Part shown: piece by piece, positions 1 through 50,026 of the stretch
Numbering within the stretch: position 1 is the stretch's first letter
Layout: every line of letters begins with the position of its first letter
Assembly (NCBI GenBank): GCA_902779075.1
Contig: CACZAK010000025.1
Span: 1-50,026, forward strand
Source of the DNA: an uncultured bacterium
GTDB lineage: Bacteria > Verrucomicrobiota > Kiritimatiellia > RFP12 > UBA1067
Length of the DNA: 50,026 nt
Direction of reading: 5' to 3'
Translations under genes and position numbers: made by a program
The notes under the pieces: generated by a model
The model's input: the letters and a program-made list of their open reading frames with translations, nothing else
The model's database searches: none
Told to the model about the DNA's origin: nothing

Positions 1-766
1 TCTCCTTCATCCACTGTCCGCCCCACACGCCGGGGTCGAAGTAGGGCATCACGCGGAACGGACGCGACGCGGCGATTTCGAGTCCGCGCCGGAACGCCGT
101 ACCCGTCATCATCTTCGGCTCGGCGCCGTTCGTGTCGAGGATGTAGTCCATCCTGTCATAGCGCGCGCGCTTGTGTCGGTCGAGCGCACGCCAGTCGGCG
201 AAGAAGCCGCGCTTGTAGAGACGAAGCGCATCCTCGCCTGCGTTGTCGTCCAGCCAGTTCGCGAGCCGTCCCGAACGGAAGCGCTGCTGAATCTCCCAGC
301 GCGCCATGTCGGCGTACACATAGATGTCGCATTCGTGACAGCACACCGCCGCCGCCACGCCGTAGACGAGCACGACGCCCCGCGCCGCCGCGATCTTCGC
401 CTTGACGGCCTCGACCTTCGCCGGGTCGAAGTAGTCTTCCACCCTTCTGTGCGACATCACGGCGAACACGCGGTCGTCGCCCTGATCCGCCGCCAGCATC
501 GCACGCACCTCGTCCCGCGTCTTGTTCGCCTCGCGCGTCTCGATCACCGCGTCCGGATGAAGCACCGCCTTCAGCGCATCCAGCACCTCGTCTTCCCACA
601 CGCCATGGTAGAGATCCACGCACACCACGCACGGTAGGGCGGTCGCCCCGCGACCGCCGCACCTCGCCCGCAACTCCGCTCCAATCACCTTCCATCCGGC
701 AACGGCACGGCAATCACCGCCCACCGGCACTTTTATTGCAGGGAACTTATCGTAGTTGGATTTCAT
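1..766 (-). CDS. Class I mannose-6-phosphate isomerase-like protein (N-terminal part, runs off window)
   Basis: The reading frame opens with MKSNYDKFPAIKVP and runs 255 codons to the window edge, where it still reads YFDPGVWGGQWMKE. The opening and the GVWGGQWMKE stretch resemble the long class I mannose-6-phosphate isomerase homologues that Bacteroidetes and PVC bacteria keep beside glycan genes; this is from memory, not a search. Members would interconvert mannose-6-P and fructose-6-P in the cytoplasm, which fits the ROK kinase and GH92 mannosidase upstream. Around residues 36-44 the reading GGRGATALP is encoded by a palindromic repeat (632-660) lying inside the gene. The ATG follows the ATPase stop codon by 4 nt, so the gene probably depends on that transcript or on readthrough. 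The metal-binding part lies outside the window. Confidence 0.6.
   Translation of the reverse strand, partial: MKSNYDKFPAIKVPVGGDCRAVAGWKVIGAELRARCGGRGATALPCVVCVDLYHGVWEDEVLDALKAVLHPDAVIETREANKTRDEVRAMLAADQGDDRVFAVMSHRRVEDYFDPAKVEAVKAKIAAARGVVLVYGVAAAVCCHECDIYVYADMARWEIQQRFRSGRLANWLDDNAGEDALRLYKRGFFADWRALDRHKRARYDRMDYILDTNGAEPKMMTGTAFRRGLEIAASRPFRVMPYFDPGVWGGQWMKE
632..660. repeat. Palindromic repeat element inside the isomerase gene (copy 1)
   Basis: A nearly identical 28-29 nt element occurs at 632, 5341, 19987 and 49404. Its core is a 9-bp stem GGCGGTCGC / GCGACCGCC around a CCC loop, preceded by GGTAG. Here it is translated in frame within the isomerase-like gene. Confidence 0.85.
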
Positions 767-770
767 AGCT

Positions 771-2060
771 TTAAGGTTTGAGAGCCGAGATCGGGCATAC
801 GATTATGCCGTCTTCCTTACGTCTATACGCAAACTCGCCTGTAGCCGTGACAACCATCATGAATGTCGGAGGCGTCTTCTCCTTTGCCTTTACAAGGGCC
901 GCAAGCTTATTCAAGGTTCGAACGCCTTCCTCAACCAGTGTCTCGCCTCCAAGTTTGATTTCCGCAAGGGCATACGCTCCAGACCACGTATGCATAACGG
1001 CATCGCACTCAAGCCCGGTCTTGTCGTGGTAATGGCGAACGCTACCGTCAAGCGCGTCCATGTAGATTCTCAAGTCTCGTATCACCATACCTTCAAAGAA
1101 GAATCCGAATGAACGCAGATCGTTCATAAGACCGTCTGGAGTAACACCAAGTGAGGCCGTAGCTATGGACGGATCAGTGAAATACCTTGTGTCAGACGTG
1201 CGGACAGTATCTTTCGCGCGCAACTCGGGACACCAAGCGGACGCATCCTCAATTACAAATATCCCCTTGAGTGCCTTCAGATACGAATGGATCGTGTCTT
1301 CGGAAAGACTGCGGTCGTCATGCTGCATCATGTCCTTGCGGATGGACGCCACGCTTGCCTGCGTCCCCTGCAAGCGCGCATAAGACCGCATGAGATTCCG
1401 CACGCGCTCTGGATCGCGCGGGATGTCGTCGAACCGCGATATGTCGCTTTCGACAACTGCCCGACAGTAGTCGCGCACCAGACGCAACGCCGAAGCTCCT
1501 GACCGGTCAACAGCCAGAGGCCATCCTCCACGACAGATGGAGAATGCCGTTTCGGACAGTTTCCGTTCCAATGCACGTGCAACCGTGAAATCCTGTTTTG
1601 CGAACAATGCCGCAATGCTGACCTCGCCCGACGACTCGCCTGACTCCCAAAGACTCATTGGCCTCATCTTCAGCCACGAATACCGCCCTGTCCCTGAGTG
1701 TCGTATCTTCTTCTTGCTCTTATCGGGGATAACCGAAGAACCCGTGAGGAGATATTGCCCCATGCCATCCCGATGATCAACCTTATGGCGGATGGCGTCC
1801 CAAAGTTCTGGAATGTCCTGCCACTCGTCAATCAATCGCGGTGTCGCACCTTCAAGCAATTGGTCTATTTCCGTCTCCGCAATGCGAAGGTACTGCCCAC
1901 GATACTTGGGATCGGATAGGTATATAAAACTCTTCGCCTGACGTTCACATGTCGTGGTTTTGCCGCACCACTTCGCACCCTCAAGCACGACTGCGCCAGA
2001 AGATTCCAGCCTCTCGGACAAAATCTCATCCAACACTCGATTTCTGTACTTCTTTTCCAT
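771..2060 (-). CDS. AAA_14-DUF4143 ATPase with PD-(D/E)XK nuclease-like domain, copy 1
   Basis: This is a 429-residue protein. Walker A GAKWCGKT is at 28-35 and Walker B LIDEW at 76-80; a winged-helix-like stretch follows at about 225-275. The C-terminal DUF4143 part carries a PD-(D/E)XK-like pattern, with D353 in GLECD, then E367-I-K369 in AEIK. I chose the ATG at 2060 because a consensus promoter (2071-2099) ends just upstream, and because this start matches the length (428) and N-terminus of the paralogue at 10347-11633. A longer frame from 2114 would begin upstream of the promoter. Family members are common in mobile or accessory DNA and their function is unknown. The gene sits between the ROK kinase and the isomerase as if inserted there, with its own promoter and repeat array. 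Confidence 0.85.
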   Translation of the reverse strand: MEKKYRNRVLDEILSERLESSGAVVLEGAKWCGKTTTCERQAKSFIYLSDPKYRGQYLRIAETEIDQLLEGATPRLIDEWQDIPELWDAIRHKVDHRDGMGQYLLTGSSVIPDKSKKKIRHSGTGRYSWLKMRPMSLWESGESSGEVSIAALFAKQDFTVARALERKLSETAFSICRGGWPLAVDRSGASALRLVRDYCRAVVESDISRFDDIPRDPERVRNLMRSYARLQGTQASVASIRKDMMQHDDRSLSEDTIHSYLKALKGIFVIEDASAWCPELRAKDTVRTSDTRYFTDPSIATASLGVTPDGLMNDLRSFGFFFEGMVIRDLRIYMDALDGSVRHYHDKTGLECDAVMHTWSGAYALAEIKLGGETLVEEGVRTLNKLAALVKAKEKTPPTFMMVVTATGEFAYRRKEDGIIVCPISALKP

Positions 2061-2070
2061 AAGCGCGTAG

Positions 2071-2099
2071 ATTATACCATATTTATGGTCCTTCGGCAA
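2071..2099 (-). promoter_or_regulatory. Sigma70-type promoter of ATPase copy 1
   Basis: Read on the minus strand, a TTGCCG -35 (2094-2099) and a perfect TATAAT -10 (2071-2076) are separated by 17 nt. Transcription would start about 4 nt before the ATG at 2060, giving an almost leaderless mRNA. The repeat array begins 6 nt upstream of the -35. Confidence 0.75.
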
Positions 2100-2105
2100 T
2101 GCCTC

Positions 2106-2216
2106 ATTCGGCAATTCGGACGATTTTCATTCGGCAATTTGGACGGTTTTCATTCGGCAATTCGGACGAGTTTCGTTAGGGCGACTTGGACGGGTTTCAT
2201 CCGGTCATTTGGCTAT
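2106..2216 (-). repeat. 23-bp tandem repeat (iteron-like) array upstream of ATPase copy 1
   Basis: On the plus strand three 23-nt units follow head to tail at 2106, 2129 and 2152 (core ATTCGGCAATTYGGACG, then a T-rich end). A degenerate 24-nt unit follows at 2175 and a partial fifth at 2199. Units differ at only a few positions. The array ends at the stop codon of the ROK kinase gene and lies directly upstream of the ATPase promoter, a natural place for an operator or a binding site of the encoded protein. Confidence 0.85.
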
Positions 2217-3121
2217 TAATGGCCACCCTCGAACAGTGCATGAAGGCCGAGTACGACAGACGCTTCGGGGTTGTCGGCCACGACGAAATGAACCTTGCCC
2301 CACGGCGTCCAGGAGTGCGCCCACACATACTCCTGAGCCGCATCGAGAAGCGGCGCGAAATGCGAGGCACCGCCGGACCAGATGACCGTCTCGGCGTCGT
2401 AAAGATGCACAAGCGCGAGCGCACCTGCACCAAGCGCGGTGGAAACCGTGGCGAAGAGCCGCTGCGCTTTTTCTTCACCCTTCTTGTAGTCTTCCGCGAA
2501 TCGTCGGTAGTCGTAATCCGCGTCTCCGGCCATTTCCTTGAGCGCCCACGTGCCCACATACGCCTCAAGACACCCCTCGCCGCCGCAGTTGCACTTCCGT
2601 CCACCGTCGAACTGAATCGGGAAGTGTCCACCCAAGAGCCCCGCCGTTCCATGCACGCCGCGCTCCACGTGTCCGCGGCAGACCGCCGACGTGCCCACGC
2701 CCGTGCCAAGGATCATCATGACGGCGTTCTGCTCGCCCTTGGCGCAGCCGAAGTTGAGCTCGCCGAGAAGCGCCGCACGTGCGTCGTTGATCACGCGGCA
2801 TGGAAGCGACAGCCTCTCCCGCGCCCACGCAAAGATATCGACGTTCTCCACGCCGGCGTGCTTGTCGTTGCAACTTAGAACCCGCCCCCTCTCCTCGTCG
2901 ATGATGCCGGGGAGCGCAATGCCGATGCCGTCCCATTCTCCCGGATGTCGGGCGCGCATAGCCGAGACGCGCCGTTCAAGTTCTGCCAGCGTACCGGTGA
3001 AGCCCTCCGACGACACCGTGAACATCTCGCTCCCGATCACTGTTCCGTTTTCCACCGTGGCCAACTTCACACGGCTGCCACCCATGTCCGCGCTGATGGT
3101 TCTCACTTCACGATTCCCCAC
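2216..3121 (-). CDS. ROK-family sugar kinase
   Basis: This is a 301-residue ROK protein that would phosphorylate an intracellular hexose with ATP. The N-terminal phosphate-binding loop is DMGGSRVK at 12-19. The catalytic Asp is in INDARAALLGE (D113), the second phosphate motif is LGTGVGT at 138-144, and the zinc site is H166 with CNCGGEGCLE at 177-186. It has no N-terminal DNA-binding domain, so it is a kinase and not a ROK repressor. The start codon lies 19 nt inside the end of the GH92 reading frame, so the two are probably translationally coupled. Glucose, mannose or N-acetylmannosamine are all possible substrates; the adjacent mannosidase and isomerase favour mannose or a derivative. Confidence 0.85.
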   Translation of the reverse strand: MGNREVRTISADMGGSRVKLATVENGTVIGSEMFTVSSEGFTGTLAELERRVSAMRARHPGEWDGIGIALPGIIDEERGRVLSCNDKHAGVENVDIFAWARERLSLPCRVINDARAALLGELNFGCAKGEQNAVMMILGTGVGTSAVCRGHVERGVHGTAGLLGGHFPIQFDGGRKCNCGGEGCLEAYVGTWALKEMAGDADYDYRRFAEDYKKGEEKAQRLFATVSTALGAGALALVHLYDAETVIWSGGASHFAPLLDAAQEYVWAHSWTPWGKVHFVVADNPEASVVLGLHALFEGGH

Positions 3122-6100
3122 TGCTTGTTCGGCTCGGATCCCATCCAGAGTTCAAGCGTGCCGCCCTTCAGAGCCTCCTTCGCCGGGAAGAAGAACGCGT
3201 CTAGCGGCCTGCCGTTCAGCACGGCGCGCTGCACGTACTTGTTGCGGCGCGACGCGCCGTGCGCGACGACGGCAAACTTGTCTCCGCGCCCGAAACGCCG
3301 CCCGAGGTCGACCTCGGCCTTCTCGTAGAGAGGGCTCGCGATTTCGTAGATCGGCTCAGCGCGGCATCCTCCGTCGGTCTGGAAAAGGCCAAGCGACGCC
3401 ATCACGAGCCATGCGCTCATCTGTCCCTGGTCCTCGTCGCCCAGCCATGCCGTGGAGTCGCCGTAGCCGTAGAAGCGCTCAATGATCGACCGCGCCCACT
3501 TCTGCGTCTCCCAAGGTTCCTTCGCCCAGTTGAAGAGGAACGCGAAGTGCATCGACTGCTGGTTGCCCTGCACCACGGGGAACTTCGCGTAGTTCTCGCC
3601 GGGCGCGTTGTAGCGGAACGGGCGGCTCTTCTCGAAGCCCCACTTGAGACGCTCGAGAAAGCGCTCGCGCCCGACGATCTCGACGAGCGCCGGCACGTCC
3701 TGCGGCACGAAGAACGTGAGCTGCCACGCGTTGCCCTCCACGTATCCCTTCCCCGATATCCCTCCCGAGAACGTCGGCAGGTCCTTGTCCCATTCGCCCT
3801 TCGAGTTCCTGCGGTGGCAGTAGCCGCTTTCGGGATTGACGGCGTTCTTCCACCAGGTGCCGCGGTCAGAGAAGGTCTTGCACGCGGCCTCGTCGCCGAT
3901 CGCCTTCGCGAACTGCCCCACCGTCCAGTCGTCGAACGAGTACTCCATCGAGTTCGAGAAAGTGCCCTTGTCGCTCGGCACGTAGCGATGCTCCATGTAC
4001 GCGGCGAGGTCGCGGTTGCCGGCGTAGCCACGCCCCACTTTCCGTCCGGGCGTGGTCTGCATCTTCACGAACGCGGCCAGCAGCTTCTGCGGGTCGTACA
4101 CCCGAATGCCCATCTGCCAAGCGCTCACCATCTGCGGGATCTCGTGCTCCGCCACCATCACCGGGATGTAGCGCATGCCCGCCGGACCCTTTCCGAGCCA
4201 TCCGCCGGCCTCGAACAGCGCCATCTGCGACTTCACCCAGCGCGCGCTCCACTCCGGCCCCACGAGGTTCCACGCCTGGTTCAGGTTCCAGCATCGACGT
4301 CGCTGAACGTGTTGCGGCAGAACGAGCGGTAGAGGTTCGTGTAGAAGCGCCTCTTCTCGAGGCGGTCCGCCGTGGCGATCTTCACGCGCCCCAGCAGACC
4401 GTTCCAGGTCGCCTCGTTGGCCGCGCGCACCTTCTCGAAGCTCCAGCCGAACGGCTCCGCCACTTCGCTCCTGAGGTTGTTCGCCGCGCCGGCGAGATCC
4501 ACGAACGAGATGCCCGTGCGCATCTGCACCACGGTCGCGCCGCCGACGCCAGGCGCGAATTCGGCGTAGCATCCGAAGAACTTCGGATTCTGCGCGGCGT
4601 GAGCGTTGCCGGCCCAGACGGCGTCGTTTTCCCATCCGCCGAATTTGACGATGTCCCTGTCGAACTCGATCACGAAGTGGATGGTGTAGAACTGGTCGGC
4701 GTCGCGGCTCCAGATGCGCGGCGTCTCCTGCTTCGAGAAGCCCTCGATCCGGCGAGGGCCGGTCTGGCGCACGTCGCAGGCCCTCAGGACGTAGTTGTAC
4801 TCGCACGGCGTGAGCAGGTCGATCATCACGCGCGGCGTCTTGCCGGCCGGATACGTGTAGCGCTGGAATCCGCAGCGGTCGGTCGCGGTGAGCTCGGCGA
4901 GAATGTCGTGGTCCACGAGCCTCACGGCGTAGTACCCCGCCCTGCACACCTCGCTCGCCTTGTCGATGTACGAGCGGTAGCCGCCTGCATGGCCCCTTAT
5001 CTCGGAGTCGCCGCCCATCCGCGTGCACAACGGCCCCGTAGTGGGCATTGTGCCGAGGCCCGTCATCGTCCACTCGTGGATGTGGCTGAAGCACCCGACG
5101 CTCTCGATCGAGGGGTCGTATCCGCCCTGCCACACTCTTCTGCCGGGAACGCCCTCGTTGTCGGGCGAGAGCTTCACCATGCTGAACGGCGTCCACGGGC
5201 CAGGCGCGAGCATCCAGCGCGAGTGCGCCGTGCCCATGCGCGTATCGACGTAGCCCGCCACGCCCGCATCGCGCTGCGGCGTGCACTTGACTGTTCCTTC
5301 CCGCACACACGCAGCATCAACAAACACCCGATAGTTCGCACGGTAGGGCGGTCGCCCCGCGACCGCCGCATCCATCGGCGCTTCAAGCGAATACGCCCCT
5401 GCTTCCACACGCTGTTCCAACGCAACCTTGCCGTCGATCTCCACGCGCACGACGGGCGCGCCCTCCAGATGCTCCACATCGACGAGCAGCGGCTGCTTCC
5501 CCGTGCCGGGAATCAGGTAGTCGCCCGCTTTCACGTTTCGCACATACGCGCCCTTATGCGCAAGACGCACCACGGCGTCCTTCGGCCCCTCCAGCCGCAC
5601 GTCGTCGAAAATCGCCCAGCTGCCTTCAATGGACGTAATCTTGATCTCGTTCGCGCCCTGCACGATCTCGCCGTCAGCAAGATCGAACTTCGCCGTGAAC
5701 GGCTTCGCCCTGGAGAAGTTGCCGTGGACGATGGACGCGTCGCCACCGCCGCCGGGCAGCACCGTCTTGCGCGCCTTGCCGTTCACCGTCACCTTCAGAA
5801 GCGGACACTCCGGCTTTTGCACGTCGGCGAAATCGATGTAGAGCGTCCACGGACTTCCCCCGCCGACTTTCTCCACGTCGAAGAGGATATTGACCTGCTG
5901 CGTGCGGCGTCCGGCGTATTTGCCAGATCCAGCCCATGCGTCACTCACGCCCGGCAGAACGTACGGAAAATCCTTCTTCACGACCGAATGTCCGATGAGA
6001 AAGTACTTGTCCTCCCAGCCGAAGTCGGCCTTCAGAAAATCCTTGTACCCGCCGGGCGCAAGCGCGAACTCGTTGCCCGTGCCGTCCTTCTCGCCGATCT

Positions 6101-6176
6101 GCCACACGACGTTTCCCGCCGAGGCGCTCAGCGCCATCGCAGACACAACCGCCACTTTACTAATTCTATTCATCAT
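3103..6176 (-). pseudogene. GH92 alpha-mannosidase, broken by an out-of-frame deletion near 4290
   Basis: The first part (6176 to about 4285) starts with a signal peptide, MMNRISKVAVVSAMALSASA. It continues with a beta-sandwich like the carbohydrate-binding domain of rhamnogalacturonan lyases (about residues 22-200) and then the GH92 N-terminal domain, ending YRSFCRNTFSDVD-AGT-stop. The second part resumes in another frame with WNLNQAWNLVGPEWSARW and runs to 3103. It carries the GH92 acid-region motif EGNAWQLTFF and the catalytic-base motif GDEDQGQMSAW. GH92 proteins normally have roughly 25-30 residues between SDVDG and the FWNLNQAW segment, so a short stretch seems missing as well as the frame. 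Intact enzymes are calcium-dependent exo-alpha-mannosidases acting outside the cytoplasm. This is either a real pseudogene or an assembly error. A palindromic element (5341-5369) is translated inside the first part. Confidence 0.85.
5341..5369. repeat. Palindromic repeat element inside the GH92 gene (copy 2)
   Basis: It shares the 9-bp stem and CCC loop of copy 1 (632-660). Here it is read in a different frame, giving AVAGRPPYRA in the linker before the catalytic domain. Confidence 0.85.
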
Positions 6177-6203
6177 TTTTGTTTTCTTTTTACGGTGCGC
6201 GGG

Positions 6204-9200
6204 CTACTTGACGATGATTATGAATCCGCTCTGGAGATAAAGTCCGTCGGACTTTTTCACAAGGCAGTAATTGCGCTCTCCTTCGGCGCGCTTGAACGTT
6301 ACGTTTGCTGGCTTGCTCGCCCACGCGATGAGCTGTCTGCTGGACGGAGCACGCAACTCGCCCAGCCTGATGCTGACCGTCGCGCCGTCGGCAAAGTCGA
6401 TCTTGTTCTTCCCGCTCGTGAAGGCTGATGTCTCGTTCAGCGTCTTGACCCTGCCCAGCTCGTTCGTGCGCGAGGTGAAGTCGATGGTCGATCCGTCCTG
6501 CAATGTGCAGCCGTAGAAGTAGTTGTGCGCCGACGGCTTGAACGTGCCATGTACGTTGAACGCCGCATCACCGCCATTGTTGTTATAGGCGTACACCGGC
6601 TCATAGTTGCGCACCGACATCGGGCCGTAGATGCGCAACGCGCAGCCCACGCGGAAGTCCGCGTTCGTAGCCGTCACCGTCTTGTCGCTCTTCGTCTCCA
6701 GCCATCCGCCGGACGCAACGTCCATCAAGCCGTTCTTAACCGTGGTGTTGTATAGCCAGAACTGGCTACCGATATTCACCGTAAGCGCGTGTCCGCCAAG
6801 GTCGAGGACCGTGGCAGCATAGCTGTCGCTGATGAAACCGTATGTGTTCGCGGGGGCGATCTCGGAATCCGCAGTCAACTGCACGGATGCCAACTGCGAA
6901 CTGCCGTTACCTACGTGCCCGCCAGTGTTCTGAAGCTTGCCGCCGTCCAGGACAAAATTGTATTTGTAGAAGTAAAATTTCGCATTCGTGTCGAGTGTAC
7001 CTTTGTTCGCGCCGTTCGTCGAAATCGTCACGTCGCCGAACGTATCGCCGAGGGGATAGTCCGATCCGTTGAGGCCGCACTTGAGAAGCCCCTCTCGAAC
7101 GGTCGTGCCGCCGACGTAGGACTGACCGGACTTCGATGCGACGTACGTGCCCGTGCCGTCCTTCACGACCTTCATGTTTCCGGTGAACGCCACAGACGAG
7201 TTCTCCAGCGTCTTGCCCGACGCCACGTTCAAATGCAGCTCGCCCGAACGGTCGTTGTCGTATGCGGCCCACTTCTCCATCAAGTACCGCGTCACGGTCT
7301 CGCGGTCAGAGTCGGAAAGAACAGAGGAGTAAAGGATCACCTCGCAGAGCTGCCGCCCGCCAGTGCGCTGCTCGGTCGAGGTGCGGTCCTTGGAGAGGCA
7401 ATTGGACGAACTATTGCCCTTCATCTGAAGCGCAAGCACCTGGAAAGAGTCGTCAGGCAAAACGTCAGACGTAATGTTCTGCACCTGTGTCAGCCCGTTC
7501 CAAATCGCGCCGACATTGGCTCCTCTGTAAATGTATATGCCGTTGTCGCCTCGATGGAAATGATAGCTGGTTCCATCATCGCCGAGATAGAAAGCGCGCT
7601 GCGCCAGCTTTGCCACCATGAACACAGTTCTGATGTTGCTGAAGCGCGTATAGGTCATGTCAACCCCGTTGTTATAGTCTCCGAAGTCCACGCACGGGCG
7701 ACCATACTTGTACCGGCGATAGACCGGCTTTTTGCTAGTGTTGCGCACGGTGGCAACGCGACGATCGCCGGCCTTTGAAGTCCATGTCGTGACGTTGCCA
7801 CTCGCATCCTTGACGATTGTAGATTCATCGGCGGCGTCGAGCCAGAACATGGAGCTTTCTGTCACAAGTGACGGCGCGGTCGGTGCGCAGCCGTAGGTAG
7901 ATGTGATCGTCCCGGCGCTTGAGAGTCCCGTGAGCGTGAGGTCGTGTCCGTTCAGGTCAATTGTGCCGGTAAGCGTGTAGTTCGCGCCAAGCCCGCTCCA
8001 GTCGCAGTTGCTCGTGAGGCGCACGTCGTCGATTATCACCTTGTAGCTGTTAAGCGGATTTGCGGCGACAATGTCGCAGTTGACGTTGCCGCAGAGGTGC
8101 GTCGTCGCCTCCGAACCGGGAACAGCATCCGTCACGACATACCCCGCCGCGTTGGTGCAGGCCCAGTTGCCGGGATCGGCGATATTGCCGTTGCCCGCGT
8201 CGCCCGTCCAGTACGCGACGAACACGGTGCGGTCAGACGGATCCGCGCCGTAGTAAAGGCCCGTGTTCGCAATCACGGGCGCAACGCCCTGCTGCGCCGT
8301 ATCGTCGTCGAACACGAACGTCACGTTCTCGGGCCGTGCCGTCCACGCGATGATCTGGTCGCCGAGGGCGAACGTGCGCCCATGCACGTCAATCTTGACC
8401 GTTGCGCCGGAAGCATACTCCACCGTTTTCTTGTAGTTGGCGTCCGCGCCGCCCGTGGAGTTCCATACGCCGTCCTTGAACGAAAGGTCAATCGTCGAGC
8501 CGTTCTGCATCGTGCATCCGTAGAAGTATGTCGAATTCGTCGGCGCAAACGTACCATAGACGTTCAGCGCGCCCGATCCCGTGCCGTGCTGGTATGAATA
8601 CTTCGCGAGGTAGTTGCTGACGTTCAGCGTTGCCGAACTGTCAATGCGGAGTGCGCTGTTCACGCGGAGATCGGCCGCCCTGAAATCCATCGTCCCCGTT
8701 GTGAAAGAGAACGTTCCGCCGCTCACGACATCCACCACGCCGTTCGAATAGGTGCAGTTCCCATTGTGGTAGGCGTAGGCACCGCCGGCATAGAGTTTCA
8801 CGGTCAACGTGTGGCCGCCAAGATCCACAAAGACCACACCTCCATCGGCTGCACACATGGACGTGTTGGACTGGAAGTCGAATGTGGAGTCTGCGGTGAG
8901 CCTCACATTGCGTAGGCCGCCTTGTCCGGCACTCTGCGAACGCCCGGTATTGCGCACCGTGCCGCCGCCGAGGACGATGTCGTAGTCGCCGAGCTGATGT
9001 ACACCGTTCATTTCAAACACCGCGTCCGCCGTCACCGTGATTACGCTTCCGCGCCTGCCGAGCGGACTGTTCCAGCCGGCGAAGGCGTTGTCGTTGTTGT
9101 TTACGGGTTTTGGCAGGATGAGAGTACCGCCGGAAATCAGAGTGCCGCCGTTGTAGAACTGACCTCCTGTCTTGCCCATTGTGAACGTGCCGGGGCCATC

Positions 9201-10190
9201 CTTGACAAGACGCACGTTGCCGGCGATCGGGACGGTCGTATTGACGGACGATGCGTTTTCCGCCACATCAACGTGAAGTTCGCCCAGCGTTGGCACCGCG
9301 TCGTATGCGGCCCACTTGTTCTGGAGGTATGTCGTCACCTCTTCGCGCTGCGCATCGGTGAGCGTGGTAGAGAAGAGGATGATTTCGCATATCTGCCGCC
9401 CTCCGGTACGATGATTCACGTTCTGGTTGTACCTGTCACCGGCAAGACAGTTAGACCTGCTTGCCGACTTCATCTGTACCGCAAGGGTCTGGAAAGAGTC
9501 GTCGGGCAGAACCGCCGTCGTGACATCACCGACGTCATCAAGGCCGTTCCACGCCTTGCTGATTTGAGAACCTGAATAAGCGTACTTGCCGCTGTTACCA
9601 CGATGGAAATGATACACATCGTTGTTACTGTCCCCCAGAAAGAAGCCCTCCGAGTTGATCTTGAAAACGAAGAATGCCGTCATGACGTTGCTGAACTCCG
9701 TGTAGGACATATCGACACCGCTGTTGAATCCGCCGAAATCAACGCACGGACGACCGTATGCGAAGCGTCTATAGACTGGCTTTTTGTTCGCATCGCGCAC
9801 GGTGGCCACGCGCTGGTCGCCGGCCTTTGACGTCCAAGTCGTGACGTAGTCGCTCGCATCCTTGACGATCGTCGATTCGTCGGCGGCGTCGAGCCAGAAG
9901 ATCGCGCTTTCGGACACGATCGACGGCGCTGCGGGTGGCGTGATGCCGTAGTCGGACGTGATCGTGCCCGTTCCGGCGATGTCCGTCACTTGCAGGTTGT
10001 GTCCGCGCAGGTCAAGGGTCGCGCCCGCCTCGACGGTGACGGTGCCAAGCCCGCGCCAGTCGGCGTTCGCGTCAAGCACGACATCCCCTGTAATATTCGT
10101 CGCCGCCCACGACGGGATTGCCGCTGCTACGCAGATTACCGCAATCGCGGCGAGTTTGCTACACGCTGATTTGCTTTTAACTGTTTTCAT
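6204..10190 (-). CDS. Giant exported protein with duplicated LamG-like/beta-helix halves and C-terminal GFIIIVK
   Basis: This is a 1328-residue protein starting at MKTVKSKSACSKLAAIAVICV, a clear signal peptide ending near SWA. I preferred this ATG to the one at 10226. The protein has two homologous halves. Each begins with an FWLDAADESTIVKDAS block in a LamG/concanavalin-like region that contains a YGRPCVDFG motif. Each continues into glycine- and threonine-rich repeats (GGTLISGGTLI, GGTTVREGLLK) typical of autotransporter-like beta-helices. The protein ends DGLYLQSGFIIIVK. The same ending recurs at 13342 and in a remnant at 33734. A surface adhesin or glycan-binding role is inferred from architecture only. 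The promoter at 10245-10274 shares an operator-like block with the XylR-like regulator gene. GH92 follows 27 nt downstream. Confidence 0.75.
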   Translation of the reverse strand: MKTVKSKSACSKLAAIAVICVAAAIPSWAATNITGDVVLDANADWRGLGTVTVEAGATLDLRGHNLQVTDIAGTGTITSDYGITPPAAPSIVSESAIFWLDAADESTIVKDASDYVTTWTSKAGDQRVATVRDANKKPVYRRFAYGRPCVDFGGFNSGVDMSYTEFSNVMTAFFVFKINSEGFFLGDSNNDVYHFHRGNSGKYAYSGSQISKAWNGLDDVGDVTTAVLPDDSFQTLAVQMKSASRSNCLAGDRYNQNVNHRTGGRQICEIILFSTTLTDAQREEVTTYLQNKWAAYDAVPTLGELHVDVAENASSVNTTVPIAGNVRLVKDGPGTFTMGKTGGQFYNGGTLISGGTLILPKPVNNNDNAFAGWNSPLGRRGSVITVTADAVFEMNGVHQLGDYDIVLGGGTVRNTGRSQSAGQGGLRNVRLTADSTFDFQSNTSMCAADGGVVFVDLGGHTLTVKLYAGGAYAYHNGNCTYSNGVVDVVSGGTFSFTTGTMDFRAADLRVNSALRIDSSATLNVSNYLAKYSYQHGTGSGALNVYGTFAPTNSTYFYGCTMQNGSTIDLSFKDGVWNSTGGADANYKKTVEYASGATVKIDVHGRTFALGDQIIAWTARPENVTFVFDDDTAQQGVAPVIANTGLYYGADPSDRTVFVAYWTGDAGNGNIADPGNWACTNAAGYVVTDAVPGSEATTHLCGNVNCDIVAANPLNSYKVIIDDVRLTSNCDWSGLGANYTLTGTIDLNGHDLTLTGLSSAGTITSTYGCAPTAPSLVTESSMFWLDAADESTIVKDASGNVTTWTSKAGDRRVATVRNTSKKPVYRRYKYGRPCVDFGDYNNGVDMTYTRFSNIRTVFMVAKLAQRAFYLGDDGTSYHFHRGDNGIYIYRGANVGAIWNGLTQVQNITSDVLPDDSFQVLALQMKGNSSSNCLSKDRTSTEQRTGGRQLCEVILYSSVLSDSDRETVTRYLMEKWAAYDNDRSGELHLNVASGKTLENSSVAFTGNMKVVKDGTGTYVASKSGQSYVGGTTVREGLLKCGLNGSDYPLGDTFGDVTISTNGANKGTLDTNAKFYFYKYNFVLDGGKLQNTGGHVGNGSSQLASVQLTADSEIAPANTYGFISDSYAATVLDLGGHALTVNIGSQFWLYNTTVKNGLMDVASGGWLETKSDKTVTATNADFRVGCALRIYGPMSVRNYEPVYAYNNNGGDAAFNVHGTFKPSAHNYFYGCTLQDGSTIDFTSRTNELGRVKTLNETSAFTSGKNKIDFADGATVSIRLGELRAPSSRQLIAWASKPANVTFKRAEGERNYCLVKKSDGLYLQSGFIIIVK

Positions 10191-10244
10191 GGCTCTTGTT
10201 CCTGTTTTCGGTGGCGCCAACGACAATACGCGCCTTTGCCAGGT

Positions 10245-10302
10245 ATTTTACCAAACCCGCCGTCTGACCTTCAATTGCACAATCCTAAAATCCGATTGCA
10301 CA
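10245..10302 (-). promoter_or_regulatory. Promoter with 21-bp-spaced direct repeats upstream of the 6204-10190 gene
   Basis: On the minus strand, TTGAAG (10269-10274), 18 nt and TAAAAT (10245-10250) form a promoter. On the plus strand, two half-sites CAATTGCACA (10272-10281) and CGATTGCACA (10293-10302) are direct repeats exactly 21 bp apart, overlapping and abutting the -35. The 58-nt block matches 13013-13070 at 50 positions. Confidence 0.7.
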
Positions 10303-10346
10303 ACATCGGCTACAACAAGGGTGCCATGTACGGCAGATTGAACGCA

Positions 10347-11633
10347 TCAAGGCCTCAGACATCCAATAGGGCAAATCAGCGTCCCGTCAGGCTCCTCGTA
10401 CGCGAATTCTCCTTCGGCAACGATTATCATCTTAAATGTCGGCTCCTTCATCTGCTTTGTGTCGATCTCGCCCGCAAGACGGTTCAGTTTCGACCTCCCA
10501 TCAGCGATAAGAGCCTCTCCGCCGAGCTTCACCTCTATGAGTCCATACCTCCCATCCCTCAGATGCATCACGGCATCGCACTCAAGACCGCTCTTGTCCC
10601 GATAGTGGCTGACCTTGCCGTCATTGGCAGCCGCGTATGTCCGCAGGTCTCTGGCGACCAGAGTCTCGAACAAAAGCCCGAAGGTCTTCAAGTCGTCCAT
10701 CAGGTTGGCGGGGCCGAGGCCAAGCGCCGCCGTGGCGATTGACGGGTCTGTGAAATACCGGGTGTCGGCCGTCCTCACCGGCGTCTTGCAACGCAGATTT
10801 GGGCACCACGCATGCATGTCCTCGACAACAAATATCTTCTTCAATGCGCCGATGTATGAATAAATGGTATTCTCGTGAACGCCTCCCTTTGGCGCGTTCG
10901 GCGCAAGATCGGCCCTGATTGCCGCAACGGACGACTGCGTGCCCTGCAATCTGGCAAGCGATTTCATGATCCTCAACGCAAGGTCTGGATCGCGAAGTAC
11001 CTCATCGACTCGTGAGATGTCGGTGTTGACAATCGCATCGACATAATCAAACGCCTGACGCAGAGCGGCCTTTCCGCTTTTGCCAGTCGCCCTCGGCCAT
11101 CCGCCACGACATGTCAGGTACGCAATTTCCTCAAGTGTGTATGGTTTCGCGTCGCCAAGCACCCGTTTCCCGGCAAACAAATCGGCAAACGAGACACTTC
11201 CCGATGATTCCAAACTCTCGAACAGGGCCATGGGACGCATCCTTATCCACGCGAAACGTCCAGTTCCCGAATGGCTTATCTTTTTCTTGGACTCTTCATC
11301 CAGTGGCACGGCACTTCCCGTAAGGATATACTTACCGTCTATGTCGGAATGATCGACATCAAAGCGAATCGTATCCCAGAGCTCCGGCGCCCTCTGCCAT
11401 TCGTCAATCAGTCGAGGATTCGCACCAACAAGCAATCGTTGCGGATTCGTCTTAGCCGTCATAAGATACTGCTCGCGACGCTTTGGATCATTCATGTAAA
11501 TGACACTCTTGGCTGTCTGCTCCGCAGTAGTGGTTTTTCCACACCACTTTGCGCCCTCTATAAGTACAGCTCCTTTTGCTTCCAACGCATCACGAAGGAT
11601 CGTATCGAAAATTCTATTTTTGTAGTTTTTCAT
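10347..11633 (-). CDS. AAA_14-DUF4143 ATPase with PD-(D/E)XK nuclease-like domain, copy 2
   Basis: This is a 428-residue paralogue of the protein at 771-2060, alike along its whole length. Walker A GAKWCGKT is at 27-34 and Walker B LIDEW at 75-79. The C-terminus has GLECDAVMH followed by IEVKLGGE, the PD-(D/E)XK-like pattern. The ATG at 11633 lies 7 nt after a TATAAT box, so the mRNA is probably leaderless. The cassette (array, promoter, ATPase) is wedged between the XylR-like regulator and the operator-bearing promoter of the giant protein gene, which would otherwise be neighbours. This supports insertion as a unit. Function is unknown; a nuclease-associated, selfish or defence role is inference. 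Confidence 0.85.
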   Translation of the reverse strand: MKNYKNRIFDTILRDALEAKGAVLIEGAKWCGKTTTAEQTAKSVIYMNDPKRREQYLMTAKTNPQRLLVGANPRLIDEWQRAPELWDTIRFDVDHSDIDGKYILTGSAVPLDEESKKKISHSGTGRFAWIRMRPMALFESLESSGSVSFADLFAGKRVLGDAKPYTLEEIAYLTCRGGWPRATGKSGKAALRQAFDYVDAIVNTDISRVDEVLRDPDLALRIMKSLARLQGTQSSVAAIRADLAPNAPKGGVHENTIYSYIGALKKIFVVEDMHAWCPNLRCKTPVRTADTRYFTDPSIATAALGLGPANLMDDLKTFGLLFETLVARDLRTYAAANDGKVSHYRDKSGLECDAVMHLRDGRYGLIEVKLGGEALIADGRSKLNRLAGEIDTKQMKEPTFKMIIVAEGEFAYEEPDGTLICPIGCLRP

Positions 11634-11640
11634 GGCCGAT

Positions 11641-11670
11641 ATTATATCATATCCTCACACCACACGTCAA
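11641..11670 (-). promoter_or_regulatory. Sigma70-type promoter of ATPase copy 2
   Basis: On the minus strand TTGACG (11665-11670) and a perfect TATAAT (11641-11646) are separated by 18 nt. The -35 lies 5 nt from the repeat array, almost the same layout as ATPase copy 1. Confidence 0.8.
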
Positions 11671-11675
11671 TACCA

Positions 11676-11767
11676 TTGTGGAACTTGGCGCATTTTCGTT
11701 GTGGAACATGGCGTGTTTTTGTTGTGGAACTTGGCGCGCTTTTGTTGTGGAACGTGGCGCATAACTG
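11676..11767 (-). repeat. 23-bp tandem repeat (iteron-like) array upstream of ATPase copy 2
   Basis: Four consecutive 23-nt units start at 11676, 11699, 11722 and 11745, each beginning TTGTGGAAC and containing TGGCGYRT before a T-rich end. The period and position match the array of copy 1, but the unit sequence differs, agreeing at only about half the positions. There are no unique spacers. Confidence 0.9.
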
Positions 11768-11791
11768 TGCCTTGAAATCGTTCTCGCGAGG

Positions 11792-13012
11792 CTACCGGCG
11801 GGCGTTGTTCTGCCCGCGCCAGGACTCGGCGGTGAGGCCGGTATCCGCCTTGAACACGCGGCAGAAGTACTGGGCGGACGCGAAGCCGGAGCGGGCGACC
11901 ACTTCGGCCACGGAAAGCGTCGTGTTCGCCAGCAGCCTCTTCGCCTCCGACAGCCGGCTCTCAATCAGCTCCTGCTGAACCGTGCGCCCAAGTGCCTTGT
12001 GGAATCCCTCCTCGACCATCGGAAGCGACTTGCCGACGAATGCGGCAACGTCTTCCGCCGTAAGCCGTTTCTCGACATTCCTTGAAATGTACACGAGCGC
12101 ATCAGAAATCCACTTCTGCGCGAAGGCGTACGTCTCGGTTGACCGGCGCAGGCTGACTTCGCCAGGCTGGACGCGGATGGCCGGGGGATTCTTCCGCGCC
12201 GCTTTCGAGCGCATCATCCGCGAAAGCACCGCCACGGCCGCCGCCCCCACGCGGTGGCCGGAATTGTCAATGGAGGAAATGGACGGAGCCACGAACGAGC
12301 ACACAAGCGGATCGTTGTCCACGCCCAGCACGGCGAGACCATCCGGAACGGCAATGTTTTCGCTCCTGCAGATGCAAAGTACCTGATAGGCCCGTGTATC
12401 GTGGCAACAGAACACCGCTGTGCGCGAAGGCAGCCCCTTGAGCCACTGTGCGAGGCTGCGCGCGTCGGTGCCGAGAGTCACGTCCTCCCTGCGCGTCACG
12501 CGAGCATCGTATTCCGCAAGGGCTCGGCGCGGCGTCTTGAAAACCGAGCATGGAAAGTAGTGTTCCTTCAGTATGGCGGCAAAGGCATCGCGCCGTTCGT
12601 CCGAATAGTTATAGCCCTCGTATCCGCAGTAGGCGAAGGAGGTGAAACGCCGCGCCAGAAAGTGTTCGGCTGCCTTTCGCCCGATTGCCGCCTGGTCGCC
12701 ATCGACGGAACCAAACTGAGGATAGCGCTTGTTGCAGAACACGTCCACCACCGGAAGCCCGGATGCCGTAAGCCTTTGGGCCATTGCATCGTCAACCACG
12801 CGGGCGATCACGCCGTCGAATCCGCGAAGCGCCTTTGAACGCTCCAGGGAATCGGCATCAACAAACTCAAGCGCCCAGCCGTCCTCGCGCAACGCCGCGT
12901 CGGCAATGCCGCAGCAGAGCTCGCGTCCATAGGCGCGATCTCTTTCCACGATCACGGCGACCCTTGTATCTGTTCGCCGCTCGCCGACATGTTCTTTCTG
13001 TGTCACGGGCAT
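11792..13012 (-). CDS. XylR-like transcription regulator (LacI-type sensor plus AraC DNA-binding domain)
   Basis: Residues from about 15 to 285 form a periplasmic-binding-protein-like sugar sensor (TRVAVIVERDRAYGRELCCG; later LAVLGVDNDPLVCSFV and SSIDNSGHRVG, typical of XylR-type regulators). Residues about 300-400 are an AraC-type double helix-turn-helix (LSVAEVVARSGFASAQYFCR). The -10 box of the likely promoter (13013-13018) touches the ATG at 13010-13012, so translation more likely begins at the GTG at 13006 on a leaderless mRNA. AraC-type proteins commonly bind direct repeats about 21 bp apart. Such repeats occur in this gene's own promoter and in that of the giant protein gene, suggesting autoregulation and control of that gene. 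The ligand is unknown. Confidence 0.85.
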   Translation of the reverse strand: MPVTQKEHVGERRTDTRVAVIVERDRAYGRELCCGIADAALREDGWALEFVDADSLERSKALRGFDGVIARVVDDAMAQRLTASGLPVVDVFCNKRYPQFGSVDGDQAAIGRKAAEHFLARRFTSFAYCGYEGYNYSDERRDAFAAILKEHYFPCSVFKTPRRALAEYDARVTRREDVTLGTDARSLAQWLKGLPSRTAVFCCHDTRAYQVLCICRSENIAVPDGLAVLGVDNDPLVCSFVAPSISSIDNSGHRVGAAAVAVLSRMMRSKAARKNPPAIRVQPGEVSLRRSTETYAFAQKWISDALVYISRNVEKRLTAEDVAAFVGKSLPMVEEGFHKALGRTVQQELIESRLSEAKRLLANTTLSVAEVVARSGFASAQYFCRVFKADTGLTAESWRGQNNARR

Positions 13013-13071
13013 ATTCTACCAAACCCACAGTTTGACCTTCAATTGAACAATTCTAAAATTCAATTGCACAG
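13013..13071 (-). promoter_or_regulatory. Promoter with 21-bp-spaced direct repeats upstream of the XylR-like regulator
   Basis: On the minus strand TTGAAG (13037-13042), 18 nt and TAGAAT (13013-13018). The block is a near copy (50 of 58 positions) of 10245-10302 and keeps the two ATTGMACA-like half-sites. Confidence 0.7.
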
Positions 13072-13087
13072 AAGCCGCGAATCACAG

Positions 13088-13143
13088 AGTGGCTGGAGGG
13101 TCCCATTGGTGGAGAAGCGGCTGGAGGGTCCCATTGGTGGAGT
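13088..13143. repeat. Orphan 28-bp tandem repeat
   Basis: Two adjacent 28-nt units (13088-13115 and 13116-13143) share the core GGCTGGAGGGTCCCATTGG, with a partial third after them. The style recalls the arrays upstream of the ATPase genes, but the period is 28 and no ATPase gene adjoins. Confidence 0.8.
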
Positions 13144-13182
13144 AAGAGTGGTGGCGCACCATATTATTGCTCCGGCAATGAA

Positions 13183-13260
13183 TTATTGTGAGTCTGCGGC
13201 ATAGGCTACGTGCTTGTCCTGGAAATAGGACTTCACTCGCTCTGGTGATGCTCTCACCAT
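13183..13260 (-). CDS. Possible 25-residue small ORF or gene remnant
   Basis: From the ATG at 13260 the peptide reads MVRASPERVKSYFQDKHV and ends AYAADSQ. The frame stays open upstream through GSCAACAD to a TTG with a GGAGG-like sequence before it. A promoter-like pair lies at 13299-13327. The composition is protein-like, but I do not recognise it; it may be the tail of a lost gene. It lies in the 329-nt gap between the regulator and the next gene. Confidence 0.25.
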   Translation of the reverse strand: MVRASPERVKSYFQDKHVAYAADSQ

Positions 13261-13298
13261 GTCCGCGCACGCCGCGCAACTCCCAACGGACGCTTTGT

Positions 13299-13327
13299 AG
13301 TTTACCAAAATCCCCTCCTCCGCACAA
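13299..13327 (-). promoter_or_regulatory. Putative promoter before the small ORF
   Basis: On the minus strand TTGTGC (13322-13327), 17 nt and TAAACT (13299-13304), with TTTTGG before the -10 as in other promoters of this window. Confidence 0.4.
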
Positions 13328-13341
13328 GCGAACCCGAGGGC

Positions 13342-16300
13342 CTATTTCACGATGATGACCAGGCCGGCGCGGTAGAGGTAGAGGCCGTCGTCGCGCACGT
13401 CGAGTTTCATGTTGCGGGGCAACTCGCCCACGGCGGCGAACGTCACGCCCTCCGCCGGCGGCGCGTCCCACGAGATGAGCTTCAGCTTGCCGCGCGCGGC
13501 GGCGCCGGACGGCAGCGCGATGTTCACCGCGCCCGCGAACGTCATCGTCGCGGGCTGCACGAAAGGCGCCGTGTTCGCCGACAGGTCGAGCGTCGCGCCC
13601 GACGCGAGTACCGTGTTGGTCGTGCCGCCGACCGTCACGCGGCCGGAGAGGATACTTCCAACCGTCAGCGTGCCGACGGTGGAATCGACCGCGCCGTCGC
13701 CCCGGATCGTTCCAACCTCGCCGGAGACGCCCGACGTGAACGTCGCGCCGTTCTTGACCTCAATCTCCGTTTTTCCGAGCGTCAGCGCGGTCGCATATCC
13801 ATTGACCGTGAACGTTTCGACCGCCCCCTCGCGCACCTCCAACGTTCCGCCGCCGCCGAAGACGATGTTCGCCATGTAGCACGTGCCGGAACCCGCCTTC
13901 ACGAGCGTACCGCCGTTAAGGTCGGTAAAAGTCTTCGCCCAGTAGTCCCCGATCAACCCCATCTGCCCGGACGTGTGCAGGTAGGCCGTCGCGCCCGGCG
14001 CGAGCTCTATACCACGCGGAAACTGCGCGTTGTTGTAGTTCAAGGGCGCGCCGTCGTTTCGTAGATACGCCCCTTCGTCCAACACGATCCGCGGATACGC
14101 CGCGAGGCGTTGTGCATATCCGTTCTCGTCAAGGGACGCGCCGTCCGCGAGCCGGAGCCACTTCGGGCCCGTGGAGTCCTTGCCGCCCATCTTGAGCGTC
14201 CCGCCGCGCACGACCAGGCCCGCGACGGACGGCATGACGTTCGTGGGCATCGCGAGCGTGCATCCGGACGCCACCGTCACGTCGAGGACGTCGTCCGCCC
14301 CGTACCCGCCCTCCGGCGGCATCGGCGACCACGCGAGGTCGCTGAACGGGCAGTCCGCCGCGGCCGTCGCGGAATAGACCGTGCGCGCCGGCGCACTGAA
14401 CGAGAGCCAGCCGTGGAGCGTCGCGATCTCCCCTGCGGCGAGCGCGCGCCGGTAGAAGCGGATGTCCTCGATGCGGGCGTCCTTCGTGTAATCGACGTTC
14501 GCGTTGACAAACCAAGGGCCGAAGAACTTCCAACTGCTGTCCGCAGCCGAGAAGTTCGCGTGCGCGACCGTTCCCTTGAACGTGCCGTCAACGTAGAGGT
14601 CCACATCCTTGCTCGAGGCGCGGAACACCGCCGCATAGTCGTGGTAGGAGACCGCCGCCGATGGCACCTCGACGTCCAGCCTTGCAAGCGGGGCTACCAC
14701 GCCGTACTGCCATACGGCAAGCGACACGCCGTCCGGCCCGTTCGCCGCCAGGGCGAGTTCGTACGGCTTGTCGCCGCCGAGGCACCACACCACGCCGTTT
14801 GTCACGTCGCCCGTGCGGGCGCGGACGTGATACGTCCAGTCGCCCGACCCGAAATTGAAGCCCTGCCCCGCGATGTTGACGCTTGTGGCATCCCGCGCCG
14901 TCGTCATGGCCGTCCCGCCAAGACTCGGAATCGTGTCAAAGCCGACAACGGCCAGCATGGGCAGAACCTGTTCGCCGAACCCCGTCAGATAACCCGTTCC
15001 CAATGAAGTCTTCGGCGTTCCCGAAGCGACGACGAAATGAATGTCTGTGCGCAAGTGGCGGACAAAGTCCATCCCGTAATACGGACGCTCCTGGACGATG
15101 CCGCCGGCCGACCTCGGCTTCGCGCGCAGAAAGGCCGCCGGGTAACTCTCCGCGAGATAGAGCGCCCTCACGCGCGCCGCGCTCATCGCCCCGTCGTAGA
15201 GACGCACTTCGTCATAGCAGCCGCGCCAGCTGGTGTCGTTCAGGCGCGGCATTCCGCCGATCATGAAACTGTAGCCGCCCTCGTCGCCCGACGCGGAGTC
15301 GACCGCACGGGCGGAAATCGCGCCCACCGTACTGTCGATGTACTTCTCGCCGTTCACGTACAGCTTGACGTTCGTTCCGTCGTAAACCGCCATGAAATGA
15401 ACCCAACGGTTCTTGCAGTCATGCGTATCGGCCGCTGGAAAGACGTTGCTTCCCGAACCGCCGGTCACGCCGTATCTTTTCGTATGACCGTTGCTCGCCC
15501 ATACCTCCCATCCGCCATTCTGGTCGTTTTGGGCCTTCGCGGAGAAGAGGCGCATGTAGCCGTTCGCGTTGTCGGCAAAGAACCATCCGCCCATCGACAT
15601 CTTCGCCGTGTCCGTCATGTGGGCCTCCGGAGAAGGAACGAACAAGCCGTTCTTGCCCGTGTCCGTCTGGTTCTGGCAGCAGTTGCCAATGAGGCAGTAG
15701 TCACCCGAATTGCGCGGCATGAGCTGCGAGACGTGGGACGGAACGGTTGACGTCGGCATCGCGGAGAGGCCGTGGCCGGTCGCGTCGGGTTCCGGCGTTC
15801 CCGTCGCGCCGTTTGCCGTTCCCATGTGCCAGACGCCCGCGTAGCCCGTCCACACCTCCGTCGCGGCGGGACGACCGGCGGGCGGCGTTCCGCCCCAGTG
15901 CATCGTAATGCGCGTCTCGCCCGTCATCGACGGCACCTTCACCCAGAACGACGACCGCGTGACGCCGTCGTAGTTGCTGCGCTTCCACACGTCCTTCTCG
16001 GACGCAAGGACGTTGCCGCTCGCGTCGGAAAACCAGATGTCGCTGCCGTCCGCCGCCGCGTCCTCGTACCGGAAATTCGGCACGCAGTCGGGAATATGCA
16101 CGCAAATCGGGAAATCCGCAAGCGTCTCGCCGCCGTCGTAACCGGCGCAGTAGAAGTCCGCCGTATGCCCCTTCACAAACACGACGGGGTTGTTCGCCGT
16201 GTCGTATTCAGCCTGGATGCGGTCCGCCGACATCACGCCATTGTACATCCGCACCTCGTCGTAGCAGCCGCGCCATGCGGCCTCGTTTGGTTCCTTGTTG

Positions 16301-17244
16301 TTGCCGATGGCGAGATACAAGGTGCTGCTGCTCGCCTTGATCTTAGCCACGGGAAACGACCTCACGAGTGCCCCGTTCGCGTAGTACTTCGCCGTCGTGC
16401 CGTCATAGACGAGCTGGACGTGAACCCAGTCATGCTGCACATTGGGCAGCGTCGTGTCACTTGTTGTCGCATATCCGCTCGACCCTGATGCGCCAAACGA
16501 GGTGAAACTGTCATTCAACGTGAACGCCTCGAAACCGTATGTGTCGGCATTCGCGCTCTTTGCGGAGAAAAGGCGCATCCACCCGTTCGGCTGGGTGGCG
16601 CGGAACCATCCCCCGACGGTCATCTTCGAACAGTCCGCGATCTTGCCAACGTAGTTTGGGGTCCTGAGTCCGTTGCATTTCCCGCCCGAGGACTGGTTGC
16701 GGCGGGCCGCGCCGACCTTGCCGTTGGGGATGCCCTGCAACTCTGAGAGGATGTTTCCCAGCTTCGCGTTGCGCACGGGCATCGCGTTGAGGCCGTGGCC
16801 GGTCGCGTCCGGCTCGGGAGTCGCCGTCGCGCCGTCCGCCGCGTTCATGTGCCACACGCCCACGTAGCCGGTCCAGGTGTCGGACGCGGCGGGGACGTTC
16901 GCCGGCAGCGTCTCGCCCCAGTGCATCGTGACCGTGGTGGCGGCGGTGAGCGCCGGCACCTTCACCCAGACGTAGGACGCGCCGGAGGCGTTCCACGTAT
17001 CGACGTCGTGGGGGATCACGTTGCCGTCCGAATCCGTGAAGTAGATGTCCGCGCCGTCAGCCGCCGCGTCGGCGTAGGAAAAGCCGGCCACGCAGTCGGG
17101 CAGTTTGATGAGCGCGGGGAAATCGGTGAGGGTTTCGGCGCCCTTGTATCCGGCGAAGCCGATCGTCGCCGTGCCGGCGGCGGCGGAAAATGCCAATGCG
17201 GCGGAAAGTACCAGCGCTGCCATGCGTTTTGTTGTACGGGCCAT
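13342..17244 (-). CDS. Giant exported multi-LamG/DUF2341 surface protein with C-terminal GLVIIVK
   Basis: A 1300-residue protein with signal peptide MARTTKRMAALVLSAALAFS. Two tandem copies of a DUF2341-like domain (FAGYKGAETLTDFPALIKLP and YCAGYDGGETLADFPICVHI) are each followed by a VWHM...PDATGHGLNAMP block. Each copy then has a LamG domain closing with WRGCYDEVRMYNGVMS or WRGCYDEVRLYDGAMS. A third LamG-like domain and a short beta-helix (GGTLKMGG, GGTLEVREGAVETF) follow. The end DDGLYLYRAGLVIIVK matches the C-terminal motif of the 6204-10190 protein. LamG domains bind carbohydrates or proteins, so a surface glycan-binding or adhesive role is likely but inferred. A strong promoter lies at 17280-17308, and a GAGGAG ribosome-binding site sits 10 nt before the ATG. 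Confidence 0.8.
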   Translation of the reverse strand: MARTTKRMAALVLSAALAFSAAAGTATIGFAGYKGAETLTDFPALIKLPDCVAGFSYADAAADGADIYFTDSDGNVIPHDVDTWNASGASYVWVKVPALTAATTVTMHWGETLPANVPAASDTWTGYVGVWHMNAADGATATPEPDATGHGLNAMPVRNAKLGNILSELQGIPNGKVGAARRNQSSGGKCNGLRTPNYVGKIADCSKMTVGGWFRATQPNGWMRLFSAKSANADTYGFEAFTLNDSFTSFGASGSSGYATTSDTTLPNVQHDWVHVQLVYDGTTAKYYANGALVRSFPVAKIKASSSTLYLAIGNNKEPNEAAWRGCYDEVRMYNGVMSADRIQAEYDTANNPVVFVKGHTADFYCAGYDGGETLADFPICVHIPDCVPNFRYEDAAADGSDIWFSDASGNVLASEKDVWKRSNYDGVTRSSFWVKVPSMTGETRITMHWGGTPPAGRPAATEVWTGYAGVWHMGTANGATGTPEPDATGHGLSAMPTSTVPSHVSQLMPRNSGDYCLIGNCCQNQTDTGKNGLFVPSPEAHMTDTAKMSMGGWFFADNANGYMRLFSAKAQNDQNGGWEVWASNGHTKRYGVTGGSGSNVFPAADTHDCKNRWVHFMAVYDGTNVKLYVNGEKYIDSTVGAISARAVDSASGDEGGYSFMIGGMPRLNDTSWRGCYDEVRLYDGAMSAARVRALYLAESYPAAFLRAKPRSAGGIVQERPYYGMDFVRHLRTDIHFVVASGTPKTSLGTGYLTGFGEQVLPMLAVVGFDTIPSLGGTAMTTARDATSVNIAGQGFNFGSGDWTYHVRARTGDVTNGVVWCLGGDKPYELALAANGPDGVSLAVWQYGVVAPLARLDVEVPSAAVSYHDYAAVFRASSKDVDLYVDGTFKGTVAHANFSAADSSWKFFGPWFVNANVDYTKDARIEDIRFYRRALAAGEIATLHGWLSFSAPARTVYSATAAADCPFSDLAWSPMPPEGGYGADDVLDVTVASGCTLAMPTNVMPSVAGLVVRGGTLKMGGKDSTGPKWLRLADGASLDENGYAQRLAAYPRIVLDEGAYLRNDGAPLNYNNAQFPRGIELAPGATAYLHTSGQMGLIGDYWAKTFTDLNGGTLVKAGSGTCYMANIVFGGGGTLEVREGAVETFTVNGYATALTLGKTEIEVKNGATFTSGVSGEVGTIRGDGAVDSTVGTLTVGSILSGRVTVGGTTNTVLASGATLDLSANTAPFVQPATMTFAGAVNIALPSGAAARGKLKLISWDAPPAEGVTFAAVGELPRNMKLDVRDDGLYLYRAGLVIIVK

Positions 17245-17279
17245 TGGACAAAATCTCCTCTAAGTTTGTTTTTGTACTT

Positions 17280-17308
17280 ATTATATCACCCCCCTCCCTG
17301 TTAGACAA
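17280..17308 (-). promoter_or_regulatory. Sigma70-type promoter of the 13342-17244 gene
   Basis: On the minus strand TTGTCT (17303-17308), 17 nt and TATAAT (17280-17285). The leader is about 30 nt and carries GAGGAG. Confidence 0.75.
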
Positions 17309-17575
17309 GGGTAATTTCGTGCTTTCAATTTCACGGGGCGTGTTTGCGTATGCCATGCATCGGGAAACAGGCATTTCAAGACTGCGGCCCGCCCATCCGG
17401 GCCCAGCGGCCAAGTCTCCAGCTTCTGCTGGCGCGGCGGCAACGGCAACCACGGCCACCAAAACGGACGCGGAGGGCGTCCGGCGGCGGCGAGTTCGAGG
17501 CGTGGCGGGCGAAGTACGAGAATGAGATTACGGAGCGGATGAGGCATCCAGGGACAGGTCCCACAGTTCAACGCG
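17309..17575. other. Intergenic region without recognised gene
   Basis: I see no convincing gene here. A quasi-palindrome GGGACAGGTCCC lies at 17551-17562, just downstream of the 17576-20374 gene. Confidence 0.5.
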
Positions 17576-20374
17576 TCACTCGAACGCGCCGATTACCTCG
17601 CGGATGTCGACGTCGTTGCGCAGGTCGAGCATCGGACGCGCCTTCTCAATCTCGCCGAGAAGCAACTTGTAGTCGGGATCGTCCTTGCCTTTGAAGATAC
17701 CCTTCGCAAGGCCCTCCTTGAGCCAGGGGTTGCGTTCGGGGCGGTCATAGCGCACATAGAACTGGTGCGGCAGCTTCACGCCCTTGCGCTTCTCGATTTC
17801 CGCCTTCACGTCGAGCAGGGACTTCGGCAGCACGCGACGGCATCCGCGCAGGTCGTTCTGGCGGCTCTGCGACGTGCCGTAGAACGGAACGTTGAGGTCG
17901 ATCCAGAGATGGATGCGCAGACGCTCGTCGTCCGTAAGGCGCACGCGCGGTTTGCCGTCTTTGCCGGGATGGCCCGACGCGACGACCTGCGAGAGCTTGC
18001 TCGCAGGACTTCCCCACGTCTTCGGCGTGATCCAGAGGATGTTCTCCTCAAGACCGTTGAAGGTGGGAATCCAGCTGGTGTAGGGGTTCTTTCCGAAGTT
18101 CTTCATGTACGCCCGCACGTCTCCACCGCTCTCCGCGCCCGTGCCTTTGCGTGCAAGGTTCTCGTAGGCCACGTTGAAGTAGTCAGTGCGGTCACCCGTG
18201 AGCTCCGGTTCGGGCGCGCCGTCGTTCCCGCTGTGGCACTTCACGCAGTGTCGGTTGAGGACGGGTTGGACATTGCGCGGGAAGCTGAAGCCGTTGTCGC
18301 TGCCCCACGTGGGCGGGACGAGACGGGCAGGCGGACGCTGCGCGGCGATAGATTTCCCGATCTGCGCGGGCGAGATGGAGACGTAGTTCCTGTCCGCATG
18401 GCACCCGATGCAGCTCTGCCGTTCGCCCGGCATGAAGTGCGTGAACGTACGCATCCGCTGTACGGCGCGCCCTTCCGCGTCGAGCGGGAGGAAATAGATC
18501 GGCACGTTCGCCGGCGCGAGGAAGTGCGCGCTGCCGTCCGCCTCCACGTCCGTGAAGCCCCACACGCGCTTCGGCGCGTAGGTGGCGCCGCAGCTCACCA
18601 CGGGAAACTGGAAGCCGAACTGCCTGAGGCGCGTCTCGGCGCGGATGTCCTTCTCCATCTCCTGAATGACCGCGAGGCGCTTGATCTCGCCGCGCTTCAC
18701 GTGCCCCTCGAGGCCGATGTAGACGTCCTGCACCACCACTTCCGCGAACGGCCCCGCGTCCGCCTTGCGCACGTTCGCGCGCTGGGCGACAGGCTTCGCC
18801 CGCGGCGCGAGCGGCTGCGGAGAATACCAGCCGAGGCCGTCTCCCGGCGGCAGGAGAAGCGTGCGCACCGCATCCGAGTCAAAGTGGCGCAGCTGTATTT
18901 CGCCACCCTTCGAGACGAGGTAGCGCGCGCGATCCACCGGATAGGTCGTCGTGTAAGGCCCACGGACCCCGTTGCCGCGTATGCCGTCCCCCACCGGCGG
19001 CACCTTCACCTCCGGCGTGAGGTTGCGGATCGCCTTCTGCGCGTTCCCGCCGAGCGACACGTCGATGAGACCCACCGCGCCGCTGCACGGACCGTTGTGC
19101 GACGTCATGATGCAGAGGAAGGTGTTGGGACGCCCCGGCACGTCGTACGCGAACATGAACGTGGCGGGCGAGAGGACGCGGTTGCCGAACACGCCCGAAA
19201 GGCCCGTGCCGTCCGGCTGGATCGCCCACAGACTCTGGATCGGGATCGCCGGACGGTCCACGTACTCCCAGCGGCTGAAGAGGATGCGCCCGTCGCCCAT
19301 CACGGACGGCGTGAAGTCGGTGAGGTAGTTCGCGGAGAGACGCACCACGTTCTTGCCATCGCCGTCCGCGCGGTAGAGGACCGGCGATGTGGAAGTCCAG
19401 CAGTACGCGAACGCAGGCTTGCGGTCGCTTGTGAACGCGATGCCGCCGTCCGGTAGCCAGCACGCATTCTGATTGTTGCAGGGGCCGGAGATGATCTTTT
19501 GGAGCCCCGTGCCGTCCGCATTGATGCGCCAGATCGCGAACGGTTCGGACATCGTACGCTTCCAGCTGAAGAGAATCTGCTTTCCGTCGTACGAAACCTG
19601 CGCATCCAGTACAATGCCCTCCGTCGCATCCACGAGACGCCGCACCTCGCCCTTCGCGAAGTCGGCTACGTACAGTCCGCCGCCTTTCGACAGTCCCTCC
19701 ACGTGGTAGGTATAGACGTGCGAGGGTTTGAGGTTGCGACGCTGCACCACGACCATCGCGCCGCCCGGCACGACGTCCGGCGGAGGGCACGACAAGCGCG
19801 CCCCTCCCGGACGATCCTCCTTCTTCGCGTGGCGGAAACGGACCTTGAGGTTCTTCACCCCCGCCGCCGAATCGGGGAGCGTGAACTTCACGGTCTGGTA
19901 TTTCTTCCACCCGGCGGTGTACGGACAAAACACCGTCCCCAGCAAGGTAGGGCGAGCCGTCCCGGCGAGCCGCCGCTCGTCCGCATCGGTAGGGCGGTCG
20001 CCCCGCGACCGCCGCTCGTCCGCATCATACAACTCCATGCACGAATCCTGCATGTCGGACGAGACGTGGAACTCTAATGCGCGCGCCTCCGGCGTGGAGA
20101 AGTCGAATCCGCGATAGACGCAGTTCGCGCCCTCGCGGAGATGGCCGATTTCAAGTCCCCACTTCGTCTGGTAGCCGTCGCCCAGGCCGTGCCGCTCAAC
20201 GGCGGCCGCGCCGGGTATCGTACGCCCCGCCGATGTAATGCCGGCAAGGTTCATCAGGCACTGCCCCGGACGCGTCCTCACCCCCTGCTCAAGGAAGTCC
20301 GCGAGCGGATATGTTTCCGCAGCATGCATCATGCACGCTGCCGCCATCGCGAAAATAAAGACGCAGTTTTTCAT
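17576..20374 (-). CDS. Exported diheme beta-propeller protein, hydrazine-synthase-alpha-like
   Basis: A 932-residue protein with signal peptide MKNCVFIFAMAAACMMHA. A carbohydrate-binding-type beta-sandwich (about 40-190) is followed by TolB/PD40-type propeller blades (IWRINADGTGLQKIISGP, LWAIQPDGTGLSGVFGN). Then comes a region like the hydrazine synthase alpha middle domain, and a C-terminal cytochrome part with CIGCH (about 654) and CVKCH (about 709). Homologues in Planctomycetes, Lentisphaerae and Kiritimatiellae often sit among glycan genes. A periplasmic redox role is inferred, and there is no reason to think hydrazine is made. Residues DADERRSRGDRPTDADERR come from a palindromic element plus a local duplication (19946-20027). 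It is the last gene of the operon with GH106 and the metallo-beta-lactamase-fold gene (6 nt gap). Confidence 0.75.
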   Translation of the reverse strand: MKNCVFIFAMAAACMMHAAETYPLADFLEQGVRTRPGQCLMNLAGITSAGRTIPGAAAVERHGLGDGYQTKWGLEIGHLREGANCVYRGFDFSTPEARALEFHVSSDMQDSCMELYDADERRSRGDRPTDADERRLAGTARPTLLGTVFCPYTAGWKKYQTVKFTLPDSAAGVKNLKVRFRHAKKEDRPGGARLSCPPPDVVPGGAMVVVQRRNLKPSHVYTYHVEGLSKGGGLYVADFAKGEVRRLVDATEGIVLDAQVSYDGKQILFSWKRTMSEPFAIWRINADGTGLQKIISGPCNNQNACWLPDGGIAFTSDRKPAFAYCWTSTSPVLYRADGDGKNVVRLSANYLTDFTPSVMGDGRILFSRWEYVDRPAIPIQSLWAIQPDGTGLSGVFGNRVLSPATFMFAYDVPGRPNTFLCIMTSHNGPCSGAVGLIDVSLGGNAQKAIRNLTPEVKVPPVGDGIRGNGVRGPYTTTYPVDRARYLVSKGGEIQLRHFDSDAVRTLLLPPGDGLGWYSPQPLAPRAKPVAQRANVRKADAGPFAEVVVQDVYIGLEGHVKRGEIKRLAVIQEMEKDIRAETRLRQFGFQFPVVSCGATYAPKRVWGFTDVEADGSAHFLAPANVPIYFLPLDAEGRAVQRMRTFTHFMPGERQSCIGCHADRNYVSISPAQIGKSIAAQRPPARLVPPTWGSDNGFSFPRNVQPVLNRHCVKCHSGNDGAPEPELTGDRTDYFNVAYENLARKGTGAESGGDVRAYMKNFGKNPYTSWIPTFNGLEENILWITPKTWGSPASKLSQVVASGHPGKDGKPRVRLTDDERLRIHLWIDLNVPFYGTSQSRQNDLRGCRRVLPKSLLDVKAEIEKRKGVKLPHQFYVRYDRPERNPWLKEGLAKGIFKGKDDPDYKLLLGEIEKARPMLDLRNDVDIREVIGAFE
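19946..20027. repeat. Two palindromic-element variants in tandem inside the heme-propeller gene
   Basis: A variant beginning GGTAGGGCGAGCCGTCCC (19946) is followed by a standard copy (19987-20015). Each is followed by the same CGCCGCTCGTCCGCATC, which duplicates the residues DADERR. Everything stays in frame. Confidence 0.8.
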
Positions 20375-20380
20375 GGGAAA

Positions 20381-21673
20381 TCACCCGATAGATGCTGTCT
20401 TTGAAGATGTCTTGAAGTCGTAGGCGCCGAGGATGCGGGACGATTCGTCCGCAGCAGTCACCATCATCAGCCGATAGGACTTCCCGTCCGGCGCGACATC
20501 CACCACGGCATGGGCCCCAGCGAACGATTCCGGCGCGACATCCTTCATCCACGCCTCGGCCGCGTCCTCCTTCTGCCGTTTTTCGGGGAACAGTCCCGGC
20601 GCGTAGAGGCACGGCCATCCGCCCTTTGCGAGACGGCGTATGGTATCCCGCGTCATGTGTGCCAGGTGCCAGACGCCCGCGAGAACAACGCGCGCGTGCA
20701 GCGCGTTCACGAGTTTGTCGGGCATGGAGTGGTGTCCGTGGTGGTTGGCCTTAACCACATCGACTTGCGGACATTCAGCCGCGAGGATGTCCTCAACCTC
20801 CACGCGCTTACCGTCCGCGCCTTTCACGCCGCCCTGGAAGTCGCCGGCCGTGAAATAGCGGAAGTCGCCCAGCGACAGCACGAACCCGACGGACATCTCG
20901 TTTTCGCCAAACTTCGACCGGGGCCTGCCGAACTTGCCGAGGTCGAGCACCGTCCCGTCGCGCTTCAGTATTTCGCCTCTGGCGCAGAGCGGAGTGTACG
21001 AGAATTTTCCGCCGCCGCCGTGCAGTTGGCGTATCTGGTCGCTGCCCTTCTCGAGCCTGAAGCGCTCGATCTTGATTCCGCGCCTCTCCGCCTCTGCGTA
21101 AACCTCCTTGAGGTGCTTCACGGTCCAGTCGTCGAAGTTGTCGGCGCGCGGCGCGGGATCGTTCATGTTCGGCCACGAGCGGTCGATGAACGTCGTGAAG
21201 TCGAGCATGTCAATCGCCTGCCCGATGCCGCTTATGCTGTACTTGCCGTTGGCGCTCCGCCCCGCGTTGAATGGGAGCCCGCCCGCGTGGTCGCTGTGGT
21301 AGTGCGAGAGGACGAAGTAGTCGACCTTCCTGCCATTGGGATTCTCCCTGAGGATGTACCGCGCCGTCCAGTCGCCCGCGCGGCGCGAGCCGTTCGGCAG
21401 CGCCGGCACGCCGCAACAGCGGTAGTCGCCGCAGTCGATCAGCATGGACGTCCCGTCGGGAAACACGAGGAACGACGCCTCCGCACTGCCAGTGTAGAGC
21501 ATGGATATGCGGAAGTGTCCCTTCTCCCACTTCGGGAGCGTCGTGCCGGCAAGCGGATGCTTCGTCATTTCCGCCCAGGCCTTCATGCCCAGCGCACCGA
21601 CGCCCAGCATCGCCGCGCCGCCGCCGAGGAAATGCCGACGACTCAATTTCACCCTGTCGCTTCCCGTTTTCAT
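20381..21673 (-). CDS. Tat-exported metallo-beta-lactamase-fold hydrolase
   Basis: A 430-residue protein beginning with a twin-arginine signal, KLSRRHFLGGGAAMLGVGAL. The metal-binding motif SHYHSDHAGG follows, and NHHGHHSMPD lies later, as in ComEC/Rec2-type and related beta-lactamase-fold hydrolases. The substrate cannot be read from sequence. The Tat signal suggests cofactor loading before export. The ATG overlaps the GH106 stop codon (ATGA), and the heme-propeller gene begins 6 nt after this stop, so the three form one operon. Confidence 0.8.
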   Translation of the reverse strand: MKTGSDRVKLSRRHFLGGGAAMLGVGALGMKAWAEMTKHPLAGTTLPKWEKGHFRISMLYTGSAEASFLVFPDGTSMLIDCGDYRCCGVPALPNGSRRAGDWTARYILRENPNGRKVDYFVLSHYHSDHAGGLPFNAGRSANGKYSISGIGQAIDMLDFTTFIDRSWPNMNDPAPRADNFDDWTVKHLKEVYAEAERRGIKIERFRLEKGSDQIRQLHGGGGKFSYTPLCARGEILKRDGTVLDLGKFGRPRSKFGENEMSVGFVLSLGDFRYFTAGDFQGGVKGADGKRVEVEDILAAECPQVDVVKANHHGHHSMPDKLVNALHARVVLAGVWHLAHMTRDTIRRLAKGGWPCLYAPGLFPEKRQKEDAAEAWMKDVAPESFAGAHAVVDVAPDGKSYRLMMVTAADESSRILGAYDFKTSSKTASIG

Positions 21674-24039
21674 TTCGCACCGCCTTTCGTGGTCTCACTC
21701 ACGCTTCTGAGGACAACCGGACCGAGCAGACCGGACGGCGCGAGCTTGGAGTCCTTCGTGAAGTAGTTCCAGTCCGTGAAACACTTGCGTCCCTTCGACG
21801 GACGCGCCGCGATTCCCTTCTTGAACCAGTCGGGGAAGGATTCAAGATACCATCCGCCGGGATAGACCGCCTTCACGAATTGGCAGTCCGGCGGCTCCTG
21901 CTCGTCGCCAATGAGCCGATTCGCCCACACGTTGGTGAACTCGATCTCGAGCGTGTTCTCCCCTTCCTTCAGGTCACCCGGCGCGAGACGCACTTCGTAG
22001 GGCGCACACCACACCGGCGCATACGCCTTGCCGTTGAGAATCACCTTCGCCACCTGGTAGTTGCAGTTGCCGAGGGAGAGAATCGCACCCTCCCCAACTT
22101 TACACTTTACATTTTCCACTTTACACTTGTACGTTGCGGTTCCGCTAAAGTACTTGACGTCGGGATCGGCGTTGGCAGTCCAGTCGGAAAGCGTAGCCAT
22201 CTCGATTGTTTTGCCGCCGAACGTCACGCGCCACGGACCCGCGACGGGTTGCGCATCGCCGCCTGTGAACGGCTTGGCGAGTTTCTGGTAGTAGTCGCTG
22301 TCCGCGTTGGGCGCGAGCGAGCCGGCCGGCTTGCGCAGCACGAGGAAGCCCGTGCCGCAAGGCGGGAGCTGGATGGGCGCCTTGCCGTTGACGAGGGCGA
22401 GCGGCGCGACCGTGCCCGTGACGGGATCGAACCACTCCGGTGCCTTGCCGATGTTCGGAAGGCCCATGTTCATGGACGCGGGATGATCCGAATGGTTCAT
22501 CACGAAGAAAACGACCGTGCCGTCCGCCTCGCGGGCGTGGGCGGTGAGCGGCGTGCCCTTGGGCGTGATGTCGTGTCCGATGATGCGGATCTTGCTCGGC
22601 TCGCCCCACTGGAGAAGCGCCTGGCAGCGGTTGAGGTACGTGTAGAAGCCCTTGCCGCTCTTCGCCCACGTCTGCGTGCGGCCGAAGTGCGTGCCCCAGC
22701 GTCCCATCACCTTGCCGGGCAGGAACTCGTCCGGCCACGGCTGGTGCGGACACGTGTGCAGCGTCATGCGGTTGATGCCGCGGTAGAACTGCGTGTCGCC
22801 CGCCGCCTTTAGGAGATACGGCGTCTCGATCCAGTTGCAGGCGCCGGGGCTGCCCGTGAACGCCTCCGCCTCGACGACGTTGTGGCGCTTCCCGCCGGGA
22901 CCAGTCCACTGGTCCCAGCCGAGACGTCCGGGGACCTTGCGGTTGAGGTTCGGCCTGTACCAGAACTCGGTCATCAGCCGGTCCACGTACCCCGCGCACA
23001 TGTGTGTGTCGATCGGTCCGCCGTACGGCTCGCAGGCCATCTCCAGTCCGACTGCGGAAAGCTTTTCGTGGATGATCTTGAAGAACACGTCGCGGTAGAG
23101 CTCCCTGATGGTGAGCTTGAAATCGTCGCGGAACTTCTTTTCCGCCGCCTTGTCCTTCGCGACGGACACCTTGAACCCGCCGAAAATCGGCAGATACGGC
23201 AGCGGATCGTATCCGCGCCGCGTCTTGAACTCCGCGCGCATGTTCGGGGTCCACGACGGCCATCCGGCCTCATAGCTGTCGAGCAGGACGAACTTGAGGC
23301 CGCGCCCGATCTGGTCGCCGACGTACTTCTTCATGTCGCCGATCACCTTGTCCATGTGGAACGCGACGGCCTCCGGGTTCATCTTGTCGCACTCGACGCC
23401 GAACGTCTCCCACTGGTTGGGCTGCGTGAAGGAGCCCATCGGGATGTGCTGCACGCGCACGCCCTCCACGACGGCGATCTCCTGAAGGTCCGTCCGGCGG
23501 CTTGGGATGTCCGGTTTCTTGAACGGTCCGCCTTCGCCCACCTGCACGGGGAATGCGGCGTGCGCGGTGAGCGATATCTGCGCCTCGGCGTTCGTGACGT
23601 TGAACACGAGCTCGCGCATCGAAAGACGAGGGGGAATCCACGGGCCGCCCGTCGAGGTGTAGCCGGGGCAGTTGTGGATGCCGATCTCGATGCCGCGCTT
23701 TTCCGCCTCCTCGCACGCGAAGCGCACGAGCTTCCACCATTCGGGCGTGAACGCAATCAGACCCTCGTTGGGGCTGTTCTTGATCTTCGTCGCCCACGGC
23801 GAGCAGACGTCCGCCATGCCGAAGATCGTCGCCGCGCCGATGCCGGTTTCCTTGAACCAGTCGAGGTCCTTGACGATTCCTTCTTTCGAGACGTTGCACC
23901 CCATCCAGTGCCACCACACGCCCGTCTTCGCGCTCTGCGGCGGGTTACGGAATACGGTTTCGGGATCCGGCGCGGCATCTACCACCAGCGCAGCGGCAAC
24001 CACAGCCACGGACATAAACGTCATCTTCATCGCTTTCAT
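21670..24039 (-). CDS. GH106 alpha-L-rhamnosidase, exported
   Basis: The hallmark GH106 opening is present: FRNPPQSAKTGVWWHWMG, then VSKEGIVKDLDWFKETGIG. A central FVLLDSYEAGWPSW motif and the C-terminal galactose-binding-like domain follow. I chose the ATG at 24039 because GAAGGA lies 9 nt before it, whereas the upstream ATG at 24048 abuts that site. The signal peptide is MKAMKMTFMSVAVVAAALVV. The enzyme should release terminal L-rhamnose from pectic or other rhamnosides outside the cytoplasm. An odd KCKVENVKCKV stretch comes from a T-rich repeat at 22096-22129. It is the first gene of the operon, with a promoter and LacI-type operator at 24061-24101. Confidence 0.85.
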   Translation of the reverse strand: MKAMKMTFMSVAVVAAALVVDAAPDPETVFRNPPQSAKTGVWWHWMGCNVSKEGIVKDLDWFKETGIGAATIFGMADVCSPWATKIKNSPNEGLIAFTPEWWKLVRFACEEAEKRGIEIGIHNCPGYTSTGGPWIPPRLSMRELVFNVTNAEAQISLTAHAAFPVQVGEGGPFKKPDIPSRRTDLQEIAVVEGVRVQHIPMGSFTQPNQWETFGVECDKMNPEAVAFHMDKVIGDMKKYVGDQIGRGLKFVLLDSYEAGWPSWTPNMRAEFKTRRGYDPLPYLPIFGGFKVSVAKDKAAEKKFRDDFKLTIRELYRDVFFKIIHEKLSAVGLEMACEPYGGPIDTHMCAGYVDRLMTEFWYRPNLNRKVPGRLGWDQWTGPGGKRHNVVEAEAFTGSPGACNWIETPYLLKAAGDTQFYRGINRMTLHTCPHQPWPDEFLPGKVMGRWGTHFGRTQTWAKSGKGFYTYLNRCQALLQWGEPSKIRIIGHDITPKGTPLTAHAREADGTVVFFVMNHSDHPASMNMGLPNIGKAPEWFDPVTGTVAPLALVNGKAPIQLPPCGTGFLVLRKPAGSLAPNADSDYYQKLAKPFTGGDAQPVAGPWRVTFGGKTIEMATLSDWTANADPDVKYFSGTATYKCKVENVKCKVGEGAILSLGNCNYQVAKVILNGKAYAPVWCAPYEVRLAPGDLKEGENTLEIEFTNVWANRLIGDEQEPPDCQFVKAVYPGGWYLESFPDWFKKGIAARPSKGRKCFTDWNYFTKDSKLAPSGLLGPVVLRSVSETTKGGAK
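22096..22129. repeat. In-frame ACTTTACA-type repeat inside GH106
   Basis: ACTTTACACTT occurs twice 21 bp apart with CTTTACATTTTCC between, far more AT-rich than the surrounding gene. It encodes KCKVENVKCKV just after the sequence SGTATY. Confidence 0.7.
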
Positions 24040-24060
24040 ATTCGTCATTCCTTCTTTTGG

Positions 24061-24101
24061 GAAAACGTTTCAAGTCTAGCAAATACGCGCCCATTTAGCA
24101 A
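24061..24101 (-). promoter_or_regulatory. Promoter and LacI-type operator of the GH106 operon
   Basis: On the minus strand TTGCTA (24096-24101), 17 nt and TAGACT (24073-24078). At 24061-24071 lies GAAAACGTTTC, with perfect core palindrome AAACGTTT, the classic form of LacI/GalR-family operators, covering the predicted transcription start. A repressor bound there would block initiation. No LacI gene without an AraC part is in the window. Confidence 0.65.
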
Positions 24102-24122
24102 GTTCCTTGCCAGTTTCTTACC

Positions 24123-24155
24123 GGTGGAGCCGCTGGTGGGGCGAGCCCTCCCCCG
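24123..24155. repeat. Degenerate palindromic-element variant
   Basis: The stretch GGTGGGGCGAGCCCTCC with GGTGGAGCCGC before it resembles the variants at 19946 and in the cluster at 49404-49652. It lies immediately downstream of the remnant ending at 24156. Confidence 0.45.
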
Positions 24156-24318
24156 TCAATGTACGATTCTGAACACGTCGGCGTTGGCGTCGGCCTTGAA
24201 GTCGGCAGGCAGATCAAACTCGACGTCGCCTGCGGGGGACGGCGGTCGCGTCCTTGACACCGCCCAACGCGGACATCGCCGCGAGCGCGGCGGAAACGAT
24301 CAATGTTCTCTTTTTCAT
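24156..24318 (-). pseudogene. Gene remnant: signal peptide joined out of frame to a C-terminal tail
   Basis: A GGAG site precedes ATG at 24318, which opens a clean signal peptide MKKRTLIVSAALAAMSALGG. That frame stops after about 36 residues. Another frame then reads GDVEFDLPADFKADANADVF and RIVH-stop at 24156, like the last strand of an exported enzyme. The total of 163 nt is not a multiple of three. It looks like a gene whose whole middle has been deleted. Confidence 0.6.
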
Positions 24319-24367
24319 TTCCACTCCTTACCTCTTGCTTCATGGGGCTCTTGGCATTTTGTCAATG

Positions 24368-27300
24368 TCAATGTTCAAGGAGAAATACTGCCGTGGAATG
24401 CTTCGGCAGCTTCCATGTAAAGCGGTCGGCGTTTTCAGCAACCGGCTTTTCCGTCGTGATCTCCGTAATCTTCCGCACCCTGCGCGGCAGCGCGATCTCG
24501 TAGTCGCCCGCCTCGCGCGTGTGGAGCATGAGCCACGCGGAGTTTGCCGAAAGGACGACGTCGGAATCCGTATAGACATGGACGCCCGCCGCCTTGTAGA
24601 TGGCGCGTAGCTCGTCCGCGCTCTTCATCTTCAGCGTCTCGTACGTCTCGCCGCCGGTGAGGCGCTTCACGCGCTCCCACGAAAGCGCGGTCTGGCTCGC
24701 GTATGCGGGCGCATGGAAGAACACGAGCGTACGCCCCTGCTCCTTCAGCTTGAGCGCAAGCGCGTACTGTTCGTCGGTGAGGTACTGGCAGTCGAGGAAC
24801 GCGACGACCTTCGCCTTGCCTTTCACGACAGCGTCGAGGTCCTCCGCGAGATACCAGTCGAACGGCGCGCCCGCGCGGTAGAACTCGCCCATCTGCTTCA
24901 CGTACAGCTGCTGCGTGACCGTACCGACGAAACGGCCACCCTGCCCAGTGTAGAACCCGCTCTGCGGCTGCGATATGACGGCGACCTCCGAATGGTGCGA
25001 GCGGTCGTGCCGGAGCGCGACCTCCGACCACTTTCTCATGCGCCCGACGGCATCGACGAGCTGCGGATCGCGGAACGTGCCGCGCGTGAGATCCATGTAC
25101 CAGAGCCCGGTGCCGTGCGTGACGGTCATGCCGAACTCGCGGTAAAGAAGCGCGAGCGACTCCTCCATCGTGTTCACGGTGCAGCGGCGGTCTGGATGCT
25201 TCTTGAGTTTTTCGAGGTGCGTCATGTCGTCGCCCTCGTCGATGAAGAACTTGCCGTGCAGCGCAGCGCTCGCGAGGTACTGGCGCTGCATGCCGTCCTC
25301 GCCCAGCCTACGGCGCTTGTAGGTGTGCGGCGCGGAGAGCATGTCGAGATTCTTCGAGAGATACATCTTGGAGATGCCGCGATGGTCGTTCTCGCACACC
25401 CATTCGTCGTCCGCCACATAGCCATAGAACGCCAAAGTGGGGAGCATCCCCTTCGACTCGTCCTTCACGATGCCGCAGTAGTGGTCGATCATCTCCGCCG
25501 TCACCTCGTTGCAGCACTCGAGGTAGTCCAGCACGCGGCGTCCCTTCGCCGGATCGCGCCACCCGTCTTGGCTTTTGCACCGTTCCTCTTTGCCGGGCAG
25601 CGTGACGGACGCGAAATCGGCCTTCGGGTCCTTGAAGGCGTCGCGCAGGCGCGCGACGTCGTTGCCATATTTCGTGCGAAGGTAGAGGACGAACGCCTGG
25701 CGCATGGGCTCCGAGAGGTCGCCCCACGAACTGCCGGACCTTGCGGCCCCGCCCAGCATTACGTCCCAGCTAAAATGCTCGCCGCAAGGACCGTTCGCCA
25801 CGTGGATGCCCATCAGATGGTCGCCGTAGCGGTCCATCAGATGGCGCACCGCCCGGCGGTAGTACGGCGAAAGCTCCTCGCGGCATTTGAGCGACGCGAA
25901 TGACTCGCGCGCTGGCGCTCCCTTCTTCGGCGTCGCGTACACGTGCCGTTCGCCGGGGTTTGCAACGCTCCACCAGTCCGGCGCTGTGTAGAACACGCGC
26001 GGCAGCACCGACGCCTTCGGCGCCCACGAAAGAAGCTTGTCAATGTGCGAATCCTGGTATTCCATCCCGAACGAGCCGTCCTTGCGCCAGTAGGGATGCT
26101 TGTAGTGCGGGAACGAGCCGAACATGGCGAAGATGTCCATGCCCGCGGCCGACAAGTCCCGCGAGTCCTTCTCCTGCGGCTCCCATTGCCAGAACATCAT
26201 TGCCGCAACGGGTTTCCCGTCGTGGTACAGCCCCGGTGCGCCGTTCAGTTCCGCCACGCGCCACCCTGCGCCGGGCGCCGTTAAAGGCGCCATGCACATT
26301 GCCGCAGCCGATATTGCGGCGTCAAGCCGTGGGACGGACCTCGCCCTTGGATTCGGCACGATTTCATGCGTGATTGTTCCGTCGGCCGCACGTTTCGCGC
26401 TCACGCGATGTCCGCCGGGCAGGCGTAGGTTGCGGAACGAGACCTCCTTGCCATCCCACTCCTTCGGGAGCGCAGGGAAGAGACGATAAGTGTTCGAGTG
26501 GGGATCGTATGACAGCAGCATTTCCTGTATACCGCGCGCATAGCCGAAGTTCGCCTCCAATGTAAACGGGCGGTACGTAAATCTGGAAAGGCCGCACTTC
26601 AACTGGTCTCCGTTCACGTTGAACCCGTTTCGCGCGGTGAACGCACGGGCGAAATCCTTCAAGTAGCGATACGCCCTGTCACCGCGTCCAAGCCGAGCCT
26701 CGAAACACCCCGCCCACGGAAACGAGAAACCGACCCACAATCCAGTGCCGAGACCCTCCCACCATTCCACCGACTTCACGAAGTCCACACCGTTCTCGCA
26801 CGGGACGTTCGTCAGCGGAAACACCTGAATGAGGTGCGACGGATGCCGATGCGAGTCCTTGAGCGGGTTTCCCGCGGAGATTTCGAGCGTACCGTCCTTC
26901 GTGACGTTAGGCGGACCGAACGTACCGACGTATGACCTCCACTTCACCGTCTCGTCCGCGTTCCCGCACGCCTCGGCGAGGCGCGAGAGCCATACGTAGA
27001 AGCTGTCGAGTATCGCCCTTTCATAACTGGAGTTCGCGTTGAGAAAGCACGAGTTGCCGTTGCCTCCGACCTCCGGCGAACATGACAGGGTGAGCTTCCT
27101 CACGCCATCGACAACCTTCCACGAGTGCTCGAGTCCTGCGGCCAGTTCGCGTCCGAACGCGAGGTACTTCGCGGCCTTCTCGGGCGTCGGGTCGTAGTCC
27201 CATGCATCGCAAAAGGTGTTGAACGCCCAGATGCCGTGAATCGGCGGCAGCGTATAGGCGGTCCAGCCGAGAATAGGCTGCGCCGCGTATCCCATCGTCG

Positions 27301-30300
27301 GTGGTATGACGGCGCCGTCGCCTCCCTTGAATATCTTGCGGCAGAACTCACGGCACTCGGGAAGCCGCTCGATGTAGAAGTCCGCAAACGCCTCAAGCGC
27401 TTCGACACATCCGGCCGGCCCCGCCGCCCAGTACGTCATTTCGGTGTTGAGGTCGTTGTGGTAGTCGCCATGCCACGGCGGAAGCTTCCCGTCGTCCGCC
27501 GTCCACAGGCCCTGAAGCGCGAGCGGGGCGCATCCGGCGCGCGCGCCGGCCCCGTAGAGATAGATTGCGAAGTCGTAGAGGCGCTGCAATTTCGGGTCGG
27601 GGATGGACACTTCGCTCTCCGCATTGAACTTCGGCCAGAAAGCGGAACGCGGAGCATCACATGCGGGACGGAACCTCACGCCGGACTCGAAGTCCCTGTC
27701 GAACCTGTTGTCCGCGCCCTTGCGCCGCAAGCGCCTGTAAACCGCCTTGCCGTCGTCGATGGCGATTTCGGGCTCAGGATAGCCACCGAGCTCGGCGAAT
27801 GACGGATTCTTCACGAACACCTTGGAGTCAAACGTGACGCCGTCAGGGACACGCATGGAAAGGAGCGTATCGCCGTCGTCGAACCATGCGACAATGTCCC
27901 GGTCGCCGGACGGCGTCGCCACGGTCACCGTCGCGGAGGCGGTCGCGCCGTCGAGCCTGAAACGCCGTAGAGACTGTCCCTTGCCGAGCTTCAGCACGAA
28001 ACGCACGCCAGGAAGCTTCGTCGCTGAATCCCCCTTGTCGAAAATCTCCTTGCGCCGACCGTCATCCTTCTTCGTCACCGTGTCAACGAGCATATCCCAT
28101 GTGAAATTGGGAGAGTCGCAACATGTAGGCCAGATGTTATGCCAGAAGTCCGCACGGTCGAGAGTGACATTGAGCGTATTGCCGCCACCCCAGATAAGTG
28201 CGCCAGCGCTGCCGTTTCCCAGCGGAATGCCATCGTCCCACGAGGACACGGGAGCGACGAGGTCGAGAAGCGACTCGCCGTCATAATTGTCCCGCATGAT
28301 CAGCACATCCTTCCTGCGCGACGCGGGTGTGACGACAAGGTCTTTCAATTCGCCGTTCTCCACGCGGCCCTCAATGGTGGTGTTCTTCGGCGCGTGAAGC
28401 TTGAAGTCGCAGTTCCAGTCCTTCGGCCACGCGGGCAGAAGGAAGATCTTGTCGCCTTCGTACTGCATGAGCATCGACTGGATCGTGCTCAGGAAGATTC
28501 CGCCCTCGTCCTGGTCCGGACACCAGTTGAAGTTCGGGCCCCAGTACGCCGGCCAGCGGTAGATGTTCTTCGAGTGCGTGAGCGCGCGGCCCGCGATATG
28601 CACCCGCGCCTCCTCCGTCATGCCGAGATACGCCGCGTTCACCTCGTCCTGCGCCCAGCCGTGGTAGAGCTTGTACATGCGCCCCTCGCGGTACGAGTGC
28701 CGTCCGATCTCCACGTTCGGCTTCTCGAACGAGCAGAGCCGGAACGGGAACACGCAGTAGAGCTCCGGCGTCTCTAAGTTGTGGCGGCTCGCGAACTTGT
28801 CCGCCGGCGCGAACGCGACCTTGCCGCCGAGCTTGCGCGTGGGCAGTTCGGGGATGCGCGCGCGGATCTTCGCGAAGAGCGCGCGGTCGTCCTCGGAAAG
28901 GGCGCCCTTCGGCAGCGCGAGCAGCATCTCCGTCACGCACGTCAGGCCCGCGATCTCCGGCATCGGGTTCGTGCAGTTCCACCACATCTCCGTCGCCTGC
29001 GCGGGATGCATCAGGTAGCGTCCGTTCGCGTCGAGCTTGTAGTGCTCGTCGAAGTAGCGCACGTACTCGCGGACGGATGGCAGGGCCTTCGTCTTGAGCC
29101 ATGCGTCGTCTTGCGTGAAGGCGTAGTAGCGGAGAAGCATCAGCGAAAGTTCCAGCTGCCCCACCCATTCGTACTTGTGCCAGCCGCTCAACTGGAGCTT
29201 GTCCGTGCGGTCCTTCCACGCGCCCTTCTCGTATTGCAGAAAGCGATTGGCGCTGTACACGCTCAGGAAGTGGTCACCCCACGGCTGCATGCACTCCGGG
29301 AAGTACGCGCCGCCGTGGCCGAGGTACTTGCGCGTGCGCTTCACGTTGAAGTCGATGAGACCGCAATACATGTTGAACAGCGGCTGGAGCATGTCGAGGT
29401 CGCCGGACGCAAACATCGTGTAGTACGGCAGGCGCGTGTTCTGCCACCAGTAGCCATGTCCCCATTGGCGGTAGTCGGGATCGCCCTTGTGGGTCATCGT
29501 GAAGAGCGACCCGTTGAAGCGGATCGGGAGGCGTCCGCGTCCCGTACACCCGTTGAGGTAGCGCTGCGCGGCGTAGCGCAGCGTGATGGCCGCACACTCG
29601 TCCGTGACGCTCGCCGCGCCGAAGGCGCGTTCCAGAGGCACGCCATTTACGACGATCTTCGCGATGCCGTTTCGCGACACGACGACCTCGATCGCGGTCT
29701 TGCGTCCCGCGCGGAGCTTCGTCGGATGCGTGAACCAGTTATGCCCGGCGATAAGGCGTATCTGCCCGTTGAGCACGTCGACGAGGAATCCGTCGCCCCT
29801 CCCTGGCGTCGCGTTGTCGAGAAGCCGCTGCGGCTTCTCGAAACGATCCGTCATGAACGTGCACGCAAAGCGGAAGGCGTTGCCGTCGCGGCTGTCGCGG
29901 GTCGACCGCGCTACCGTATCGCCTACCTTGGGCACGCCTGAATACAGCACCTTCCCATCAAGCTCCACCTCGGCGGACACAAACGTGCCGAGGAAGCGGT
30001 TCCCGCCCTTGGAGTCGACGCCAATGCTCAGCGGCAGCTTGTCGTTGGTCGGCAATGCATACGGCTTGCGCGGCGCGTTCTTCGCCGCGTCGGACGGCGT
30101 CACGTCGATGTGGCTGCGGTCCCAGAACGAGCGCCAGGCGGCGATATGCGCGGCACGCTTTGCCTCCTCGCCGTCGATGGTCCAGCCGTCGCGGTCGAGC
30201 ATGTCGTTCGTGCGACGCAGCCATTCGGCCTCGTCCTTGCACGGGTGCAGGCACGTGATCGCGGTGAGGAAGAGGGTACGTGAAGGTACGTCGGATGACA

Positions 30301-31150
30301 ACAAGCGTACAACAGCAAGGTCGCCACCTTGTTGTTGTACGCTTGTTGTTTTCCCCCATCCCGCCCCGCCTTGTTGTTGTACGCTTGCTGTCTTCCCACA
30401 TCCCGCCCCACCTTGTTGTTGTACGCTTGCTGTCTTCCCCACGATCTTCCTCGTCACGCCGCCGAAGACTCGGTTCGAGAGCAGATCAGGTTTTCCGAGA
30501 TCGCCCGTCGCCTGATAGTAGTCGTAATACTTCATCATCTTCGCGACCGTCTCGTTCCGGTTCACGTGGCACCACCCGCCCGGCACGAGACGGTCGGCGT
30601 TGATCGTGAACGTGATCGGCTTGCCGTTTTCCGTCGCGCCGTCGAACTGGTTACCCAATCCACTTGCGCCGTACTGCTTTGATGAGGCAAACTCCTTTGA
30701 CCCGCCGGGGTAGAGACGCCAGTTGACGACTTTCGCCTCGACGTCCGGTGCACCCTTCACGTCGCACACGGCGATCGAATCCGTCCCCTGCTGGATGCGG
30801 TATCGCAGCGACACCGCCCGCCCGCCGCTCTTCCACGACGCCTCGAACTCGCCGCGCTCCATCGAGAGTTCCTGCCGGTACGTGCCCTCATCGACGGGCG
30901 ACTTCGTCTCGTAGTCGATTGCGCCAGTCTTCACGTGGCGTCCGCCCTCGTTCCACGAATCGGAGTTCTGAAGTACGGTGTGCAGCGTGCCGGCGGCGTC
31001 CAGCCACGCCATCGCGCCGACCTCGCCGTTGCCGAGCACCATCATGCCCTTCTCGTCTGCTGCCGGCGTGTCGAACACGATCGGTGCCGGCGCGTACGCA
31101 AGGGCAATTGACACGAGGCCAGCGGAAGCAATTAATGTTTTGATCTTCAT
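24368..31150 (-). CDS. 2260-residue three-module glycosidase (DUF5703/GH95-like, GH95-like, GH42-like)
   Basis: Signal peptide MKIKTLIASAGLVSIALAYA with AAGGA upstream. Module 1 (to about residue 940) is a (alpha/alpha)6-type glycosidase related to GH95/DUF5703 with an inserted LamG-like domain (IGVDSKGGNRFLGTF). Module 2 (about 950-1605) begins SSWDDGIPLGNGSAGALIWG and carries CSPEVGGNGNSCFLNANSSY and HRHPSHLIQVFPL, as in GH95 fucosidase/galactosidase relatives. Module 3 (about 1610-2260) looks like a GH42-type TIM-barrel beta-galactosidase relative with candidate acid NGPCGEHF and nucleophile FIDEGDD. RLDAAISAAAMCMAPLTA at the start of module 3 looks like a former signal peptide, so the ORF may result from fusion of three exported enzymes. 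A 42-bp repeat (30298-30441) is translated in module 1. Confidence 0.75.
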   Translation of the reverse strand: MKIKTLIASAGLVSIALAYAPAPIVFDTPAADEKGMMVLGNGEVGAMAWLDAAGTLHTVLQNSDSWNEGGRHVKTGAIDYETKSPVDEGTYRQELSMERGEFEASWKSGGRAVSLRYRIQQGTDSIAVCDVKGAPDVEAKVVNWRLYPGGSKEFASSKQYGASGLGNQFDGATENGKPITFTINADRLVPGGWCHVNRNETVAKMMKYYDYYQATGDLGKPDLLSNRVFGGVTRKIVGKTASVQQQGGAGCGKTASVQQQGGAGWGKTTSVQQQGGDLAVVRLLSSDVPSRTLFLTAITCLHPCKDEAEWLRRTNDMLDRDGWTIDGEEAKRAAHIAAWRSFWDRSHIDVTPSDAAKNAPRKPYALPTNDKLPLSIGVDSKGGNRFLGTFVSAEVELDGKVLYSGVPKVGDTVARSTRDSRDGNAFRFACTFMTDRFEKPQRLLDNATPGRGDGFLVDVLNGQIRLIAGHNWFTHPTKLRAGRKTAIEVVVSRNGIAKIVVNGVPLERAFGAASVTDECAAITLRYAAQRYLNGCTGRGRLPIRFNGSLFTMTHKGDPDYRQWGHGYWWQNTRLPYYTMFASGDLDMLQPLFNMYCGLIDFNVKRTRKYLGHGGAYFPECMQPWGDHFLSVYSANRFLQYEKGAWKDRTDKLQLSGWHKYEWVGQLELSLMLLRYYAFTQDDAWLKTKALPSVREYVRYFDEHYKLDANGRYLMHPAQATEMWWNCTNPMPEIAGLTCVTEMLLALPKGALSEDDRALFAKIRARIPELPTRKLGGKVAFAPADKFASRHNLETPELYCVFPFRLCSFEKPNVEIGRHSYREGRMYKLYHGWAQDEVNAAYLGMTEEARVHIAGRALTHSKNIYRWPAYWGPNFNWCPDQDEGGIFLSTIQSMLMQYEGDKIFLLPAWPKDWNCDFKLHAPKNTTIEGRVENGELKDLVVTPASRRKDVLIMRDNYDGESLLDLVAPVSSWDDGIPLGNGSAGALIWGGGNTLNVTLDRADFWHNIWPTCCDSPNFTWDMLVDTVTKKDDGRRKEIFDKGDSATKLPGVRFVLKLGKGQSLRRFRLDGATASATVTVATPSGDRDIVAWFDDGDTLLSMRVPDGVTFDSKVFVKNPSFAELGGYPEPEIAIDDGKAVYRRLRRKGADNRFDRDFESGVRFRPACDAPRSAFWPKFNAESEVSIPDPKLQRLYDFAIYLYGAGARAGCAPLALQGLWTADDGKLPPWHGDYHNDLNTEMTYWAAGPAGCVEALEAFADFYIERLPECREFCRKIFKGGDGAVIPPTMGYAAQPILGWTAYTLPPIHGIWAFNTFCDAWDYDPTPEKAAKYLAFGRELAAGLEHSWKVVDGVRKLTLSCSPEVGGNGNSCFLNANSSYERAILDSFYVWLSRLAEACGNADETVKWRSYVGTFGPPNVTKDGTLEISAGNPLKDSHRHPSHLIQVFPLTNVPCENGVDFVKSVEWWEGLGTGLWVGFSFPWAGCFEARLGRGDRAYRYLKDFARAFTARNGFNVNGDQLKCGLSRFTYRPFTLEANFGYARGIQEMLLSYDPHSNTYRLFPALPKEWDGKEVSFRNLRLPGGHRVSAKRAADGTITHEIVPNPRARSVPRLDAAISAAAMCMAPLTAPGAGWRVAELNGAPGLYHDGKPVAAMMFWQWEPQEKDSRDLSAAGMDIFAMFGSFPHYKHPYWRKDGSFGMEYQDSHIDKLLSWAPKASVLPRVFYTAPDWWSVANPGERHVYATPKKGAPARESFASLKCREELSPYYRRAVRHLMDRYGDHLMGIHVANGPCGEHFSWDVMLGGAARSGSSWGDLSEPMRQAFVLYLRTKYGNDVARLRDAFKDPKADFASVTLPGKEERCKSQDGWRDPAKGRRVLDYLECCNEVTAEMIDHYCGIVKDESKGMLPTLAFYGYVADDEWVCENDHRGISKMYLSKNLDMLSAPHTYKRRRLGEDGMQRQYLASAALHGKFFIDEGDDMTHLEKLKKHPDRRCTVNTMEESLALLYREFGMTVTHGTGLWYMDLTRGTFRDPQLVDAVGRMRKWSEVALRHDRSHHSEVAVISQPQSGFYTGQGGRFVGTVTQQLYVKQMGEFYRAGAPFDWYLAEDLDAVVKGKAKVVAFLDCQYLTDEQYALALKLKEQGRTLVFFHAPAYASQTALSWERVKRLTGGETYETLKMKSADELRAIYKAAGVHVYTDSDVVLSANSAWLMLHTREAGDYEIALPRRVRKITEITTEKPVAENADRFTWKLPKHSTAVFLLEH
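30298..30441. repeat. Inverted repeat plus three 42-bp direct repeats inside the giant glycosidase
   Basis: Arms of 23 nt (30298-30320 and 30327-30349, one mismatch) face each other around a 6-nt loop. The right arm begins the first of three 42-nt direct units (30327, 30369, 30411). On the minus strand they encode KTASVQQQGGAGCG, KTASVQQQGGAGWG and KTTSVQQQGG, staying in frame because 42 is divisible by 3. Confidence 0.9.
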
Positions 31151-31168
31151 TTTCTTTGTCCTTATTTT

Positions 31169-33316
31169 TCATGGTTCCAACATACAAGGAATCAACTCCC
31201 CGCCCACGCTCAATTCCGGCACGTCAGGCGTGCCGCCGACGATGAAATCGGCGATGTACGTACGGCGCATGCCGACAGTCGTGGGCGAAGCATGCGTGTG
31301 GAACACGATGCGCCATTTTCCGTCTTTGTCCTTGAACAGCGAATGGTGTCCCGTTCCGCGCAGACCGCGGAAACGACGCAGGATCGGATTCGACGCGGAT
31401 TTGCGCCACGGTCCCTCGGGCTTGTCGGCGAGCGCGTAGCCGACGGCGTAGTCGGGATCCCAGAAGGCACGGCCCGAATACGTGAGGACGTACTTCTTCC
31501 CAATCTTCACGACGAACGGCCCCTCGGTGATCGCGTTCCCCTCCCACGGCGTATCGGCGCGGAAGAGCATACGCGCGGTTCCCGGCTTGACGTGCAGCCA
31601 GTCCTTTTCAAGTTCGGCGAGCCAAATCGTGTTGCCTCTGTCAAAATGCACGTACACCATCCACGAGCGTCCGTCGTCGTCCACGAACAGCGAGTTGTCG
31701 ATGCCCGCGCGCTCAAGAAGCGGTTTTTTTTCGGCCTGGCGGAACGGCCCGAGCGGCGAATCCGCCACCGCCGCGCAGACATGTCCCTCGGCGGAATAGA
31801 GCATGACGAATTTCCCGTCGCGTTTGTAAACCTCAGGCGCCCAAAAGGAATGGTTACCGTATGAGTCGCTCTTGTGCAGAGCCAAACCGCCTGCGGCGCG
31901 TCCCTTCGAGAGCTTCCAATTCTTGAGGTCCTTCGACACGGCGACGGCGATGCCGTCACCGGCGTATGTTCCGTAGGCGTAGTACGTACCGTTGTCCAAC
32001 AGCACGAACGGATCGGCGAGCGCAAGCGTCGCGGTAGGTACGTACTGCGTCGGCTCCTTGCCGTCGAGCGGGACGCATACCACGACGTCAAAGGCGTCGC
32101 CCGCAGAACGCGGGCACTTCACGGTCTTGATCTCGTCGCCGAGCTTGAACGTGAACTCCTTCACCGACGGATCAAGGAAGTGGATGTAGAGCGTGTCGCC
32201 CTTGCGCGTGGTGACGACCTTGTCCCCAAGCGACACGCCGCCGGCTTTCGTACCGTAGATCGAGTCGCCGTTCTTCTCGAACCACTTGCCGATCCCCTCG
32301 AATATCTCTACGGCCTTCGCGGGAATCTGCCCCGAAGCGTCTGGCCCGATGTTAAGGAGAAGGTTGGAGCCCTTCGACGCGGCGCGGGCAATGAGCGCGA
32401 TGCACTCCTCCGGCGGACGGAACTTGTTCTGTCCGATCCGGTATCCCCACACGTCGTACTGGATCACGTCGCATTGCTCCGCCGGACGGTCGTCGAGGAG
32501 CGGCTGGTTCTTCGAGAACATCGTTCCCACGCCCGGCAGGTCGCGCTCGAAGAGCTGGATGTCCTCCTGCGGGCGCGGCGCGCGGTGGTTGTTGTTCGCC
32601 ACGAGCACCTGGCGCGAATGGATGAGGTCGAATATCTCGTCGAATCCCCAGTCGAACGTGCCGCCCCGGTCCCTGTCGTACTGGTCCCATTCGCAATCGA
32701 ACCAGATGTTGCCCGGATGGTAGTTGTCGAGAAGCTCCGTGATCTGCCCCAGCATGTACCGCTTGTACGAGGCGTAGTCGGGCTTCTGGTCCTTGGCGTA
32801 CGCCTTGAGCCACTTGCACGTTCTTCCAAGCGGATAGTCCCGGCGGTGCCAGTCCATCAGGGAATAGTAGAGGTTGAGCTGGATTCCCTCCGCCTTGCAC
32901 GCCTCGGCCAGTTCGCCGATGACGTCGCGCTTGAACGGCGTGGCGGCGATGTTGTAGCCGTCGTCGACCTTCGAGGGCCAGAGGGCGAAGCCGTCGCAGT
33001 GGCGCGCCGTGACGGTGATGTACTTCGCGCCGGAACGGCGGACAATCCGCACCCATTCGCGGGCGTTGAACTTGGACGGGTAGAAACCGTCAACGATGCG
33101 CTCGTAGGCGTCGCGGTCGATCTTCCCGTGCCACATGTAGCACTCGCCCTGCGCGTAGTAGGCGTAGAGGCCCCACACGATGAACACGCCGTAGCGCTGT
33201 TCGGCGAATTTCTCCCGCGCCTGGAGGTTCCACGCCTCGGGCCTGTATTCCGCAGCTGCCGCACAAAGCCCGGCCGCCAACACGGAGCACGCAATCAATG
33301 CTTTAGATTTCATCAT
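31169..33316 (-). CDS. GH29 alpha-L-fucosidase fused to a GH43 glycosidase
   Basis: A 715-residue protein with signal peptide MMKSKALIACSVLAAGLCAA; the second ATG at 33313 has the better-spaced AAGGAC. Residues about 25-390 are GH29 (RYGVFIVWGLYAYYAQ, HCDGFALWPSKVDD, nucleophile candidate D207 in NIWFDCEWD). Residues about 430-715 are a GH43 five-bladed propeller, with base D435 in LADPFVLLDNG, D540 in IDNSLFVDDDG and acid E598 in ITEGPFV. Fusion of an exo-fucosidase with an arabinosidase/xylosidase/galactosidase-type GH43 suggests a glycan where the two sugars are close. The promoter is at 33357-33385; the giant glycosidase starts 18 nt downstream, probably the same operon. Confidence 0.9.
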   Translation of the reverse strand: MMKSKALIACSVLAAGLCAAAAEYRPEAWNLQAREKFAEQRYGVFIVWGLYAYYAQGECYMWHGKIDRDAYERIVDGFYPSKFNAREWVRIVRRSGAKYITVTARHCDGFALWPSKVDDGYNIAATPFKRDVIGELAEACKAEGIQLNLYYSLMDWHRRDYPLGRTCKWLKAYAKDQKPDYASYKRYMLGQITELLDNYHPGNIWFDCEWDQYDRDRGGTFDWGFDEIFDLIHSRQVLVANNNHRAPRPQEDIQLFERDLPGVGTMFSKNQPLLDDRPAEQCDVIQYDVWGYRIGQNKFRPPEECIALIARAASKGSNLLLNIGPDASGQIPAKAVEIFEGIGKWFEKNGDSIYGTKAGGVSLGDKVVTTRKGDTLYIHFLDPSVKEFTFKLGDEIKTVKCPRSAGDAFDVVVCVPLDGKEPTQYVPTATLALADPFVLLDNGTYYAYGTYAGDGIAVAVSKDLKNWKLSKGRAAGGLALHKSDSYGNHSFWAPEVYKRDGKFVMLYSAEGHVCAAVADSPLGPFRQAEKKPLLERAGIDNSLFVDDDGRSWMVYVHFDRGNTIWLAELEKDWLHVKPGTARMLFRADTPWEGNAITEGPFVVKIGKKYVLTYSGRAFWDPDYAVGYALADKPEGPWRKSASNPILRRFRGLRGTGHHSLFKDKDGKWRIVFHTHASPTTVGMRRTYIADFIVGGTPDVPELSVGGELIPCMLEP

Positions 33317-33356
33317 TGTCCTTTATCTTATGTATCATAAATCAAGAAACGCGGTG

Positions 33357-33385
33357 ATTGTATCATATTTATCTAAACTGAGCAA
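33357..33385 (-). promoter_or_regulatory. Promoter of the GH29-GH43 transcription unit
   Basis: On the minus strand TTGCTC (33380-33385), 17 nt and TACAAT (33357-33362). The leader is about 35 nt and has AAGGAC before the start. Confidence 0.65.
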
Positions 33386-33573
33386 TGGTCTCGGCACAAG
33401 ATTTGGAAAAGTACAGTTTTGAGCCGAAACCGAACCGCGTGACTTGGACACCGTCGGAATGACCACAGATGTTGCTGGTATGTGAGGGTTTGTTTTAGAT
33501 TTCGCTTTTGTTTTTAGCCGTGTAGCCCGCCGCCTACGCTTCGCGCAGGAATATAAATGAGGATAACTTTGAT
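33386..33573. other. Intergenic region without recognised gene
   Basis: More AT-rich than the surroundings, with no convincing reading frame. It precedes the inverted repeat at 33574. Confidence 0.5.
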
Positions 33574-33672
33574 TACTTTCGCTATTGGAAAATTAGGAGT
33601 TTCGGAGTTAATGAGAGTATTTAAAGAAAACTCCCGTTCTCCAAGACTCCAAAACACCCAACAGCGAAAGTA
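33574..33672. repeat. Inverted repeat with 15-bp arms enclosing GGAGTTT-rich sequence
   Basis: TACTTTCGCTATTGG (33574-33588) and CCAACAGCGAAAGTA (33658-33672) pair with one mismatch. The 69 nt between contain shorter inverted matches (GGAGTTT, later AAACTCC). It may be a small non-coding mobile element or a large hairpin. Confidence 0.65.
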
Positions 33673-33733
33673 AAAACGCAAATTATAGTTAAGTTATAGG
33701 CAAGAACATGTAGAACGTGTAGTTGGGCGCGGA

Positions 33734-33838
33734 CTACTTGACGATGATCATGAGGCCGCTTGCCGTGCGCTTGATCGTCACACCGGGAACGGTCTTCACG
33801 TAAACGTTTGAATAACGGACGATTTGTGAAGTCCGATG
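33734..33838 (-). pseudogene. C-terminal remnant of a surface protein ending SGLMIIVK
   Basis: After an in-frame stop at 33839-33841 the minus strand reads SQIVRYSNVYVKTVPGVTIK and then RTASGLMIIVK-stop. The end matches the C-termini of the two giant exported proteins (GFIIIVK, GLVIIVK). The rest of the gene is absent; short AGTCCGA repeats lie just upstream. Confidence 0.65.
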
Positions 33839-33929
33839 TCAGAAGTCCGAAGTCCTTCCAACGCGCCCGCACGCGGCGTTTTATCGCGGTTCCGTGCGGT
33901 TCTGTGGAGGGTGGCGGTCATGGTGTGGT

Positions 33930-34118
33930 TTATGCCGTTGCGGGTGCGGGCGCGATACGCGCTATCGGTAGTCGGACGTACCGACGCCCCTTTGCTTCCG
34001 CCATGCGCTGGCGTTCTGCAACGGCATCCGCCAAGCGATAGACATTATGACCATACCGTTCCGAAATCTTCCGCCTGACGGCATAGATTTCCTCCAAAAC
34101 AGGATCGTATGCATTCAT
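33930..34118 (-). CDS. Small putative antitoxin paired with the PIN protein
   Basis: 62 residues starting MNAYDPVLEEIYAVRRKISE, with YGHNVYRLADAVAERQRM and a basic-hydrophobic tail YVRLPIARI. Similar short proteins commonly accompany PIN-domain genes. The ATG at 34118 follows the PIN stop at once; a slightly longer start at 34130 would overlap it. The role as antitoxin is inferred from pairing. Confidence 0.7.
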   Translation of the reverse strand: MNAYDPVLEEIYAVRRKISERYGHNVYRLADAVAERQRMAEAKGRRYVRLPIARIAPAPATA

Positions 34119-34119
34119 G

Positions 34120-34635
34120 TCAATTTCCATAGCCGAACTCCTCCTTTCGATTGAGGAACTCCTCTGGTGTTATGATTATCGGGCATTGATAACCCGCATC
34201 TCTTATGATTGACGCTGTTTTCGGAAGCGTGACCGGATTTGCCATGTGACGGCAATTCCAAGTCAACAGGACATCCATCCCGTAAACAGCCGCTGTCGCT
34301 ATGTGGGAAGCATCCGTTGTTTCATCTTCTGGCACCGCGTGATTGCGCATCAGCGAATCTGCAAGTGACAATACCTCACGAAGCGTACCGTCAAGCCACG
34401 TCGAATCTGCCATACTTGCAAGACGACGATCTGCAAACTCTGCATTTCCGTCACTTGATTCGTCTTCGACATACTGCGACACGTAGATATCGCACGTTGG
34501 CGCAATGTCCTGCCACCATTGGTGCGTCAAAGCCTGCTTGACGGCAATATGAGACAACGGAGTTCTGCCGCCGTTCAGGTAGCTCCAGAACGTCGTCTCG
34601 CAATAGACCTTCAATCTCTGTTTCGCCTCTTCCAT
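34120..34635 (-). CDS. PIN-domain toxin
   Basis: From the ATG at 34635 (a GTG at 34656 is an alternative) the protein has 171 residues, starting MEEAKQRLKVYCETTFWSYL. Acidic positions typical of PIN ribonucleases appear as E in CETTFW, E in YVEDESS, D in TTDASHIATA and N in TWNCRHMANP. VapC-like toxins cleave RNA in the cytoplasm and are held by the partner encoded downstream. The promoter is a near-consensus TTGACA/TAAAAT at 34676-34705. The toxin-first order is unusual for vapBC but normal for this subgroup. Confidence 0.8.
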   Translation of the reverse strand: MEEAKQRLKVYCETTFWSYLNGGRTPLSHIAVKQALTHQWWQDIAPTCDIYVSQYVEDESSDGNAEFADRRLASMADSTWLDGTLREVLSLADSLMRNHAVPEDETTDASHIATAAVYGMDVLLTWNCRHMANPVTLPKTASIIRDAGYQCPIIITPEEFLNRKEEFGYGN

Positions 34636-34675
34636 GGTTTTTCCGCCCGAGGGCACATCGCCCCAAGCGGCACGT

Positions 34676-34705
34676 ATTTTACACTATTTCCTTTTTTAGT
34701 GTCAA
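34676..34705 (-). promoter_or_regulatory. Promoter of the PIN toxin-antitoxin pair
   Basis: On the minus strand perfect TTGACA (34700-34705), 18 nt and TAAAAT (34676-34681). Confidence 0.8.
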
Positions 34706-34774
34706 GGGACGGGCGGACAAAAACTTTCCGGGAAAGCACATTTTTGTGCCGACGCCGAAAAAGATGCTTGCCCG
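34702..34774 (-). terminator. Possible terminator after the 34775-37828 gene
   Basis: Downstream of the stop the minus strand has GCACAAAAATGTGC, then CTTTCCCGGAAAG followed by TTTTTG. Each forms a short stem, and the second has a T-run. The stems are weak. Confidence 0.35.
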
Positions 34775-37700
34775 TCACTTGCAGAGCGTTGCGGCGGCGA
34801 TTCCAGCGAGCGTTTCCGTGGCGCGGCACTCGATGGTCGCCTGGAAGAGTTCCTTGGACGGATCGAGCGGGACGGCAACCACGTTCACGTGCGCCTTGCC
34901 CCACAGCTGGATGTGTTCGCCCTTGAGATGGTATGGTTGACGCGTCCCGTAGCTGAGCCAGTCGTCGCAGTTGTCCGGCGGAACGAGCGACACGGACTGC
35001 GACACGCCGTCTGCGTACGTGACCGTAATCCGCGCCGCCTCCGTCCACGCGATGTTGGGATTCGTCGAGACGGCGACGAGGAACGCGATTTTCGTTCCCT
35101 TGCCGGAAAGCGGAATCGACCGCATCGCGGGAAGCTGGTCGTAGAGGGACGTGAACACGGCGTTCTCGCCGTTCCCCGCGTCCAGCCGAAACGGAATGCC
35201 CGTGCTGCTGCGCACGATGCCGTCGGCGGGGATGTTGAACTTCGGGGGAACGGAAAGCTTCTTGCCGCCATGGCGTTCGCTCCACCAGGAACGTCCGTTC
35301 GACTCAATGGACCGCGTCGACGGCCCCCACTTGCACCACGGATGGCGTCCTGTCATGGGCGTGTAGGTGCGGGCGTGGAGCGTCCGGAGGTTCTGGTTCG
35401 CCGCCGCGCCGAGATCGACGCATGCGAATGACGCCCCTTCGGGGACCGACAGGTCGCAGCCCTCGCCTTTCGGCTGTCCCCAGTTGGTGTGCGGCGGCGG
35501 CAGGTTCACGCCGGTCATGCGGGGGTGATGGCTGCGAACCTCGACCTCGTAGCCGTGCGGGTTGTGCGTCACTTCCACGCCGCCCTTCCGCGTCCAGCGA
35601 TAGCCGAAGTACGGCGCCTTGATCTCCGCCTCGTTCCAGTGCGGCGGAAATCCCGGCGTGACGACTGCCTTGCCGGACGGACCGTCGATCACGATTCCGA
35701 AAAGGCCCTCCACCGTGCTGCGCAGGTGCATCGCAAGCGAATCGGTGAAGTCGAAGTCGCCCCTGTTCTCCAGCGTCTTCTCGTCGTGGATGTGGTACAT
35801 CGCGCCCGGACCGGCCCGCTCACCGCGCACGGTCTGGAAGTAGGCGCTCCGGTAGTGCCGCCATGCGATCTCGGGCTCGCCCGTCTGCCAGCAGGCGAGG
35901 GCGAGGTGGAGGTTCTCCTCCTGGTACAGGCCGCACGTCGAATAGAACCGGGGGAGCTTGTTGGACGAATAGATCACCGCCTGGCCGTCCTTCCCGATTT
36001 CGCTCGGCACGTTCTTCATGTACCAGTCGAGCGCGCGGAAGGCGCGCGACGGCACGGCGTCGGCAAGGCCGGAGTCGATCGCCGTGTAGATGCTGGACGC
36101 GTCGGGAGAGTCGATGAGCCGCCCGTAGCCGAACTTCTCGCGGTATTCGCCCCACACGCCCCTGCGCTCGCTCCAGAGCGAATCGTCGATCGCGGCGTCG
36201 ATTTCGTCCGCGCGCTTCGCGAACGCCGCCGCGTCCACCGCCTTCCCGAAGCGCGACGCCGCGCGCGCCATCGCGCGGTACGCGAAGCGGGCATACGCGG
36301 AGGCGATCGTGCCCGCGCCGCCGTTGCACCATTTGTTGTCGGTGTTCCAGGCGTTCAGGAAATTCTCGTAGAGGTCGGTACCCGGCACGCGGATGTACTT
36401 TTCCATGTACGCGAGGTGGCGCTTCACGCCCTCGTACGCGATCTCGCGCATGAAGGCGTCGTCGCCGCTGCGCAGCCAGTAGCGCAGCACGGCGTCGACA
36501 AACGGCTCGTTGAAGCTGTAGATGGAATCGCGCATCCCCATGTTGCTCGTGACGCGCCCCTCCTTCGTCTGCGACGAGAAGTGCGCGCGCGCAAACGCCC
36601 GGAACGCCTCGTCGCGTCCCAGCGCAATCAGTCCGTAGCTCACGCGCCAGCCGGGGAACGGATCGCGCCAGACGAGCGCGGCATGTCCGAGACAGTCTCC
36701 CTCCCGCACGCCGTCCATCGCGATGTTCTCGCAGAGGATCACGGAATTGAGCTCCTTGTCCGGCGTCTTCACGACGAGCGTTCCGGACAATGCCTCCAGA
36801 CGCGCAACCGCGTCGTCGAACGCCTTGGGCAGGTCGGACGGAGGCTTGTCCAGCCCGTCCGCCCGGTTGAAGGCGTAGTACGTCTTGCCGCCCCGCGTCT
36901 GGCGTCCCCATTCAGCGACCTTTCCCGACACCTTCGCCGGAATGTCGCCCGTCACTTCCACGAGCAGGTCCTCCGATTCGGCGGAACGCGCCATGCGCAC
37001 GCGCTCCCCGCCCTCCAGCTCATACTCCGCACGGCCGAACACGTAGCGGTAGCGCACGTGGCCCGGACAGTCGAACGAGAGCTGCCCCAGCCACGTGCGG
37101 CGTGGATTCGAGAGGAACTGCACGCGCGGGCGGTCGGACGTCAGGACGAAGGTGCGCGGAACCTTCTTCCAGTCGTTGCCGTGCCAGCCGTACAGCACGC
37201 GAGAGAAATCCGCCTCGCCGTCGGTGATCTCGTAGCCGCCTGCGATGGGCGTGTAGCGCTGGTGGCTCACGCATCCGACACGATGCCGCTCGCCGTTCTG
37301 CCAGATGGTGATGCCGTCGTCGGCGGCAACGGTCACGACGATGCACTGCGGCTTGCCCGTTTCAAGCTTGAGCGGATGGTAGGCGCTGCGCCTGTCCGGA
37401 CGGAAGAAGCGGATACGGTCGCCGTAGGTGTCGATGATCCAACCGTCATGTCCGCCGGGCGTCGCGTTGTCGATGAGGCGTCCGCCGGTCTTGTTGAGGA
37501 CGACCCAGCAGGCAAACGTGAAGCCGTTCGTAAAATCCGCCCGCCCCACGGCGTCGCACCGGTCGCCGGGACGCGGCACGCCTCTCCACACGAGGCCGTC
37601 CTTCGCAATGGCCCTTGCGGCGGTGGAGGCGTCCTTCGCATACGCGGCCGCCTCACTCGCCGTCCACGCGCGGGAATACACGCGGGCGTCGATGAAGCGC

Positions 37701-37828
37701 CCTTCCAATCTATTCCCGCCACGTGAATCCACGCCGAACGACACGGGCAGGCTCTTCTCTATGAGCACCTGCCCTGTGGCGAACGCCGTTGCGGCGCATA
37801 CCACCATGATGCCTGTTGCTTTTCTCAT
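34775..37828 (-). CDS. Exported six-hairpin glycosidase-like protein with N-terminal LamG domain
   Basis: 1017 residues from the ATG at 37828 (GGGAAAG before it), with signal peptide MRKATGIMVVCAATAFATG. A LamG-like domain (SFGVDSRGGNRLEGRFIDAR, RLIDNATPGGHDGWIIDTYG) resembles the insert in the giant glycosidase. The body is an (alpha/alpha)6 barrel (MRDSIYSFNEPFVDAVLRYW, FLNAWNTDNKWCNGGAG, LPRFYSTCGLYQEENLHLAL) similar to DUF4450/GH78-like proteins, with a beta-sandwich C-terminus. The specificity is unknown. The start codon overlaps the stop of a small signal-peptide ORF (ATGA). Confidence 0.65.
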   Translation of the reverse strand: MRKATGIMVVCAATAFATGQVLIEKSLPVSFGVDSRGGNRLEGRFIDARVYSRAWTASEAAAYAKDASTAARAIAKDGLVWRGVPRPGDRCDAVGRADFTNGFTFACWVVLNKTGGRLIDNATPGGHDGWIIDTYGDRIRFFRPDRRSAYHPLKLETGKPQCIVVTVAADDGITIWQNGERHRVGCVSHQRYTPIAGGYEITDGEADFSRVLYGWHGNDWKKVPRTFVLTSDRPRVQFLSNPRRTWLGQLSFDCPGHVRYRYVFGRAEYELEGGERVRMARSAESEDLLVEVTGDIPAKVSGKVAEWGRQTRGGKTYYAFNRADGLDKPPSDLPKAFDDAVARLEALSGTLVVKTPDKELNSVILCENIAMDGVREGDCLGHAALVWRDPFPGWRVSYGLIALGRDEAFRAFARAHFSSQTKEGRVTSNMGMRDSIYSFNEPFVDAVLRYWLRSGDDAFMREIAYEGVKRHLAYMEKYIRVPGTDLYENFLNAWNTDNKWCNGGAGTIASAYARFAYRAMARAASRFGKAVDAAAFAKRADEIDAAIDDSLWSERRGVWGEYREKFGYGRLIDSPDASSIYTAIDSGLADAVPSRAFRALDWYMKNVPSEIGKDGQAVIYSSNKLPRFYSTCGLYQEENLHLALACWQTGEPEIAWRHYRSAYFQTVRGERAGPGAMYHIHDEKTLENRGDFDFTDSLAMHLRSTVEGLFGIVIDGPSGKAVVTPGFPPHWNEAEIKAPYFGYRWTRKGGVEVTHNPHGYEVEVRSHHPRMTGVNLPPPHTNWGQPKGEGCDLSVPEGASFACVDLGAAANQNLRTLHARTYTPMTGRHPWCKWGPSTRSIESNGRSWWSERHGGKKLSVPPKFNIPADGIVRSSTGIPFRLDAGNGENAVFTSLYDQLPAMRSIPLSGKGTKIAFLVAVSTNPNIAWTEAARITVTYADGVSQSVSLVPPDNCDDWLSYGTRQPYHLKGEHIQLWGKAHVNVVAVPLDPSKELFQATIECRATETLAGIAAATLCK

Positions 37829-37920
37829 AGCTGCTTTCCCTTTCGCGGAAAATACGTCGCAGCGCCCGCGGAAAGCGCCGCACACGCGAGCGCAAATGTT
37901 GCAGATCGGTTCGTCTTCAT
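37825..37920 (-). pseudogene. 31-residue signal-peptide ORF, probable gene remnant coupled to the next gene
   Basis: AGGAAG precedes ATG at 37920, which opens MKTNRSATFALACAALSAGA and ends ATYFPRKGKQL-stop. The TGA overlaps the ATG of the following gene. It has a complete export signal but almost no mature part. It may be a deleted gene of which only the ends remain, or a leader ORF for coupling. Confidence 0.5.
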
Positions 37921-37987
37921 TGATCTTCCTCCAGAACCTAATTCGGCATGATCGGCTTCGATCCCCGCATCCACGTCCAAACCGCCG

Positions 37988-40360
37988 TCACTGGCGGTTG
38001 ACGCGTATCTCGAGAATCCCGGCCGAAAGCTTCGGACGGCTCTTCACGACGATCCTGAAGGAATCGGAATCAACCGGCTCCTTGAAGGTAGCCGACGAAA
38101 AGGCGTCCCTCACCGTGGTGTACTTTGCATCCGTCACGTCAGTCCAAGGCAGCCCCGGGAAGAGGCGGCTCTGCACCTTCCACCGCTCCGGCAGCGTGCA
38201 GTCGCCGCGTCCCGCGTGGTGGTCGTCGAACCAGTACACCTCGATCGACTTCACCGGCGTGCGGGCGGGCAGCTCGATCTCCACCCACTCCTCGGTGCCA
38301 CGATGGTCCCAGAATGAGAACCGCGGGATCGACTCGTCGGCCGACGATGCAGGCAGCACACCGTCGAAGAGGGAATCGACCGTGTCGAGCCGCCAGCAGC
38401 ACGACGCCTTCACGAACACGCCCTGGCTGTTGCCGCTCGCCGTCTCGCGGCTCGTGGCGAACCACGTCTGCATCTCGCCGGCGCCTCTGTGGCACCACGC
38501 GAAAAACGGCACCAGCGTGAGACCTGCGCCCTTGAGCGCCGTCATCGGCGTGTTGGCGATGACGATCGGCGAGGGAGAAAGCTCGGCGTCTGGCGGAAGC
38601 ACTGCGTTGAACGCCCTGCCGCCGTTGTCGACGCCTTCCGCGCAGTAGACGAGCGGCCCCCGCTCCACGGCGAGGCGGCCGCGGTCCTGCGCCACCCGGT
38701 CGTCGGCCTTGATGCGCTTCACCTCCATCGGCAGGCTCAGCGTCACGGCGTCTCCGCGCCGCCACGCCCTCTTGACGGAGATGTATCCGTCGGCGCCGGG
38801 AATTGACGAGACCGCCTTCCCGTTCACCGTGCAGCGCACGTCCTCCGCGCGAGAAGGCTTCGTCTGCTCATAGAGGCCGCCAGGCGCGGGCACGCCTCTC
38901 GCCCAGCCGGGCACGCGTATCTTGAGCGTGAACTCGTCGCCGTCGCGCGCGGGGTTGACCGTGAGCGTGGCGACCCCGCTCCACGGATAGTCCGTCTTCT
39001 GCGAAAGGCGCACGCGGCCGAGATCGGCCTCGTTCTCCATGAAGAAGTTCCAGTAGAACGTGTTCTTCGCGGCGTCCGAGGCGTATGCCCAGTTGATGAA
39101 CTGCGGTATGAAGCGCACCACGTTCGGCGGGCAGCACGCGCAGCCGAACCACTTGGATCGCTTGTATCCGCCGCGCGAGGCCATGGGATTCGGGTAGAAG
39201 AACTCGTCGCCTGAGATGGAGATCGAGCAGAGCGAGCCATTGTAGGCGATGCGCTCCACTATGTCGAGATACTTGGCGTCGCCCGAGCGCAGGAACATGC
39301 GCTCGTTGAAAAGCGCGTTGGCGATTGCGGCGCACGTCTCGAGGCACACGCGGTCGTTGGGCAGGTCGAAGGCAGGGCCGTAGCCCTCGATCTCGGGACG
39401 CGCCCCCACGCCGCCGCTGAGGTAGAGCTTCCCCGTTACGATGTCGTTCCAGATCGTGTCGGCCGCGCGCAGAAGCGAATCGTCGCCCGACATCATGCCC
39501 ACGTCGCACATTCCGGCGTAGAGGTATCCCGCGCGCACCGCATGGCCAACGGCCTCCTTCTGTTCGCGCACGGGCAGGTGGTCCTGGTAGTAGGCGTGGT
39601 TTGAGGGGAAGCCGCGCTTCCTCTCGCCCACTCTCTTGTCGCGCGGCATTCCGCGCGTTGAGAGAAGGTCCATCGCAAGATCGAGGTACTTCTTGTTCCC
39701 GGTCGCCTTGTAGAGCTTGCAGAGCGCGAGCTCGATCTCCTCGTGGCCGGGCAGGAACCATATCTGGTCCTTGCCGGGGCCGAACGTGCGGCGCATCATG
39801 TCCGCCGCCTTGCAGGCTATCTTGATGAAGCTGTCCTTGCCCGTGGTCTCGTGGTGCGCGACGGCGGCCTCGATCATGTGGCCCATGCAGTAGAGCTCGT
39901 GCGCGTCGTCGCAATACCAGCGGTGGGTGCCCACGCGTTCGTGGCGGTCGCCGAGCGTGCGCGCGGTGTAGATGTAGCCGTCAGGCTCCTGGGCGGCGCC
40001 GAACTTCTCGACGATCGCCTCCAACTCGCGCGCGGCTGCCGCGTCGGGGAACATCGCGAGCTCGTACGCCATGCCCTCGGCGACCTTGTACACGTCGCTG
40101 TCGTTGAAGAATATTCCCCTGAACCGGCCATGCGGCTCGCCACGCAGCTTCTTGGCCGCGTTCACGAAGTTGTCTATGCGGCCCGTGTCGCGGCTCTGCT
40201 TCAAGTTCGCCGTGGCGGTGACGAGGCGGTTGGTCGCCTCGCGGGCCGCCCAGAATCCGCCCGTGGGCTTCACGCTTCCCATGCGCGGCATGGCGATGGG
40301 ATAATCTGCCGCGGCTGCGATGCTCGCGAACGCGGCAAGACAAATCAATAGTTTCTTCAT
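37988..40360 (-). CDS. GH127 beta-L-arabinofuranosidase, exported
   Basis: 790 residues with signal peptide MKKLLICLAAFASIAAAA. The GH127 (alpha/alpha)6 core shows KPTGGFWAAREATNRLVTAT, the conserved Glu in RVCLETCAAIAN and the Cys pair in WFGCACCPPNVVR. In the family this Glu and the Cys residues build the zinc-thiolate catalytic site, with Cys as nucleophile. The C-terminal domain ending KLSAGILEIRVNRQ is an F5/8 or NPCBM-like module. The likely substrate is beta-linked L-arabinofuranose on plant glycans. A TACAAT box at 40368-40373 ends 8 nt before the ATG, suggesting a leaderless start, but no good -35 is visible. Confidence 0.85.
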   Translation of the reverse strand: MKKLLICLAAFASIAAAADYPIAMPRMGSVKPTGGFWAAREATNRLVTATANLKQSRDTGRIDNFVNAAKKLRGEPHGRFRGIFFNDSDVYKVAEGMAYELAMFPDAAAARELEAIVEKFGAAQEPDGYIYTARTLGDRHERVGTHRWYCDDAHELYCMGHMIEAAVAHHETTGKDSFIKIACKAADMMRRTFGPGKDQIWFLPGHEEIELALCKLYKATGNKKYLDLAMDLLSTRGMPRDKRVGERKRGFPSNHAYYQDHLPVREQKEAVGHAVRAGYLYAGMCDVGMMSGDDSLLRAADTIWNDIVTGKLYLSGGVGARPEIEGYGPAFDLPNDRVCLETCAAIANALFNERMFLRSGDAKYLDIVERIAYNGSLCSISISGDEFFYPNPMASRGGYKRSKWFGCACCPPNVVRFIPQFINWAYASDAAKNTFYWNFFMENEADLGRVRLSQKTDYPWSGVATLTVNPARDGDEFTLKIRVPGWARGVPAPGGLYEQTKPSRAEDVRCTVNGKAVSSIPGADGYISVKRAWRRGDAVTLSLPMEVKRIKADDRVAQDRGRLAVERGPLVYCAEGVDNGGRAFNAVLPPDAELSPSPIVIANTPMTALKGAGLTLVPFFAWCHRGAGEMQTWFATSRETASGNSQGVFVKASCCWRLDTVDSLFDGVLPASSADESIPRFSFWDHRGTEEWVEIELPARTPVKSIEVYWFDDHHAGRGDCTLPERWKVQSRLFPGLPWTDVTDAKYTTVRDAFSSATFKEPVDSDSFRIVVKSRPKLSAGILEIRVNRQ

Positions 40361-40413
40361 GGGCACTATTGTATCATAGCACGGACAAAGTGCCTAGCGA
40401 AAAGCAGGCTGCC

Positions 40414-41701
40414 TTACTTGAGGTCCGTCCAGTCCAGCGCCCAGTAGCGCCTGTCGGTCGCGTAGGGGTCGATGCGCTGCCGAGCGGGATCGACGTCCTT
40501 CGGCAAGATGCCGTAACGCTTCATCTCGCGGATGTATTCCGGATTGGGACAGAACTTCGGCATGTCGAAGCGCGGGTCGGCGTCGAGCATCGACTTCGCG
40601 TCCTCCACCACGGCACGCAACTTCGCGTAGCCGGGATCTTCCTTCGTGGCAAACACAGACTTCCCCTGCGCATTCGTGCAGAGTCCAAGGCCGCCAGCCT
40701 CCTTCGCAAGCGGCGCCATGAGAAACATCGACTTCTCCGGACGCGTCAGATTGAAGATGAGTTCCCGCGAGTACCGCCCCGCCCTGCCGTTGCGCGGGTC
40801 GTTCTTTCCATGGAAACGTATGGGCGTGCCGTCGTTCACCGTGTGCGGCGTCGTGTGGCATGCCGCGCAGCGGCTCTTGACCGTCTGGTGCGCAGGCACA
40901 TTGGGCGGCCTGCCCCAGGTGGAGTTGTACGGATGGCGCGACTTGTGGCCGCCGACGAAACCGCAGCCGAGCGCCGCGTAGGTGCCCGCGTACGGGGCCG
41001 AGGCGTCGAGCCACTGCATGATCATCCTGCGGTCGCGCTCGCTCACCTTCACGCCATGGTGGGAACCGTCGATCTTGCGTATTTGCGGACAGCATCCGAA
41101 TGCCGGAGCCGTCGGGCTTCATCCGGTAGATCGTGGCCACCTGCGTCATCCAGCAGTTCACCCAGCGACGGCAGCGCGTGGACACGAACACGATGTCGCC
41201 GTCTGGCAGCCACGCGGGCTCGAAGTCGTCGTACTCGCCGAACGTCAGCTGGCGGTGGTTGGAGCCATCGGCGTTGATCGTGTAGAGGTGGTAGGTACCC
41301 GTGCCGCCAGGACGGTACGAGAAGAGGATCGTCCGTCCGTCGTAGTGTACGCACGGATCGCGCACGCCGCCTGCCTTGTCCGCAAGCAACGTACGGGACT
41401 TCCCGGTCTTCAGGTTGTACGCGAGGAGCCGTCCTTCCTTGCTGTAGACAGGGGCGTTGGTGGACTTGCAGTAGTACGAGATGTTTGCGTACCAGTGCGG
41501 ATCCACGCCGGCCGAGCGCGTGGCGAACACCACTTCGTCGAAGGCACCGTACGCGCCGGAAAGGAGCTTGCCGCGTAATGTCGACTCCGAACCCTGGACC
41601 GGACGAATTGACCTTTTTTCAGGAGGAACAGATCCTGAAAGACCCGTCCACGCGAACGCCACCGCAAACACGGCAACAGCAATCTGTATTTTCGCGCTCA
41701 T
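40414..41701 (-). pseudogene. Second heme-propeller protein gene, internally deleted and frameshifted near 41075
   Basis: From ATG 41701 (AAGGA upstream) comes signal peptide MSAKIQIAVAVFAVAFAWTG and propeller blades (FATRSAGVDPHWYANISYYC, TYHLYTINADGSNHRQLTFG, IYRMKPDGSGIRMLSANTQ). The frame then changes to KIDGSHHGVKVSERDRRMIM, QWLDASAPYAGTYAALGCG and heme motif RCAACH. Intact relatives such as 17576-20374 have several hundred residues between these parts, so most of the middle is missing. It was the same family as the protein at 17576. Confidence 0.8.
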
Positions 41702-41724
41702 CTTATGTCCTTGCATGATTTCCG

Positions 41725-42129
41725 TCAAAACGGGTTGACCACCGCCATGCCGCGATAGGTCTGGTCGGGATTGAGGTCCTCACTGACGATCTCCGTACAG
41801 CCAAGCTTCTCGGCGGTGGACACGATCAACGCATCGAAGAACTGAATCCCGTATTCTTCCTTCACGTCTATCGCTTGCCGCACAAGGTCGATCGTCACGT
41901 CCGTCTTGAGGAGGTCGCGGAAGTAGTCGAGATAGCCATCTACCGTCTCCTGAGTTTGCTGCAGCTTGCCTATCATGACATTCGCAAACTCGCCCAGTAC
42001 CTGAGTGGAGATGCAGCCGTCATGGTTGACGGTAATCGCATGGGCAATTAGTTCACGCGCAATATCGCCTTTACGGGGATCCTGATCCGTCGCCGAATAC
42101 AGGAGAATGTTCGTATCGAAGAACCTCAT
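41725..42129 (-). CDS. vapC: VapC-type PIN toxin
   Basis: 134 residues from ATG 42129: MRFFDTNILLYSATDQDPRK has the first PIN Asp (D5). STQVLGEF contains the conserved Glu, FFDALIVSTA the next Asp and SEDLNPD the last acidic residues. It is a predicted RNase toxin. The start overlaps the VapB stop codon region by 4 nt. The gene ends 24 nt before the broken heme-propeller gene. Confidence 0.85.
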   Translation of the reverse strand: MRFFDTNILLYSATDQDPRKGDIARELIAHAITVNHDGCISTQVLGEFANVMIGKLQQTQETVDGYLDYFRDLLKTDVTIDLVRQAIDVKEEYGIQFFDALIVSTAEKLGCTEIVSEDLNPDQTYRGMAVVNPF

Positions 42130-42377
42130 CCGAACGCCTCCAGATTGCGCTCTCCGTCGCGCTGCCGGTTGAAGCGCCACCCCTTCGGCGCGTGCGCAAG
42201 ATTTGCCCGCGCGAACGCCAGAAACCGATCGGCACGCGCCGACCGCTGCTGTTCAATCTCCGCCGCCTTTGCCGCGAGGCAGTCGCGGACATACTGGTTT
42301 AGGCTGGTGCCGTTTGCCTCGGCCCATTCCCTGACTTCCTGCACGATTGCAGGGGGTATCGACAACGTGATGCTCAT
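42126..42377 (-). CDS. vapB: VapB-type ribbon-helix-helix antitoxin
   Basis: 83 residues: MSITLSIPPAIVQEVREWAE then NGTSLNQYVRDCLAAKAAEI is a ribbon-helix-helix fold, followed by a toxin-binding tail ending GERNLEAFG. AGGAGG lies 5 nt before the ATG. It should repress its own promoter at 42420-42448 together with VapC. Confidence 0.85.
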   Translation of the reverse strand: MSITLSIPPAIVQEVREWAEANGTSLNQYVRDCLAAKAAEIEQQRSARADRFLAFARANLAHAPKGWRFNRQRDGERNLEAFG

Positions 42378-42419
42378 CTTCGCCTCCTACACGGCCTTTG
42401 CCGCTTTAAGTTCGCACGT

Positions 42420-42448
42420 ATTTTACTAAACCCGTGCGGACGTGTCAA
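42420..42448 (-). promoter_or_regulatory. Promoter of vapBC
   Basis: On the minus strand perfect TTGACA (42443-42448), 17 nt and TAAAAT (42420-42425), preceded by GGGTTTAG. Confidence 0.8.
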
Positions 42449-42542
42449 TGTCCGTGTACGATTGTGTCTCTTACTTGATTGCCGCGTCTCAGCCTTGTTC
42501 CCCTGAACGTCGAGGACGGATGCTGTGCGGCGAATCGGCATG

Positions 42543-43157
42543 TCAGCGCAGAAAGCCCCTCGTGACGGCCTCGCGCAAGGCCGAGATGCGGTCCCCGACG
42601 TCGAACTTGACGAAGATGTTCTTCAGGTGCAGTTTCACGGTGTCGCGCGTGATGCCCATGCGCTGGGCGATCGTCTCGTTCGTGAGCCCGGCGCGCAGAT
42701 ATTCCATCACCTCCACTTCGCGCGGCGTGAGGTCGGGCGTCATCTGTCGCTTGCGGAACAGCTCCATCACGGCCTCCGGCACGTACTTCCCGCCGTTCAT
42801 GACGCGGTCGATCGCAACGGGGATCTCGTTCGCGTCACGGTCCTTGAGCAAGTATCCCTTCGCGCCGAGGGTGAGGGCCTGATACACGTCGTTGTCGGCG
42901 TCGCTCGTCGTGAGCATGATCACCTTCTGCGCCGGGCGCACGCGGAGGATGTCCTCCAGGACGGTGAGCCCGTCGCGGTCCGGCATCCGGATGTCGAGCA
43001 GGACGACGTCCGGCTCCACCTTCACCACGAACGCCGCCGCGCCTTCGCCCTTGGGCCAGTCGCCCGCGAAGGCGAGATCCCGCTTGTGGACGTCAAGCAT
43101 GTACTTGAGCCCCATCCGCACGACGGCATGATCGTCGATTATCGCCACCTTAACCAT
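42543..43157 (-). CDS. NarL/FixJ-family response regulator
   Basis: 204 residues. The receiver domain has the acidic pair in AIIDDHAVV, phosphoacceptor D55 in VVLLDIRMPDRDGL, and K in GAKGYLLKD. The LuxR-type helix-turn-helix is LTPREVEVMEYLRAGLTNET and IAQRMGITRDTVKLHLKNIF. It overlaps the sensor kinase stop by 8 nt, so kinase and regulator are coupled. The target genes are unknown; the surrounding glycosidases are candidates. Confidence 0.9.
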   Translation of the reverse strand: MVKVAIIDDHAVVRMGLKYMLDVHKRDLAFAGDWPKGEGAAAFVVKVEPDVVLLDIRMPDRDGLTVLEDILRVRPAQKVIMLTTSDADNDVYQALTLGAKGYLLKDRDANEIPVAIDRVMNGGKYVPEAVMELFRKRQMTPDLTPREVEVMEYLRAGLTNETIAQRMGITRDTVKLHLKNIFVKFDVGDRISALREAVTRGFLR

Positions 43158-45808
43158 TCCGGACCTCCGATTCCAGCTGCACGTAAGACCACTTTTCCCT
43201 CGCGCCCCACGAGAGCGAAAGCCTGTTCCTCAACGCGCGCTCGCGCATGCCGCTGAGTCCGTAGTGCCCCGTCTCGGGGCCGAGCGCGCGGTCGACCTCG
43301 AACGGCGTTCCGTCGTTCAGGACGCGGAGGACGAATCCTCCGCCCTCTCGCGGATCGCACGTGAACACGATCGTCTTGGCGTGCCCGTGCTTGATCGCGT
43401 TCGTCGTCGCCTCTTGAAGAATCAGAAGGATGTCCTGCCGCTCGGCCTCGTGGACATTTTCAGGCAGCCCCCGCAGAAGGCAGCGCGTGCGGACGCCGGC
43501 CTTGGCGAGATTCTTTGCCATCTGGACAATCGACTCGTCCAGCGTCTGCGCCTCCATTCCCACGCTCCTGAGGTTGAGGACGGCGCTGCGTACCTCCAGC
43601 TTGGCGTTCGCGAGAAGCGACATCAGGCATTTCATCGCGTCCTTGACGTTTTCCGGCGTTCCCTCGAGCTGCATGACGCTCGCCGCGAACAGGTTGGCGC
43701 CGGCGAGATGCTGCTCGATCGTGTCGTGCAGATCCGCGGCCATGCGCCGCCGTTCCGCCGCGACGACCTCGGCCTCCCGCCTTGCACGCACGATGCGGAG
43801 CCACAGCACCAGCAGGACCGCCGAGACGCAGACGAGAATGCCGCCTAGAACGATGGCGGCGACGAGCAGCATGCGCCAGGCGCTCCTGCCCCGACGGAAC
43901 ACGATGTCCTCGGCCTTTTCAACCTCCAGCAGGGAATCAACCCGCTTGCCGTCCTTGAACACGGCGCGCGCAAGCCCCGTGACGCGGACGGGCTCGCCGA
44001 CAATGTCGCCGTCCGCACCCCACGGGATCCTCACCGTCGCCGTGTAGCCGTCCATCAGAAGCAGCATGTCCGCCGCGCGCCCGCCGCCCGACGGACGAAC
44101 CTCGCGCACCGTTCCCTCCAGCGTGACGACGCGCCCGTCCAGAAGTCCGCGCCGGTAGTCCACCTGTTTCGCGACACGCGGCGGCTTGACGTCCTCGACG
44201 CGGAGGATGTCCACGGACGTCGCGTTGAGCGACACGGCGTCGTTTCGATTTGTCGTCACGCCGGAGACGAGCACGACCGCGCCGCAAGTCAGATCTGGCA
44301 GGAAATACCGGTTCGTGTACCTGAGAAGCGATTCCCGGCGCGCGACGTTCTTCGCAAAGCCAGACTCCGTCGGCGCGCCCAGCCCAAGCGGAGAGAACGA
44401 CGCGACGGACGCGATCTCGGCCGCCTTCAGCGCGTTGACGACCGTCTTCCAGTCGCCGCCGTACAGCGGTTCCGCCCACTCGCGCCAAAGCGCATCCACA
44501 TCCTCGCCGGGATTCCACGAAAGCTGCCGCCAGACATGGAGGTCCACGGAGTTGAGCCGGTCGGAAAGCGCCGCATATCCGTCCCGCTTGTACGTGCCCG
44601 CGTAGAGCATCACGCCGCCTTCCGGCGACACGAGATCCTTCACGCGCGCGAACTGCCGCGCCGTCTGCGCGACGACCGGCGCGGGGAAGTACTGCCTGCC
44701 GACGGTCTGCCCGGTGATCTGCCATTCGGCGATGTCGCGGCGCGGCGCGACCTGCAGAAGCGCGGAGAACGGCGGATTCGGCTGGCAGTCGGCGTTGTAG
44801 ACCTTCGTCTGGAAGAGGACGCCCGTCCCCGCCGTGCGCATCGCCTCACCCCACACGGAAAGCGGCTCGCCGCTCGGTCCGCCGTAGCCCGGCGCATGGA
44901 CCCACTCGTCCCCAAGCCAGTGCGACGCGCCGCTCGACCAGGTGCGGACGATGAGTTTCTTCTTGAGCGGCTTCAACGCGTCTTCCCACGCCTTGACCGC
45001 GAACGCGACTTGACGCCCCCAGTTTCCCGCGAATCCGTTCGCCTTGCACCGGTCGCAGACGCAGTTGAGTCCGTAGTCGTCCCACAGAGAGACGACGACA
45101 CCGACCACCTCCGGCACGGCGATCTCGCGCACGGCTTCGCCGAAGAATGCGGCCGTCGCCGCGTCGCTCGGACAAAGCGTCCCCTTCTCCCACGACTTCT
45201 CCGGCGACACGCCCTTCGCGGACGGGTGCGCCGCGACGAACTCGTCGTACCGCGCGCGGTTCCACTTTGCGGCGTCGCATCCGTACAGGAACGAATACGC
45301 ATCCACGCCAAGTGCCGCACATTCGCGGAGTCGCCTCGCATTCGGGCGTCCACGCTTGAAATAGACAGCATTCGCGCCGGTCGCCGCGATCCAGTCGCGC
45401 AGCGGCTCCGGCGAACGGCTCACGTCCAGCGCACGTGTCTTGAAATGCGGATCGCGCACGAACAGGTAACTCCTGGCGTTCATCCAGCGGTTCGACTCGT
45501 AATTCGCGTAAAGGAACGCCCGCGCAGTCTCTGCCTTGACGACAAACCTTACCCGTTCCCCATTCCCCGTTCCCCGTTCCCCATTCCCCATTCCCCATTC
45601 CCCGTTCCCCATTCCCCGTTCCCCGTTCCCCATTCCCCGTTCCCCGTTCCCCATTCCCCGTTCCCCGCCTCTCCACGATATACCCATCGTGCTTCAGCGG
45701 CAAGCCGGCGGCGAGCTGGTAAGAAACCAGCTCATTCGCGCCGGCGGCAGACGCGGCGAACAACGCGACAAGGACGAATGCCTTTTTTCTTTCTATGAAG
45801 TCCAACAT
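43150..45808 (-). CDS. Sensor histidine kinase split by a heptanucleotide array (candidate phase-variable gene)
   Basis: ATG 45808 starts a signal peptide MLDFIERKKAFVLVALFAAS, continuing to LPLKHDGYIVERR. There the frame enters a 112-nt heptamer array and leaves it one base out of register. The remaining frame (RVRFVVKAETARAFLYANYE to 43150) holds a periplasmic domain like glycosidase relatives (VVSLWDDYGLNCVCDRCK). It then has an OB-like region, a membrane segment (MLLVAAIVLGGILVCVSAVL), and the HisKA_3 box ERRRMAADLHDTIEQH. The ATPase motifs are LQEATTNAIKHGHA and GHYGLSGMRERA. Without the 112 nt the sequence reads exactly IVERR-VRFVVK. With 16 copies the gene is out of frame; 15 or 18 would be in frame. 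A TAAACT box ends 7 nt before the ATG. Confidence 0.8.
45555..45666. repeat. Sixteen perfect (A/G)TTCCCC heptamers inside the sensor kinase
   Basis: Sixteen consecutive 7-nt units, differing only in A or G at the first base, follow without interruption. The array contains no stop codon in any frame on the coding strand (readings GNGER, MGNGEWG). Each copy changes the frame by one. Confidence 0.95.
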
Positions 45809-45841
45809 CGCGGTTAGTTTACCAATTTCCCCGCCCCTCCG

Positions 45842-46519
45842 CTCTACCCTAGTGGGTACAGCGTCATTAAAGTCCCGCAATACGGACTCGGCAAAGTCGG
45901 CAACGACTTCGGCCTCGGATTCTATTGCACGGAAAGCGAAGACCTGGCGAAAGAATGGAGCGTCCAGCCCAACAGCGACGGTTTTGCCAACGCATACGAA
46001 CTGGACATGACGGGACTCAACGTCCTTCGCCTGAACACCCCTGAATTTACGGTATTGAACTGGATGGCGATTCTGGTCTCGCATCGCCAGTTCAAGTTGA
46101 AGGTTCCTGTGGCAGGTGCCGCCTATCATTATCTGAAAAGCCGTTTTGCGGTGAACGTCGATGCTTATGACGTCGTGATCGGCTATCGCGCCGACGATTC
46201 CTACTTCGACTTCGCCGAGGTGTTCCTGAACAACTCTATTTCAGTTGAGCAACTTGCCGTGGCACTGCGCCTCGGGAAGCTCGGCGAACAGGTGGTCATC
46301 AAGTCACAAGAGGCGTTTGGACGGATCAGATTCGCAGGTTTCTCAACGGCTGACTCTGCGCTCTATTATCCTCGGCGACAAGCACGCAACGACTCCGCCG
46401 GACGCGAATTCGAGGAACTGCTCTCGCGGAATGACTTCAACGGCCTCTACATGAACGCCATATTGGCCCAGCGAATAGGAAACGACGATGAGCGCATACC
46501 CAGAAACATTGCTCCCTAA
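45842..46519 (+). pseudogene. DUF3990 ADP-ribosyltransferase-like toxin, start region missing
   Basis: The plus strand reads LYPSGYSVIKVPQYGLGKVG then NDFGLGFYCTESEDLAKEWS, the DUF3990 hallmark. It is open to 46519. No ATG, GTG or TTG lies in frame between the upstream stop and 46007, and the usual opening LYHGS has become LYPSG, losing the His expected in the fold's active site. Starting at 46007 would drop the conserved region. I recall DUF3990 as part of the ADP-ribosyltransferase fold. The gene is followed by an HTH gene (32-nt overlap) and a PARG-type hydrolase, so this was probably the toxin of a three-gene module. The break is about 34 nt from the divergent kinase start. Confidence 0.7.
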
Positions 46520-47123
46520 TGCACGTTCGCTTCTGGCCGACGCCGCCGATTACGCCGTCATCGACCTTGATGTGTCGATCGACGATTTTTTTGCTTTCTT
46601 CGCCGCCAGTTCGTACGCGAGAAGAATCGAACGTGGCGACCGTTCCACGATTCTCGGCATTTCGGGAATCGAACTGGCCCAGAACGTGCTTTCCGACAAA
46701 ACCGGCCAACACGACTTCAAGCCTGCGCGGGAAAGTCTGCACAGGACGAAAGCCTACTGGGCAGGATGGATACTGGCCTTCTACCAATGGACCAGCAACC
46801 GCATGTTCCGCGAGATCCTCCAGGCACTGCCGGCAAGCACGATCGCGCAGATGTACGGCGTTTATCATGAAGCCCCTGAGGAAAGGTTCGCCGCGACCGC
46901 TGACGAGATCATGCACGAGAAACTGTCCGAAACGCGACTCAAGCGGATCCGCACCGCCTTCGGATGTTCGCAGTCTCGCCTCGCGGAGATGTCCGGCGTG
47001 GGTATCAGATCCATACAGATGTACGAACAACGAAACAAGGACATCAACAGGGCCGAGGCCGGATCGGTCTTACGTCTGGCGCGGGCCCTGGGATGTGAAA
47101 TGGAAGACATCATGGAGCCATGA
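46488..47123 (+). CDS. HTH protein linked to DUF3990
   Basis: 211 residues with a helical N-terminal part (DYAVIDLDVSIDDFFAFFAA, YWAGWILAFYQWTSNRMFRE) and a C-terminal XRE-type helix-turn-helix (LKRIRTAFGCSQSRLAEMSG, IRSIQMYEQRNKDINRAEAG). AGGAA lies 7 nt before the ATG. Such proteins commonly accompany DUF3990 genes, probably as antitoxin and autorepressor. It overlaps both neighbours, forming one operon. Confidence 0.75.
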   Translation: MSAYPETLLPNARSLLADAADYAVIDLDVSIDDFFAFFAASSYARRIERGDRSTILGISGIELAQNVLSDKTGQHDFKPARESLHRTKAYWAGWILAFYQWTSNRMFREILQALPASTIAQMYGVYHEAPEERFAATADEIMHEKLSETRLKRIRTAFGCSQSRLAEMSGVGIRSIQMYEQRNKDINRAEAGSVLRLARALGCEMEDIMEP

Positions 47124-47977
47124 TCATGGGAAGAGAAGAAAATGCAGCGATATTCCGCGATACGGAAAAGATGTGCCGGACGCATCCGCGCCTGAGGGAA
47201 TCCATCGCCCGTTCGCGCGCCGGCCAGCGGCTGATCCTGGAGGGCGACGCAGTGAACGTTCCTCCGTGCGGCGACGCCGCCGAAGGACGGCTTGTCGTCT
47301 CGACGAAACGCTCGTTCGAGGCGGCTTCCGCCTACGCGCGGACGATGAAGACATGCGTACTCAACTTCGCGTCCGCCAGCAATCCCGGTGGCGGGGTCGT
47401 CAACGGATCGAGCGCGCAGGAGGAGGCACTGTGCCGCTGCTCGACGCTCTACTTCAACCTCAACACGAACGAGATGTGGAGCGGGTTCTATTCGCCGCAC
47501 CGCGCCGCGCGCGACCCCATCCACAACGACGACGCCATCTACACGCCGAGCGTGACGGTGTTCAAGGGCGACACGGCGTTTCCAACGACGCTTCCCGAAT
47601 CCGACTGGTACGAGGTGGACGTCATCTCCTGCGCGGCGCCGAACCTCCGCGAGCATCCCAGCAACCGGATGAACAGCGGCGACGGCGACAGTCGCATCGA
47701 ACTGCCCCCGGACAAGCTCCGCGCGCTCCACGAACGCCGCCTCGCGCGCATCCTCGACATCGCGGCGGCGAACGGGGAAGAAGCCGTGATCCTCGGCGCG
47801 TTCGGCTGCGGCGCGTTTCGCAACGACCCGCGCGTCGTGGCCGCCGCTGCGGCCGCCGTCGTGCCGCGCTACCGCACCCGCTTCAAGGTCATCGAGTTCG
47901 CCGTCTTCTGCCGCCCCGACGACACGCGGAACTACGACGCGTTCAGAACCAACATCCCCTGCGGATCAGCCGCTTAA
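47120..47977 (+). CDS. Microbial PARG-type ADP-ribose glycohydrolase (TIGR02452/DUF2263-like)
   Basis: 285 residues. LNFASASNPGGGVVNGSSAQ followed by EEALCRCSTLY contains the PARG signature GGG(x7)QEE (GGG 90-92, QEE 100-102). The macrodomain core ILGAFGCGAFRNDP follows. Enzymes of this family remove ADP-ribose from targets. The ATG overlaps the HTH stop (ATGA); a second ATG at 47126 is also possible. Next to a DUF3990 gene it would reverse the toxin's modification. The stop codon TAA lies within the flank shared with the repeat block at 49535, so the C-terminus may have been trimmed by the repeat. Confidence 0.85.
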   Translation: MIMGREENAAIFRDTEKMCRTHPRLRESIARSRAGQRLILEGDAVNVPPCGDAAEGRLVVSTKRSFEAASAYARTMKTCVLNFASASNPGGGVVNGSSAQEEALCRCSTLYFNLNTNEMWSGFYSPHRAARDPIHNDDAIYTPSVTVFKGDTAFPTTLPESDWYEVDVISCAAPNLREHPSNRMNSGDGDSRIELPPDKLRALHERRLARILDIAAANGEEAVILGAFGCGAFRNDPRVVAAAAAAVVPRYRTRFKVIEFAVFCRPDDTRNYDAFRTNIPCGSAA

Positions 47978-48092
47978 CTGGGGAAGCCGCCATCTTGGCG
48001 GCGCAACTGGGCCACCGGGCATCTTGCCCGTTATCGGGGTGGCGGGCGTCTCGCCCGCAACTGGCACAACGGGCGTCCCGCCCGTTGTAAAA
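47975..48092. repeat. Block of four palindromes (copy 1)
   Basis: Four consecutive hairpins: GCCGCCATCTTGGCGGC, CGGGCATCTTGCCCG, GCGGGCGTCTCGCCCGC and ACAACGGGCGTCC with its matching arm. AACTGG-type spacers precede most of them. The block is nearly identical to 49535-49652. Confidence 0.9.
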
Positions 48093-48106
48093 GCCACCCC
48101 CAAAAA

Positions 48107-48160
48107 CGCGTGCGATTACGGTGCGGAACAATCACACCCCTCGGGCTGATCACGCGCTAT
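48107..48160 (+). repeat. Direct repeat R, copy 1 (short)
   Basis: Begins CGCGTGCGATTACGGTGCGG and ends CTGATCACGCGCTA. It recurs at 49299 and 49678 in the same orientation, and contains the imperfect inverted pair GTGCGATT / AATCACAC. Confidence 0.9.
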
Positions 48161-48189
48161 TATACTATGCGGCAATCTTTTCACGTTCT

Positions 48190-49218
48190 TCAGCTATCAT
48201 TTCCCTCTCCATCCTTACCACGTCGCTTGGCCTTGTCCTCGATCCTCCGCAACTCCTCCATGTCCGCCTCGTCTGCAAGCCGCGCCTCCTCCTTGCGCCG
48301 AATGTCGTCAAACGCCTCGTACCTTTCTGCGGAAACTTCGACCGCTTCTTCATGGCTAATCGTTCCTGGACCATGAAGCACTTCAAGGAAATTCGCGGCA
48401 AGCATTCTGTCCACAGCCTCAACCCAGAACGGTAACGTCAAATCCATACGCCGTTTGACGCGCAACTCGGCGGTTTCAAGGAAGATCGTCGTGATTCTGT
48501 TCAGCGTGTCTATCTCGTCAGAAGAAAGGTAGTTCTTCGCGATTATCACATCCTCCTTCCTCACGATGCCGCCCTTCCAAGTCGTAAGCCCCATGTTCGG
48601 CTTGTTGGGATCAGATCGTTCCACGACAAGTTCCGCCGCCGTATGCCCCGTGGCGGCATACAGAAGCTTGTTCTGCACCTCCGCATAGAACTGATTTGTC
48701 CGCGCCTCGTTGCCGCGATAGTCGCTCGACAGGGCAAAAAGGTCACGCACCTTCTGATAGAAACGCTTCTCGGATGCCCGAATATCGCGGATGCGGGCAA
48801 GCAGTTCATCGAAATAGTCGGGGCGGCCATCAGGATTCTTGAGCCGTGCATCGTCAATCGTGAACCCCTTTACAAGGTACTCGCTCAAATGCGCATTCGC
48901 CCACTGCCGGAACTGCGTCCCGCGAACACCCCGAACCCGAAACCCAACTGCAAGAATCATTTCCAACGCATAGTATATGACATTGTACCGCTTGCCGTCT
49001 GCGGCAGTTGTTAAGTAAGACTTAACAACTGAATCATCCAGCTCATTTTCAGAAAAAATCTTGGCAATCAACATCGAAATGTTTGGTTTCGACACCGCAA
49101 ACAGCTCAGCCATCTGCTTTTGATTCAGCCAAATGCGCCCATCCCGCGACATGAGCGAAACCTGCGACTTCCCGTCGTCAGTCGTATAAAGGATGATCTT
49201 ACTTTCGTCTTCTACCAT
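48190..49218 (-). CDS. RhuM-family protein
   Basis: 342 residues. An N-terminal DNA-binding-like segment (IWLNQKQMAELFAVSKPNIS) is followed by the RhuM hallmark (YNVIYYALEMILAVGFRVRG, GTQFRQWANAHLSEYLVKGF). A central region (RDIRASEKRFYQKVRDLFAL) and a charged helical tail follow. The function is unknown in general; homologues are spread by mobile DNA and named after a Salmonella pathogenicity-island gene. AGGAG lies 6 nt before the ATG, and the promoter is at 49244-49272. The gene is flanked by direct repeats R (48107 and 49299). Confidence 0.85.
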   Translation of the reverse strand: MVEDESKIILYTTDDGKSQVSLMSRDGRIWLNQKQMAELFAVSKPNISMLIAKIFSENELDDSVVKSYLTTAADGKRYNVIYYALEMILAVGFRVRGVRGTQFRQWANAHLSEYLVKGFTIDDARLKNPDGRPDYFDELLARIRDIRASEKRFYQKVRDLFALSSDYRGNEARTNQFYAEVQNKLLYAATGHTAAELVVERSDPNKPNMGLTTWKGGIVRKEDVIIAKNYLSSDEIDTLNRITTIFLETAELRVKRRMDLTLPFWVEAVDRMLAANFLEVLHGPGTISHEEAVEVSAERYEAFDDIRRKEEARLADEADMEELRRIEDKAKRRGKDGEGNDS

Positions 49219-49243
49219 CTGCCACTCCTATTCGACGCTGCAC

Positions 49244-49272
49244 ATTCTATCACATCCCACCGCCGGACGCAA
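49244..49272 (-). promoter_or_regulatory. Promoter of the RhuM gene
   Basis: On the minus strand TTGCGT (49267-49272), 17 nt and TAGAAT (49244-49249). Confidence 0.65.
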
Positions 49273-49298
49273 ACAAAACCGCCCCGAAATCAAAACCC

Positions 49299-49384
49299 CG
49301 CGTGCGATTACGGTGCGGAACAATCACACCCCTCGGGCTGATCACGCGCTACTTCACTTATGCGAATATGTGACGTACCGCGCA
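49299..49384 (+). repeat. Direct repeat R, copy 2 (long)
   Basis: Same start as R at 48107, continuing through CTTCACTTATGCGAATATG to GACGTACCGCGCA. It matches copy 3 over about 85 nt with few differences. Confidence 0.9.
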
Positions 49385-49403
49385 AAGAACATCCGCTTCG
49401 ACA

Positions 49404-49652
49404 GGTAGGGCGGTCGCCCCGCGACCGCCGCCACGGGAGGGGCCGCGCTTGTCGCGCCCCTCGGGGAAGTGGCGCTCTCGCCGCTTCACTCGGTGGGGCG
49501 ATCCGCCACGGGATAGGCCGCACTTGTCGCGGCCTAACTGGGAACGCCGCCATCTCGGCGGCGCAACTGGGCCAACGGGCATCTTGCCCGTTATCGGGGT
49601 GGCGGGCGTCTCGCCCGCAACTGGCACAACGGGCGTCCCGCCCGTTGTAAAA
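49404..49652. repeat. Cluster of nine consecutive palindromes
   Basis: It starts with the GGTAGGGCGGTCGC element found inside genes elsewhere. Hairpins with stems GGGGC..GCCCC, GAAGTGGCG/CGCCGCTTC and GTGG..CCAC follow, then TAGGCCGC/GCGGCCTA. The last part, 49535-49652, is the same four-hairpin block as 47975-48092. No protein-coding gene is apparent. Confidence 0.85.
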
Positions 49653-49677
49653 GGCACAAAGCAAACCACCCAAAACC

Positions 49678-49763
49678 CGCGTGCGATTACGGTGCGGAAC
49701 AATCACACCCCTCGGGCTGATCATGCGCTACTTCACTTATTGCAATATGTGACGTACCGCGCA
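49678..49763 (+). repeat. Direct repeat R, copy 3 (long)
   Basis: Follows the four-hairpin block just as copy 1 does, so block plus R forms a composite unit present at both 47975 and 49535. Ends GACGTACCGCGCA like copy 2. Confidence 0.9.
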
Positions 49764-49779
49764 GGAAGCTGTCATGTTG

Positions 49780-49932
49780 TCACGCCTCCCACAGCAGCTC
49801 TTCCAAGAACGCCTTTGCCCTTGACTGTATGCCTGGCGCCTTCGACTCGCGCGGGCCCGCAACATTCAATACCAATACCGAAGACATTCCGAGGAACTGC
49901 CGCAACCACTTGATCTTGTCTTCTTCAGGCAT
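49780..49932 (-). CDS. 50-residue protein with LNVAGPRESKAPGI motif
   Basis: ATG 49932 opens MPEEDKIKWLRQFLGMSSVL; it continues VLNVAGPRESKAPGIQSRAK and ends AFLEELLWEA. The LNVAGPRxSKxPGI motif is, as I recall, the C-terminal signature of the YpsA-like putative molybdenum carrier family (PF12694), here without the rest of that domain. GGAGTGG lies upstream, and the start overlaps the end of the preceding gene by 8 nt. Confidence 0.6.
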   Translation of the reverse strand: MPEEDKIKWLRQFLGMSSVLVLNVAGPRESKAPGIQSRAKAFLEELLWEA

Positions 49933-50026
49933 TGACCACTCCTTGCTCAGCCCCGCCATCCATCACTTCCCAATGCCCGCCTTTGTCAGGGCCAACGCGA
50001 CGGATACGTCCGGACGCTTTCAGTTT
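49925..50026 (-). CDS. C-terminal end of a putative DNA-binding ATPase (AlbA_2/RecG-like)
   Basis: The last 33 residues include KLKASGRIRRVGPDKGGHWE then VMDGG, the winged-helix tail common in AlbA_2-type (Schlafen-like) predicted transcription regulators. The rest lies beyond the window, so the identification is tentative. Confidence 0.5.
   Translation of the reverse strand, partial: KLKASGRIRRVGPDKGGHWEVMDGGAEQGVVNA

Follow-up and report, generated by a model that had tools for sequence, protein, structure and literature searches.

Iteron plasmid Rep proteins bind tandem repeats beside their own promoter, restriction-modification systems time a nuclease through controller proteins and C-boxes, an operator at the system's own promoter, and type III toxin-antitoxin loci carry tandem repeats ahead of a nuclease gene. 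Here we describe a single-gene cassette that resembles the iteron plasmids in having tandem repeats by its own promoter, which would be bound by its own protein, but which differs from them in lacking a Rep domain, in lying on chromosomal contigs and in encoding ATPase and nuclease domains. Unlike in the restriction-modification controllers, a single polypeptide would combine the roles of regulator, ATPase and nuclease, and residues of its nuclease domain co-vary with the operator. In contrast to type III toxin-antitoxin loci, the promoter of the cassette sits after the array.

The protein itself belongs to a catalogued family. It matches the PADLOC model PDLC04790 (PDC-S01; E 4.6e-61, residues 1-392) and shares with PDC-S01 the HMM family (Pfam AAA_14 + DUF4143), the single-gene organization and the combination of an ATPase with a PD-(D/E)XK domain; AAA_14 and DUF4143 are the only Pfam domains found, with no Rep initiator domain among them. 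According to the available text of PMC12988326, PDC-S01 was identified by guilt-by-embedding, is the fourth most common defence across prokaryotes, and belongs to a set of candidates (PDCs) for most of which validation is pending; in the accessible part of PMC13356809 it is the most frequent individual locus among the rumen MAGs surveyed. The cis array, the protein-repeat code and the cassette boundaries are absent from the descriptions searched, as far as the available portions of these sources extend. The open-access literature searched (preprints being outside its scope) yielded neither a mechanism for PDC-S01 nor a published description of the array or its link to the protein. The preliminary description of this DNA had called the element undescribed, which holds for the array and its protein link but not for the protein family, already listed as a candidate defence gene.

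Two cassettes in one window

The window, i.e., the whole stretch of 50,026 nt that was analysed, contains two such cassettes. Their features are as follows, all on the minus strand.

10347..11633 (-): cassette 2 ORF, a 428-residue AAA_14 + DUF4143 ATPase-nuclease (PADLOC PDC-S01)
11641..11646 (-): putative -10 element TATAAT of cassette 2, with the ATG 7 nt downstream
11665..11670 (-): putative -35 element TTGACG of cassette 2, with an 18-nt spacer to the -10
11675..11762 (-): cassette 2 array, 23-bp tandem, unit bases 12-14 CAC
11675-11689, 11698-11712, 11721-11735 and 11744-11758 (-): the four array cores of cassette 2
771..2060 (-): cassette 1 ORF, 429 residues, PDC-S01 family, D at the position equivalent to N255
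2071..2076 (-): TATAAT, putative -10 of cassette 1, with the ATG 10 nt downstream, read by eye
2104..2174 (-): cassette 1 array, 23-bp tandem, unit bases 12-14 CCG, with further degenerate units upstream

In cassette 2, TRF places the array at 11676-11762 (period 23, 3.8 copies, score 125), and a second repeat search finds four copies at spacings of 23, 23 and 23. Four copies of the 15-base core lie at 11675-11758, and one further match in the window, with 2 mismatches, at 8817; these five matches compare with 0.08 expected, and none of 100 shuffles reaches five. The predicted TTGACG-18-TATAAT promoter (11670-11641, minus strand) matches at 11 of 12 positions, and 42 nt separate the array edge from the ATG. 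The arrangement first proposed, four 23-nt units by this promoter with the start codon 7 nt beyond it, is thus confirmed at these coordinates.

Cassette 1 has the same layout, with three exact cores at 2106-2167, a PDC-S01 match of E 2.2e-59, and 43 nt (TRF edge) or 45 nt (core edge) between array and ATG. The two repeats match at 12 of 23 consensus positions in register, in agreement with the earlier estimate of about half. The description of the proteins as close paralogues was too strong: they are 57% identical over 429 aligned positions, whereas other genomes encode proteins 86-89% identical to protein 2, and the nearest relative of protein 1 within the homologue set gathered here reaches 61%.

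ATPase and nuclease residues are conserved throughout the family, as expected of an AAA ATPase joined to a PD-(D/E)XK nuclease; the predicted active-site residues D353, E367 and K369 are kept in 259, 259 and 261 of 261 sequences. In an AlphaFold2 model (pLDDT 92.6), residue 255 lies at the start of the second helix of a helix-turn-helix (HTH), and residues 343 and 347 lie beside the predicted nuclease active site. Fold neighbours are STAND/NLR-like and the nuclease domain is McrC/Card1-like; the archaeal STAND-like ATPases SSO1545 and PABY2304 (2fna, 2qen) share 16-19% sequence identity with the cassette protein.

The array and its promoter across the family

Homologues were collected from whole genomes and contigs, 303 records giving 261 distinct proteins with usable upstream DNA; 47 matches were excluded, namely 32 duplicates, 8 partial sequences, 5 whose upstream DNA was short or contained N, and 2 that lacked a stop codon. 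When the strongest tandem period within 220 nt upstream was sought, it was 23 in 215 and 46 in 26, i.e., in 241 of 261 homologues, and neither in the remaining 20. The array score lay at or above the 99.9% quantile of shuffles in 238 of the 261. Control DNA taken 300-520 nt ahead of the ATG behaved differently: 211 of 248 stretches had no period above the cut, and 23 was absent from the 15 commonest periods listed. Arrays were present in 92/100 Bacteroidales, 91/99 Verrucomicrobiota, 43/49 Clostridia, 6/6 Actinobacteria and 6/7 Bacilli, the groups being assigned from the originating search and record titles, and all 19 further genes from outside the earlier set also had one. Orientation was alike in 182 of 190 arrays. 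Comparison across the family shows the period and orientation of the array to be nearly constant.

At loci of other DUF4143 subfamilies just one in 20 reaches the 23-bp threshold (L320 and L322 having little or no readable upstream DNA), and we take the array to mark a subfamily for this reason; a 23-bp array universal across DUF4143 was considered and rejected on the same count. By eye, some of these loci (L303-L322) have other promoter-side repeats, with periods of 22 (L312), about 33 (L319 and L316) and about 35 (L310), and palindromes lie on the promoter side in L303, L305 and L306. Operators at the own promoter may be a theme of the DUF4143 superfamily. One scan of viral contigs with the cassette protein, its scope being closer relatives, found no relative.

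The conserved core of the unit covers roughly positions 3-17 (137 non-redundant arrays). In Verrucomicrobiota, 44 of 52 arrays have a promoter call between them and the gene, and in 41 of these 44 the -10 starts at 43-47. The -35 starts fall at unit positions 19-24 and, in one case, 27, and since they range in this way the -35 is not base-fixed to the array; exact phasing of -35 and array in this group was rejected. In Bacteroidales, a TAnnTTTG (-7) box occurs within 60 nt after the array in 51 of 63 cases, against 4.7% of shuffles, and within 75 nt in 53 of 63. Measured from the array, these boxes are spaced in steps of roughly 11 bp, starting near 23, 33, 44, 55, 66 and 80 with few outside (19, 27). 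The phasing (n=53) gives R 0.78 at 11.3 bp against a jitter-null maximum of 0.45, and falls to R 0.67 at the canonical 10.5 bp; with redundancy reduced at 65% (n=18), R is 0.81 at 11 bp and 0.62 at 10.5 bp. The distance from array to ATG shows no comparable phasing (R at most 0.27). Of the TATAAT-like boxes read by eye in 19 Clostridia arrays, many begin at 24 or 45-46.

The comparison shows that the array adjoins the predicted promoter of its own gene and, in Bacteroidales, is helically phased with it. From this phasing we infer that an array-bound protein would act on the promoter along a single helical face.

Co-variation of protein and repeat

Three stretches of the cassette 2 gene bear on what the protein may recognize.

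10869..10871 (-): codon N255, predicted start of the HTH recognition helix; co-varies with unit bases 12-14
10593..10607 (-): codons 343-347, on a hairpin of the nuclease domain; H343 co-varies with unit base 5 and K347 with bases 3-4
10527..10577 (-): codons 353-369, with the PD-(D/E)XK residues D353, E367 and K369

Mutual information was computed on 174 of the 238 arrays, 64 being left out for unsure register or identity below 42%, with the register set with help of protein neighbours. The highest values link residue 255 to bases 13, 14 and 12, residue 347 to bases 4 and 3, and residue 343 to base 5. Expressed as effective sequence numbers, D255 goes with CCG (24.9 of 29.6), K255 with GG (14.5 of 14.8), P255 with AA at bases 13-14 (9.4 of 10.4) and N255 with CAC (4.4 of 11.4); K347 goes with GC (36.3 of 45.2), H343 with C (66.1 of 73.7) and Y343 with A (10 of 10). 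Both window cassettes fit, N255 with CAC in cassette 2 and D255 with CCG in cassette 1.

Relatedness was controlled with 83 disjoint protein pairs at 55-97% identity, such pairs not being fully independent on a tree. Residues 255, 347 and 343 each ranked top among 417 columns for their own bases. Counting pairs in which both differ, the residue only, the repeat only or neither, residue 255 and bases 12-14 gave 26/2/16/39 (Fisher p 1.4e-8), residue 347 and bases 3-4 gave 14/2/17/50 (p 7.1e-6), and residue 343 and base 5 gave 3/1/4/75 (p 0.0015). At identities below 55%, 44.8% of the 1220 pairs that share residue 255 also share the triplet, against 1.9% of the 7503 others. D255 accompanies CCG in 30 of 39 Verrucomicrobiota and in 20 of 22 Bacteroidales.

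The code is loose: the triplet differs despite the same residue 255 in 16 of the 83 disjoint pairs, and several triplets accompany N255 and E255. In the 19 fresh genes, with the register set without the tested bases, the residue 255 rule was right in 9 of 12 scored cases, CCG being the common triplet and all three misses having D255. The residue 343 rule was right in 15 of 16, a weak test because H343 was present in every scored gene and C is the usual base. Distal and proximal units differ in triplet type in the composite arrays of L354 (G543:C18), L052, L053, L055 and L025; no intact gene follows that of L354.

Comparison across homologues shows the specificities of protein and repeat to be coupled at residues 255, 347 and 343. 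The earlier idea of a family of modules with co-diverging protein and repeat specificity, to be looked for by aligning proteins against repeats across genomes, is supported by this residue-specific signal. Since the few residues expected to touch DNA change along with the repeat letters, the protein appears to read the array.

Based on these comparisons, we consider it probable that the cassette is a single-gene nuclease module whose protein binds its own array and regulates itself. The ATPase-nuclease would bind the array directly, with about one protomer per 23 bp and its HTH and nuclease hairpin on one face of the DNA, and a cooperative, probably ATP-dependent multimer would form there. Such a multimer may contact or block RNA polymerase and so control its own transcription, most likely, as a guess, by repression. 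A potentially toxic, sequence-addressed nuclease would in this way be held in check until its ATP state, a trigger or competing DNA frees it. The PDC-S01 family thereby gains a candidate cis partner, a promoter geometry and a protein-DNA code that can be read in part, which together make its function directly testable, as they supply probe DNA, residues to change and a prediction of insulation between paralogues.

A rival reading, to which we give a little less than an even chance, is that PDC-S01 is a defence nuclease recognizing invading nucleic acid or a phage trigger, and that the array merely sets its dose. The PADLOC match given above, the discovery of the family by guilt-by-embedding (PMC12988326, available text), the STAND/NLR-like and McrC/Card1-like folds and the intact active sites are all consistent with it. 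The surroundings point the other way: neighbours at 16 loci (75 of 107 ORFs scanned) are mostly non-defence genes, and ten ORFs of the window give no PADLOC hit. Among the 25 of 47 matched PADLOC families listed, four of the 75 ORFs match PDC-S01 and single ones match the DRT3, mads_3 and PDC-M64 models; in Pfam, the neighbours are mostly metabolic among the 25 of 56 families listed. Moreover, a defence nuclease of this kind has no need of a co-evolving address to its own DNA.

Cassette boundaries and mobility

Beyond self-regulation, the boundaries of the cassette raise the matter of movement. Two features beside cassette 2 are needed here.

11792..13012 (-): neighbouring regulator, Peripla_BP_3 + AraC-type; relatives carry it without the cassette
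10244..10302 (strand not assigned): a 59-bp stretch with 88% identity to the DNA directly ahead of the regulator homologue in genome G001, and the likely target promoter region for the next gene

DNA homology to relatives 77-80% identical (L004-L007, L037) spans at most 10345-11763, from stop codon to array edge. In gapped alignments of 65 pairs with proteins 86-99% identical (overlapping in members and with flanks of varying length, 179 nt and up), neither flank is common to 46. In these 46 the block of homology stops close to the last base of the stop codon, from 22 bp short of it to 18 bp past it, and in most cases starts within the array. At least one flank is common to the other 19, among them L252/L185, L176/L177 and L097/L103, and such pairs thus occupy the same site or have a second array in common. 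The comparison shows array, promoter and ORF recurring as one unit at unrelated sites.

Empty sites accompany these ends. The regulator by cassette 2 is present without the cassette in G001 (96%), G014 (89%) and G016 (88%), with another gene beyond it in G001. In the Prevotella group, the two neighbours of a homologous cassette lie 102, 306 and 115 nt apart without it in G1098, G1045 and G1058, and G1079 holds an 80% copy of that cassette elsewhere, with homology from array start to stop codon. The view of the cassette as an insertion, for which a look for empty sites had been proposed, is supported by both sets of genomes, and the likeness of 10244-10302 to the G001 region fits the suggestion that cassette 2 separates a regulator from its likely target promoter. 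In G014, the same interval (L324, about 2700-2900; G014:C94) spans 188 nt, contains no gene and includes two stretches of inverted repeat (TCTGTAAAAT...ATTTTACAGA). In G016, a different ATPase gene occupies the cassette's place by the regulator (L325, 1-1500; G016:C61), as if at a hot spot.

Arrays also occur apart from the usual position. A second array of the same unit and orientation lies 2-160 bp after the stop codon in 14 of 206 genes (L172, L182, L185, L200, L027, L068, L133, L245, L246, L248, L252, L253, L264, L266); in L068 the copy after the stop runs on into the promoter, as judged by eye. Searching 54 genomes with a two-unit pattern produced 43 matches, spread over 21 of them, and none with the reversed control. 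Nine of these sites had no listed gene, and of six inspected, five lack an intact gene (L337, L344, L346, L353, L354) and one (L348) is cut by a contig end. The array of L344 (G007:C165) is followed by just the last 26 codons of the gene, which has the look of an internally deleted cassette.

These observations invite a second reading, in which the cassette is selfish and mobile, its protein cutting or pairing DNA at an array that is both element end and operator. We regard it as possible but unlikely. Defined ends and empty sites, as in DNA transposons, are both found, and the flanks that differ in 46 of 65 close pairs, the homology that stops around the stop codon, the second arrays, the five arrays without an intact gene and the co-variation of residues near the nuclease active site are what such an element would leave. 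Against it, none of six inverted pairs links both ends of the window cassette as terminal inverted repeats would, no target-site duplication was resolved, the flanks of empty and filled sites being too diverged, and no excision was seen. Transfer followed by divergence of the flanks could also give clean ends, and a flank is common to 19 of the 65 pairs. Taken to its fullest form, the proposal is that the cassette is a categorically novel type of minimal mobile element. One STAND-like ATPase-PD-(D/E)XK protein would address its own cassette via a co-evolving array, operator and element end together, and would diversify by paired residue/triplet switches; we advance this tentatively and think it rather improbable. 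If true, such switches would let several copies share one genome without cross-talk.

It is very unlikely that the array is instead the source of an RNA antitoxin or guide in the style of type III toxin-antitoxin loci. Tandem repeats directly upstream of a nuclease gene would suit this reading, but it is disfavoured because a promoter sits between array and gene (the call in 44/52 Verrucomicrobiota arrays, the -7 box in 53/63 Bacteroidales), and the unit bases track predicted DNA-contact residues. Least credible of all is that the two cassettes are a recent duplication with drifted repeats, which the preliminary description had itself named as a refutation, or that an unrelated host factor uses the array as its operator: layout and spacing are alike in both cassettes, but proteins elsewhere that are 86-89% identical to protein 2 have its triplet while protein 1 is only 57% identical, which contradicts recent duplication, and repeats track residue 255 across phyla.

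The self-regulating module remains our preferred reading of both cassettes. Elsewhere in the window, the long ORF at 6204-10226 contains an internal duplication (9300-10015 against 7257-7960, 68% identical), and two more tandem repeats at 45552-45667 and 30324-30440 (7/21 bp and 42 bp) are unrelated to the cassettes.
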